This document shows, piece after piece, positions 1 through 64,000 of a DNA stretch of 64,000 nt. This DNA comes from Mytilinidion resinicola (lineage: Eukaryota; Ascomycota; Dothideomycetes; Mytilinidiales; Mytilinidiaceae), in assembly GCF_010093595.1 (NCBI RefSeq), contig NW_022985445.1, positions 1,635,080-1,699,079 on the forward strand. Reading direction: 5' to 3'. Position 1 is the stretch's first letter, and every line of letters begins with the position of its first letter. Under the pieces are notes generated by a model. The model saw only the letters and a list, made by a program, of their open reading frames with translations. It did no database searches and was not told the origin of the DNA. The position numbers and the translations under genes were made by a program.

Positions 1-324
1 TTCGGAGAGTAGCTTTCTGGCATATGAGTTGTTGATCCTAGGTTGTAGTGCTGCAACCTGAGTTGTGTGGCGCAACACTCCCCATGCCGCAACGAATTTA
101 TTGCTTCGGCATCTTACTCTCTCCCTCGCCATTCCATCAAGTTATCGTTAACTTACTATTATTCTTCAGATATTTCTCCCTAGGAAACGGGCGTTGATAA
201 TCTCACACCCCCTAATCCCTCCACGCACCCCCCCCCCTCTCGTCTGATCTCCTAATTGGCTGGAGCGGCCGGGTCGACTCTTCGGAGCTTCCTCTCGTGC
301 TCCTCTAGAAGTAAATAAGCGAGC

Positions 325-390
325 GCAGGTGGCAATACAGGTGGCAATGCAGGTGGCAATGCTGGTGACAATATAGGCGGCAATGCAGGC
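325..390. repeat. Short tandem repeat, unit about 12 bp
   Basis: About six imperfect copies of a 12-bp unit resembling AGGTGGCAATGC lie head to tail. They sit inside the candidate TIR element. No coding meaning is apparent. Confidence 0.75.
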
Positions 391-477
391 GAGCCAGGCT
401 TAATGGAAAGGAGCCTCTACAAGGCGACGTTTTGATAGTTTCGGCATGCTCCTAGGCATATTAGCACTGCACATTTA

Positions 478-760
478 GCTATGCATACGGCATCACGTAC
501 AGCATCACTTACAGCATCACTTACGGCCTCACGTACGGCCTCACGTACGGTCTCACGTACGGCATTACGTATAGCATCACTTACCAGCCTTATATACGGC
601 CTCACGTACAACTGTATATACAGCTGAAGGAAATAGAAAGAATAAGCTGCAAAACGGAGAAGCTGTATAGCCATGCCGATTCGTATAGCCTCACGTATAG
701 CCTCATATACGAGCTCACGTACGGCCTCGCGTATAGCATCACGTGTAGAGAGAGGTAAAT
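478..760. repeat. Minisatellite, unit about 12 bp (TCACGTACGGCC-like)
   Basis: Many imperfect 12-bp units of the form TCACGTACGGCC, varying to TCACTTACAGCA and TCACGTATAGCC, run head to tail. Because the unit length is a multiple of three, open frames result on the minus strand with a degenerate Ala-Val-Arg-Glu periodicity. I treat these as a by-product of the repeat and not as genes. Confidence 0.8.
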
Positions 761-903
761 GTGAATGCCCGGAGGAAGCTCCGCGCTGCTCCGAGCCAAT
801 CAGAAGGTGGTGAAGCGCCAAGAGGGGGGGTGTGCAAATAGCGAAAAGGGGGGTGTGCGTAGGAAACTAGTGTGCAGCTAAAAAATTACAATGTTCTTGA
901 TTA

Positions 904-1207
904 TCCCTTCGCCCGCTGGCGTCCTCGCTTGCCGCCAAGCCCGTGCTCAAACGTACGCGCCACTCGATTTGGGTGCTCTGTGTGTCGCATTCCTTTCTGT
1001 ACGGTTGCCGGTGCGCATAGCTCTGTTTGCACCGGCTGGCAGGACCACCTGGCCAAGCTCAACTCCACGGACTAGCTTGTATATAGTAACTACAAGCAGT
1101 TAAATTGCTTTACCTGGGTGCAGTTCTCATCACGGAGCCGAATCTAGAGCCTCTGATTGGCCAAATCCTTATCGATAACTGAGGACGTAAACCAGCGGGC
1201 GAAGGGA
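904..1207. mobile_element. MITE-like element, 304 bp, TA target site
   Basis: The left end TCCCTTCGCCCGCTGG (904-919) is the exact reverse complement of the right end (1192-1207). The match continues inward with a further 7 bp (CGTCCTC at 920-926 against GAGGACG at 1181-1187) after a 4-bp offset. TA dinucleotides flank both ends (902-903 and 1208-1209), as expected for Tc1/mariner-type integration. No open frame inside looks like a transposase, so it is non-autonomous. Its termini differ from those of the neighbouring transposon at 1255-3276. Confidence 0.8.
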
Positions 1208-1298
1208 TACTGTCGATTATTCCTTTCAGAGCATCTGGAACGGCATTAGCTTTACAGAGGTTCTCTTCAAAAGTTTCTGCCGCGCTAAAAAATGTGGC

Positions 1299-1856
1299 TT
1301 AAGCCTCAATACGCCACCAAACGCCACCAGCTCGGCACACAACTATGTAGCTACTTGATAACCTCTCCTGCCCCCTCCGAGACTCGTATATTTGGTGTAG
1401 CTCCACCAGTTTAATGAGTCTGGTTCGCTGCTGCCCTAGTAGCTGAGCGCGTACGGCGCGGCGCGCCAGGTAGGCTATATGGCAGCTCCGTTTGTGCAGC
1501 CAACGGGTCATTTTCTGCAGATATGAACCTGACCGTACGAGCATTCGTTTTCGAGATTTTGGCAGGGTTTTGCTCTGTTTTTGATGCCCTGCTAGTCTTG
1601 AAGATGTCAGGGCCACTAGGCGCTCTGCCTCTGCGCGCTCCTTGTGTTTCTTCTTCCTTGATGCAGCCTCTGGTGATTGCTCAGCGTCCTTAGTGCCCTT
1701 ATTGTTATCAACATCTACCCAGTTGTTGTTGTCGTCGTCGTTGTCGTTGTCGTTGTTGTCGTTGTTGTTGTCATTGTTAACATCTGCCCAGTTGTCTGGG
1801 CGCTTCAAATGGCGAGTCTTCTCCATAGCGCCCTCTATACTTATTGCCGCCCTCAA
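1299..1856 (-). CDS. Second open frame of the transposon, Asn/Asp-rich, function unknown
   Basis: A 185-residue frame lies between the transposase stop and the left TIR. It overlaps the 3' end of the transposase gene by 80 bp in another frame. It has a long Asn/Asp tract (roughly residues 25-55) encoded by a GTT/GTC trinucleotide run, then a basic, Lys/Arg-rich region. It is not a recognised domain. It may be a translated accessory ORF, a C-terminal extension separated from the transposase by frameshift, or chance. The basic, structured-looking tail is the only argument for it being real. Confidence 0.3.
   Translation of the reverse strand: MRAAISIEGAMEKTRHLKRPDNWADVNNDNNNDNNDNDNDDDNNNWVDVDNNKGTKDAEQSPEAASRKKKHKERAEAERLVALTSSRLAGHQKQSKTLPKSRKRMLVRSGSYLQKMTRWLHKRSCHIAYLARRAVRAQLLGQQRTRLIKLVELHQIYESRRGQERLSSSYIVVCRAGGVWWRIEA
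1715..1776. repeat. GTT/GTC trinucleotide repeat
   Basis: An imperfect trinucleotide run (GTTGTTGTCGTCGTTGTC and similar) lies within the transposon, just after the transposase stop. It is the source of the Asn/Asp tract in the overlapping frame. Confidence 0.8.
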
Positions 1857-3072
1857 GCCTAATTATCTCTTGGATATGTCGTGGAATCCGTTGAATCCAG
1901 GCCTGGCAGCGCCATTGCTCCATATCCTTCCAGCTCTGCCGCCACCGCTTATCTCCTTGTGCCCTAGACTTTGGCGCGCCCTTCTTTGTAGTTGTGCGCT
2001 TAAGGTAAGGCCAGGCAGGCTCTATCGCGTTGAGATCTGGGGAATTTGCAACCCAGAGAAGTTGTTGGACCTTAGCAGCGGCGTAGACAGTTGCTTGGTG
2101 ATGATGTACGTGCGCAGGAGCACGATCTTCCTGTACAATTGTACCCTGCCGATCGCGCGCGCAGTGCTGGGCAAATGGGATAAGCTTCTTCTCTAAGATC
2201 TCCTTCTTGTAGCGATACCAATCAACGCCTGTTCCACTGCCTCTTGTAAGCTTTCCAGTATCCTGTGTAAACTGCCACTTCGGCTTCCTGCCTGGGCGGT
2301 TGCGTGTTGCCCCAAGGCGCGATAGAGGATTCTCTAGCTCCCACTCTGCCCGTGCAATAGGCTCAATAGTTTTGTTAAGCTCGGCGAGATCTTTGTCTAC
2401 TGCAGCGCGTTCAGCCTTTATTTCTGGGTGCCAGATATGGCAAGGGCCCTTGCGATTATAAGAGAAGCAGCCCCAGAACATAAGCTCTGAGTATCCTTTC
2501 CAGCGTTCTCGTATTATTGTGCGCAAGAACCGTTCGTTTAACCGACGCCAGATACAATATCCTCCACGGCGCTGGCCAACTACAAAGGCCGTCTCGTCGC
2601 TCCAGATAACATTCTTCCAGTCCTCAAGAGTCCAGTGTTGATAGTCAAGGCACCACTGTAATTGTTCCTGCTTCATCCACTTCTGTAGCCCAGGTTTCCG
2701 TGTAAGTTTCGTCTTCCGCATGTTAAGGTGGCGGCGAAGAATGCGCCATGCAGTCGTGGCTGAGATTCCCACCTCTTCTGCAAGCTGGTAAGTATTTAAT
2801 TCCCTTCCAGCTCTGCTCTTAGTAATTAACTTCTCCATCTTTGCAATCTTCCTTGGGGTTTGTACAGTCGGCCGGCCAGAGCGAGGTGCATCTTGCACGT
2901 ATATGTCAAGAACTTTAAGCGATTGTTGGGGGTTCCAGCCGCGATCTATGGCCCTCTTCCAAACGTCCCGAATCGTGCGCTCTGACATGCCAGTGATGGC
3001 AGTAATTTGGTCAGAAAGAACATTCATAGCCTTAAGCGTAAGGGCTTGCGCCCTTGTAGCATTGTCGTACAT
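1777..3072 (-). CDS. Tc1/mariner transposase (DD34E)
   Basis: This 431-residue protein would cut and paste the surrounding element through its terminal inverted repeats. The N-terminal part (about residues 25-115) contains two helix-turn-helix-like segments typical of Tc1 DNA-binding regions. The catalytic triad is readable as D159 (WSDET), D316 (QEDRAPAH) and E351 (SPDLNAIEP). The 34 residues between the second and third acidic residues match the Tc1-like DD34E signature. A longer linker of about 100 residues separates the first two acidic residues, which I believe is common in fungal members. The frame is open from ATG to stop with no intron needed. It is probably functional, but activity is not shown by sequence alone. 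Confidence 0.9.
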   Translation of the reverse strand: MYDNATRAQALTLKAMNVLSDQITAITGMSERTIRDVWKRAIDRGWNPQQSLKVLDIYVQDAPRSGRPTVQTPRKIAKMEKLITKSRAGRELNTYQLAEEVGISATTAWRILRRHLNMRKTKLTRKPGLQKWMKQEQLQWCLDYQHWTLEDWKNVIWSDETAFVVGQRRGGYCIWRRLNERFLRTIIRERWKGYSELMFWGCFSYNRKGPCHIWHPEIKAERAAVDKDLAELNKTIEPIARAEWELENPLSRLGATRNRPGRKPKWQFTQDTGKLTRGSGTGVDWYRYKKEILEKKLIPFAQHCARDRQGTIVQEDRAPAHVHHHQATVYAAAKVQQLLWVANSPDLNAIEPAWPYLKRTTTKKGAPKSRAQGDKRWRQSWKDMEQWRCQAWIQRIPRHIQEIIRLEGGNKYRGRYGEDSPFEAPRQLGRC

Positions 3073-3278
3073 AGTTTATTGGCACAGTGGTGGACGAGAA
3101 TCAAATCAGAAAGTGGAGTGTACAGGTGATGGAGGGGTTTCTTGGCATTGACGTGGCGGATTTTCGTTGGCGCTAGGCCCGTATAGGAAGGGGCTAGACG
3201 GTTTGTGGCGTAGGCTAACGTCTAGCGTGCGCCATGGCGTTTTTAGCGCGGCAGAAACTTTTGAAGGGAACCTCCGTA

Positions 3279-3930
3279 CATCCCTGCTACACCACGACTA
3301 TCTCCTAAATTTCATATTTCGGAGTATTGAACTGAGTAGTTCTAGGATAAAAGAAGATATTTCCAAGCTTTGAGGCAAAAGTCTCTTGGAAACATGCATT
3401 CCGGATTTATCCGTGCGAAGACGTCTATAGTATGTTGTGAAGGGTGCAAGAGGCAACTAACGTGTACGCGTTGTATCCTAGGTACAGAAGAATAATAGTA
3501 TCTAAGGAAAAAGGGAAGCAGGGCAGGCACGAGGCGGAAAAGGGGGCTGCCCAGCCTCGTCCTCGTACGACGCTAGGTCGGTTCCGTCCTCAGCCTCTTA
3601 GCCACCGTTGAGGCTCTGCAAGCACCGTGCTACGGAGGCCGAGCCGTAGGAGCACCCACCAGGGCGCAGCCCATTACATATGTCTTGGCATGAGGGTTTA
3701 TAGCGCTTACATAGGGAGGTATTAGATATTATACTATATTTTACGCTATGTTTTAAAATGCGGCGCTCTTCCAGAAACAACCATAAATGGTCACGTACTG
3801 GCTATTTTTGGCAGCCGTTCCTTGTTGCTACCTGTTGCTACCTGTCTACAACTGCTAGCAAATGCGGCTTCACCCCAAACGTGGTCGCAACATGGATTCT
3901 AATTTACCTACCCGTAAGCGGAAGCCTTGG
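3279..3930. other. Intergenic, no recognised gene
   Basis: This lies between the Tc1/mariner element and the left arm of the NLR-carrying unit. Only short open frames occur, and none resembles a known protein. It may be decayed mobile DNA. Confidence 0.5.
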
Positions 3931-4067
3931 TACCCCACCTTATGTATCAATCAAGCACCATTAGCCTAGGCACGTGATTTGCCACGGTACAAGAAGGTAC
4001 CTCTCCACCACCGCTTGAGCTGACAAGAGTGTGTCGGAATGGGTCGGCCGTCCTCCCTACTAGCATG
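3931..4067 (+). repeat. Left inverted-repeat arm of NLR unit
   Basis: It runs from TACCCCACCTTATG to CCTCCCTACTAGCATG. It contains the conserved core AGCCTAGGCACGTGATTTG, which recurs inverted near 7710-7735. Identity is high over the outer 97 bp and drops inward. Confidence 0.85.
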
Positions 4068-7000
4068 ATTAATGCGTTCGTCTCTGCTGATATTCAAGTG
4101 GCAACCCTTGCAACATGTGGTTCTATAATAAAGAATGCTCGAAGCTTCGCGGTGGCAAATTAGGAGGGTATATATTCATCTCGATCCCCGGCCCTCTATG
4201 AAATAGAGATATAAAAGAAAATAAAGATAATAAATCATCTCAATACAAATGCTCTAGCCTATGTTAGGCTGACATGTCGAATATCCAGACTCTTCCAGTC
4301 CTAACACCAATGCCAAGCATCTTCCCCACCACTGCTGCAGAACATGATGGCCGATACTCCAACGGTAGCCATAGTACCTTCTTAGAATCGCGTGTTATCC
4401 ATGCTCCATCTGAACTTAAAGCCAGGCCTTTGTATTCTGGAGTCTGAGGATGTGTCGCAATTGTTGTGGGAACTAATTGAGTTGCACTAATACTGATAGT
4501 CCCACATGAAGTGTAAAGATACAAACCAGTGGTGTCAAATGACATATGCATGAGCACCCTGCCAACGTAAAGCGTCTGCAGGCACTCGCCACTGTTCGCA
4601 TCCCAGATCTTGACTGTGCGGTCGTATGACGCAGACGCCAGCCGCGTTGAGTCGTGAGAGAAGGCCACTGAGTAGACCAAGCTGCTATGGCCCTCAAGCG
4701 TCTGCAGGCACGTGTTCCATCCCTCACCCATAGCTGGCATGATAGTGATCCATTTCGGCTTTTCATGCTGAAACAGCCCTCTCACCAAGCTCCTTATTGG
4801 ACTGAATAACAGCGCAGACGCATATGCCTGAAGAGGGCAACTCTCTATTGCTCCTTTGTAATACATGATGAGCCGATGCGCATCATAAACAAGCTTAGTG
4901 AATAAAGTTGTGTTTCCTCTTCCCTAGGTTTTGTCAGAACAATCTAACTAAGTTGCTTATTGCGGACATACCTGAACCAGCGACCGTAGTTTCGCCATCG
5001 AGACTATGCCTTTCGGCACACTTTTGCAAAGACTGAGAGCTTCTAGCCAGTAAAGATACTTCTCCCTCATAAACATATCGACAACGCCTCCGTCTTGCAG
5101 GTCTCCTGCATGGCTCGCTAAAGACACGGCATTTAATTCGCAGAGATGATCGACCCAGTAGATACACGAGTAGCGCAACGTTGCTAATGGATCAGAATCT
5201 GGCTGTTTAATGTCATTGACAGGATACCCTGGCGCTTTTAAGCCGTACATGTCCCGCTGCAGGGTTCTAGACATTATTTCGAGTGACCTGGCAACAATGG
5301 CGTGATGAACATCCTCCCTTCCGGATGGGAACACTTCTTCAGCTGCCTGAGCGAGGAGGAAGTCCTTGGCCGATTGATGCACAAAGTATATGGTATCTTC
5401 TCGCAGGATGAGGAACGAGCCACAGAGGCCAATAATCTCGCGCAACTCCTGGTCATTAGCTATTTCTCCCAGCTGTTCGACAAGGGCCACAAGCTCCTTC
5501 AGCGTGATTGGCCGGTACACGAGCGCAATGGACGCCAACACCTGCTTGCAGAGTTCAGCATCGTCCAACTTGCCGATCTGCTGCATCATCCGTTTATATA
5601 GAGAGTCCAGTCCAGGCGGAAACGAGTTAAGCTTCTTGAGCACGTTCCGTTTAGCCGTCATTTCGAGGTTTCGACACACCAGCGCTACCCAGAAGAAGGT
5701 GTCGTTCGCATTTAACGCCAGATACTCTAGCACAGAGTCTCGGGTTCGCTCATCGTACTTCTTTTGCTGCGCCATCTGAGACACCTTTTGCTCGATAAAG
5801 GTCCGGACAGCCGTTGACACAGACTCTGCATTCAGCTCGAGGCTCAGCCTTACCTTGTGGCCTGTCCGCTCTAGTTGTTCTTCAATGTCCGGCCAGTTGC
5901 GGCATGAGACAATCCACTTGACGCGGGAAGACACAGATGAATGCTTTGCAACAAAGTCGAGCAGCTTTGGCAAGTCGGTAACGCACTCGTCTAGCGCGTC
6001 GATGATCAGATATGTAGCGTTCAAGCTCGGGTCCCGCAGCACGTCCGTGAAGATCTCGGTCAAAGCAACCCAAGCATTTGCATCCTCGAACATGGTTTTG
6101 CCCGCGTGATCGTACTTCTTCCGAACGTACAAGACGAGCGACGGCTGCTGGCTAACCAGTAAGAACAACAGCCCTCGCAGTACGGCCGTTGCGGTGTTAA
6201 TGCGCGAGTCGGTGGCTTGGCAGAAGAAGTAGGACACGAGGCCCGTTTTAGCTATCGACTTCTGTAGCTCGTCGATAATGCCGCAGAGCAGCATTGTTTT
6301 GCCCTTGCCAGGATCACCTTTAATCCACAGCAGCTGGCTCTGCGGGTCGTTGTACCATTGCTGGAAGTGGATGTTGTCGAGAACCCAGTGGTACGAGGCT
6401 TTTATCAGTCCGCCCTTCGTATGTTCAATGCGCTTCTTATCGTCACGCGGATCTGTGCTATGTATGTCTTGAACGCATCTTTCTAGCTTAGAGATTTCGT
6501 CCATAAGGCGTCTAAACGCGCCCGCTGCCCCTTCGCCATATATAGGCGCTAGGTCAACACCAAATATTCCTTGCAGCGAGTAGGCTTCGTCTTCATCGCG
6601 TTTAGTCTCTCGGTGTTCCTTCCACCGCAACCGCTCGTTAATGTTGAACTGAGAAAGAGGGGCTCCTTCAAGCACTGCATGTGGGATGCTTGTGATTTTA
6701 TAGATCTGTGACTTTAGCGATATCTTGTCACCAAGTTTGCGCTGTTCACAAGAAAAGAACTCGACTGTGCGTGGGGCAACAAGCTCTTGAAGGGTCCAGC
6801 CTCGAGTGAACCATCTGCTTTTCCGGAACTCTGATTCCCACAGCGGCGGGCTCGGTTCTCCGCTGGCTTCAAGAGAGGAACTAGAGACGTCTGACAAGTA
6901 GACATAGCATCGCGCTGCGTTGCGGTACCAGCGAAACATGGACCGGATAGCGTGGGAGAACTCAGCCTTGTTTGCTTTATCAATGCAACAGGTGTCTACC

Positions 7001-7768
7001 CAAAACCATTCCAGGCCATCTTGTGCAGTTTGTTCTCCACAGAACCAGATCTTCTCGTAGCCAGGCTTGTCCCTGCCGGCGCCGTTTGTGAGGTCTTCGA
7101 AGGTGACCTCTTCAGTATCTTCTCCCCATGTATGCGAAAGTATGGCATAGGGAGGAATAGCCTCGTCGCTGAACTGAGTAAGACTGAAATCGCCATTATC
7201 GCAGCGTCTCAAAAGACGCATTGTTTCGCATAGAGCTTGACGGGCAAGCGGTAAGAATGGATCTCGGTCGGTGCAAACGCGGCAGCCTAGCCGAAGAGAC
7301 GAGAAGACGGCTGGCTCTTCTGCTGAGCATAGCACCCCTAGGCTATTGAGGTCAGCAAGAAAACAAAGAGATAGGGCGCGGATTCATACCACAGAATCGC
7401 ATCTGATTGCGAGGCCGCGCAAGAGTGCTGTGAGCAACTTCTATTCTGCTTTGCCGCGTCTTTGGGTTGGTGAAAGAGGGAGGGAGAACAGCTCAGCTGC
7501 GGGCGGGGTGGGGACTGATCGTCGGCGTGGCGCAATAAGGCTGACATGCAGCCGTCAGACTGCGGAAGGCGACTTCAAGCGACTCCTGGACGAATGTGCT
7601 TATATATTTCGGGGCGGACGGACGTCTTGGTGACACTAGCAGGGAGGAGGGCCGACCCGCTCTAGCTATAACCTTGTCAGCTTAAGCTGTGGTAGAAAAG
7701 TACCTTCTTGTACCGTGACAAATCACGTGCCTAGGCTAGTAGTGCCTAACTGGATACATAAGGTGGGG
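3933..7768. mobile_element. TIR-bounded, TA-flanked unit carrying an NLR gene
   Basis: A long imperfect inverted repeat of about 137 bp brackets this 3.8-kb segment. The arms start CCCCACCTTATGTATC on both sides and stop matching exactly at TA dinucleotides (3931-3932 and 7769-7770). Outside the TAs the two flanks are unrelated. The outer 97 bp are best conserved. The only gene inside is the HET-NACHT-WD40 gene, and no transposase is present. The layout is that of a non-autonomous DNA transposon that has captured a host gene. The alternative is two separate solo insertions of one MITE-like sequence in opposite orientation, one on each side of the gene. Confidence 0.65.
4264..7221 (-). CDS. 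HET-NACHT-WD40 NLR protein (HET-E/HNWD type)
   Basis: This is a fungal NLR, of the class controlling heterokaryon incompatibility and possibly non-self recognition. The gene has two exons (7221-4972 and 4923-4264) with a 48-bp intron (donor GTATGT, branch-like CTGAC, acceptor TAG) and encodes 969 residues. An ATG 114 bp upstream is in frame, but starting at MRLL matches other HET proteins. Order of domains: HET domain (about residues 18-170, with AILSHTWG and FWVDTCCIDK); NACHT NTPase with P-loop GDPGKGKT at 302-309 and Walker B LIIDALDE near 402-409; then the linker and C-terminal WD40 part. Only one well-formed 42-residue WD repeat remains (ending TVKIWD), followed by a degenerate WD-like tail. 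Family members typically carry about ten or more repeats. It is the sole gene between the inverted arms. Promoter elements were not identified. Confidence 0.9.
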
Positions 7769-7770
7769 TA
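7632..7770 (-). repeat. Right inverted-repeat arm of NLR unit
   Basis: This is the reverse complement of the left arm with scattered substitutions and small indels. It ends in GGTGGGGTA at 7762-7770. Confidence 0.85.
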
Positions 7771-8583
7771 CTGTAAGAGGGGGTTCACGGCAGGGAGCTT
7801 CTGATGGAATTTAGATGGAAATAACCGTAGCTACGTAGATCAATTGAGATAGAGACAAGACGAATTCTTGGAGAATCCGGGGGATCGTGAGATCCGGGCT
7901 ATCTAAGGCGAGCGCCAAGCGAGCACGTGACTAGCATGCCTCACGCAGGCGGCTGGCAGCCCGCCAGCACGAGGCTGGGCGCCGGATATCTATATACTCT
8001 GTAGGCGCCTCACAGGTACTAAGGTCCCAATTAGCCACACGTTTACAGCCACAAGCTTGGCTTGTTGGATGACATAAGTAAATTACACCGCGTTGCTTAT
8101 GTCAGACGTGCGGGGTCGTTTTGTCCTAGCTGGATTAGTAATTGCTTCCGACCACCGACCAGGGTGGCGACCTTGCATGAATTTGCGTGCAACAGCAGCC
8201 ATAAGGCTGATGATGACTTCCTAGTATGGTAGCGAGGTTCTAAGGCTCGGATAAGGCCATTTTATGAGCATCAGGAGTGATGGGAGCTCGATAGTGGTGC
8301 TGTGGCGGAATTCGATTACGCCATAAAAGAAGGCTCTCCGCAAATCAGGCGCTCAGGCGACGATGCGAACGTAATTTTTCCGTAGGAGAGGTTCTAAGGG
8401 CTCTAGGATGGCCACAGCAAACGACTTATACAAAGTTACAGGAAATATCGATGTGTGCAGAGAGCTTGAGTTGTTTGAAGTCAATGTACCCCTTATATTG
8501 TGCGGCACGGTGGGTGTTGCGCCACCTAGGGACGGACGTTAGCAGGCTTATACTGAGATTCCTTTCAGTGATGGAAACCAGTT
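7771..8583. other. Intergenic, no recognised gene
   Basis: This lies between the right arm of the NLR unit and the secreted-protein gene. Only short open frames are present and I see no structured repeat. Confidence 0.5.
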
Positions 8584-9508
8584 TCATCGCAGGTAGGTCC
8601 CCATGGCCGTGAAAGCAAACGTCAAGAATTCTGGCATTAGTCGAGTAATCGATCGGGAAGCAGCGTTTGCGAACACAGTTCTGGTTGCATCCGGGAAAAT
8701 ACTCCGTTGTGTCGACTCTGGCGCTTGTGCGTTGTCGTTGTCGTCGTTGTAGTCGTCGCCGGGGACATTGCTACTCGTTTCTTTGGTAAAAGTCGAATGT
8801 GTTTGGTCTTTCCAGCTTCCGAGCCTATCAACTATCTCAGTCGAAGAGCGCGGTATCGTGATCGTAGCAGTGATTGGTCCATTTTGGTACCGCTCGCAAA
8901 CGGTCACCGTTGAAATGAAGCCCGGGGGTAGATACCCCGATGTGCGGTGGCAAAGCGGAGTCTCGCCGGCGCATGTTTCGGTGACCGTGTACTTCGACTG
9001 GCCATCCCGTCGGACAGAGGTATGGATAATAGGTGGTGTAGATATTCATGTATGTAGTGACAGGAGTGGTGAGCGGAAGACGTCCATTGGTGCATTCGTT
9101 ACATTCACCAGCAGTGGTCGTTAGGTCGCTGGGGGTGTGTGCTTCGGCAATGCATCCTTGAAACTTCGGTACTGTAGTAGGTACGGAGCTCTGGCCTTCC
9201 TTTAGAGCTCCAAAGGATACTACAGTGGCTTGGATTTGACTTTTGTATGTTTCGTACGTGGTGGAATACGTGATCGACTCCGTCGCGCTCTGCTCTCGGG
9301 GCAAACATGTCGTGATTGTGATGTCTGATGTTACGGTGATCAGTACGCTGGATATGGGTAATGTTGGTGAACAGGTCAGAGGTTGCTCGAGTCGAGTAGC
9401 CGTCGAGACATCGTCGTTCCGGCACTCCTCAGAGTCGATAGTAGTCGCTGTGATCGAAGCTTGGCTTGAGGTGAAGACGAACGTCGCGAGGAAGAGAACC
9501 TTCATCAT
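8584..9508 (-). pseudogene. Secreted Ser/Thr-rich protein, one apparent frameshift
   Basis: The start at 9508 gives a clear signal peptide (MMKVLFLATFVFTSSQA). A Ser/Thr-rich extracellular region with spaced cysteines follows, as in fungal cell-surface proteins. The reading runs to a CPTGW motif near 9010 and then loses sense. It resumes in a second frame with a typical continuation (YTVTETCAGETP, then PPGF and VTVC) down to a stop at 8584. A single extra base in the TGGCCAG context near 9000-9002 explains the switch, and no intron of realistic size fits. It is either a recently broken gene or a sequencing error. The C-terminal end is weakly hydrophobic and a GPI anchor is uncertain. No specific family is recognised. 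Confidence 0.6.
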
Positions 9509-10181
9509 GCCGCGCGATTGGATATTAAGCTTCTTGGAATTCGACCTTATAGTTGAGGTTGAAGAAGAACATACGTCCTGGTAATGATAGAGCGGCAAAA
9601 TGGCATTCCACTTGACCCTATACCATGGGTTGCAAGATTTTCGGCAACGAAAATGAGTTATTCTAGTGATAGCACCGAAGGTCGTCTCGTATCTCAGCAA
9701 ACTTTGAAATGTTAGTCCCTATTGAACTTACCATTTTTCCTTGGATGTTTGCCTCTAATAATATTGTAATGAGACCAGTGGTACACAGCGCCGCAAGCAT
9801 GCTGATGAGAAGAATGATGTCTCAGACCACGGAGTTGGCGCGCTGGAAACAAAGTTAAGACGTAAGGATTGCTTGTACATGGTCGAATTTTGAGATAAGG
9901 AACATAGATTCAAGCGGCTCGCTTTCTGGTGTTCTGGATATGTTGCTGAAAAAGTCTTGGATGCTCTGCCTGAAACTTGTTGTCAGTAACCAGGACTGTG
10001 AAGATTAGATGAGCCGAAAGTAGATATACAATATCGAAGACCGATAACATGATCAATTTGCACTTTGAAATCTAGGATATTTCCTCCTTCACTAATCGTT
10101 GCGAATCCCCTTCGACTTCCGGGCCTTGTGTCACCATGCCCCCTCTAGCCAGCCGCTGATGGACGCACCCCTCTGAAACAA
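9509..10181. other. Intergenic, no recognised gene
   Basis: Relatively AT-rich sequence lies upstream of the secreted-protein gene and downstream of the cyclophilin gene. Nothing further was recognised. Confidence 0.5.
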
Positions 10182-10733
10182 CTAGATTTGGCCGCAACTG
10201 GTAATCGTCGGTGTGTGGCTGTACTTGATGCTCCCAGAGTTGCTCCCGCAGGCTTCGATAGCCCTGATAACCCTCACTGAATCAGCGTCACCATACGCAA
10301 TATAACCGAACATAATGTACTTGTTGTTGAGCCCGCTAGTGACGGTTGTGGTGATGATGAACTGGGAGCTGTTGGTTCCGGGGCTAGTGTTGCTCATGCA
10401 CAAGAGGAAGGGCTGATTGAACTGTAACCCAAACTGATCGTCGGGGAATTTCTGACCGTAGACACCGGTACCGTAGTGGGCGATGTCTCCTCCTTGGAGC
10501 ATATACTGTGGAATGATGCGGTCGAATTTGGATCCTCTATAGCTAAAGCCTCTCTCGCCGGTACATAGGACACGGAAATTCTCGGTCGTCTTGAGGGCGA
10601 TTTCGTCGAGGAGCAGGAAGATGATGCGACCGAACTGGTTTTTCACATCGCCTAACTTGGTGACATCGTTTTTGGGGCCTATTCCGACCTCGGGACCAGT
10701 CCAGACACAGTCGAAGAAGCACTTGGTAACCAT
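10182..10733 (-). CDS. Diverged cyclophilin-type peptidyl-prolyl isomerase
   Basis: An intron-less 183-residue cyclophilin-fold protein; the family isomerises Xaa-Pro bonds and assists folding. Core motifs are present: ENFRVLCTGE (51-60), IIPQYMLQGGD (73-83) and SSQFI (122-126). Relative to CypA, R55 (here R72), Q63 (Q80) and Q111 (Q124) are kept. F60 is Tyr, the Trp121 position is Leu135, and the active-site His126 position is Tyr139. The N-terminus has an insertion (about residues 12-33) before the first conserved strand. An upstream in-frame ATG would add six residues; I chose the MVTK start by comparison with the family. It is probably a paralogue with weak or altered activity, not the main cytosolic cyclophilin. 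Confidence 0.85.
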   Translation of the reverse strand: MVTKCFFDCVWTGPEVGIGPKNDVTKLGDVKNQFGRIIFLLLDEIALKTTENFRVLCTGERGFSYRGSKFDRIIPQYMLQGGDIAHYGTGVYGQKFPDDQFGLQFNQPFLLCMSNTSPGTNSSQFIITTTVTSGLNNKYIMFGYIAYGDADSVRVIRAIEACGSNSGSIKYSHTPTITSCGQI

Positions 10734-11465
10734 TTTCGGGTACTGGCACAAAACGTAGCTGGCTCTATTTTATGACCAGGACAATTGACTGAAGAGAGCA
10801 TTGTCTATTTATGATATTTGGAGAGTGGTTTGTATGAGTGACGAAAAGATGGAAAGATTCTAAAATAGGGAAAACTGACCTATGGGAGGAGCAAAATACT
10901 GTCCGTAGTGGCAGCATTGATGGAAGGATGAGTAGAAACCACTTACACAGCAAGGGAATACCACCCAAGCATGTCGGAGTATTGGTACGATGCCGATATG
11001 ATCCTTCCGATGCGTGGCGGTGGTATATTCTATCGGGTGGCGAAGAGTTGCCAAGCGGATAGGGAGCCTCGTATGTTTCGTTCGGAAGTGGCACAGCTTC
11101 AACGTTGCGGTTTCAGGGCAACACACAGACAGTCTGAAACATACACGGGAGAATGAGTCACAATGAAGTCTACTCACAAGGCTTGGTGGAGTGTTGCTGA
11201 TTGCGTGGGCGTCTCTCTCTCGGAATGATGTCTGTTCTTGTTGGCAATGGTTCTGCGACGGTGGGAGTGAGTATCACGCTAGTGCGAATCAAGGATAGGC
11301 AGTGTTTGGACTCAACACGTCTGAAATTTGCATCGCTTTTGGTTCTACCAATTTATTCACGTTACATTCAACGCAGTCGTGCAATGACTATCCCCCGTCC
11401 TCTCGGGGCGCGTTCAAGCATCCAATTGAAGCAGATCCTCTGTGGATCATGCGTACGTGGACACT
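10734..11465. other. Intergenic, no recognised gene
   Basis: This is presumably the cyclophilin promoter on one side and the enolase 3' UTR on the other. The open frames inside are short and overlap on both strands. Confidence 0.5.
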
Positions 11466-14177
<2,712 letters not shown>

Positions 14178-15025
14178 ATGTAAGTATACCCTCTCCGTTT
14201 GCTTGAACAGAGCTCACCATAACACTAGGGAGGTTCTTCTGGGCATCACCGGCAAAGACTTCACCATCGTCGCCGCATCGAAGGCTGCGATGCGAGGTGC
14301 CACGATTCTCAAGGCCTCCGACGACAAGACCAGAGCTCTCAACTCACACTCCTTAATGGCGTTCTCGGGCGAGGCTGGCGATACCAGTACGTACCAGTCC
14401 TAACGGCCTCATATCGTCGACAACACCCGATTCCTCTTTTCTCTCCGCCCACCCAGCATAAGCCAAGCTACGCCTTCACTAACACAGCAATCTACAGTCC
14501 AATTCGCCGAGTACATCCAGGCAAACATCCAGCTCTACTCCATGCGCAACGCCATGGACCTGTCCCCCTCGGCGACCGCAAACTTCGTGCGCGGCGAGCT
14601 CGCCCGCGCGCTGCGCTCGCGCAAGCCCTACACCGTGAACCTGCTGCTCGGCGGCTACGACCAGATCACGGACAAGCCGTCGCTGTACTGGATCGACTAC
14701 CTAGCGAGCTTGGCGCCGCTGCCATATGCTGCACACGGATACGCGCAGTAAGTTCTCGTGCGCTGTACAATACAAATATGGCTGTCCTATGGATGGATTA
14801 TAAGTACTGATGATATGGCACAGATACTACTGCCTCTCCATCCTCGACAAGCACCACCACCCGGACATCACCTTCGAGCAGGGCATGAAGATCCTGCGCA
14901 TGTGCACCGACGAGCTCAAGCGCCGCTTGCCCGTCGACTTCAAGGGCGTCTTGGTCAAAGTGATAACGAAGGACGGCATCCGGGAAGAGGAGTACGCAGA
15001 CGACCACAGCGTGGCATGTCCGTGA
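14178..15025 (+). CDS. pre1: 20S proteasome beta-4 subunit (Pre1/PSMB2)
   Basis: Structural, non-catalytic beta subunit of the 20S proteasome core. Exons: 14178-14179, 14229-14386, 14498-14747 and 14824-15025, giving 203 residues, the normal length. The first intron (49 bp, GTAAGT to TAG) falls inside the start codon. AT comes from exon 1 and G from exon 2, after which [12 protein letters not shown] follows as in the family. Conserved blocks include [35 protein letters not shown] and [10 protein letters not shown]. There is no propeptide or N-terminal catalytic threonine, as expected for this subunit. It is divergent from the enolase gene. Confidence 0.95.
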
Positions 15026-15744
15026 GGCAGGCAGGCAGAGGAAGTCGGAGCGGGGCGTCATGTCGACGGCATGGTTTGGGCGTTTTTCGGGTAGATATTT
15101 AACGTGAGGTCGGAAATACTACTTTTGACATCACCATTGCATGGAACTAAGGGTGTCCTGCACAACAAGCGGTTTGGATAACTATGAAACCCACGTCATT
15201 ATCACAACTGATGTGAGAGCCATGTTCCAGTCCTGAGGGAATCGGAAATTATCCTGAGTGCCAGACTTCAGGTAATTACTACTGTGTTACTATCTGGTAT
15301 CAAGATCCATGCGGGGCACTGTCTAATCGCTAGCCATGCCATAGACTCCAATCTAGTCCTTGCAATAGACATACAATTTTCCGGATCCACCCGCCCCTAA
15401 TTCGAAACTTCAATAGAGCAAGACGAAGAAAGGCTTCCACTAGACGAAAAGACCGGATTATCCATTAAACCATCAATCGATGTCCTAGTACTTGTCTGTC
15501 GTACAAGATGTTGTGTGGGAAAATAAAAGGACCCAACCGATCGTGTCATCGTCCTTCGCGTCATGAAATCATGACCCAGACGAATGATCCCCATCAAGAC
15601 GCTAAAACGCCATACAGTCTGAAGTGCATTGAAACGTGTTGAGGTCGAATACTATGAACAGTAAGCATGCCAATTGGCCACGGTGGAATGCCAGGCTAAG
15701 TTGATGCTTGATGCATTCGAGTAGCCTTATTCAGTAATCAAAAG
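15026..15744. other. Convergent intergenic region
   Basis: The 3' flanks of the proteasome gene and of the Zn2Cys6 regulator meet here. No gene or structured repeat was seen. Confidence 0.5.
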
Positions 15745-18523
15745 TCAAAGCGCACTGTTCTCCCCCTGGAACCCCATGAACGGATCGAACCAGTCGTCGC
15801 CGAGGAAATTCAACCCGTCGAAGCCTTGCGCCACCATGTTCAGCTCGTCGTTCCACTCTGTTTCCGCCGACGTGCTGGTGTGCATGGGGCCGAGTAGCGG
15901 GGCGGGTTGGTTCGGGGACGGAGCGAACAGGTAGTTCATTACTTGATGGCCCGTTTCGCGAGGCGCCAAGCGCTGGCGTTTTTGCATGACCTGCGAGGAC
16001 GGACTGCGGAACAAGGCGCGCTTCTCTGAGAAGGATGGCGCTGATCCTCGCTCCGAGGGAGCACCACTAGAAGCGCTTTGACTGCCTGATCCGAAGTCGA
16101 AGTTGGAAATGGTGTCCTGGTTGCGGTAAAGCGCTGTTTCGGCTTCCAGTGGTAGAATGATATTCCACTTCTGGACTAGCCCTTTGATGATGTTGAGAGA
16201 TCCTGTTGCCCACTCGTTGCGGTGTACAAGATCTTGGAAACTGTTACAAGCCGCGGTAAGGTATTTGGTGCTCGAAATAGTAGGAACATTAATTATGTGG
16301 ATGGTGCAGGCTGTTGAAAGGCAGTGCACTTGGAAAGTGTGTATGCCTACAAGATCGTACAGTCGGCGATGTTGAGCGAAGATGTCGGAAATAGCATTTG
16401 CGGATTGGCGACACACCTCACGTGGGGAAACCTTCGACTCGGTGAATTGAGCTTTGAGGAAAGGGCGAAAGAGTAGTAAGACGGCAGCGTGGTAATACAT
16501 GCTGGAAATTCGTGTCAGAAATTACATTCAAGATTTCGAGGAACGCAAGAATGCGTATAGTTCAGATTCAATGAAAATTTGGATGACTCGAGGGACTAAA
16601 CATCGAGCACCATGATGCGAGGGTATCGTTGGTTCGGGGAGACTTACTGTAGACACAGAATGTGGGGAGGGGCATCGTCAATGCTGGAGACGAGGTCCTG
16701 TAGTCGGCTGAACCATTGCAAGTACTTTTGATATTCATCGAGGAGAGTAGTGCCGCTGAGTATTTGAGCAGGTGCAAAGAACATTTGAAGCGTCGAGTTG
16801 ACAATTTTCGATAGTGCAGCGACTTGGTTGAATGTGGTGGAGCGAGCCCCTGGCCTTTTCCCACTAGGCATATCGTAAGCCAGCCAGGGCTCTTGGTCTA
16901 CCTCATCATCGATCGGTGGTAGTTCAACGGTGATGGCGTTCGTTGATATTTGGGGAAGTCGACCTAGAGTAAAGCTTGTGACCCTGAGCATGTTAGTTCA
17001 AACGTTTCTATACACACCCCCTGATGTTGCAAGTCCTTACTGGTCAGCAATAAAACACCCCCAAAAGGCATGAACCCTGGCTGCCTCTTCTTTACTCGCA
17101 GCAGCAGAAGGATGTTCTAATGATGGTTTATCGCTTCGTAGATGTAGGTTGATATCCAGCGCCATCCGAGAGCTACGCCCACTATACATCCATAATGAGC
17201 TAAGCTGGCCTCGGTTGCCCTCTACATGGCACAACAAGTACAGAGCGGCGATGGTCGGGATGCTCGAAATTCGTGTCTCGTTCAACAGCCTCACAGCCTC
17301 GTCGAAGAAGTCTAAGCCAGCGGTTTTTGGGTCGTTGGGGTCACGTCGTGCCTCAGGTCGACGAGATAGCAGACATCCAGTTGCACACAGGGCGTTGACA
17401 AGTAGTCGAGAGCAGTACCTTGTTCCTCCTGTGACCATGTCCTCTCGGAAAAGCTTTTCTGGAAAGCTCTGGAAGAATGAGTGTTGCCACGAGAAGTAGA
17501 GAGATAAGAGGTGTTCAATAAATTCAAAGTCATTTGACACAGATGTCCAAGGCTGCTGGTTTACCAATGGCGCGTGTGCATCTGGGGCTCGGCTAGAGTT
17601 TGCGGCATGGGCTCCTTTTACCAAACCGAACATCTGCTCTCGACTAGAGTAATCGGCCTCGATCCCTGGGGTAACCTCGTAGTCGCGGGTGCTTAGGACC
17701 TGGAGCAAACTCTCAGTCTGGATGGAAGAAAGTATGACACTAATATTGTCGTGAGATCGCAGGCGCCGGATGATTTCGCTTAAGTCGGCTTGGGAAGCTG
17801 TAGTGATTTTCCGAACAAGAGTTTCGTACTGTTCGAGTCGGCTGAAGACATCTACAGGGCTTGTTGGAGTAGAGTCATCTAAAAGGGCCGAATAATTTAG
17901 TAACCGCGATCAGAGCTAAGATGGAAGGCGGTTGTCTTACAGTCAGTGGTGCTGATGGCAGCGTTGCTGATCACAGAGCCTTCAGGTCGCTCACTGACAC
18001 TAAAGGACCTGCGACCCCGGAGGGACTGCGCAACGATGTGGACGTCGGGACTGTTGCGAAGCTGGTTGATGATCTTGGTGACTTCATCCTCGCTACTGGT
18101 CTTAAGCGCATTGGCGAGCGTTTCCAGAGCGCTCTTCTCCTCTTCCAGATGCTCTACGTTGTCTCGCAGGAAGGTGAGCCGGCGCTGCTCGTCAGTCATG
18201 TCATACAGGCAGGCCCCCTCTCGGGCGATGCACTGCGAGCACGCAGGCCGCTTGCCATCACACTATATGGCGAGGCTTGTCAGTTTTTTCTTTGGGGGGG
18301 AGGGCCTGGAGAGTGCGCGCTGGGCAGAAAGAGCGTGAGGATTATCGACCTTTGTCTTCCTCCTGCGGCAGGGTACGCACGCGACTATCGTGATTTTGCC
18401 ACGCTTCGCATACGTCGGGCGGTTCGGGCCTGGGGGCTGGTCGGGACGGTCTGGCGATTGATCATGCTGGAAGTGCTGGGCCGCGAAGTTGGACGGCAGT
18501 GGGAGTATGGGCCTCGCACTCAT
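15745..18523 (-). CDS. Zn2Cys6 transcription factor with fungal-specific TF domain
   Basis: Nuclear regulator of unknown target. Five exons: 18523-18350, 18262-17941, 17878-17041, 16983-16648 and 16501-15745, encoding 808 residues. The zinc cluster is C49-X2-C52-X6-C59-X6-C66-X2-C69-X6-C76. An 87-bp intron separates the second and third cysteines, so the motif is visible only after splicing. A short coiled coil follows (about residues 80-110, with LRDNVEHLEEEKSALETL). The middle region (about 230-520) is the fungal-specific transcription factor domain, recognisable from EHLLSLYFSWQHSFF and ALYLLCHVEGNRGQ. The C-terminus is acidic and aromatic (DDWFDPFMGF), plausibly an activation domain. Start chosen at MSARP; an upstream in-frame ATG would add 12 residues. 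Confidence 0.88.
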
Positions 18524-21025
18524 GGTAGGCGCGGTTTGAGGCTTGGAGGGTAGATACAAGCCTCGTGGAGGAGCCGACGGTCGGGTTGCACCATGTCAAT
18601 ATAGAAAAGGACGGCCGCGGCGGTGGTATACTGTGAAATGTGAATGCTGTGGTAAGGCAGGTCGTGACATCGGAGACGAGTCCGTCACCGCCGAAAAGCC
18701 AAGCGATTTTGCGCCAAGGAGTGACGTTGCGCTAAAAGCGACGGCAGGGACGGCAGGGTCGGCTATTGGCTGCATGCTCGTCGGGGTAAACTCCAGAGTC
18801 TCGCCACTGCCGATGGACTGTCATTGCATGGTGGCGCGTATATCGGGCCGTTACCCAACATCACCGCCCTCTGCATGCTGATGGGCGATACAGGGCCGAT
18901 CGCAAGGGGTAGTTCCCACAGCGAGGGCAGGGTGGATGGCGAAAGACCGCTGGGCTGGGGACCAGGGACGCCAGGAGAGCTGGCCATGTATAGCGCGGCA
19001 CTCATTGGTGCATCTATTGCTCTCCTCGATGAAGCAGCCAAACTCGATCATAGCACCACCTCGAATGCGTCTGCTGCGGGGGATGACGTGTCGGGGCCCG
19101 GAGAGCTGGCCGTCAGACTTGGCCAAGCACATGGACAGTCTAGAGCAACATGTAGTGAGGGCCGGGACCGCGCAGGATGTGCCCTCGTGAGCAGCCCCAG
19201 ACAGGACCTCGGGAACAGCAACGGGAGTGGGGATCAAACTTGCCGCAGTCAGTCCCGCCTTATGAGGCTCTAAGCGACCACCTGACTTGGTTGGTCCGAG
19301 CGTGCTTACTCAGCCATAGCCCACAAAACTCTGCGCGATCTCGATCCTCCTTCTCCTCTTCATCAAAAAGCAACGGAGCCAGCCACGACCATCAGCACAT
19401 TCTATGCTCTTGGTTGCCAGTCACTTCGGTGGCGTGGCTCCGGAGAACAACGCGCTCCCGGACTAGGAAGCGTCTACCTCGTGGGTCGTCTTAAGTGATG
19501 GCGAGGGGGTTGACGCGCCAATGATGGGAGTACATATCCGCCGCAGTCGTCGCAGGTGTGGCCGCCGCGCGTGACCGGCCGTATCGTGCGATGCCTGTGA
19601 TGGAGGCGAGGGGGGTGTGAGGGTTCAAGCCAATGCCGTTGTCGTCACCGTCACCGTCATGCTCCAGGCTTTCCATCGATCGTGTCACACCGCCCTCTAG
19701 CAATGCTGCTCCATGAAGCCGGATCCTGGCCCATGTTCTTGACGTAGGGGTCATTGCAGTCGTACAGTCGGTCTGTAGGCAGCGGCATGCATGCCGTTGT
19801 TGCGGCTCTAGGTAGGATCGTCCAGATGCAGCGTCTTGCAGCCTCCTCTTGCCGGATCACCGATTCGACGAGTCCACCGCGCACATGTCCCCTCTACACT
19901 CTGCTCTCTGCTCTTCCCCCACGCTGCTCATGTCGTGATCTTGATTCTGCCAGAGAGTTGGCAGTCGCATCAGCTGCCCGGCACTGAGTATAATCGATGG
20001 AGGGTGGCTCGGGCGGTATGGTTCTGTGTCTAGTCGCGTTAGATATGCTGAGACAGGGGAACCAGCGTCGTAGAGTCCATCGTGCTGCGGGCTTACTGAA
20101 TGTGGCCCGCAACGTACTCCGAGCCAAGGACCGCCACACTACGGAGTTGCTTGCACCCGGGCCGTTGCGAAGGTTCCTTGGTGCTGGTACGCGAGGCCAT
20201 TCACACGATGGCCAGCGTGCTGAGGGGATGTCGACAACTCTGTCCACGGCGCGAAAACAGCGGCAGCATTGCAGTATTTATCGTGCCCGCTCCCGCCAGC
20301 CCAAGAGAATGCCCACCTGACTAATGAGGAAAGCACACGGTCGCCTTCCACGCTCATTGGACGGAAGCGATGGCCGCCCTGCGCAGGAGCTACCTCCGTA
20401 CATCCCTGTCTGCTCGCACGTCGATCTCCAGCGTGCATCTAGAGCTGCGTCACTGCATCGAGTCGAGGGGGGAGCTAAGCCTCATCCACTGCCGGGACGC
20501 TGGGGTGTGCACTCTTGATGCCACTGCTGCGGGTCTTTCAGCGCAGTATCAAAGATCTGGGACAGTATATCAAGTCTTTGTATATGTGAATTGTGGGCTA
20601 GCTATCGAATACATGGATGAGAAGAGCACGCGGCCGTGTCTTAACATTATGGCAAGATGGCAGTAGCGGCGCACATCATGATGGCTCGATATGAGCTACC
20701 CAATATGACGGCTGAAAGCTAGCTCCTTTGCATGCATCAGGACAGTCAGCTGTTCGCTGTTCATCTGTGCATACTCCTTGTTACTATACAAGGTGAACTG
20801 AAGCATCATCAGGTCAGACGAGCGGCAGAAGGCTTTAATGGGGACAGATCAATCTTTGATGGCCATCTAGTCCTCAACCAAGGCCTGTACAGATAGTCGC
20901 CCATTCAGCTCCCGTCCTATGACCAGCCTCATACGAGGTCGGAGGACTGCAGCCAGAGACATAACGTGTGCACAGACGACTTCCCTCCTGTTGTACCTTC
21001 GTCGTCCGACGTTCTCCACCATGCG
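18524..21025. other. 2.5-kb region without a recognisable gene
   Basis: GC-rich sequence with overlapping open frames of up to about 150 codons on both strands, none resembling a protein family or showing splice structure I could extend. It includes the promoter of the Zn2Cys6 gene. A lineage-specific gene or non-coding RNA cannot be excluded. Confidence 0.45.
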
Positions 21026-23069
21026 TCAACTCTTCCCCCACCTATAGCAAGCCTGGCCCAAGAACGCGATAACGCAGCACTCACAGCCCCAGACTGCAAG
21101 ATTTCCCATGAACTCAATCCCTCCACACAAGAGCACTCTCTCAAAGGTACGGACAGTGCCTAAGCCGAGAAGTGGATTCTGGACAGATCTTCCAAAAAGA
21201 GCTTGAGGATCAGTGGCCTGGAATCTTGCAGCCATCAACCGCAATCCGGCTAGCTGCAGTGGCATCCTTGCCCAGGTCACTATCTGGCTATTCAGAATCG
21301 ACCCCAACATTCGGCCTGGCTCCGTCGAAAGCTTCGTTGCTCGAGGGAAGATCCACTGCCGACCGTCGCCGCCTTGGGCGCCATCGTCTACTCTAGGTGC
21401 TGAAGCGTTGGCAGCGAGTTCTTCGTGCGTAACGGATGCTAATTGAGGAAGTCGAACCTCTAACTCAACAATGCCGTCATTCTCCTCCCTGGAAGTAATT
21501 CGAACGCTTGGGTCCATGGCATCCTGGCTCCCTTCAGAGATTGTTTGTGATACGGGGGAGACAGGCCTAGACGGATCGAGAGGCATAGCAACTTGGCCTG
21601 CATCGGAGCCGCCGAAATCAACAGGCTGTAGAACGCTCTCAGCATGTGCCACTGGAATATCCAGCCGTTCCATATTATTGATTCGTAGATTCCCCAAGTC
21701 GATCTCGGCGCGGATTCGGTCGAGCTCTCTCTCTATATAGCGTTCCTGTGGTGTCCGGCGACCATCGAGCTCGTCGTCGAAGATGTATGCTCGGCGGAGA
21801 TAGCCTAGCATTGTATCTACTGCGGTTCCAAAGACTCCCCAGGGCGTTTCACTGAGGCCAATGAATCTTGCGGTCCGTGGCTTGGGATATTCCTCGGAGT
21901 GCGCTAATTCTGTAGTGCCCGCTTCTACCCGTCTTGACTCTATGGCATCGTATATGACGCCATAGACCCGCCTCTCAATGAAGACTTCAACGAGGAAGAG
22001 TAGTAGCGGAGACGCAAGCAACGAAACAGCGAAAGTCGTGACTGATTCTCGCGTAAAAGTAGATGGGACTGGGACTCTCTGGATAGGCGATGCTGGCATG
22101 AAAGGTATAAACGATTCCAAGGGAGGAAGAAACGGCCGAATAGGCACAAGATGTAGTCTTTGAAGACTAGAATAATAGTACAACGGGAAAAAGGCGACTT
22201 TGGCTACCCCCTGGAAACTGTTTCCTCGTTAGTCTTGCACATGTGACAGAGAAATGGGCAACCTACATCTCGTTTATCGTGGGTTTCCACCGGCGGATAA
22301 GTCTTCTTGTACGTCTAGACGGCTGGTTCCATAGTAGAAAGCGGTCGATCAGTCTCAAGCTGCCCACCAGGCTAGTTGTGGTCTGATATGCGGACGACCA
22401 GAGAATATGGGCAGGTAATCCAGTGCAGAAGAACGTCCAGAACCCAGCAGACTGATACTGAGCGCAGACGAGATTCGAGAAGTGCATGCCGGGCAGCATT
22501 TGAAAAGTCTGAAAGTTTGGTCAGATTCTAGATATTTTCCACCGTGTCATATCAGACTCACCAAGATCCGATCCCTGAGCGATCCGATCCACCAGGTGCA
22601 CAGGACATCAGCCAATGTCGATACAGCTGCCACAAGATCTCCAGCGTTATTTTCCGACTCCATTGTGTCCAGAATATCTATCTTCTTGCACAACAACTGA
22701 ATGTCGTCTTCTGACAGCGGTAGAGTACGGCGCTCCACCACTCCAATGGCAGCGAGAACATCGTTCTGCGCCTCCCGCAAAATCCGTCCCTGTTCGCGAG
22801 AAGCTGGATTTACTGGGTGCCCTCGCTCATCATATTGTTGCACGTAGTAATTGATGGGAGTCGTGAGCGGTTCGGACTCTGCGGTTTGGGGATGGCTATT
22901 TTGCAAAGCTTGCAAACCGCTCTGGTCTTGGACCTCGAAGGCAGAGCGTCCCTGTAACGACGAATAAATTAGTTTGTGGATGTGAATAGAGAGGAATGAG
23001 AGACATGACAGCGATTGCGCAGCGCATACTCACCAAAGCTAAGCGGGTCAGATACGCCTGTCTACCCAT
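21026..23069 (-). CDS. Membrane protein of unknown function
   Basis: Four exons (23069-23034, 22951-22562, 22508-22267 and 22217-21026) join to 619 residues. The last acceptor must be the AACAG at 22218-22220, because the nearer CCAG breaks the frame. The first exon encodes only 12 residues (MGRQAYLTRLAL). The body has at least two hydrophobic stretches, one near the middle (FAVSLLASPLLLFLVEVFI) and one at the C-terminus (around NLAVWGCECCVIAFLGQ), plus shorter ones. A charged, disordered-looking loop separates them. Coherent splicing and codon use support a real gene, but I recognise no family. It could be a conserved fungal integral membrane protein of an organelle. Confidence 0.75.
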
Positions 23070-23589
23070 GCTGTCCAGACATCGGGACTAAGTAATACAA
23101 TTGAGAAAGCGTAGCGTAGGATATGCGCATTCTGAAGCCGGCGCGTGTTCTGAAGGCGAGGCGCGTTGGTCGATCGTGAATTGACGAGGTGTTGCGGCAG
23201 GTGGTGCCGACTAGCGGCGATCTTCCGCCTGACGTCCCTCAAGTCCCTTATGTCCTATCCAGCTTCTCCTTCTTCAACCACACCATAATAGTGAGGTATT
23301 ATTGATTTCGTTATTACCGTCGTTGCCACTATTAACGCAAGCTTCAAAGTCATTACTACCATTACTGCTAGCTCCAGTTTCGTCTATTCAAAGCAAAGTT
23401 GATCGGTTTAGCATAGGTCTAATGCGATTGGTAGCTAGATCTAATGCGATTGGCTAACTTCGTGGCCTTCTCTCGTGGCATTTAGTCGAACGTTAAAGCA
23501 TTAAAGCATGGCTCAATACGCTGCCAATCTCGCATCAACCATGCAGGTGGAACACCATGTACAGCTACGAGTAGCCTTCGCTCTCTCAA
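23070..23589. other. Intergenic, no recognised gene
   Basis: The promoter side of the membrane-protein gene and the 3' flank of the monooxygenase gene. Nothing else was seen. Confidence 0.5.
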
Positions 23590-25130
23590 TCAGGACATGA
23601 AAATCCAGAACAGCCACCGAATCAAAGCGCCGAGACCCAAACATACTACAAGAACGCTCACTAAAGTAACAGATGTCAGCTTGCCCTTGCCACCAGCATT
23701 CTCCCTTGATTCATCATCCCAATGCACGGAACCAGACCTCGACTCCTTGTACGGCACGTAATCCAACTTCACTCCACCTCTGATCAAGCGACTAAACTTG
23801 TCTCCTACGAACTCATGGCTAGCAATGGGTAGAACCCACAGGGCCATGAACTTATTCAGAAGTCCATCCCAAGCTGAAACCCGCGTGAATCCGCCTGTAA
23901 AGTCGTGGACTTTAGTCACGCGGCCCATCCTCTTTTCCTGATAGTCTTGGAACACCATACTAATCTGCTCTCGGCTGAGGGTAGAGTCTGATTGGTTCTT
24001 GAGTGCTCGATTCAAGCCGTTTGAGAGTGCTGCGACGCTTTCCATGGCGCTGTTGGCACCGAATGCTAGGTTTGGGGTCATCTGGAAACACTGATTAGCC
24101 GTTAAGGAAACGATCATGAGTGTCACTAACCTTATGAGCAGAATCTCCAACCAGTGCTATTCTTCCCCAATGCCATTGTTTAAAGACGCCCTCTTCCAGC
24201 GGAGTAAGGTAGAACCAGAGCTTGTTGCTCCAAAGGTCGCCAAAGGTGAGCTTTTCGTTGATACGACACGCCATATATTTGCTTGCTTCTAGCTCTGCAT
24301 CATGAGAATTGTATTTTGGTCGATCTGGCCATCGCCTAGCCTTGGGGAGTTTAATGAAAACGAAAAAGTAGACACGGGTCGGCTGCGTCAAAGTAAGAAA
24401 CGAGAATCTATCATTGTGCGTTTGGGTCATCTCGCCAGAAACCGATCTAGCAGGTGGTGTACATGTTCCGAAGAGACATTTGTAGGTTGTGTTCAGTGCT
24501 GGTTTGACAAATCAGTAACATACAAAGGCAGAATAGACTAGGTATTACTTTGTTGCTCTTTCTCAGAAAATGTCCCAGGACTTCGGTCGTTTGCGATCGT
24601 CCACATAGCCCTTCGTACAACACTATTGACTCCATCTGCTCCCACGACGATGTCGCCAACCTCAACGCTTCCGTCTTCTAGATGAACTTTGACTCCGGTT
24701 TTGTCCTCATCAATATGGACAACGCTACAGCCTCCTCTGACGTACGATTGCGACGGTAAATGGTCGTAGATAATTCGCATGAGCTTCTCGCGATCAATCA
24801 CTAGGAAGCCATACCCATGCCTATGCGAATCGTGAGCACACTCAATAAACAGCGATTAACTTGCTCGAGAACATAAACACACCTTTCGATTATCTGTCTA
24901 AATAGAGGGCTGACGACAGTTGGAGTACCACTGAAACACCCCAGCTGTTCCATCAAGCGGAGACCTTGCGGCCAGAGATTAATAGAGGCACCATTCGGTC
25001 GGACGATAGTGTTCCTTCTCTCCAGGACAACGTGATCGATGCCAGCTCGCTGCAGGCAGTGTGACATCGTGAGACCTGATATACTGCCACCTACGACGAT
25101 CACCCGAAAAGGTCTCTGCTTTATGTCCAT
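23590..25130 (-). CDS. FAD-dependent monooxygenase with C-terminal membrane anchor
   Basis: Flavoprotein of the PHBH-like FAD_binding_3 family, which hydroxylates or epoxidises small molecules using NAD(P)H. Four exons (25130-24883, 24820-24549, 24498-24131 and 24081-23590; introns 49-62 bp) join to 459 residues. The FAD-binding motif VVGGSISGL is at about 12-20, the internal motif VVGADGVNS lies in the second exon, and the flavin-contacting GDSAH is at 291-295. The last 30 residues form a hydrophobic segment (VSVLVVCLGLGALIRWLFWI). This architecture resembles membrane-bound meroterpenoid and indole-diterpene monooxygenases (PaxM-like). No terpene cyclase, prenyltransferase or polyketide synthase lies in the window, so the substrate is unknown. 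Confidence 0.88.
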
Positions 25131-26104
25131 GACTTCAAAGCTTGAGATAAATATAGAAATAGTGGGAAACAGTGATATCTGGAGATTGTCTTGTCTTGAT
25201 ACTTAGAAGCGTTATAGAAGGGTGGTGGTAGTGCAACCTCTCCATATAGCAATACGAGTAGCCTTGTCCCCGCGCAATCCGAAACGCTAATGCAGGTCGA
25301 ATCGTGCCTCCAGGCAAATGCACTGCCAAAAACGCCGCATTCCGCACTGTGGGTCTAAGCAGAGCTTCTTAGTGGAGTAAATTTGTTGAGCTCCTTCGAC
25401 AGGGGGCAAAATGAACCCCCATCATTCGACATCCAAGGCTATTACCAAAACGGGGCAAAATAGCGACGTACTAGACCTAGTCGACTACCGATATATCAAC
25501 CCGTGGAGCGCTGTGAGTTCGTTATACACCTTGATGTGAATCTGTGGATGAAAAGCCTTGCGACTGAACTATCTCCCACAGTGACCGTGGATGGCTTGCA
25601 GCATAGGAATGCTCTGACTGCGTACGATTTTTGAGATAAGCAAATGCTTACGGCGATTCCGAACTAGTTCCAAAAATGGCGGTCTGCTACAAGCCATTGG
25701 TTGAGGAATCATGGCAACAGCTTAAGTAGATTTCCCAGACTTGAATCGAAAGGTTAACGAAATTTTTTTCCTCGAACATTTTAGGCTTTACAACAGTTTG
25801 TGAGATAGAGACGCTATTCTGGAAGCATACTGAAGCACGCTGTGCATGGTGGAGATGTTTCTGAAGAGGGCGGAGGGGTGAGGTATAGATCACGTGTACC
25901 CAGCTCCGCTTTTCACAGAGTGGTCTTATCGATAACGAACTCGCGAGGAAAAAATTTAAGAAGATCGTGAAACCGGTGAAGCACCATTGAGGACAACAAA
26001 AGCGCAGACAGTATACCCAGAGATGCAACGGAGACTCGAAGACATGCTCTAGCTCCCATATAAGCTGTATAGCTGCTTAACTCGGCCAGAAGTGCCACGC
26101 AGCC
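25131..26104. other. Divergent promoter region, monooxygenase and UTP13
   Basis: About 1 kb between head-to-head starts. No gene or clear regulatory motif was recognised. Confidence 0.5.
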
Positions 26105-28936
26105 ATGGCGCAAAGAACGAGTATTACCACCACCTACGACGTGAGCAGAAGCATCCACCCAATCTACACCGGAGGGAGCGCCGCGCTCGCCCAGGACGGA
26201 CGATGTCTTGCGACTTGTGTTGATGAAGATGCTTTACTTACCGACCTAGCTACCGGTGAGGAGCTTGCGCGCATTGAAGGAGTGAGTCTTCAATCTGGCG
26301 TCCCTCGAATTTGGAAGTACTGACAGTATTGCAGGATGGAGAGGCTGTAACCACACTAGCATGTCAGTACAACTCGAATGCAACATTCTATAGCCTGAAT
26401 GCTTATCAGAATAGTGACACCGAGTAGCTCGCATCTAATAACATGCTCGCGATCACTTTCCATGCGAATATACTCCCTGTCCCCTACCCCAGATAACACC
26501 GGTCGGATTCGCGCAGACCTTATTCGGACGTTAAAACCGCACGGCTCGCCTGTTGTGACTGTGAAAGTCGACAAGACCGGCACGTTGCTTGCAACTGGAG
26601 GTGCAGACGGCACCGTGAAAGTCTGGGATATCCAAGGAGGATTCGTCACACACACCCTCCATGGCCATGGCGGGGTCATTTCTTCTCTCCTCTTTTTCGA
26701 GGTCGAGGTACCTGCGCAGGAAACTGGGAAACAGGGCAAGGATAAAAAGAAGAAGAATCAGACGCAGGACAATGCTGATGGAGAGACAACACTGGGGTAT
26801 CGATTGGCTGTCGGTGCGGAAGAGGGGAAAATACGAATTTGGAATCTCCATAAACGCACCAGTGTCGCGATTTTGGATTCCCACGTCTCAGTGGTTCGCA
26901 GTCTAGATTTCTCGCCGGAGGAAAACGCATTAGTGTCAGGAAGCCGGGACAAGACTGCGATAGTTTGGGATTGCCGGACATGGAAAATACGAAGTACGAT
27001 CCCGGTCCTGGAAGCTGTTGAAGGCATCGGGTTTCTACAAAATGGCACAGTCATTTTCACAGGAGGCGAGAATGGGGCTGTTCGTTTATGGAGGACCATA
27101 GGAGGCGGAGAAATAACGGTTGAGCAGAAAGCCGGCGTAGAGACAGATGCAATTCTGGACGTCATATACTACGAAGATCTCCCATATCTTCTGTCCGTTC
27201 ACGCAGACCAGACGTTGGTTTTACATTCGTTGGAGTCATTGAAAGACTATGCGGACGAGGGGAAATTACAACCCCTGCCGGTCCTGCGGCGCATATCTGG
27301 GAACCATGACGAAGTGATCGATTTGGCTTACATTGGCCGATCTCGAAACCTCCTAGCATTGGCGACAAACTCGGAAGACATTCGAATAATAAGTTTGGAA
27401 TCCAACAGCAACTCAGAGGACGACCCCATTGGAGGTACATATTTCGGAGCAGATGTCGCGCTCCTCAAAGGCCACGAGGATATCATATTATGCTTAGATG
27501 TTGACTGGTCTGGTCATTGGCTTGCAACGGGCGCGAAGGACAACAATGCTCGTCTATGGAGGCTGGATCCTGAAAGTAACTCATACACTTGTGTGTCAAC
27601 TCTTGTTGGCCACGCCGAGTCATTAGGAGCAATATCTCTGCCACACGCAACTCCTACCAAAGGCACTCCTGCATTCGAAAACCCACTGGATCATCCCCCC
27701 CAATTCCTCATCACAGGATCTCAAGACAAGACCATAAAGCGCTGGGACACGTCCAGTGCACTAAAGGGAGGGAAGAAAACATCTCGGGCAACCTACACCC
27801 GTAAAGCGCACGATAAGGACATCAACGCCATCGACATAAACCACAACTCGACCCTATTCGCCTCCGCATCGCAAGACCGAACCATCAAAATCTACTCCAC
27901 CGAGGACGGCGAGTCACAAGGTGTCCTACGTGGCCACCGCCGTGGTGTATGGACTGTTAAATTCGCTCCCAAGGATACTCCCTCCATCGGCTTAACAGGC
28001 AGCAAAGGCCTCATCGCAACCGGCAGCGGCGACAAAACCGTCAAGATCTGGAATCTCGCAGACTACAGCTGCCTCCTGACGCTCGAAGGCCACACCAACA
28101 GCGTCCTGAAGCTCGTCTGGCTCGCATACAAGCTGGTAGACGCACGCGACAAGCGCGGAGCACAGATCGCTTCCGCTGGCGGCGACGGCCTCGTAAAAGT
28201 ATGGGATACCTCCAGCGGCGGGGTATCCTGCACATTAGACAACCACACCGACCGCGTGTGGGCGCTCGCAGCGAACCCGACGTCGAATGCGCTGGTGTCT
28301 GGCGGCGGCGACAGCGTCATCACATTCTGGCAGGACACGACGACCGCGACAATGGAAGCCGTCGTAGCCGCGGAAACAGAGCGCGTGGAGCTGGACCAGA
28401 AACTGCAGAACTACGCGCACAAGGGGAACTATCGCGAGGCCATCACGCTCGCGCTGCAACTGAACCAGCCGGCGAGACTGCTCGGCCTCTTCAAGGGCGT
28501 CGTGGAGGCTGAAACCCAGGAAGCGGGCAGTCTGTCAGGCTTGAAGGCTGTCGACGACGTGCTGGCTAATCTGGCGGATGAGCAGCTGTTCAAGCTGCTG
28601 CTGAGGATTAGGGACTGGAATACGAATGCGCGGACGGCACCGGTCGCGCAGAAGATACTCTGGACGCTGGTGAAGTCGTATCCGGCGTCACGCTTTGCGG
28701 GGCTGAAGCCGACGGGGAAGGCGGATGCGAAGGGGAGTTTAAGGGATGTGCTGGATGCGCTGAAGGCGTATACGGAGCGGCACTATCGCCGCATAGAGGA
28801 TCTTGTGGATGAGAGCTATCTGCTAGACTTCACGTTGAGGGAGATGGACGAGGTTGTGGGGGGAGGAGAGGACGCGACCACTGGTCACGGCCTTAATGGT
28901 CAGGATGTAGACGTGGCGATGGTGGAGGTCGAATGA
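26105..28936 (+). CDS. utp13: U3 snoRNP/SSU-processome protein Utp13
   Basis: WD40 scaffold of the UTP-B subcomplex, acting in the nucleolus in 18S rRNA maturation. Exons: 26105-26281, 26335-26362 (28 nt) and 26415-28936, totalling 908 residues. The frame requires the acceptor AATAG at 26410-26414. Many WD40 repeats span residues from about 10 to 650 (for example GADGTVKVWD, SGSRDKTAIVWD, TGSQDKTIKRWD and ATGSGDKTVKIWN), consistent with two propellers. The C-terminal 200 residues form the Utp13-specific domain (LQNYAHKGNYREAITLALQL). It overlaps nothing, but it ends only 36 bp from the convergent methyltransferase stop. Confidence 0.95.
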
Positions 28937-28972
28937 TAGCTAAATTCAATCTGTGCTTCTTTACTACTACGC

Positions 28973-29958
28973 TTATTTCTCCTCGCCTGTGCATCTCGTG
29001 ATCTCAACTCCGTCCTGTGATTCAATCATTCGTTAGAGAGATGAGTGGTCTAAGGGGTGATTCGGCAGGGGAACTTACTGGCTCGCCAGTCGGTTCGAAG
29101 CTATGGTTGATCCGGCTCTCATACACGAGATTCGGGTTCCCCTTCGCTGTGTGCTCCAGCTTCGCCTGCCCGAGCCGCTTCGCGTACTGCTGCGTCGTCC
29201 GCCCAGGGAACCGCGGATCCACGCCATCGCCCTCAACCGGGCCCTGCTTCGCCGCCTCTCTCTTCTCTGCCACACTACTACGTACATACTCCAGATACGG
29301 CGGGTTGCCAGGCGTGATTACGTTATCAGCCGCAAGCACGGAACCAGGCGTGATCAACTTTAGCTGCTCGCACAGTTTGAGATCGGTGGTGTAGGCCGGT
29401 TTGTAGTGGTCCAGGAACATGAGATCGATGTGCTTGAGCTCGCCTGATGCGTGCAGGCGGTTGATTGAGGCGTCGCTGGAGCCCACGACTACTTTCACGG
29501 TGTCGGAGAGGCCGGCGAGCGCGACGAGGCACATGATGACGGCCGCGAATTCGGGGTTGCGCTCCAGACTGATGTATCTCGCGCTGGAGCTGCCGGAGCG
29601 GCGGACGGCGTCGCCGAAGAGGATGCAGGAGTAGCCGCAGTAGCCGCCTAGCTCGACCTGGTTGGCTGTTAGAAGTGGATTGGGATCGGGGACGCCTGAT
29701 GCCTACCATCGTCTCCGGCTTGACTTCTTCGATGAGGTCGGTGACGATCTTGCCCTTGGCCTGGCCGACGTTCATGAGGTACTTTTTGGTCCGCGCGAAT
29801 TCGTCTATGGCTTGGAGAACGCGCTGGGGAGAGCCGCGGATGGAGTCGATGTCGGGTTTGTTGTGGATGAAGTGGAGGAGCTCGACTTCGCGGCCGTCGT
29901 CGAAGAAGACGTCGTCGCCTTTTTCGATGTAGGCGTTTTTCTCGTCAAAAGAAGGCAT
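28973..29958 (-). CDS. Catechol O-methyltransferase-like SAM methyltransferase
   Basis: Class I SAM-dependent O-methyltransferase of the COMT family, which methylates catechol-type hydroxyls in the presence of a divalent cation. Three exons: 29958-29707, 29657-29079 and 29014-28973, giving 290 residues. The last exon encodes only 13 residues (DGVEITRCTGEEK), matching the usual C-terminal strand; without it the protein reads into a nonsense tail. SAM motif I is VELGGYCGYS (about 85-94). The metal- and substrate-region motifs are DLMFLDHYKPAY and AADNVITPGNPPY. No secretion signal is seen, so it is likely cytosolic. The physiological substrate is unknown. Confidence 0.9.
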
Positions 29959-32900
29959 TGTGGCTATCTAAGAGATTCTGAAGGACGAGAGACAGTAGTA
30001 ATTGGATGTCTTGAGTTGAGTTCAGTAGGGTCCCGACGTTGTTGTGGAGTGGAAAGCAAGAAAGACGATCTATTCGACGAGAGCTCTGCGAGTGCTATGC
30101 CAAGGGAAATTGAATGACTAGGTATGGAATGGAATTGCGTTGACATAGGACATAGAATAAATCGATGAAGTGCTTCGAGGTGGACTGGACGTGAAGATAA
30201 GTAAATTTACGACGGCTGATAGCTCAGAAGCGGACCCATTTATCGCAATGCGTCTAACGTTTTGCCGTGCTCCCGAGGGCAGAGTAGCAGCCCCTTCGGT
30301 ATAGTATGGCAGTTTCTCTCTTTCGCAGTACAGAAAGAGAGCCGCTTGACGTGTTGGGCGTTACTTTGGAAGGGTTCTCCGCAATGGAGGGGAAGTTTCT
30401 CCGGTGGGGGAAATTCACGCCGAGAGAAGTCCTAAAGACCTTTTCACAAGCATAGGATGCATGATAGATCTGCGACGCATTTCGGTCTGCGATTTTGATG
30501 CGTCAAACCAAATCTTCGCGTAGGTTTGTGTTTCGTTTTTAAGTTCTGCGCACGAGCTTCACCAGGTTGCATGACTGAGCCATCATTGCCCTCACAGCGT
30601 CTGTAGAAGTGAAAGCTTGCGATGTTGTGATAGTCTACCAGTGTGACTGCTTTAGTCTTAGTTGATGCGCCGCGGGGTGTATGTGACATTGCGTAGAGAG
30701 CTTGCTTGATCAACGATATTCGGTTATGCCCATGTACTTGGGTTCGAGTCAAGCTAGAGAGAAGCGTCCCAATGCCGAAATGCGTAACCTCTTCGGTACT
30801 GAACGACGAGGAAGTAAACGCAGCGTCCACCTGTGGTAGCCTTTTCCTAGTGATCAGGGTCCCGAAATTAAGTTTATGCTGTGAGAGCTAGGAAAACCTT
30901 TAGTGTGCCCTGAATCGCCAATCAAGAGTTACTAATCCTCGATGTCGTAGTGAGTATTTGGGAAACCAAGGATAGAGTAGTAATCCCGAAAGACGATAAC
31001 TAAAAGGGGAGAAGACGCAGTGTGCATATGTTGCAACACCTTTTCCCAGGCTGATATACACAGCTTGGACAGCAGATGATCAGCTTTGATAGATACGTCA
31101 TGCCGTTCGCGAGAAAAGGGGTAGAACGGTCGATGCCGACCTCGGAGAATATCAAATCGATCAGAAACTTCTGCCAAATCGGGTCAATGCCATACCAGCA
31201 AGGTTTCACCTTAAAAGGTTTGAAGGACTATTTGCATCTAGCGCCATCGGCCGATCCCTACAGAGCCTCGTGGTTCACGTGATACAGTTGAACAACGGTA
31301 TACCAGCGGCTGCACTGCAGTGGATGTGTAACGGCTGCAAGAGGACCGTCTCATTGGCTCCTCCCGAGGCATTGCTTGTGCTCACGGAACCTCAACTCGT
31401 GGATGACACCTGTAGGTTATCCAGCTCACCCTCAGTGACGGATTTTAGGTGGCATGTCGGAAACTGCTTCAGTGTACATCAATCAATCCTCGAGTGTAGA
31501 TCCAGTCAATCCTCGGACATGGCCTGATGTGTTTGTGAAACTCGCTCAGATTCTCGACTCAGGGTTAGAATTCGTGACGATTCAAGGGAACGTGCATCCT
31601 CTTCGGCGGCATGGCTGAATTCATGCCGTGGTGAAGGGAGCCGGGTAATGGTGGTCTCGAAATGGTTAATCAACAGGCTAAGTACTCGAGAGAAGGGAAA
31701 CCTGGGCGCGTATATGGAGATCAGTGTTAGACATAAATGCTGTTGATACTCTAGGCCTTCCATCTTCGTAGGCAGCTCCGCATCTTTAAGCTCTCAGTCC
31801 TGAGTCCGTCATGCTAGAATGACAACCAGCGAAGGAGGAGCTGCTACTTCTGCAATGTGACTAGGGAGCTGCACTGTGATTTGCGATACCCGAATGATTG
31901 GCGGATGGTTAGTGCTGCGGCACACCCCCCAACACTGTGGCGGCAGGCTTCGTCCAGCTGGAGGGCTGTAACTCGACGCGTTTGGGGCCGAAGGGCACGA
32001 TAATCTCCGAGCACGACGCGGGGAGCGCGCTGAATAAATCCAACGCTCATGGCGTCGTTCGAGGCTGTTGGCGTTTGCAGCAACAGCCATCCACGCCATC
32101 GTAACCACCTGCCCACGCCGTCGTCGCTGACGCTGATCCTTCCGACACGGGGGCTACTGTAGGAGGCACAGTTCGCTCAGAGCTCTCCGCAAATTGGGTC
32201 GTGTGTCTGCGCCGGCTGGTGTCCCGCAAGCACTGGCTGGCGGGCTCTGGCGTCGGTGCATGGCCTCAGTGAGATACTGACCCCGTGGGCAGGGGCCACT
32301 GTGCGGATGAGCCCGTATGCACGCTGGTGGGGTGCATTGGGGAGAAGTTTGACGTCGGGAGGGTTGCATGCAGTGCGTCTGGCGTAGAGGCAGTGAACGC
32401 AGGATAGATGAAGAAGTTCTCATAGAGTTCGACGGCAAGCGGCACCCGCATCTCGATACAGCCCCTGCTCACGATGCCGGCCCAAAGAAAGGAGTCGGGG
32501 CGCGGCAGCTGTCCGGGGAGGCTTGGCCTCATCCACAAATGCCAGGCCGATCACTTTTCTGGCGATGTAGCTGCCGAGTCGTTTTCCAGGGGCACTTTTG
32601 CAAAAAACCGTTTTGGGCTCCCACGCGACGGGCCTCTTCTGCCTCCTGTCCGCTCCCATTCTCGTCCCGAGCATCCGCTCACGCGTCACGACTCCCGCCC
32701 ACGCTCCCGCCAGCACCGTGCCCGGCAGAATCAACACCAGAATAAGGCCGCGGAAAAGACGGTGGAAGCGCAAAGCACCCACACCTGTGCCCCAAGCTTC
32801 CCGTTTCCCTGCACGCTCCCACGGGCTTCCTTGTCCCTGCAGCTCGCGACCACGCTCCTTTACCTCTTGTCTGCATCTTCACCTCACCACTCACCACCGC

Positions 32901-33234
32901 CCACGTCGGCCTGCGTTCTCAATACCACTCGACGTCAACCTACGATCCCTGCCTCGACACGCCTCGCATCTTCCATACCGTGTCACGTCATCCTCATCCT
33001 CGAGTCCGCCGCGACCGTGGACGTGCGTTCCGTCGAGCCCTCGACTGCCGTGCCCGCCCGCAGGGAAGGCCCCGTCCTCTTGATACGATCCCCAAGACGC
33101 TTCTGCAACGGCTGCGCCGGCCATTGACCTCTCCTACTCTGCCGCCAGGTTCTCTGCCGCTCGATGATATGAGCACGACGAGGTAGACTCGAGAGACACT
33201 ATCTGGGCTGAAAGATCAGTCAATAGAAAACATC
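29959..33234. other. 3.3-kb region without a recognisable gene
   Basis: The COMT-like gene and the kinesin gene are divergent across this region. The first 2 kb holds only short open frames. The last 0.8 kb is GC- and CT-rich with overlapping frames on both strands, and is best read as the kinesin promoter and long 5' leader. A T-loop-like GGTTCGAGTC at 30741 has no matching tRNA arms. Confidence 0.45.
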
Positions 33235-36209
33235 ATGGCGACCACCCTACCACGACCATCGCGCCCATCGCTGAACCCACCCACCGGCCCGTTGCCCTCG
33301 CTGCCAGTTCCGAAATCCAGGAAGAGCTCGGTAGGCTCTATCAACGAATCTGTGACCTCGAGCAGGCGGGGCTCTGGCGCGTCGCTGCTTCCCTCCTCCT
33401 CCTCCACCACCGCCACGCGAGCTGTGTCCTCATCAGCTCTGCCCCAACGGCCACCCAGGGCCCAGTCCAGCTCGACTTCGAATGTGCCGACCTTGAATGG
33501 CAACGAATCGGCACAGATGCTACCCCCCGGCAAGGGCCTGCGAAAGACAATCAGCATCGGAGCCTTTCCTCAACCGCCCAAATACGTTGGGCGGAACTCG
33601 AGCCATCCACCAAGCCCCCTCTCCACGAGCTCTACTCCCGCTGGGGCTTCTCTCGATCAGCGCGTTTCCGCTGGCCCCAAAGCTGTGCCTTCGCGAGATA
33701 GTAGCCTGAGGATGAAAAGCCCTCGAGTCTCAAGTCGAGGGGTCGGACTGAAGTCGCCACTTACGCCTCCAAACCTCGCCGGCGAGAGCAGAACAGCACC
33801 AGGAAACACCATGCTCACCCTCCCTTCCCCTCCCCAAAGTCGAAACTCCTCAGCGCAAGACTCATACGCAACGAGCTTCGACGATATCAACGAGGAGGAA
33901 CCGAGGGGTCGCGCAGACAACAAGTCAGGAACAGACAGAAACTCGACACATAAAGAGGGGAAGGGAAACGTGGTTGTTAGTGTTCGCGTGCGGCCTGACG
34001 CGAGCAGCAACGATGGGAAGCATGACGAGTGGGAGGTCAACGCCAAAAAGTCGTCAGTGGCTTATAGAGGGCGGGAAGGCGGGGACTATATTTATGGTGG
34101 GTTACACGCAACTGCACGTGTCCTGATCGGGGTTTAACTTAAGACATAGATAATGTTTTCGACACACAAGACAACAATGCACGAGTGTATGACGCAGCAG
34201 CCAAGCGCTTGGTGCGACGAGTTATGGAGGGCTATCATGGAACGGTCTTCGCATACGGCATGACCGGCACTGGAAAAACCTTTTCCATGCAGGGTACAGC
34301 AACATCTCCAGGTGTCATTCCACTCGCTATCACGGACATCTTCTCCTTCATTCGAGAAACTCCAGACCGCGAATTCCTCCTCCGAGTAAGCTATCTTGAG
34401 ATCTACAACGAGAGAATTCATGACCTTCTTTCGTTTTCGACCGCCACGGCCATGAATGGTACTTTGCTACCACAAGAGGAAATTAAACTACGGGAGGACA
34501 GCAAGCGTGGAGTCTACGCCACTCCTCTCAAGGAAGAGATTGTACAGAGCCCTACACAACTTTTGCGCGTCATTGCCAGAGGTGACAACGCGAGGAAGGT
34601 GGCTGGCACTCAGTACAATGCGCGCAGTTCCCGCAGTCACGCCGTGGTCCAGATTGTTGTGGAGAGCCGCGAGAGACAGCCACCAGGAGGCACCAGCTTG
34701 CAAGACAGCAAGCGGTCTGCTATTGGTCCAGGAGGAGTCCGTGTCTCTACGCTGAGTCTGATCGATTTGGCGGGATCCGAGAAAGCCGCGGAGAACAAGG
34801 AACGAAGAACAGAAGGCTCCCACATCAACAAGAGTTTGTTGACATTGGGCACCGTCATCGCACGCCTCTCCACCGACAAGGAAAAGGCCGATGCGGGCAA
34901 GGCAGGCACAAAAGGAGACAAGCATCTGCCTTACAGAGACAGCAAACTCACTCGACTACTCCAGGGCGCTCTATCTGGAAACTCTCTCGTCAGCATCCTG
35001 TGTACGATTCAGATCGGTTCCACAGGCAGTGCTGCCTTGGCAAACAGTCACACGGGCGAGACGCTCAATACCCTTAAATTTGCCTCGAGAGCTAAGAACA
35101 ACATTGTAAGCCACGCAAAGAAGGTGGAAGACGGTCTTGGCGAAAGGGCTCTTCTTGATCGGTATCGCATAGAAATTCAGGAGCTCCGCAAGCAACTAGA
35201 AGAGAAGTCGGCGAAGGAGTCTGGAGATGGGGTTAAGGAAGTGATTATAAGAGAAGTCGTAAAAGAGGAGGAGAGAGAGAAAGACGAAGAGGAGGAAAAG
35301 GCACGCGAAATGGAAGCCGAGCAGCGGCACGAGGAGCAGATGCTCGAGATGCAGCTAGCCAGGACCGCCCTGAAGGAGCGTATCGAGCATCTGAATCGCC
35401 TGATTCTCAGCTCAAAGTCGCTAGGGGTGAATTCGGGACGTTCGTTTTCCTCGATGGGCCTACACAGCCAAACGCACAACCGTGGATCGATACTAAGCAA
35501 TGGCGATTTCCGGCCAGTATCAGCGAGGTCTTCGGCGAGCCATACTACACTCGAAGTTCCTACTGCCAACAGAACGTCGTCAGGAAGCTCCCCTCCAATT
35601 GGCACAGCAATTGGAGAGACGCCTTCCGAGGAAGATGATTCTTTGGGCGAGAATGGAGACGGCACAGCGAGCCAAGCGGCACAGATCCGGGCGTTACAGG
35701 CCGACCTTTCTGACAAGAACCGCTACATCGGTACGCTTGAGAAAAGATTGTTGCAGGCGAGGCGATCAAGCCAGTCACGTGTTTCGATGAGTTTGTCTCA
35801 TAAGGTAATTGGAGGCGACGATGGGGTTGAGAGACTCCTATCAGAGAAGGACGCAGAGATTGCAGACCTCCGCGCTAGGCTGGACGACAAGGAGAGGATG
35901 GTGACGGCGCTGCGGTCTGCTGCGCGAAAGCGTGAGGTTGCAGACCTGGGCATCGATACTGCGTCAGCAAACGAGAGCCGGCGATCCTCGCATCAACGAA
36001 GCGAAGGGAGCACGGCGAGTTCCAAGTTCAGAGGGCCACCCATCAGCCCGGTTGCGCTGCTCTCGCCTGCATCGCAGAAGTCAGGCAAGGGCGTAGATGA
36101 GATGACGCGGATCCTAGATGAGATGATCTCGGAACGCGTGGACGGGGCGCACGGTGGTGCCAAGGGCGCATCGCGGAGCAGCCTGCGCGCGGTGAGCGAG
36201 GCCAAGTAG
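33235..36209 (+). CDS. kipA: Kinesin-7 motor (KipA/Kip2/Tea2 type)
   Basis: Plus-end-directed microtubule motor; the group carries polarity factors to hyphal tips. Two exons (33235-34096 and 34144-36209, 47-bp intron) encode 975 residues. A long Ser/Pro-rich N-terminal extension (about 240 residues) precedes the motor (VVVSVRVRPD onward). P-loop GMTGTGKT lies at about 326-333, switch I region SSRSHAVVQI, switch II LIDLAGSEKA, followed by HINKSLLTLGTVI. Neck and stalk coiled coils follow (around 650-760 and 850-930), with Glu/Lys-rich stretches and low-complexity tails. The motor sequence and N-terminal extension fit the KipA/Kip2 branch better than kinesin-1 or kinesin-5. The assignment within kinesin-7 is by pattern only. 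Confidence 0.9.
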
Positions 36210-37807
36210 GAGAATTTGTGGGAAGAAGAAAAGGCGTGTGGGCATTAGGTGTTTGGTGTTGGGCGGGCTGTAAAGAGCGAGGGAGGCGACTCGGCGAGCA
36301 ATCGCGACGGCATTTTGTTGGCGTTGGTGTCTTCCATTTCCTTGGGGAGGCTTGAACCTTGATACCCTGTCTACTTTTCTTATATCGAGATGGCCTGATG
36401 CTGTATGATTAATCGAGGATGGGAGGAGAGACGCGGGCGGCTGCGGTACAATAGTGATGAAGCTTAAGTCGCGTGGTATAACACGAACGAGTCAGACAGC
36501 GTGGATTGGCCCCGTGGTGTTGCAGTCTGTGGTGAGATTTGTCGCGTGCTGGGGAGTGTTGAAACTGCGATGGACCCGGCATGTTGATGTGAGATTTCTG
36601 ACAGCCGCGGATGGGTTGAGTGCACGCAGGGTCGACAGCAGCAAGGGTTTATTTATGTGCGGTCAAGACCTGACGGCTAATTAAACGTCTCTCTCCAAGC
36701 CGGGAAACACCTGTTCACAGCGATGGAGGGCGCTCCGAGCCAAAACCCGGCGTTCTGCACATACGAGGTCTGCACCTTTGCGCTGGGAGCATCCTTGCGC
36801 AGCCAAGCTTTTGCGCGCGGAGGAAGGCCGAGCCAACGCGCTCCGCGACACCCAACCCCGAGGCAGCTCGACTGCAACACACGGAAGCGTCCCGCGCAGC
36901 CTTCCCCGTTCGGGCAGGCCTTCCTGCTGGCTAGCATTGTGCTCCTTGCGGGCGCTGATGCGGCGTCAGGCGGGTGCTTGTTTTGCACTGTGCATGGGGT
37001 CTGTGTGGGAGTGGAACGCGGGCAGATGCAGATCGGCCGGCGCCAGCACACGTTGAGGGCAGAGCAGAATGTGGAGAAAGGCGAGGGCGTCACAGCGTTG
37101 CCAGTCGGGGCGCTGGAACCGGCGGGCGTCGTGAGCGATGACGTCCAGCGTCTCACGTCGACAGGCCCCTCCCTCGCGGCTTGCCGGGGGCGACCCTTCC
37201 TCGGCCCTTGGTTGGCGTCGTTTGATGGGCCGCCAAGCCGTCGCTGCCGTCGTGGTGCTCGAAGCGTCGCAGTCTGAAACAGCCGCTGGCCTCCATCACG
37301 ACAATCCTGCCTCGAAGCGTCGCCCCAGATGCCCCGTCCATGGGCGACGCTGGACACGCACGACACGCTCCCACGCCCCTCCGCTCCATTCCGCCCGACG
37401 CAGCCTAGCCACAGCGTTTTCCTCCGCGCCGTCATCCTTCGTCTACGCTCCGCCCGCGGGTCAGGCCCTTTTTGATATTGACCTCCTGTGCTGCTTCGTC
37501 CCACCCGCTGCCCAGTCCTCTGACCGCATCTCCAGCCCAGGCGGCCGCGCGATGCAATTTCACACATACGGCTTGTGAACCTCGCTCCCTAATTGCCTGC
37601 TCTTTCCGTTTGTTGGCCCGAAACACGGTCTCTCACCGCGCGTGCATTCACTACGCCGCAACCCACCCACCTGCAGGCCACGGTGGACCTCCCGTCTTCG
37701 CTCCTTCGCCGTTGCTGGCCGGTCCCGCACTGTCAACCTGCTTAGGTTGGGGTGAATGACAAGACTGAGTTGAGCTGCCTCATTCCCGCCCCGTCACTGT
37801 CCTCGAC
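36210..37807. other. 1.6-kb region without a recognisable gene
   Basis: The kinesin 3' flank followed by GC-rich, CT-rich sequence upstream of the glycosyltransferase. A 296-codon minus-strand frame (36677-37567) is present, but it has Arg/Gly-rich composition without a motif and I do not call it a gene. Confidence 0.45.
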
Positions 37808-39691
37808 ATGATTGTGAACAGCGTCAAGAAGATGCACGCACGCCGGAATCCTGGCCTTGTGGTCTCCTCCACCGCCTTCTCCCAGCCATTCTCGCCGTCC
37901 ATGAACTCCGCCTCTTTTCTCTCCCCGCGGCTGGCATCCCACCGCGTCCTCCTGGAAGCGGCATCTCCACCACCTTCGCCGAGCCTCCCCTCCCTGATAC
38001 CCCGACATGGCAAGAAGCCGTCTTCTGCAAGCCACTCGCGTCTGGTGAAGCGGCTGCTCATTGCCTGCTGCGGTGTCACCATCATTGTCTGGCTCGGCAT
38101 CCGCCATCTTTACACCGAACAGCGGGCATGGACCGACAGATATACAGGCGATGGGAGCGAGGACTACGAAATGGTCGGCGACAGCTTCCTCCCGAGCAAC
38201 CCCTCGGCCGTCATAGTCACCGACAAGAAGGAGAAGCCCAAGTGGACTGTCTCGATACCAGAGAGCTACGACTTCCCTTTGAAGCCCGCGCACTATCGAG
38301 AGATCTGCAAACAGTCAATGGAACTGTCCCAGCATTTGACCGAGAATGGAAAGTCTCACACGAAGCGTTCGATGGGCTATTATTCTGAGGACCCTTACTA
38401 TATGGACGTACGAGAAGCGCAAGAACAAGGCCTACTACCAAAGTCTAAATCGCACGGAAGCCCCCAAATGATGGATGACGGTCTCACTCCCGGTGAAGAG
38501 GAAGGAATGATGGTCTGCCAGAGAAGCTTAACATACGCTATGGAGACGGTTGATGCTGGACTGGGGAACACGTTGATGGCTATGTGGATGTCGTATGGCC
38601 TGGCTATGAAAGAGGGTCGAGCGTGGTTCTACGACGACACGAGATGGTACGTCTGACCTGCTACCTTCTCCCTGACCGTAGTCTCCACCCGGGTTTCGGC
38701 AGCTAATATAGACAGGCCTTATGGGAATTACTCTACTTACTTCACCCCACCCCCGGCAGCAGGGTGTCTACCACCGCCAAAGTCGGAGATTGTGCCTTGC
38801 CCACATAATGCGCGCCACATTGTCGTCTCTCCTGCCCTCATTAGCCATACTTTTGGTCATGCCTTCACTTACGAGTTCGAGGACGCCCGCAAGATGGAAG
38901 TGCAGCGCCAGCACAAGATCTTCGAGCTCGCCCGCGTAGGATACGAGGACCTCTTCACTCTCCGTGAAGACGACGCCAGTTACGTCGAGCAGCGCGCCCA
39001 AAAACTCTACGAACCTGCGAGGGAAGCTGGCGGCATGAGCATCGGCATGCACGTCCGCCGCGGCGACCGCCACCCGTACGAGTACCAATACTCAAAAGAC
39101 TACCTCCCACTAGACCGTTTCGTCGACACCGCCCGTGACATATTCCTAGCCCGCCTTGGCAACTCGACCAAATCCAAGAAAAATGCCAAGCTCAACACCG
39201 AAATCGAGGCCCGCCACACCTCGTCCAAGATGGTCCTCGCCTCCGACGACCCAAACGTCTACCCCACCCCTGAAATGGGCCACGCCCTGCGCGCCCAAGA
39301 CCGCATCGTCCTCGCCTCGAAAACGACGCTCGAGAAGACGGCACCGAAGACGAACCCCTACATCGACGAGATTTCGGGCTGGGAAGGCGGCTTCTTCAAA
39401 GACGTCTTCTGGTCGCTCGGCCAGCCACGCACCAACGCCAACGACGCCGCGTCCGCCGGCCACGAGGTGACGCAGGAGGGGTCGAAGCAAGCCATGGAAC
39501 TGCGCGAGCTCGTCGGGCGCGCCTACCTCATGGACCTCGCTGTGCTGTCCCAAGCCGATGCCGTTGTTTGCACCGTCAGCAGTCTGGGCTGCCGGCTCAT
39601 GGCGGTCATGATGGGGTGGGAGAACGCGATCGATCAGGGAAACTGGAAGAATGTGGATGGCATGTTTGAGTGGCGGGGGATTATGTGGTGA
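37808..39691 (+). CDS. Type II membrane glycosyltransferase, GT23/O-fucosyltransferase-like fold
   Basis: Predicted Golgi enzyme. Two exons (37808-38646 and 38716-39691, 69-bp intron) encode 604 residues. A cytosolic Ser/Pro-rich N-terminus of about 80 residues is followed by one transmembrane segment (LLIACCGVTIIVWLGI) and a lumenal domain. The C-terminal half carries the nucleotide-sugar motif GMHVRRGD, as in alpha-1,6-fucosyltransferase-type enzymes. VLASDDPNVY and a conserved end block (ADAVVCTVSSLGCRLMAVMM) also correspond to that fold. I infer a transferase of this superfamily. The donor sugar (GDP-fucose or another) and the acceptor are not determined. Confidence 0.75.
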
Positions 39692-40265
39692 CTGCCCGAG
39701 GCGAAGAGTTGGTGAGTTTTTGAGCAGAGTTTTGAGAGAGCTGTTATACCCATATCCGTTACCCCCAAGTCCGAGGGGAGTTGATGAACCTGCATTTGGA
39801 AGCGGTTTTCTTGCCATTCGTTTTTGAAATCTGTTTGGATCCTTGCATGGGTGGGAGCGGGATACCAGCGAGCGAGCATGAGCGAGCATCAGTGTGTTTG
39901 TTGATTAGGGCATTTTTTGATTCTAGGATACATCTTTGAGCTGGTCGATTTTCTTTTGTCAGGGTGGAGCATTTTGGCGTTTCGGGTGTGCGAGCAAGCA
40001 CCGAGCAAGCATTGGAGGCGTACACTCATACTCATCCCGAATGGGGAATTTGTTTCAGCATAAAAAGGAACCACCAACTGAGCCACCGGAAGTGTGGTCG
40101 CTGTGGAATCAAAATCGATTGGAATTCTTAAAAAAAAAAAAGGAAGTTCTTCAAGAATGCGGTATCTATACGTGCCTTAGGCATATAAGCCTACTCTATC
40201 TAACCAAAGCACATCCATACTATACACTCTCTACCCCCATTCACACCATCCCCCCAGTCTCCCCC
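39692..40265. other. Convergent intergenic region
   Basis: The 3' flanks of the glycosyltransferase and peptidase genes meet here. It contains an A-rich run near 40130-40141. No gene was recognised. Confidence 0.55.
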
Positions 40266-41877
40266 CTACATAACCAACTTCGGCCCATGATACAACGCCC
40301 TTTCCGCAGCACTATTCCCCTTCACCCCCGTCCTCGCCGGAAACCCCTCAAAACTCCGCGCATACGTCGCCACCGAATGCGCCACCAACCTCGCATTCAC
40401 CTCCCACGCGCCCAAATTGCAATTCTCCACCCCATCGCACAACTGATGATAGCACGGATCAAACCACTCCCCCTCGCTCCCGCCAAACATGTCCTTCTCC
40501 TCGGCCGTCTTCACGCCCTCGGCCCCCGTCGCGATGCCGCCGCCGGGGATCCCATTCCTAATAAACCCATCGTAATCGCTGCGGCCGTCAAACGCGATAA
40601 ACGTGTAATTCAGCCCCTGGGCTGCATACCACTCGACATACAAATCCCGCAGCTGCTCGCTGCCGGCGGGGTTGCGCGCATTGGTCGCGTTGTACACCTG
40701 GTACGCGAAGTTGGGGCTGGCCAGCATGTCGTAGTCCATGAACAGCCTAATTTTCAGGTTCTCGCGCGCCGAGAGCTGTGAAACGTAGTAGTCGCTGCCC
40801 AGCAGGCCTTCCTCCTCGCCGGCCCACCACGCGAAGCGCACGCAGTTGCGCACGTCGTACTTGGCCAGCTGCGCCGCGATTTCGAGCAGCGTGAGCGTGC
40901 CCGTCCCGTCGTCGTTGATGCCCGGGCCCTCGGCCACGCTGTCGCTGTGCCCGCCCAGCATGACGCAGTTGGCGGCGTCGCCCGCGGTGGTCTGCGCGAT
41001 GATGTTGGTCGTGGCGATGCGTTGGACTATCGCGTCGATGTAGGCGGACGAGTCGATGACGGTGCCGTTTTGAAGCGACGACATGTAGGGCAGCGCGTCG
41101 GCGCGCGAGATGCCAAACGTCGCGACGTGGTGCTTGCTCGGCGTGCCCAGCGTCCCGGAGAGGCTGCCCTCGGCCGTGTTGTACACAACGGCGGCGAGGG
41201 CGCCGGCTTTGCCTGCGAGCGCCGACTTCGTGCCGAAGGGGCAGGTGCCGCGCTGGATCAGGGCGATGGCGTTGGTCGTGTTGGCCGGGTAGTCGGAGGC
41301 GTCGCAGCCGTCGTTAGCGATGAGGACGAGGGGGCCGAAGACGGGCTCTTTGTCCGCGGTGGGTGGGGTGAGGCTCATGGCCTGGGTGGAGTTGGGGGAG
41401 GTGGCGCCGAGCACGAGGCGGTATTCGAACGTGTTGCCCACGACGGCGGGGAAGGTTTGGTTGGTCAGGGTGTAGTAGGAGCCCAGGGAGGCGAGGGTGG
41501 AGTAGATGTAGTCGAGGGTTGCGAGATGGCCTGAGAGGGGGGGTTAGTCGAGGTGGGAGTGATGGGTGCGGGATGAAGTTTGGGATGGGATGGGATTGAG
41601 ACGGGATGGGATGCAAGGGAGGAGGGAGCAAACCTTTCGAGCCTATCACGCGCGTGGGGTGGTTGTACTCGTCTATGCCGAGTTCGGCGATCTTGAAGAG
41701 CTCTTTGGCTCGTTTTAGGAGGGCTTTGGAGCTGATGTCGGCTTGGATGGCTTCGGAGCTGACGAGGGGTTTCTTGGTGATGGCATTTTGGGGGATTAAG
41801 GGCCCGAGGAAGGGAATTTGGAGGGCAGAGACGGTAGCACACGATAGGAATACCGCGTTTAAAAAGCGTTGACGCAT
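40266..41877 (-). CDS. Secreted M28 aminopeptidase (Lap2-like)
   Basis: Zinc exopeptidase releasing N-terminal amino acids from peptides outside the cell. Exons 41877-41634 and 41530-40266 (103-bp intron) give 502 residues, close to fungal Lap2 enzymes. The signal peptide is MRQRFLNAVFLSCATVSA. A PA (protease-associated) domain is inserted at roughly 140-235, with the typical IALIQRGTCPFGTKSALAG. The catalytic domain follows: GGHSDS with zinc ligand H276, NDDGTG with bridging D288, AGEEEG with E320 and E321, MDYDMLASPN, and CYHQLCD with the last histidine. All five metal-site positions are present, so the enzyme should be active. Several N-x-S/T sites suggest glycosylation. Confidence 0.93.
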
Positions 41878-42076
41878 ACTTATTCTACAGGAAGAGGTCA
41901 GTCTTCAAGTCTTGTGAGTGTTGATGTTGAACCTGGAGCTGTGACAACATCGGAGCTGTGTCGCAGATCCGCGATTCATGCAGCTCTAGAGGCTTGTCCC
42001 TTTCAAGCTCACCCGGCTTGGCGGGTGTAGCCAATCAACAGTCCCCAGATATATGTACATGAGCAAAACCGAAAGC

Positions 42077-43482
42077 CTATGCAGACTTCACAGGCCGTGG
42101 AGGACCAAGCCCAAACACATCCGCACCCCGTTGGTGGTTCCAAATACCGTTGACTATCGCCGCAGAGAACCACGCTGAATTCAGGCCAAACCAGAGTGTC
42201 ACCCACACGTAGCCGAGGACTCTCCAAGCCAGGCGGTCACGAGCTCCCAGCTTCCGTCCCAGAGCAACAACATGGTCTTCGATCATAATCGCAAGAGCTT
42301 GGGCCATGAAGAAGGTGAACTCGCCGTTGGTCTGTAGCGCACCATAGCATCCTACGGATCCCATGGCGTGGATGGTCGCACTCACGCCGAACCCAACAAA
42401 GAGCTGGACGTATTTGGAGGCGAAGGTTCCTTTCTTGAGGCGGAGGACGTCTCGAGCAGCGAAGAGCCCCATGGTCGCACAAGCACGGCGCATACTTTGA
42501 TGCCAGGTCACTCTGTCGACTTCCGTAAGCCGCACTACCAGGAGAGGTATTCGATGGGAGACTTACGACCAAGCTTTACGCAGCGTATACATCTCGCGCG
42601 GGTCCCCAAAAAGGGGTGGGCACTCGCTCGGGTTAGCGAAGTGCAAGGTTACAAGAACAACCGAGATGACGCAGTTTATGAACTCCAGAGTATAATATGT
42701 GATTAGAATGTAGGTCCTTTTGAAAGGTTAGCAGCTTCGTAAGTGGGCGGGCAGAAACTACTTAGTCTTAGAACCTAGTTACCAGCTAAGTAGGAATCTT
42801 GTCTGATAAGAAACAGAGTCCTGAAAACCGACTGGAACGAAGCCGTCGACATCACGGAAGCTGCCCCATGGCGTAGAGGCGGTCCATGAGCAAAGAGTGT
42901 CTTCGATTATGAAAAACGTAGCACCGAGGAAGAGCTTTCGTAATACAAATTTCCTAAACGACATAAGAATCGCTCCCTAAGGTGGTGTTTGGAACTTACC
43001 ATCTTGAATAGTCGGCTGGGTGAGCAGTAGGAACATTCTTGACTTGGTACTGTTTCCCTTGTCAGCATCGGTTTCAACATGGCATGACGAGGTAAGATTA
43101 CACTCCAGCCCACACCGCGCAGGTTAAAGAAGATGAGAAGTGACCACCAGAGCCTCCTAAAGGACCCCACTGGCGCAGCTGGGGTCGCAGATCTCGATTC
43201 GGCGTCAGAGTCCGTGAGCTTATGCCATCCCTCCTTGTCTGGATTTGCGAGAACGATGCGATCGATATACGCAAAAGAAAGCAGACCGATGAGACAGCCG
43301 AGAGAAAAATGATCCCCAAAAAAGCCCTTCTCCTCTACTAGAACGAATTGCCAAAGCAGTATTCCGAGCAAGGGGAGCGTTGTTGCCGTCCGAATGAGGC
43401 TAGGCTGAAATGCCAATGCACCGACCACGACGAGAAAGAAAAGCTTCACGCAATTGTCTTGCAGGAAAGCTGAAGACTCCAT
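42077..43482 (-). CDS. MBOAT/wax-synthase-like membrane acyltransferase
   Basis: Multi-pass membrane O-acyltransferase of the wax synthase-like family, whose fungal members often acetylate secondary metabolites. Five exons: 43482-43102, 43049-43000 (50 nt), 42953-42783, 42716-42567 and 42512-42077, giving 395 residues. The start at MESSAF is preferred over an upstream in-frame ATG without hydrophobic context. Motifs: FFNLRGVGWS near the end of exon 1, KNVP after the splice, PREMYTLRKAW, TWHQSMRR, and the likely catalytic histidine in SATIHAMGS. At least six hydrophobic segments are visible. It may be a tailoring enzyme, since a Zn2Cys6 regulator lies 0.8 kb away, but no backbone synthase is present. 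Confidence 0.85.
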
Positions 43483-44318
43483 ACTTCGGCAACAAAGGAG
43501 AGAAATTTGTTTCGTCTCGGCGGTGGTGAGAAGGAGGAAGGGAGTTCTTAACCACAACTTACTAGGTAGTGGGTCCAAGGTCGGGCTGCCAGGCGCCGAC
43601 CGGCCCACAATATCGCTCGATAGCGGTGCGCTGATTCGCCAGAGTCGCTCAACCTAGTATATTTAAGCTGGCATTAACTATCGTGCCCTAGTCGATTTGC
43701 GTTCTCCCAATTAGAGCGCGCGCAGTACGGTCATCACGGACGTCGATTAAGTCATGTTGCAACTGAGGTGAAAGCCAAGAATCTGCGTCCGATTTTTGTT
43801 TTCGTTTGTGGGACTCCGGTCGGAAAGCTCGCCTCTATATCACAGTTTGAGGGATACGAGCACACAAAGTTTATCCAATGAATTGTAAGGAATAAGATTA
43901 GAAGGGCACAGCGCATATGTATCGACCTTGTGACCAGCATAGCGCTTGTTCATTGAAATCCAGGAAAAAAGAGAGCTACCGTTAAACGGTAAGTTTCTGC
44001 TCAGTTCATTGACTTCGACATATCTATTAATTGTGGAAACCGGCCCTTCTTTACAGGGAGTCTTCCAACTAGAACATACGAAACGTAATCGTACATACAA
44101 CACAAAGGGAAGAGTGGGGAATCTGAGTGGCCGTAACGCCCATACTTAGTAGAACATTAAAAGAAACGATAGAGGTGGCAGTACCCTTTGTACCCTGATT
44201 CTGACACATGAACACAACGAAAGTGAAAGTTTTTTTAGGTCATAAGCTCTGATTAAGAGTATGCCTCATCTGCAACCAATCCGTAAACGCCGTAAACTCA
44301 GTCCTCGAGCAAGCAAGG
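43483..44318. other. Intergenic, no recognised gene
   Basis: It lies upstream of the acyltransferase and downstream of the regulator. Only short open frames occur. Confidence 0.5.
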
Positions 44319-46906
44319 TTAAAATCCGGGAAAGGCGTTTCGCGCAAAGTCCTGGTCTAGTGCCGTTGTGCTTAGGTTCGGCAGCATTTGATTCGTAGCA
44401 TCGCTCATAAACCCAATCCAGTCCTGATCAATATCCATCGAAGTCGGCATGTTCTGCCACGAAAAGCTGTTTGCTAGTGGAGCGAAGTTTGCAATGCCAT
44501 CTTCATTAAGCGCAGAATCGAAATTGGAGCTGCCTGCGTAGACCCCGTCGTACGTCATGAAAGGATCTTGCATCTGATTCATGGTGTTGTCCACCATTCC
44601 AACAGAAGGGATGCCCTGAAGAAACGTGTTTGCATCGGTGGACGAAGAGGGCGTTAGCTGAGTAATTGATGGCGAGGTTGAAGACGAGGTTGTCGATATG
44701 CCCTTCCTAATGGGCTTCGGCGGCTGTACCGTTTTGTCTCCACGGCGAATCGAAATGGTACCAAAGTATGGGATCACAATCGCGGGTCCCTCTTCGGCTC
44801 CATAAGGGCAGTCTTCATCGTCTGGATCACACTGTCCTGGTTTGGCGTCGCGAAGCTTGGTCGACATTTTCTGCAGGACTTCATAGCTTTGTGCTGCAAC
44901 TTTGCCACCTTTCTCGTTCGACGCGCGGCGAAATATGTCGATACATATCTCAATCAGGCGCCAGTCTTCTTCTATTTCTTGTGGGCTGACGCTTACTGAT
45001 GCATCTGGAGCAACGGGGAAGAGACCGAGGAGGAGAAGAATTGCGGCCGTGAATCCGAGAAAGTCAATGGCTTTGCATTCGTATAGAGGCTCCGCGCAAC
45101 CCGTGCGAAGGCTTGCATACAGTCGCAGCATCTCTCTCGAGCCAGCCAGACAGACTGTCTTGCTATACACAAAGCGGGGGTTGTTGACTGACTTCAGCAT
45201 AAAAGGGAGGTGGAGGTAGACCCGTATTTGGTGATATATCAACTGAGCTAGTAGACGTTCTCGAAGGTCGGCAGCACTTGTTTGGCAATCGACCATCGCT
45301 GCTGACGTGTCCACCCAGGTCGGATCTAGTTTGTTGAATAGCTCTTCCATCTGTTGATCTAGGTCAAGAGCGAAGGCGAACGATGGGTCGCCTGAACCTT
45401 GGTTTCTATCGATAACCTTTCCAGCTATGATGGAGATCTGATTGACGAAGTCGAGGGGTAAGAGGTATTTGGTTGGGGGTATCTGGTAGGTAAGGTCGCA
45501 ATGTGCATCTACCACACCGGATGGCAGCCCTAGAAGCAGGCAAAGAAAGCGATCACCATGGTACAGTGACCACCATATACTCTCATGAGCTTCGGAGGTG
45601 GTACGTTTGCGATGAAGACCCTTATAACCGTTAGTAGACATTAGGTGGCAAACGGTAGGCAGGTTCATACCATAAGTTGAGCATACATCAGACCGCGACG
45701 GAATGCAAGCCAAGCTCGACGCGGCTGACCGACATCGGAGTACCACTTAGCTTCTAGTATGAGGCATTCCATGCCTTCCAGAGTGGCAGCGTACTCGTCA
45801 TCAGAAAGCACCCAGCGATCCACAGTGTTGATGTATTTATCAACATCGTCGCTTTCTACGCATACACCAACACCAAGGACCAAGACGCCTAGTGCCGCTG
45901 GGCTTCCATCTTCGGAAATGGCATGGGCAGCGTAATCCGCCAACGGAATGTTGCCGGACGTGCCGGCAGTCTTCTTTCGCCATGTCTGCCACCATTCGCC
46001 GTTGGCGTTCAAGAGTTGATTGAGTTGGTCGAATGGAGGGAGTACAGACAGTAGGGCCTCTTTCGCTCGAGCCCGCTTCAGTTTCGACGCGGCTGCGGAT
46101 GTCTCATCGATCATGTCAGCGAGATGGTTGTCTCCGCTGCACTGAACACGGAGCGGCTCTTGCGACTCCTGAGCACACGCAGGGGAGCCATCCTTCCTGG
46201 TCCCGTACTGGCAGGATGCCTCCGACTTAGCATAATGACTCTCCGCGTTGTTCAGCTAGACGAGGTCAGGAGTGGGATATCGAAATGAGAAGATGAAGCG
46301 TGCTTACTGCGTCTTCAAACACGGATAGCAGAGGAGGATTGCCCGTATGGGCGTTGAGCATTGGTCCATGGCCGGACGGAGTAACATCAGATGAGATGGG
46401 CGTGGGAGGAAATCGGTCTCTAGACGGAATGGGGTCTGACGAAAAATTGCCGCTTTTCGCCGTCTTAGGTTGCTTCTCGACCGGACTTTTGTCGCCGCGT
46501 TCATCGAGCAGAGTTTCAACAAGAGCCTCAAGACGGGAGACTCTCTCCCGCAGATTCTTCCTCTGATCCAACACGACATCTGCATTGGCATGCTCTTGGT
46601 CGACGCATCGCGAGCCCCGAGCAAAGCACTCGGAGCAGACGTCGGGATTATCAGGCGGAAAAATACACCGAATCTTCCTGCGCCGGCCTATAACAGATCA
46701 GAAACGATCCAATGACCTTGCATTGACCCAATGCACTTCCTCATCCGGAATTACGCGGGTGGGGAAGGTTTTATCGACCCCAGTCGCACCTCGCATGGCA
46801 AAAGTACAGATCAATCCTCTAAGGGGCACATACATTCAAAACAGCTGTGCGTCCCCTTCCGCATCTTTTTGCGGGCTGCCAGGTCAGGAGAGGTGCTCTT
46901 GGGCAT
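44319..46906 (-). CDS. Zn2Cys6 transcription factor
   Basis: Nuclear regulator of unknown target, 779 residues in four exons (46906-46834, 46687-46308, 46255-45671 and 45620-44319). The zinc cluster is C22-X2-C25-X6-C32-X9-C42-X2-C45-X6-C52. A 146-bp intron interrupts the codon of the second cysteine. A coiled-coil-like linker follows (LDQRKNLRERVSRLEALVET). The middle region matches the fungal-specific domain (WYSDVGQPRRAWLAFRRG, then ESIWWSLYHGDRFLCLLLG). The C-terminal 150 residues are Ser/Asp/Asn-rich, plausibly activating. Its nearest same-strand neighbour downstream is the acyltransferase, a possible target, which is inference only. Confidence 0.88.
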
Positions 46907-47553
46907 CTTGTCCGGACCTTGTGTGTCCCAAAGGGCGAAAAGCTTCAAAATCGACAGGTAACGGAGGAAGCAAAAAACGGACGGTTCACGGACAGAGCGC
47001 AATCACGATTAGATGAATGGAGTAACGAGAGAAAAGCGGCGGTATAAAAAACGGGGATGGTGAAAGGACACTGAGGCCGGAACACAGCCGTGCGATTTCG
47101 TCCGACCGGCGATTGGAGATGAGTAATGCAGCATGAGCTGACGGAAACCAAAGGAACGAGCCAGTCCCTATATAATCAGGCACACACGGCCAGGCAGCAC
47201 CGTTACGCGTGTTTTGGATGGACGTGTGGATGGCTTTCTCGGGGTTAAAGCACCTGCAGGGCCGACGTGAAGATGAAAGGGAGCCACGGAGCGTCATGCA
47301 TCGCAAGCCATCCTCGATTGGGAACACCAGCCACGTGATGCAACCGAAGGAACGTGCCGAGATCGTCCCGAACCGCCCCTTAGAGGAGAAACAAGGGTTT
47401 TGTTATCGATAAGGCAGGAATGATGTCGTTCCCGCCACAGCCGATACAACTCCTCGTCAGCACAGTATTTCAGTCGTCCTGCACTCCTGACTCCTTCATG
47501 TTGACCTTGGTTCGTCGTACCTACGAGCAAATGATACCTCCGTACTCACAACA
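46907..47553. other. Divergent promoter region
   Basis: About 0.65 kb between the Zn2Cys6 gene and the small membrane protein gene. No distinct motif was recognised. Confidence 0.5.
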
Positions 47554-48208
47554 ATGGCTACCTCACGAGCCAGACTCATGAATGCAGCTCTTCCACCAAG
47601 TCCACCGCCCTCTCCGCCAAAAGTGAAACAAAGGCGCAAGAAACCCGACGACCCATTCTACAGCATTCCACTAACCCAGCCCATACCACGGCCACCGTCG
47701 CCCGAGGATGACGCCCAGGAGCCAGTTCAGTCGCGTGTAAAGACCGTGGGTGGATTTTATCCCACAAACTCCTTCATCTCAACTCATGTCTACAATCTAG
47801 ATGCTCCTCACACCCATTCTATTCATATCTTTCCTCTTATCACTCTTCATCATTAATCGCAGTGATCGCGCCGCACGCGTCTCGTCTCATCCTCAACCGC
47901 ACCCTAGGGGCTTCATCGCCTACCTCTCTCCCCGCGCCTGGCTGGACCCAGAGCCGTACCAAGATCCAACCTCCACCGCATGGGACACGGCCAGCCCTTC
48001 GTCGCGGAAGCCAGATGCTGTAGTTGCGCAGGGTAATGGAAACGGGAGGAAGAGAAGTTGGTTTGTGAAGAAGAAGCACCGTGCAGTTGCAAGGCTCCAG
48101 GTTGGAGATGCCTTTGAGTTGCGGGGTTGGGTGGTAATTGCCATGCTAGTGTTTGGGCTGATGATTCTGGCTGGAGCGGTGTGGGGTTTGAAGCGGTTGA
48201 TCGGGTAG
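47554..48208 (+). CDS. Small membrane protein, unknown function
   Basis: Two exons, 47554-47745 and 47801-48208, separated by a 55-bp intron with donor GTGGGT and acceptor CTAG, join to 199 residues. The N-terminal 64 residues are Pro/Lys-rich (PPSPPPSPPKVKQRRKK), a cytosolic-looking tail. A first transmembrane segment follows (ILFISFLLSLFII), then a basic loop (RKRSWFVKKKHR), and a second segment near the C-terminus (VVIAMLVFGLMILAGAVWGL). No family is recognised. The intron is inferred from frame and length; without it the two halves would be separate short frames. Confidence 0.55.
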
Positions 48209-48664
48209 GGGTGCCCCTTTTATGCATGGCCAGAGTATTTTGGGTTGTATTGATGACGGGACACTTCATGGTTAAGCAAAGGTGTTGATGCCACGATTCG
48301 GGTCTTAATATTGGTTTTGTCGAATGACTATGTTACCTCATGCATTACAATCGCCCGTAACGAATAGGGTGCCATTAGCAGAAGACCAACCATCCGCCCT
48401 ACCTAAGAACGCCGCCGGACCGATATAACCTTGCGGTATCCAAACATAAACATAAACCTTGACTCCATATTCAATCCGAAATAAAAGCTTGCGCTGACGG
48501 CACGCTCAAGAGTAACGCCATAGTGTAGTGCTTTCACTCCAAACACGAAAGTTTTTCTTGCTAGGATTCTCTTGCCGCGGTCAGACCTTGATAACATACC
48601 GGCCAAGGACTTGCTTAATTGCTGTTCCTGGTACTGTATCCGTAACATAAACACGCGCAGCGTA
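48209..48664. other. Convergent intergenic region
   Basis: It separates the small membrane protein gene and the first BTB gene. No gene was recognised. Confidence 0.5.
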
Positions 48665-50173
48665 TCATGCACTCCCTACAGCCGCATTCAATCCCGGCTC
48701 CTTGCTCGGTTTACGAGGATGATCATGATACTGGCAAATGTTGTACTCATAACGTCCTGGCAACAGGGTTCTCTTGGGTGTTTTATGTACGAGACTCATT
48801 TCTCGAGATCTCCTGATCATTATTTCGAATACCAGGGGTTTAGGTAACAATTCCTCAATCGTCTCGGAGGCGCTTCCCATCTTTCGGTGTTGCCCATCCC
48901 AGTCACACGCCCACGTTTCGAATAAGTACCGGTATAGCCCAGATGTGCTAGGGAGGTTGTCGAACGCCTTGACGAGGGCGTGGATGTCAGGTACAAAGTG
49001 GATGGAGATGGTGTTCTTGACATGAATTGCGTCTATAATATCATATCGAAGCTGCGGAAAATCGTACTTGTCGGCGAAAATGTACAAATCAACGAGCACC
49101 GAGTAGCTATCGAGCTGATCAGGGCCCTTTCCTGGCTCGCCGTTAGGGTATTCAGCGTGTAAGTACCTAGATGGGGTCAATTTTAATAGGGAAGACGCAA
49201 CTAGGAATTTTGTACCTACGGTATGCTTTGCCAGACTTGCAGCAATTTGGTCGCCCGATCTCGAAGGAGGACTCTTATATGATCGGGAAGTTCGGTATGA
49301 GACAAATCTCGAATTCTTTTGAGGTCTTTCAAGATGCGAGTGCTATAGAGGATCGTGTATGGTATATCCATACAAATCTCCTCTAAGAACAGCAGCTCCC
49401 AATTTAACTCTGCGAAGATCTCTAAGGCCTCGTCTTCCAACGCTGTCAATCTGTACAACAGAACCTCAACATGTTTGACTATAAGAAGAGGAATAGGTCA
49501 GTCAGGCGTTCAACGAGTGGAAAATGACTGAGCTTACTATGTTCAATAGCAGAATCCCGTATTATGTCGTCTTTGGGACTTTTGAAACACAAGAACGGTC
49601 TCTTTTCATCAGTCCCCTCCGATGTCTGAACCTGGTCTTGTTCCGGGACCGTGGCCATGACAGTGACCTCGTCGCTTTCCCTACCTGAGTCCGTAGCCGT
49701 AACCTCGACATATTCCCTAGCTGAGGGCGTGACCTTGTCGTTCTTGTTCTCTGAGAAGTTGAGCTCTCTACGCTTCAGCACCTCGACGAATGCTTCTTTC
49801 CGGTTTTCCAGCACCAGCCTTTGTGTATAGAGCCATTCCATAACAATCTTGAACAGCCAAGGTTCCACGTCGTCAAGTGTGATTTCCTTTTCTTCTGCCT
49901 CCCTGAAGCCTCCCTTGAACGCATTGTGGAAGTATCGTGACCAATGAGCGATCAAATTTCTGTGGATATGGAAAGGTTCAGCGCCCGGACCGGCACGTAC
50001 TGTGACTATTTCTGTACCAAACGTTTTACTTGCGGGAATCAGATGTTGTCAATTCTGAGACTGCGCCGGGGGCCTCACCTCATTGAATCGCGCATGCGGT
50101 TTTGCGGCGCGTGTTTACACTTTGCAAGGGCTGCCCTTTTTATGACCCCCGAGGGTCTGGGTGCCGAGGCCAT
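48665..50173 (-). CDS. BTB/POZ-domain protein, paralogue 1
   Basis: Four exons (50173-50079, 50028-49538, 49478-49220 and 49166-48665; introns 50-59 bp) join to 448 residues. The BTB domain covers about residues 33-110, with GTEIVTVRAG, FHIHRNLIAHWSRYF and REAEEKEITLDDVEP. In fungi this domain mediates dimerisation and sometimes cullin-3 binding. A variable, acidic linker follows, then a C-terminal region shared with the paralogue (DLYIFADKYDFPQLRYDIID, SGLYRYLFETW, NICQYHDH). Exon 1 is 95 nt, exactly as in paralogue 2 (51505-52815), and introns fall at matching places, which supports the model and common descent. No substrate-recruiting domain was identified. Confidence 0.82.
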
Positions 50174-50676
50174 GTCTCTCAGGTTGCAGTGATACCTACG
50201 AAGTATGTAGTTGGGACGAAGCGGGGAGTCAAGATGTCAAGCACGCCCCCGGCGCTAAGGGACTCCATAATAGGTCTAGCTGATTCACGCGGTCACGACG
50301 TCACTAAATCAATTCCCGTTTTATTCGTCGAGTCCAATGTTGATACTGCATGTTTGCATTATGATAGAAACTCTTTGCAACGGAGCTAGGTTCCCGATGC
50401 CTCCTATCTTCCATGTCCGTAGACGCCTTTGAATGAGCATGGAAGTCTAGTATACAGATGAAGCTGCAACGCTTGCCGCTTGGTTGAACCGAGCAGCACG
50501 TCTCAGGAGGCGCGCAACTTCTAGATACATCGGCTCGAAGGCAAAAATTTGATGCCGCCAGTACGTGTTTTGGCAAATATTAGCTCGGACCACCAATCCC
50601 ACTGCAGGTCTTGCCCTGAGTCGAATCATTTCAGATTTCGCTTCGATTGCGAATCGTGTGAAACGCGTTTGGTTTT
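50174..50676. other. Intergenic upstream of BTB paralogue 1
   Basis: No gene was recognised. It separates the first BTB gene from the decayed copy. Confidence 0.5.
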
Positions 50677-51395
50677 TTATGAGTTCGTTGTCGCAGCCAT
50701 CGATTTTAGATTATCCTTTGGAGAATGCTCATGATAAGAGCAGATATTGGTTTCGTACGGCAGGGGGGTGAGCTTTGTATCGAGAAACAGTTCCGCAGAT
50801 CTCCTGGTCACGACACTCGATAGTAGACCCTTGGAGATTAGGTTGCTGATATCAGCATGTAACCCCCTCGATATAGCTTGCCCCGTTCCACTCGCCTACG
50901 CAAACGTCGAAGAAGTATCTGGAGAGCCCGGACCCATTGGGCAGATTCTTGAGCGCCTTAAGAACAGCATTAATGCAGGGAATGGAATCTGGGCAGTAGG
51001 TGTTCTTGAGGTGCGCTCTATCGATTACATCCCTACAGAGCTGCTGTGTGTCGTATCTATCGGCAAAGACATATATATCTACAAGTGTAGAGTAGCCGAA
51101 TTGTTGCGACGCGGTGTTATCTCCGTCATCTTCATCGCGAGTTGTCCTAGACTAGATCAGATTTGATAAAAGAGACAAATTGCCATTACTACGTACATGG
51201 CTTTGTGCAATCTCAAATACACCTCTTGGCACGTTCTCGAATGTTGCGGCCTATAGGCTCTGGGTCCATGTCCGCATTGGCTGTCGCGATAGAATGGAAG
51301 GCTGGCATCGAGTCCAGGGCCTGAATGATTGCAATCGGTACGTGTTTCATTGTTGCCAACGAATCCAGTCTTTGATGCAGAAGCTCCAGATATTA
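50677..51395 (-). pseudogene. Decayed BTB-family paralogue, C-terminal part
   Basis: Minus-strand reading gives a clear third member. One segment reads VYLRLHKAM, then across a plausible intron reads STLVDIYVFADRYDTQQL, KALKNLPNGSGLSRYF and CVGEWNG. After a frame change near 50855-50875 it continues as LISKGLLSSVVTRRSAEL and NICSYHEHS to a stop at 50677. A further frame change lies near 51210. The N-terminal BTB domain itself was not found before the next gene. With at least two frameshifts and a missing 5' part I regard it as a pseudogene, although its sense regions are still well kept, so decay is recent. Confidence 0.7.
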
Positions 51396-51504
51396 TAAGG
51401 ATCTTTATGATCTAAAAGGAACGCGTCTAGTTCGTCTATTACATGGACTTCTCCTGCATACACGGTCTGCTGTTCTTTTTGGTCGAGGAAGGATTTGAGG
51501 TCTC

Positions 51505-52815
51505 CTATGAACGGTGATCGTGATATGAGCAGAGATTGTCACTGTACGGCTGGGGATTCGTGCGTCCGGGAGATTGGTGCAGTTCAGCAGACCTCCGCAT
51601 CATAATCTCAGCCAGCACGGACTTTGGGAAGAGCTGCTCTACTACAAGAAAGGTCGCCGCTTGATCCCCGGAATACCTGCCGTCCCAATCCCCCACGTAA
51701 ACGTTGACAAGGTATCTATAAAGACCAGATGTTGGTGGCAGATTGTGAAGGGCTTTGCTAACAGCACGGATATCCGGGATAAAATGTTTACAGTTGGTAT
51801 TTGCCGAGTGGATCATTTCGATGACGTCGATTCGAAGCTGCTTGATATCGTACTCATCAGCGAAAATATATAGGTCTACGAGGGTAGAATACAGCACAGC
51901 TGTCTCTCCACGAGCTTTCCTATGGCAGATTAGTCTATATGTAGTAGAAGTGTGCAACTTTGCGTTTACTGCTTAATTGCATTCCATTCAAGTAGCAAGA
52001 GATTTGCATCCACCTTACACGCTTTACCCTCGGGTGTGGACATCATCTTCTCTGGGGCATCCGTGATCTCTTGGAGTGCCTCGAAAAGACCAGAGGATGA
52101 AGCAAGTGTATAATGAACATCCGTCATTGCTTTGACTCCACCCAACATTTCTGATAAGAGTCTCAGATTTTCGGTACAATCACCGCCAGTTGTATACCTA
52201 CTCCTTAATACTTTCATCATTCCTTTAACAAGGTCGACTGCAGAGGTCCAAGTCAGCAATGTCTTGAGGCGTTAAGAATATTGATCTTCACCGTCACCGA
52301 CGGCCGTTTTCCGTACTTTAGCATCGGCACATTCTCGTCGCTTGAAGAACAATGTCGAGAGCTCCTTCTCAGCTAGCTTCTCTACTAGCGTTTGATCCGA
52401 ATCCCCATATGCCGTGTTCTCTGGCTCTGGCTCCGGTAGCTTAACAATGGGCTTATCTAGTACTATGTTCTGGGAATACATCCACGCCATGAAAGTTTTG
52501 AAAATCGAAGGTTCCACGTCCTCAAGGGTTATCTCTTTCTCTTCTGCCTCCTTGAAAGAACCATTGAACGCGTTGCGGAAGTAGGGCGACCAGTAAGTTA
52601 TAAGGCCGCGATGAACACAGAATGATTCCGATTTGGAGCTCGTATGTATGGTCACCATGTCCGTGCCGTACATCCTACTTGACGGACGTTAGCAGAAGTC
52701 ACAATTGCTAGTGTACCCACCGCGTAGAAAACACAAGCCGTTCCTGTGGTGCGCGAGAGCAGCGCGGAGAGTAGGTTTTCGAGACCCTGAAGGGCGAAGG
52801 TTTCTTGTGTGTCAT
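51505..52815 (-). CDS. BTB/POZ-domain protein, paralogue 2
   Basis: Four exons (52815-52721, 52677-52292, 52237-51970 and 51919-51505; introns 43-54 bp) join to 387 residues. The BTB domain lies at about 33-110 (GTDMVTIHTSS, FCVHRGLITYWSPYF, KEAEEKEITLEDVEP). The linker is divergent from paralogue 1, and the C-terminal region is shared (DLYIFADEYDIKQLRIDVIE, SGLYRYLVNVYVGDWDGRY, SYHDH). The start is inferred from the 95-nt first exon matching paralogue 1. BTB proteins of this kind form large, rapidly evolving families in filamentous fungi. Function is unknown. Confidence 0.8.
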
Positions 52816-53698
52816 GGCGATTGGATTGTACTTTGGTGGTAGGCGTTTGGTGCTCGAACGACGCGACTTGGAAGATGGCTTGGGCTAGGGCCAAGGGACC
52901 CTTAGCGCGACAGGTTCACCTCGTCACGTTTGCTTTTTTAACATTAAATATCCTGACCCATCATGTATTGAACTCTCTATAACTGTCCTCTTTCCAACTC
53001 ATCAAGCTCCGATCATACGGTAAGAAGTAGTGGGGCTATTCAACGCATCCTTGAATTTAGTCCAACGGGGCCCAAATCTTAATCCTCCCAATCTGAAGGA
53101 CTGCTGTATCTCGCATCGAAATCGAATGCCGTGTCCAGGAGCTTACAAGAGACCACCGCTCTGATAGTACTAATATTCCGTTCCGAGCGAGCGCGAAATT
53201 TCGGGTGTCATGCCCCATCTGATGCTCTCGAATATTTCAACAGAGTCACTACTCTAATCTAAGAATCACTCATTTTCAACAAGTCCTAGTACATATTTAC
53301 GAGCGAACGGAGGAACAGCCGCTTGTCAAAAAGGGCTCAAACGAGGGCTTCGTTACAGGATGAGTTGTCTCGAATATACTTTCTTCGCACTGAAGGTCCC
53401 TTCGTCCCTTCTACCGTCGTCATGCTCTCCTCCCTTTCTCTTCACACGCAGCATGCCCTCAAACCCCAAACATCACAACAGACCATGCTTAGAATGCGTC
53501 AGTCCTTATTATACATTCGTTGTCTATCATTATCGTTACTGGCGCTCTAGAACTTCACAGAATCGTGCAGTTCTTTGGGTCGACTCGTCTTCGCTACCGT
53601 ACTTGCAACGACGTGCAAAGTGAACACCTGTTCCGACGGCCACGATCAAGTTACTTTCAAGCGTCACTCTTACCTAGGCATTGGGCGTTTCCATCATC
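52816..53698. other. Divergent promoter region
   Basis: It lies between BTB paralogue 2 and the glycosyltransferase. Short open frames near 53320-53620 directly precede the glycosyltransferase start but show no motif. Confidence 0.5.
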
Positions 53699-55087
53699 AT
53701 GTTGATTCCATCGGGTTTCAGCTGGATCCCCAAACTCCTCATCGTACTCGCCTGTTGTGTACCACCACTCTATTTCTGCCTCAGCCGTCTTACAACTCCC
53801 TCGTCTTCTTCCTCCCCCTCCAGCCTCTACTGCCCAATCTCCCCCCTTTCCAATGACGTCCAGCTCGTCCTCAAAACAACCGCCACGGAAGTCCTCTCAA
53901 ACCTCCCCGTCCACCTCGAAACAACCCTCCGCTGCGTCCCCAACTACCTCATCTACTCCGACCACGCCGAATCCCTCGCCGGCATCCCCATCCACGACGC
54001 CCTCTCCTCCCTCCCCAACATCCTCAACTCCCCCCGCCCCGAGTTCGCCCTCCACAACCACCTCCACGCCCACGGACGAGCCGGCCTAAACACCACCACC
54101 CCCCTAAACACCACCTCCGCCCGTACCCTCGCCAAGTGGAAAACCATCCCCACCCTCCACGACGTCCTCCACCGCCGCCCCACGGCAAAATGGTTCGTCT
54201 TTATCGACCTCGACACCTACATCGTCTGGCCCAACCTCCTCGCCTACCTCGCCCGCTTCGACGCCCGCAAGCCCTGGTACATCACCCAGCGCGCGCACCG
54301 CGGCACGCGGCCGCAGGTCTTCGCCAACAGCGGCGCCGGGTACGCGCTCTCCGCGCCCGCGGTCCGCAAAATGCTCGCACACGTCCGCGCGCACCGCAAG
54401 AGCTTCGAAAAGCTCATCGAGAGCGAATGGGGGGCGGATGTCTTGCTGTACCAAGCCCTAAAAGACGTGGGCGTGGAGCTGTTCAGCGCGTTCCCGCATT
54501 TCCAGGGCGCTGCGCCACCAGGGTTAGATCTCAATGCTACGCAGATCGGCAGGCGGCCGTGGTGCTACGCGCCGGTGTCGTACGGCCACATGCGGCCGGA
54601 GGAGCGGCGCGCGTTGTGGGAGTTCGAGCAGGAGTGGGATCGGCGACATGAGGGGTCGGGGCGGGTGCTGCGGCATCGGGATGTGTTCAAGGGGCTTGTG
54701 CTCCCGCAGATCCCGGCGGTGCGGCGCGGGTGGGACAATATGGTGGGGTGGAGGACGGAGTATAGCGAGGAGGTGTTTCGGCAGCTGACGTATAAGGAGT
54801 GGTGGAATCTGGAGCAGGAAGAGCAGGAGGCGTATTTTTCGTTTTCGCAGTGCAGGGCGCTTTGCGAGAGTTTGGCGAGCTGTCGGCAGTACGCGTATGC
54901 GGTGGGGAGGTGCGATATCTCGGGTGGGTTGACGTTGGGCTATGAGAGGGAAAAGGGGGAGACTTGGGACGATTCGCAAATGCCTGAGATTACTTCGGGT
55001 TGGGTGATGAAGAGGTTGCCGGAGTATGTGGAAAAGATGGATTCGTCGTGCGAGGGGGAGGATGGGAATGGCTGGGTTACTACTTGA
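53699..55087 (+). CDS. GT31-like type II glycosyltransferase
   Basis: Intron-less, 462 residues from the first ATG (MLIPSG). An N-terminal signal-anchor (LLIVLACCVPPLYFCL) is followed by a Ser-rich stem and a lumenal fringe-like catalytic domain. The metal-binding DxD-type motif is DLD at 170-172 in WFVFIDLDTYIVW, followed by ANSGAGYALSA, the usual fringe-type block. A C-terminal cysteine-containing region (CRALCESLASCRQYAYAVGRC at about 385-410) resembles a PAN/apple-like module. The family transfers galactose or GlcNAc in beta-1,3 linkage; the actual specificity here is unknown. Third positions are strongly C-rich in the first half and G-rich in the second half. Confidence 0.82.
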   Translation: MLIPSGFSWIPKLLIVLACCVPPLYFCLSRLTTPSSSSSPSSLYCPISPLSNDVQLVLKTTATEVLSNLPVHLETTLRCVPNYLIYSDHAESLAGIPIHDALSSLPNILNSPRPEFALHNHLHAHGRAGLNTTTPLNTTSARTLAKWKTIPTLHDVLHRRPTAKWFVFIDLDTYIVWPNLLAYLARFDARKPWYITQRAHRGTRPQVFANSGAGYALSAPAVRKMLAHVRAHRKSFEKLIESEWGADVLLYQALKDVGVELFSAFPHFQGAAPPGLDLNATQIGRRPWCYAPVSYGHMRPEERRALWEFEQEWDRRHEGSGRVLRHRDVFKGLVLPQIPAVRRGWDNMVGWRTEYSEEVFRQLTYKEWWNLEQEEQEAYFSFSQCRALCESLASCRQYAYAVGRCDISGGLTLGYEREKGETWDDSQMPEITSGWVMKRLPEYVEKMDSSCEGEDGNGWVTT

Positions 55088-55551
55088 AGAGGGCCTTTCT
55101 TCAAGCTTCCAAGCACTAGGTTTTCATTCATACTCAAATTGAAAGGGCAGCTCTAATACTCTCTACGATTCGCCAGGTGTGCGCTAACAATTGTAGTTTA
55201 CAAGCGGTTGGTGAAGCTACGGAATTCATACCTATTAATTGAAGCTAAGGCTACAGCACAAGGCATAAGCCTGGGCGCTCTCGCTAGCCACTGCTTGGAG
55301 TGCCTCCAAGGGCTTTCAAAATCCTGACTATGATGTAAAGGTCAATGCAGTGGAAACTAGGTTACCTTATGACAGACCGACTGCCCGCTAGTCGGGCTGC
55401 TCCTCACAGTAGTGTCAAGCGAGCAAGAGTGGAGCCAGATCAGTTACAATTCCTCATGCCCAGGCTTGTGGCCTGGTGCTCTATCTCCAAGGCTACCTTC
55501 GGCATCGAACTATCCGCCATCCTCAAGTGTAGTAACTAAACATCCTGAGGC
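55088..55551. other. Convergent intergenic region with weak inverted repeat
   Basis: No gene was recognised. A short imperfect inverted pair (AGGCATAAGCCTGGGC at 55261-55276 and GCCCAGGCTTGTGGCCT at 55458-55474) lies inside. Confidence 0.5.
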
Positions 55552-58512
55552 TTACCGAAATAGTGCTAGAGCTAGTTGATCCAGTGTAACGCTGTACCGA
55601 TGCTCATTGATCAACCCCTTGTTGCAAAACTCCTGCCAAGCGTCCATGGGCAAAGGCTCACCAGCAGCGGCCTCGCCCGCCTCCGTGGCCGTCTGTTCTT
55701 CGAGTGACTCCTCCGCATCGACCCATTGCTCCTCCCCGTCATCTGAGTCGTTGTCAGAGCTCGTTCGCTCCTCGTGGCTGGGCGTATGAGGGACCTCATG
55801 GGGCTGAACAGGATGTTGCTGCTCCGGCTCGTGCTCCGGGTGGTCGGGCTGAAGCGAGTCGATGGATGGCGCGGTGGGTTTTTCGTCTACCTCTTGCTTG
55901 ACGTCTTCATCCTGAGGGGCCTCGGAGGCTTGAGCCTCTTTTTTCTCTTCCGGATCGTGCTCGGGTTCTTGACCCTCGGGATACTCAAGCGCAGTTTCCC
56001 ACACCAAAGACCTCGACTCTTTCCGCTCCGTCGCCTCTTCCAGCTCCATGTCTCCCTCTTTCTTAATGAAGTCCCTGAAAATATCACCCACGCGCGTGAT
56101 CTTCACAAGGTCCTTCGGCTTGTCCCTCAACTCTAGGAACAGTCTGTCGATGAGGTCTAGATTACTTGGCAGCTCGACCTCATCGTCTATGGCCACCACA
56201 TCAGTGACTTCATTTTCATAGATTTCCGTCCGGAGGCGCTGGAGGAGGGTCATGCAGCGGCGCGATAGCGAAAGGTAGTCGAAGTGGGAGTGAAGTTCAT
56301 CTGCCGCGAGGAGCTCTCGGAGGGTGGAGAGTTGAGGGGTCAGGCCTCGCTCCGCTGTTTCAATGTTGGAGGTTGATATTGTCTCCAAAAGGGCCTTCCC
56401 CGTAACTTCGGGCTTCTGTTTCCCAGCAGCTTGCTCAGCTTTCTTGGCCTTTTGCTTCTGGCGTTTCTTCTGTGCTTTTGACAGCTTTGGAGCGTCATCG
56501 GCTAACTGCGTGCCAGCTGGCTGCGTATTAGCCGGTGGAGTCTCATCTCTTGAGACATCCGGGATACTCTGGACAGTGTGCTGAAGGTCGTTGTCCAAAT
56601 CAGGCACATCGTGAGCTCCGGCATCATTATGGGTGAGATGCTCCAGAAGATGGTGAAGCGTTAACCACCCGTGGTCCTTAGTGTCCCGCTGCTGCTTCCA
56701 GATCAAATCTTGAAGCGGTGAGCGTAAGATTAGGCCACGGTTCGTCGTATCGTGTTTTCGGTCTCCATGACGATGAGGGGCAAAGTTGGCTAACTTCTCG
56801 CCAAATGCCAAGCGGCGCCGGATCCAAAATAGATCAGCGGATGTTGGTGCAGCACCCACAAATATACGCTTTGCAGAATGATGATCGATGACATAATCAA
56901 GATCCTTCCAGGGGATCTCGAGACCACCAACCTGCCTCGCGGCGTTGTAGAGATGGGCTACCGCGGCGATCAGCCACCGAGTGTGACTGATACTCACCTC
57001 CTGTGTAAGGCGTCGGATCGTGTGGAGGAACATCCCGCACAGGAGTGGGTGGTGTCCAAGGAAAAAGAAGGGTTCCAAGGGCGAGTTTGTTACGCCCATA
57101 TGCTTGATAGCTTCGCCAACCGCATCGTCATCTACCCAGCGAGTGATATAGGACGAGACCTCGTTGAAGCGGGCAGAGAAGTCTGGCTGTTGTACGAGCA
57201 TGTACTCCAGCCTCGTACCCTGTACCTGCATGACCCCTTCATCTATGATATGGGTGTCAATCATATTCTCGATATCGTGTCCCCCCTCGACTAAATCCTT
57301 CAGCCCGTCTCTGATGCCGTCTCCTAGGCATTCGTAGATGTCTAAGTAGACCTGAAATGCAAATGAGACCCATTGGCTTTTGGAATTTGGTGCCTTGGTC
57401 AGGAGCGACTCGAATCGCGTTAGTTCGTCCAGAGCCGGAGCCTTGACTCTAAGCGCCCCGAACAGGCCGAAATCAGAAAGTATATTCTGCACCTCCAATT
57501 CTTTGCGGGTGTTTAGAGCAGAGAGTTGTGAGTCCGGATCGGACCGCTTAGAGATGGCTCGACGGTGAAAGTCCAGCTGAATAATGGCAGGTAGACAGAG
57601 CAGATTTGCGGTGCGATGCATATCTGGACCAAACTGATCAAGGCCCCTCTTTGGATCGTACGGCGCGTGGCCTGTGCTGACGCTGATTGACGTGTAAAAG
57701 TGATCCATCGCGGCCGTCACGCTGAAAAACTCCCCTGGCCGACATGGCAAGATGTCCTTAACGGCATTGTCCCAGATTGCGACAGATCGCTTGATAGTAC
57801 CTATAGCAACATTTGTCGTAACAGAAGCTGTAACCAGGTCCACTTCGTGATCTTTGTAAGCCTGCCAGACCTTTCGTACTGATTGACGAGCTAGCGATAG
57901 GTCATATAAGAAGCACATGGTAGCAAAGCGGAGCTCTGAGACAGCCTCAGCGGCTGCGTCCATGTTGTTCGTCGCAGACCTAGGGGTCGATTTCGAAGTG
58001 GACGTCGTAGTTGCTTCGTCGTCAGAACCATCGTTCGCCACGCTGTCTGCAGGATCTTCTGCTAAAATGCCGTACAAATTGAGCGTACGTTTGGCGTCGT
58101 CGTTCTGCTCAACCGTCTTCTTCTTACTCTTCCTCCGCTTTACATCACTCTTTGTACCCTTCACCTTCTCCTCGACGACGAAGAGGATGTCTTCTAGCCG
58201 GCCCGTGAAGAAGTCGTGCTGCGCATCACCAAGGGTGTTCGCGACGTACCAATCCGTGACCTTTTTCCTCCAAGTGATTACATCTTGTACACGATTGCAG
58301 AAGTCTATGACGTCGGGGGGTCGGTTGGCTGCCTTTGCAATGGCCTCGGCTTGTTTTAGAAGCTCTCGAGTGGTGGGCTTTGCTGGTGCCTCGTCGTTGT
58401 TTGTGGCATTGGAGTTTTTCTGAAGCCAACTGATGGCCCAGGCAGTCCCCTGCTTGTACAGGACGTAGGCACCGGTGTGCAGCTCTGTCGGGAGCTTAGG
58501 CCATGCAGGCAT
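55552..58512 (-). CDS. Large fungal protein with DUF6604-like N-terminal region
   Basis: A single uninterrupted exon of 986 residues. The N-terminal part (LPTELHTGAYVLYKQGTAWAI onward, about 5-260) resembles the fungal DUF6604 domain by pattern memory only. Lys-rich patches follow (KRRKSKKK near 125, and KAQKKRQKQKAKKAEQ near 675-690), possibly nuclear targeting. The C-terminal 200 residues are acidic and Glu/Pro-rich and look disordered. A conserved helical end remains (WQEFCNKGLINEHRY). Function is unknown. Codon use is like neighbouring genes, and the absence of introns over nearly 3 kb is notable next to intron-bearing neighbours. Confidence 0.85.
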   Translation of the reverse strand: MPAWPKLPTELHTGAYVLYKQGTAWAISWLQKNSNATNNDEAPAKPTTRELLKQAEAIAKAANRPPDVIDFCNRVQDVITWRKKVTDWYVANTLGDAQHDFFTGRLEDILFVVEEKVKGTKSDVKRRKSKKKTVEQNDDAKRTLNLYGILAEDPADSVANDGSDDEATTTSTSKSTPRSATNNMDAAAEAVSELRFATMCFLYDLSLARQSVRKVWQAYKDHEVDLVTASVTTNVAIGTIKRSVAIWDNAVKDILPCRPGEFFSVTAAMDHFYTSISVSTGHAPYDPKRGLDQFGPDMHRTANLLCLPAIIQLDFHRRAISKRSDPDSQLSALNTRKELEVQNILSDFGLFGALRVKAPALDELTRFESLLTKAPNSKSQWVSFAFQVYLDIYECLGDGIRDGLKDLVEGGHDIENMIDTHIIDEGVMQVQGTRLEYMLVQQPDFSARFNEVSSYITRWVDDDAVGEAIKHMGVTNSPLEPFFFLGHHPLLCGMFLHTIRRLTQEVSISHTRWLIAAVAHLYNAARQVGGLEIPWKDLDYVIDHHSAKRIFVGAAPTSADLFWIRRRLAFGEKLANFAPHRHGDRKHDTTNRGLILRSPLQDLIWKQQRDTKDHGWLTLHHLLEHLTHNDAGAHDVPDLDNDLQHTVQSIPDVSRDETPPANTQPAGTQLADDAPKLSKAQKKRQKQKAKKAEQAAGKQKPEVTGKALLETISTSNIETAERGLTPQLSTLRELLAADELHSHFDYLSLSRRCMTLLQRLRTEIYENEVTDVVAIDDEVELPSNLDLIDRLFLELRDKPKDLVKITRVGDIFRDFIKKEGDMELEEATERKESRSLVWETALEYPEGQEPEHDPEEKKEAQASEAPQDEDVKQEVDEKPTAPSIDSLQPDHPEHEPEQQHPVQPHEVPHTPSHEERTSSDNDSDDGEEQWVDAEESLEEQTATEAGEAAAGEPLPMDAWQEFCNKGLINEHRYSVTLDQLALALFR

Positions 58513-59441
58513 CCTGAGAGTTTCTATTGGTAGTTTCTAGGAGGTGAGTTGGTTGCGAGGCTGCGAAAATGCGAGGTGGTAGGTTGGTAGGTTGGTGGGT
58601 GGGTGGGTGAGTGTGTGGTGCGGCGGCTGGAAAGCTGTGCAAGAAGTCCATCTTTATAGGTAGAAGTGTGAGGGTCTCGATCGCGCAGCGCTGTTGTTCT
58701 GGTGAATGTTCAGAGTTTCTTGATAGATAGTGAATCACTTCTGCTCCGCGTCCGCATCGCGTAGTGCAGGGGTCCAACACGAGGCGTAGCCTTAGTAGAG
58801 TGAAGCATTTCACCACAATTAGCTTGCGCCGCTGCACTAACTGTTATCGCCTCAAGGCGCCCCTGGCTACTCGACTCCGAAGCTTTTATTGATTGGAAAG
58901 GGTCTGAACGACAGGTCGATAGCAGGGACGGCCTATTCACGTTGTAAACGTTAGCATTGCGCAGGGAGCTTTTTTCTACACTAAAGCACATCGAGCCACG
59001 TCAAAACAGTTCAGTCATTTGTATTCACACTGATAGGATAGCTCTGATATAGGTGGTTGATATGCTAGATTACCTGGTAACCATGTGAATGAGGTTCTGG
59101 AAGCAACCAGTTCGACGACGTGTTTGATTGGTGCGACGACCCCCGAAGGTCAGATCTGATTCCGTAATCTGACGCTCTATTCAGACGTTAGTTTTCCCGG
59201 GAACAAATAATGGTAGAATTATTTCCTTTGTTTAGCTTGACCTTTCATTTTAGACATGTCGTTTCCATGATGATGACGCTGTATGAGGTAGCCCCGTATG
59301 TCCAGCACGCTGCGGAAAGTATGTTGCGTTTTGCAGCTCGCGGATTGCAGCGATGGCTCAGCTAGAGTCAATGGAGCTAGCTCCTCAGCTCCAGGCTCTT
59401 ATCGAGGTAAGCATAAGTGGAAAAGGGTCATGTTAGCCCTT
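58513..59441. other. Intergenic, no recognised gene
   Basis: The 5' flank of the large protein gene, with a GT-rich simple run near 58580-58620, and the 3' flank of the prenyltransferase gene. Nothing else was recognised. Confidence 0.5.
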
Positions 59442-60938
59442 TTAATTTTTGAGCGACTCCGTTTGCCAATCTCCGATCAACTTCTTCCTCCATTCTAACG
59501 CTTCAAGACGGTCATTTGCGTCTTGACTGAAACACAAAGGAGTGTGGAAACTTTTGACTCCGGATTCTCCCATAATGGCCAATGTAGCCAGCCCGAGGTA
59601 TGCGTGATAGAGGTCAGGTGGGTCTCCGGCTACTTTGCCAAACCCCCCTACTATGTGCTGTGTCTTGTCCAATAGATAGCGACGCAAAGAAGCGCGATCG
59701 ATGATATTTAAATGACCGAGTACCTAAAAGCTTGGTGAGTGGCGAAGCGGCCGAGAAGGATTGAGTACCTACAGTCAATGCTCCGGTAACCCAGAAAGCG
59801 TAACATGTGTCTGCTATCTTATTACATCGTCCGTTCATTCCTGCCCATTGGAGAGAGTGTGGCAGAGGCCAGGTATCTTGCTGAGGTACTTCGCGCGGTT
59901 TGAGGGGGAAGCTAGATAATTTGACGAATGATGAGTTTGTTTGTGTGTGCGCAGCTTCTAATTCGTCTTCCGCAGAGTCATACAGGTCTTCTTCATCTAA
60001 TATGGCAGTTTGGCGTGAAGCCAACCAATGCAGAGTAAGCGGAAGGTTGGTTATGCCCCGAATCACGTCGTCGTGTCGAGGGCCACTCGGCAACGAAGAT
60101 TCCGGAAGGCGGCCTAGGAAATACAGAGCGGATATGGCACAATGAGTGAAGCCAGCTTGGTGTTTGTCAGTAGAGAATGGTGGGGGAGGAAGTGGGCATA
60201 GCACACCATGAGCTTCATGAAAGGGCGCTTCAGATATGCCACCATCATAGGACTGCACATTGGTCAGATAGAGTGGAAAAATAGAGCAGGTCGATTTCGA
60301 TATCGTACCTCTGATATATTTATACATTGCACTAGCTTGTCCACGTCGATGTCGGGCACTCCGTCGACAGGACCGGTGATATATCCCCTCAACATGTAGC
60401 GTATGCCAGAACCAGTGTATCCAAATCTTGTGTCGTTCCCTCCTTCGATTCGGCCATCCTCCCCGAGTGTTTCCCCGAAGCCTCCTTCCGACCTCTGCAT
60501 CTTGGTCAACCACATTAGGCATTCCCGTCTCTTCACCTTTTGAAGGTCGTCTCCAAGGACTATGAGGAGTCCCAGCGCGAAGAAGGTCGCAGGCACATTT
60601 GCCGGATCCCAGATCTTGTTCTCTTCGTTCCTGAGCTCGCCTAAATCGGTGCCTGGGAAAGCTCGGAAGCCTCCATCAGGATGCTGGCAGTGATATACCC
60701 AGTCGATGAAGCCCTGCCGCTCCTCGGCAGAGATGCCGCTGTCCAAGTTCCCGAGCAGGTCTAGTGCAGACACGATGAAAAACGCCAAGCTCATGCGATT
60801 TGAGTCGTTGGAGGTGTACTGCCACGGGAGGAACGTCTTCAAGCAGCGTCTCCAATAGTTAATGTGTCGCGTGTGGTTCAGCACGCTCTCCTCGCCGGTG
60901 AGCAGGGAAGCAGCTGACGGGGGCGGATCGTGGGCCAT
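59442..60938 (-). CDS. cdc43: Geranylgeranyltransferase type I beta subunit
   Basis: The zinc-dependent catalytic subunit that attaches geranylgeranyl to CaaX-box Rho and Cdc42-type GTPases in the cytosol. Three exons (60938-60309, 60252-59773 and 59723-59442; introns 49-56 bp) encode 463 residues. Typical repeats of the alpha-alpha barrel are seen: QHPDGGFRAFPG, MQRSEGGFGETLGEDG, SYDGGISEAPFHEAHG and HIVGGFGKVAGDPPD. The zinc site is supported by the D-x-C pair in IADTCYAFWVTGAL and by the histidine in DLYHAYLGLA. The insertion between the third and fourth blocks, about 60 residues with Asp/Glu runs, makes it somewhat longer than the yeast enzyme. It is divergent from the RhoGAP gene. Confidence 0.92.
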
Positions 60939-61407
60939 GCTGCCAGTATCGTGAAGTGTGTTGCTCAGCGGTGGATAGTGCTGATGTGGCTATTTCTATA
61001 GTTGAGACATTGCGACCAGGCGACGTGGTGGGACCAAAGGACGCCTGGACTCTGAAAATCGCCAAGGCTGACAGGCACCTCCTTCCCCAAGAGAGAGGCA
61101 GCTGAATGCTACTCCTGTCACCGGCTGAGGCTGAGCTACCCGCTCTCTCCTCCAGACTTCTTCACTCTTCATCTTTCACAGCGCCAGCATCCGACATCTG
61201 CTGCGCGCCCAGTGTAACGCCCGCGCACGTTCACGGCCACCTGTCGCCCACCCGATCAGCAGCCCCATCTGCTCCCGTATTGACGCCCCAGACGCCTAGG
61301 TCTCACGCTCATTACCTACCCCTACTTTTCTCTGGCATAAGCTGCCCCCTTTGCACTCTAACCCTAGACCACGTTGTCTGGATTGGCGGCCCTCTGCATT
61401 CCACAAT
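60939..61407. other. Divergent promoter region, GGTase-I and RhoGAP
   Basis: It lies between two head-to-head genes. A plus-strand frame upstream of the RhoGAP start (from 61106) is C/T-rich leader-like sequence and runs across the first intron; I do not treat it as coding. Confidence 0.5.
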
Positions 61408-64000
61408 ATGGCTGGCTTCGCAACATCCTTTTGGTCTAGCGACTATGCTGGCGGTATGGACTATCGAAATATCTTCCAGAACTACGCTGACTTGTCTAGG
61501 CTTGGGCGTTCTATTCGGGAAGCTCCAGCAGGGCGTGCAGGAAAACCAGCAGATCCTCAATATAGCCCGCCTGCGCGCTGACGCTGAAGACACCTATGGA
61601 CAGAGCCTGGCTACGATTGGCCCAGCAACAGACCGCATCCCTGGTGGATTCAGTAGCGATGAGGGCGCAAGTACACGGAAGGTGAGAGGTCTATACACGG
61701 CTCTGGAAACGTTGCGACTGACCCCGGACAGGCTTACGAAGGCGTGCGCGGCGAGATGGACGCAGCAGCGAACAGCCATCGCAAGATCGCTTCCAATATC
61801 AGAGAGCTAGTCGTGAACCCTTTCAGTCGCTGGTGCGAGGCACACGCTGCTCGGGTGCAAAATTCCCAAGACGACCTCCAATCGCGAATCAAGATACACG
61901 ACAAGCAGGCAGATGCTGTTCGCAAGTTCCGCTCTCAATACTACAACAAGTGCAGACTGGTGGAGGACATTGAAGAGGAAGATAAGCTTGCATTCCAGGA
62001 TCCTCAGAGCGAATCGGCCACGAGCCCGAAGATCAAGAACATCCCCACCATCAAGATGTCAGAGCCGGATGAGGCTGAGCAGGAGCCAATCGATATTGGC
62101 GACGAAACATATCAGCCAGAGCAGGTCAAGCGGATACTCACTCATATGCTGGAGAACATCAAAATCGGAGAGACCAGGGTTCCAATCTTGGGTACCTACC
62201 AGAATGTGTCCAGCGGTGCCGACATCACGGAATATATCCAGAAGCACATGAACGCCTCTAGTGTCAGCTATGCCGAGAGAATCGGACAGGATATGGTGAA
62301 CAACAACTTCCTGAGGCTCGTGGGCAACGTGGGCAACACCTTCGCCAACAGCACGCGGATGAACTATCAGTGGAAGCCGATTGTGTTCCAAATCACCGGC
62401 ATCCCTGAAAAGAAACAGCCACTTGTTCGTTCCTCTACCACTATGTCTTCGGAAAGCGTTGATTCCCCAGTTGGAGCTGTGGGAGAGTACTTGGCTGGGT
62501 GGAACCCCTTGAACAACCCGTACCCGAACGAAACCCCAGCCGAGAAGCTTCGACGAGAGGCGAGAGAGTCTGACGATCGGTACAAGGCATCTGTGCGAAA
62601 ATTGGACTCTCTGCGCTGCAACCTAGAAGAAGCAATGGTTGATCATTTGAAGTTCATGGAGCGATGCGAATTGGACCGACTAAAGGCGATCAAGTCCGTC
62701 ATTCTAGACTTCTCAGGTGCCATCAGCAATGTTATTCCGAGCTTGCAGAGCACGGTTGACAACATGATGCTTTTCCAGGAGACGGTGCAGCCTCTGGGCG
62801 ATTTGAGATACCTCCTTGAAAATTACAGGACCGGCCAGTTCGTTCCTAGGGTGCAGACATATGAGAATTACTACAACTCTGTCGATGGTAAGAGACACTT
62901 TAGTCGTGTCTTGATTTCCCGCTAACAAATGCACAGAGCAAACTTTCGGTGTGGATCTTGAGGCGCGGGCTAGGTCCGACAGGAAACGTGTCCCTATCAT
63001 CGTGACTACTGTGCTCACATTCCTCGATAATCGTAAGTTTATGAAGGCCTACTTCAAGACTCTCCGCTCACTATGTCGTAGATTACCCAGATCTCGAAGG
63101 CGACGAAGCACGACGAGGAATATGGCTGGTCGATGTTCCTCTAGCAGCAACACACGCGCTCCGAGCGGCAATAAACACCGGGAAATCGATCCCGCAAGAT
63201 GCCTTTGATAAATTCGAGGTTCCCGTCGTGGCTAGTGTACTGAAACTGTACCTTCTAGAGCTCCCAGGTAAAATATCCTCGAAGCAATTGCGCCATGACT
63301 TAGACGCTGACATGTTCTAGATTCTTTGGTTTCTTCGCACGTCTACGAAATCATTAAAACGATCTACAGCACCACGGCAACCGACGCAAGCGAGGAGACA
63401 CGTATATCAGTCATCCAATCCACTCTTGGCCAACTTCGCCTAGCCAATATTGCCACCCTCGATGCTATTACGACACACTTCACCCGTCTAATCGAGCTCA
63501 CTTCGGCAGACGAACAGTACATCGCTGCTCTGGCACAGACACTGGCGCCATGCATCCTCCGCCCACGCCAAGAATCCAGCTTGACGATGAACGAGCGCTA
63601 CGCCTACCGCCTAATTCGCGATCTCTTCGCCCACAAGGACGCCATCTTTGGCGAGCTGAAGAGAGCCAGCACGCTGACCCACTCCTCATCTGGCGCGAAT
63701 CGACCGCGTGCCATCAGCACTGATGAAAGCAACAGGCGCGCACACATGGAGGAGCGTCAGCGCGCTATAGCCGCCAACCGCTCCCGTGCTGCGTCTCCGG
63801 CTCCGTCGCCACGATCTCATCGTCGCGACCGAAGTTCAGGAGGCCCGGAGACTCGTTTCCCGGTCGCCACGTCCACCGCTTCGCCTACGGAGCGGAGAGG
63901 CACTGGCGGCGCGGCGCGTAACTCGCTCGAGGTGCCTGGAGGCGCGGATGCGACCCCAGTGGTTGACGGGAACAAACCCAACGGCACAGCGGGGCTGTCG
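61408..64000 (+). CDS. F-BAR/DEP/RhoGAP protein (Rgd2-like), 3' incomplete
   Basis: Predicted regulator of Rho-family GTPases at curved membranes. Exons read: 61408-61453, 61500-61681, 61732-62887, 62937-63032, 63082-63267 and 63321 to beyond the window end (introns 46-53 bp). Order: F-BAR/FCH domain starting MAGFATSFW and GLGVLFGKLQQG; a DEP-type domain in the third exon around 150-230 (TEYIQKHMN, FLRLVGNVGNTF); the F-BAR C-terminal helices; RhoGAP domain from FGVDLEARARSDRKRVP. The F-BAR/DEP/RhoGAP order matches yeast Rgd2. At the usual arginine-finger site (family G-x-F-R-x-x-G) this protein reads GIWLVDV. The C-terminal tail is Ser/Arg/Pro-rich and continues past 64000. Confidence 0.87.

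Follow-up and report, generated by a model that had tools for sequence, protein, structure and literature searches.

A receptor gene between inverted arms

The window analyzed here is a 64,000-nucleotide stretch of the Mytilinidion resinicola genome (NW_022985445.1, positions 1,635,080 to 1,699,079; contig C9 below); the genome sequence immediately to its left is N. Near its left end, the sequence, its open frames and Pfam matches identify a HET-NACHT-WD40 gene on the reverse strand (4264..7221). The predicted gene model begins with an ATG at 7221-7219, contains a 48-bp intron (4971-4924), ends with a stop codon at 4266-4264 and encodes 969 aa, with no internal stops in its frames. Matches to HET, NPHP3_N/NACHT, and WD40 fall within its two exons, giving the HNWD architecture in one gene. 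One clear WD40 repeat is present in the window gene, as opposed to an array of 126-bp WD40 units in its relative at locus L022. Matches from a scan of ten other frames of the window include Utp13, kinesin, prenyltransferase, and M28 peptidase genes, besides a Tc1-type transposase (1780-3075).

The gene is enclosed by two inverted arms, the left at 3930..4063 (forward strand) and the right, 5' of the gene, at 7636..7771 (reverse strand). Compared as 3930-4063 against 7771-7636, they are 83% identical over 136 bp. The first-pass annotation had described them as the left and right terminal inverted repeats (TIRs), of about 137 bp, of a unit with one HET-NACHT-WD40 gene between them, and had noted that arm-to-arm similarity ends at TA; the inverted arms, the gene between them, and the TA limit of their similarity were all confirmed. 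It had also held that the outer flanks are unrelated and that the unit ends at the arms, and on both points the wider comparison gave a different result.

Extent of the carrier unit

Searches of the same genome found the left arm at 36 or more places and the right arm at 40 or more, together at least 41 distinct places. Outward of the arm TA, similarity persists in most of 16 other arms aligned from this genome, and the sequence there falls into two flank types, named c1 and c2. The left flank of the window unit is c1, a stretch of ~600 bp split by four later inserts that matches other family copies, in pieces, back to position ~64. On the right is a c2 stretch of ~520 bp (8019..8539, reverse strand, delimited by matches to other copies), which abuts the arm directly in other copies, whereas in the window a 246-bp insert lies between the two. 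The c2 flank ends in an outer terminal repeat, ACGTCCGTCCCTAGGTGGCGCAACACCCACCGTGC (8505..8539, reverse strand), followed by TA at 8540-8541. A remnant of the c1-type outer repeat is found at 64..95 (forward strand) with its outermost ~13 bp replaced; its best alignment has eight substitutions, and a TA looked for directly before it was absent.

The whole carrier unit spans 64..8541, as delimited by the outer repeat and by collinear matches to loci L021 and L022 with nested inserts in between. It is composed of a damaged left end, c1, arm, NLR gene, arm, c2, right outer repeat, and TA, and the order c1-arm-gene-arm-c2 is identical in L021, L022, and the window. Judged by these comparisons, the 137-bp arms lie inside a larger element as its subterminal inverted repeats, because c1 and c2 continue outward from them and c2 ends in an outer terminal repeat.

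Five nested inserts interrupt the window copy. Insert i (189-859; annotated span 189..867) is flanked by an 8-bp duplication, TAGGAAAC, at 181-188 and 860-867. Insert ii (904-1207; span 904..1209) has 12-bp terminal repeats, TCCCTTCGCCCG, and TA at 902-903 and 1208-1209. Insert iii (1255-3276; span 1255..3278) is a Tc1/mariner element of ~2 kb with TA on both sides, containing a 432-aa open frame (1780..3075, reverse strand) whose matches to HTH_Tnp_Tc3_2 and DDE_3 are both under Pfam's curated cut-off. The duplications of these three inserts (TAGGAAAC, TA, and TA) were read against the uninterrupted L022 copy. Insert iv (3434..3680), recognized by comparing the window with other copies, belongs to a dispersed ~250-bp repeat that recurs with 92-93% identity at three further places. 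Insert v (7771-8016, 246 bp; span 7771..8018) is flanked by TA at 7769-7770 and 8017-8018, and the right arm appears to end at a TA boundary because this insert duplicated the TA at its target. The window unit is an old, damaged member of the carrier family. It has five nested inserts, all outside the gene, its left end is degraded, and its gene frame is open, so that it can probably no longer move but retains a receptor gene that has been maintained and whose WD40 part is short.

Outer repeats and TA target sites

The outer terminal repeat of the family is ~35 bp long (ACGTCC..CCCTG.GTGGCG..) and adjoins TA. Searching the genome with ACGTCCNNCCCTGNGTGGCGNAANACCCNNCGTGC and allowing up to three mismatches gave 73 occurrences, as against none for the same pattern read backwards. 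Of the 28 outer ends that were read, 26 have TA immediately before them, and the other two (L021 and L038) do so once shifted by one base. Eight elements, selected because both ends had been found and ranging from 1.06 to 6.93 kb, were read end to end (L021, L022, L023, and L055-L059), and all eight have TA on both sides. Their outer repeats are opposite in orientation at the two ends and are thus terminal inverted repeats. The complete cargo-bearing units among them (L021, L022, L023, and L058) measure 5.1-6.9 kb.

When the 70 bp on either side of these eight elements were compared with the same genome, they found their own places and three extra matches only, two of them short and to one L057 flank and the third across the L058 junction at contig C19. 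This speaks against segmental duplication as the source of the copies. The filled site of L058 reads GAGG-TA-[element]-TA-CTT, and its flanks, once joined, can be aligned gap-free across the junction with four sequences that lack the insert: C19 and the c2 of L022, the window, and L051. These counterparts have a single TA at the site in the three c2 copies and GA in C19. L058, in which arm remnants are weak, is the sole case of a paralogous empty site; comparison of the 70-bp flanks with the same genome found none for the other seven complete elements. Family members are also stacked on contig C10, where three ends lie 53 bp apart; they start at 1459231, 1459284, and 1459337, and each follows immediately on the TA that occupies bases 52-53 of the end before it. 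The L058 insertion site is the same aligned TA of c2. The family has dispersed to unrelated sites, with TA at both ends.

Cargo of the family

Besides the window, HET-NACHT-WD40 cargo was identified by Pfam in L021 and L022 and by tblastn in L025, L030, and L032. Other members carry related architectures: HET-NACHT (L029), PNP-NACHT-ankyrin with an adjoining HET remnant (L023), HET with DUF7779-TPR (L031 and L039), DUF7779-TPR (L034), two HET frames (L027), HET (L058), TPR with an AAA match under its cut-off (L038), TPR-type sequence found by tblastn (L033 and L040), and PNP plus TPR-type sequence by tblastn (L036). L021, L022, L023, and L058 are complete, bear NLR or HET cargo, and have no transposase in the frames scanned, which is the combination expected of Pack-TYPE elements.

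The association was examined at 21 arms, drawn from the 41 or more arm places, by searching with 12 NLR-type proteins plus a transposase, counting as inward matches those from proteins of other loci. NLR-type matches lie inward (within 3.5 kb) of 16 of the 21 arms and outward of none, the outward stretches being 956-3500 bp long; the transposase matched in 2 of these 21 outward stretches. The arms examined are therefore not mostly solo MITEs; a preponderance of solo MITEs is what the first-pass annotation had named as refuting its proposal. Within the 3.5-kb limit, no NLR match was found inward of L024, L026, L028, L035, or L037. L026 is the second arm of the L025 element, and 1.6 kb of its inward sequence was compared. 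At L028 an FAD-binding gene begins ~1.6 kb inward, in place of an NLR, and the inner sequence of L037 has an OTT_1508-type deaminase domain. A 759-aa frame inside the L024 arm had no match in Pfam and NCBIfam searches. Ends are present in L055, L056, and L057, and recognized cargo is absent; L059 has a 635-aa frame with an RNase H match, perhaps a retroelement piece.

It could be argued that no NLR gene has been mobilized at all and that transposons merely tend to settle next to NLR genes where repeats are plentiful. DDE_1 transposons are abundant in the genome, the window unit itself contains five inserts, and 93 of 108 merged NPHP3_N loci are more than 5 kb from the carrier features listed. 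The remaining 15 are within 5 kb of one of these features, against 2.16 expected under uniform placement, an expectation blind to genome compartments for which the inward/outward contrast is the better control. Mere co-occurrence would not, however, confine NLR sequence to the inner side of the arms, nor does it account for the constant c1-arm-gene-arm-c2 order in L021, L022, and the window, or for the unrelated flanks outside the elements, and we regard it as improbable.

Selection and divergence of ends and cargo

Seven HET-NACHT frames, six of them stop-free and one (L042) with three stops, gave dN/dS values of 0.11-0.24 in all 21 pairs. On this measure of the sequences, the HET-NACHT cargo is under purifying selection. 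With a TpA/ApT ratio of 1.53, L030 and L036 have the dinucleotide skew of RIP, which by the thresholds applied is absent from the window, L021, and L022 genes (0.78-0.85).

The carrier ends differ greatly in divergence from the genes between them. In pairs among the window, L021, and L022, K80 ranges over 0.10-0.17 for the c1 and c2 flanks and 0.105-0.23 for the arms, whereas cargo dS for the same pairs is 1.34-1.81, near saturation, so that in these three carriers the ends show about a tenth of the divergence seen at synonymous sites of the cargo. The sequence from arm to start codon has K80 values of 0.64 and 0.73 in the two pairs with L022 and 0.195 between the window and L021. Measured in 200-bp tiles, identity between the window and L021 genes is mosaic: three tiles close to the 5' end reach 92-95%, compared with 83-90% toward the 3' end and 67-76% in the body. 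So unequal a divergence is at odds with a simple capture after which ends and cargo descended together. The gap in divergence and the mosaic pattern would instead mean either that carriers were reloaded with old receptors or that their ends were homogenized by recombination.

Search for a mobilizing transposase

DDE_1 matches number at least 150 in the genome, many with TAG or TAA stops. Among the transposases at carrier ends and the TIR pairs read, none was identified as belonging to the family. Two pogo-type transposases were considered as autonomous partners, an open 576-aa frame beside c2 at L051 and the pogo transposase of L062, and both were rejected, each lying within its own terminal repeats in an element that splits c2. 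L053, also set aside, contains an L051-type element that has repeats of its own and lies 2.1 kb from c1. As for the others, L052 has its own inverted repeats (536-622 and 2322-2408), L040 interrupts c1 and lacks clear repeats, and L034 has six relatives at other places that are 97% identical. Since the carrier-end transposases are nested, belong to other families, or are unplaced, the family looks non-autonomous in this genome. The tips of the L051 pogo element (TA followed by ACGTAATC) share TA and ACGT with the family, while those of the L062 element differ. This common tip, together with the TA target, suggests that the mobilizing enzyme may be a pogo-like Tc1/mariner transposase.

Relation to known systems

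Gene-carrying hAT and Tc1/mariner elements are already known in fungi (PMC6710886, PMC3538342). In Pyrenophora tritici-repentis, a hAT element contains a histone H3-like gene and a Tc1/mariner element an osmosensory coiled-coil frame (PMC3538342); in Pseudocercospora fijiensis, histone H3 is found inside a hAT element (PMC6710886). As in the present family, a host-type gene lies between the TIRs of a small DNA transposon and has been multiplied in the genome. Those transposons carry one gene type per family, in contrast to several NLR and HET architectures between one set of ends here; and unlike them, the family described here has diverged cargo frames under purifying selection, and no transposase of its own was found among the elements read. 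The Pack-TYPE transposons of plants (PMC8903248) are likewise non-autonomous TIR elements with captured coding DNA, but contain gene fragments, whereas the present elements carry whole open receptor genes, and do so in a fungus.

The receptor itself resembles the HNWD genes het-d, het-e, and het-r of Podospora anserina, which combine HET, NACHT, and WD40 (PMC1805685, PMC12222747). The likeness extends to the 126-bp WD40 units in relatives of the window gene, the latter having one clear repeat. No terminal repeats around HNWD genes are described in the available texts of these two papers, where the word "inverted" occurs 0 times. Titles and abstract openings in the open literature likewise yielded no NLR or HET gene as cargo of small TIR elements.

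A different kind of mobile element must also be weighed. Starships are tens to hundreds of kb in size and have a DUF3435 tyrosine recombinase captain. If the NLR gene were minor cargo of such a giant element, the TIR structures would be incidental. DUF3435 matches number 40 in the genome, many of them interrupted by stops, and at least three carrier features elsewhere have one within ~5 kb (C12:1200188, C5:217469, and C17:50939). None of the 40 is on the window contig C9 or on C16, which holds L021, the window genes (Utp13, kinesin, prenyltransferase, and M28 peptidase) are as in a core region, and the units, at 5-7 kb with inverted repeats and TA, fall far short of giant size. The Starship explanation thus appears very unlikely. 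The two systems are alike in that NLR genes are cargo of fungal mobile elements, NLRs being described in PMC9815663 as transposon-borne with reference to a Starship paper; they differ in that the present elements are 5-7 kb TIR elements at TA. Scarcely credible, finally, is an element of 3.84 kb that has the 137-bp arms as its TIRs, with TA duplications, and carries a single NLR gene, as the inverted 83% arms and their TA limit had suggested, since other copies extend beyond the arms on both sides, the right TA belongs to the nested 246-bp insert, and the repeat that terminates complete copies is another one, ~0.5-0.6 kb farther out.

A probable carrier family for NLR genes

We consider it quite probable that the window unit belongs to a non-autonomous, TA-inserting TIR family of Tc1/mariner type, probably pogo-like, whose usual cargo is NLR and HET genes, which encode immune receptors for telling self from non-self. 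A complete copy comprises TA, outer repeat, ~0.6 kb of c1, arm, receptor gene, inverted arm, ~0.5 kb of c2, outer repeat, and TA, with the receptor gene placed in the carrier together with its own upstream and downstream sequence. Carriers would move by means of a transposase supplied elsewhere, and either take up different receptors in turn or have their ends evened out by recombination. The central idea of the first-pass annotation, an NLR gene in a small non-autonomous TIR element that targets TA, is supported, although its boundaries, its size, and the role of the arms as TIRs are not; and that idea reaches further than was claimed, to a family of many copies whose cargo spans several NLR architectures.

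More tentatively, the common ends may have been reloaded repeatedly with NLR genes and receptor modules exchanged among carriers. Such shuttling of receptors is a possibility to which we give well under even chances. It predicts ends with K80 far below cargo dS, a HET remnant beside the PNP-NACHT-ankyrin gene of L023, and mosaic identity along the window gene.

How fungal NLR genes disperse, multiply, and are shuffled is an open question, and a small carrier with recognizable ends would make it testable. The family would extend transposon-borne NLRs from giant Starships down to TIR elements of 5-7 kb and would offer a physical basis for domain exchange between receptor loci. If receptors are indeed shuttled in this way, a DNA transposon would serve part of the NLR repertoire both as a vehicle and as a platform for recombination.

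The sequence at window positions 1-63, bordering the window copy of the carrier, is dispersed: 63-64 bp of it are identical in L025, L032, L037, and L039, loci elsewhere in the genome, and the complete related carrier L022 shares it with identity across 51 bp. Immediately left of the window, the genome sequence is given as N. Nested at a TA in the left flank of the carrier is a Tc1/mariner element of ~2 kb (window 1255-3276) with 39-bp terminal repeats that are 95% alike and an open transposase frame of 432 aa. Elsewhere in the window, a 994-aa open frame (55555-58536, minus strand) matches DUF6604, a family of unknown function.

Among other family copies, the arm locus L024 has a 759-aa open frame inward of its arm (2496-4772, plus strand), which had no match in Pfam or NCBIfam. 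The interiors of two further arm loci, L030 and L036, are AT-rich (GC 0.37 and 0.40, respectively) with a RIP-like dinucleotide skew; this skew is absent from the window receptor gene and its relatives in carriers L021 and L022. A 3.75-kb element (L056; C29:291120-295040) has flank sequence of the c2 type at either end, the two ends being inverted to each other and 84-93% alike in pieces across ~475 bp, and no gene was recognized inside it.

Separate pogo-type transposons, with 50-bp terminal repeats starting TAACGTAATCC, lie near carrier ends at L051 (737-2587) and L053 (43-1893). These transposons may have been active recently, because the L051 copy has exact terminal repeats and an open 576-aa frame.

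The carrier family also inserts into itself. At L063 (C10:1459231-1459371), three family terminal repeats are stacked at 53-bp spacing, every end starting directly after a TA that occupies bases 52-53 in the end before it. This stacking identifies that TA as a preferred self-insertion site, and the complete HET-carrying member L058 uses the same site.
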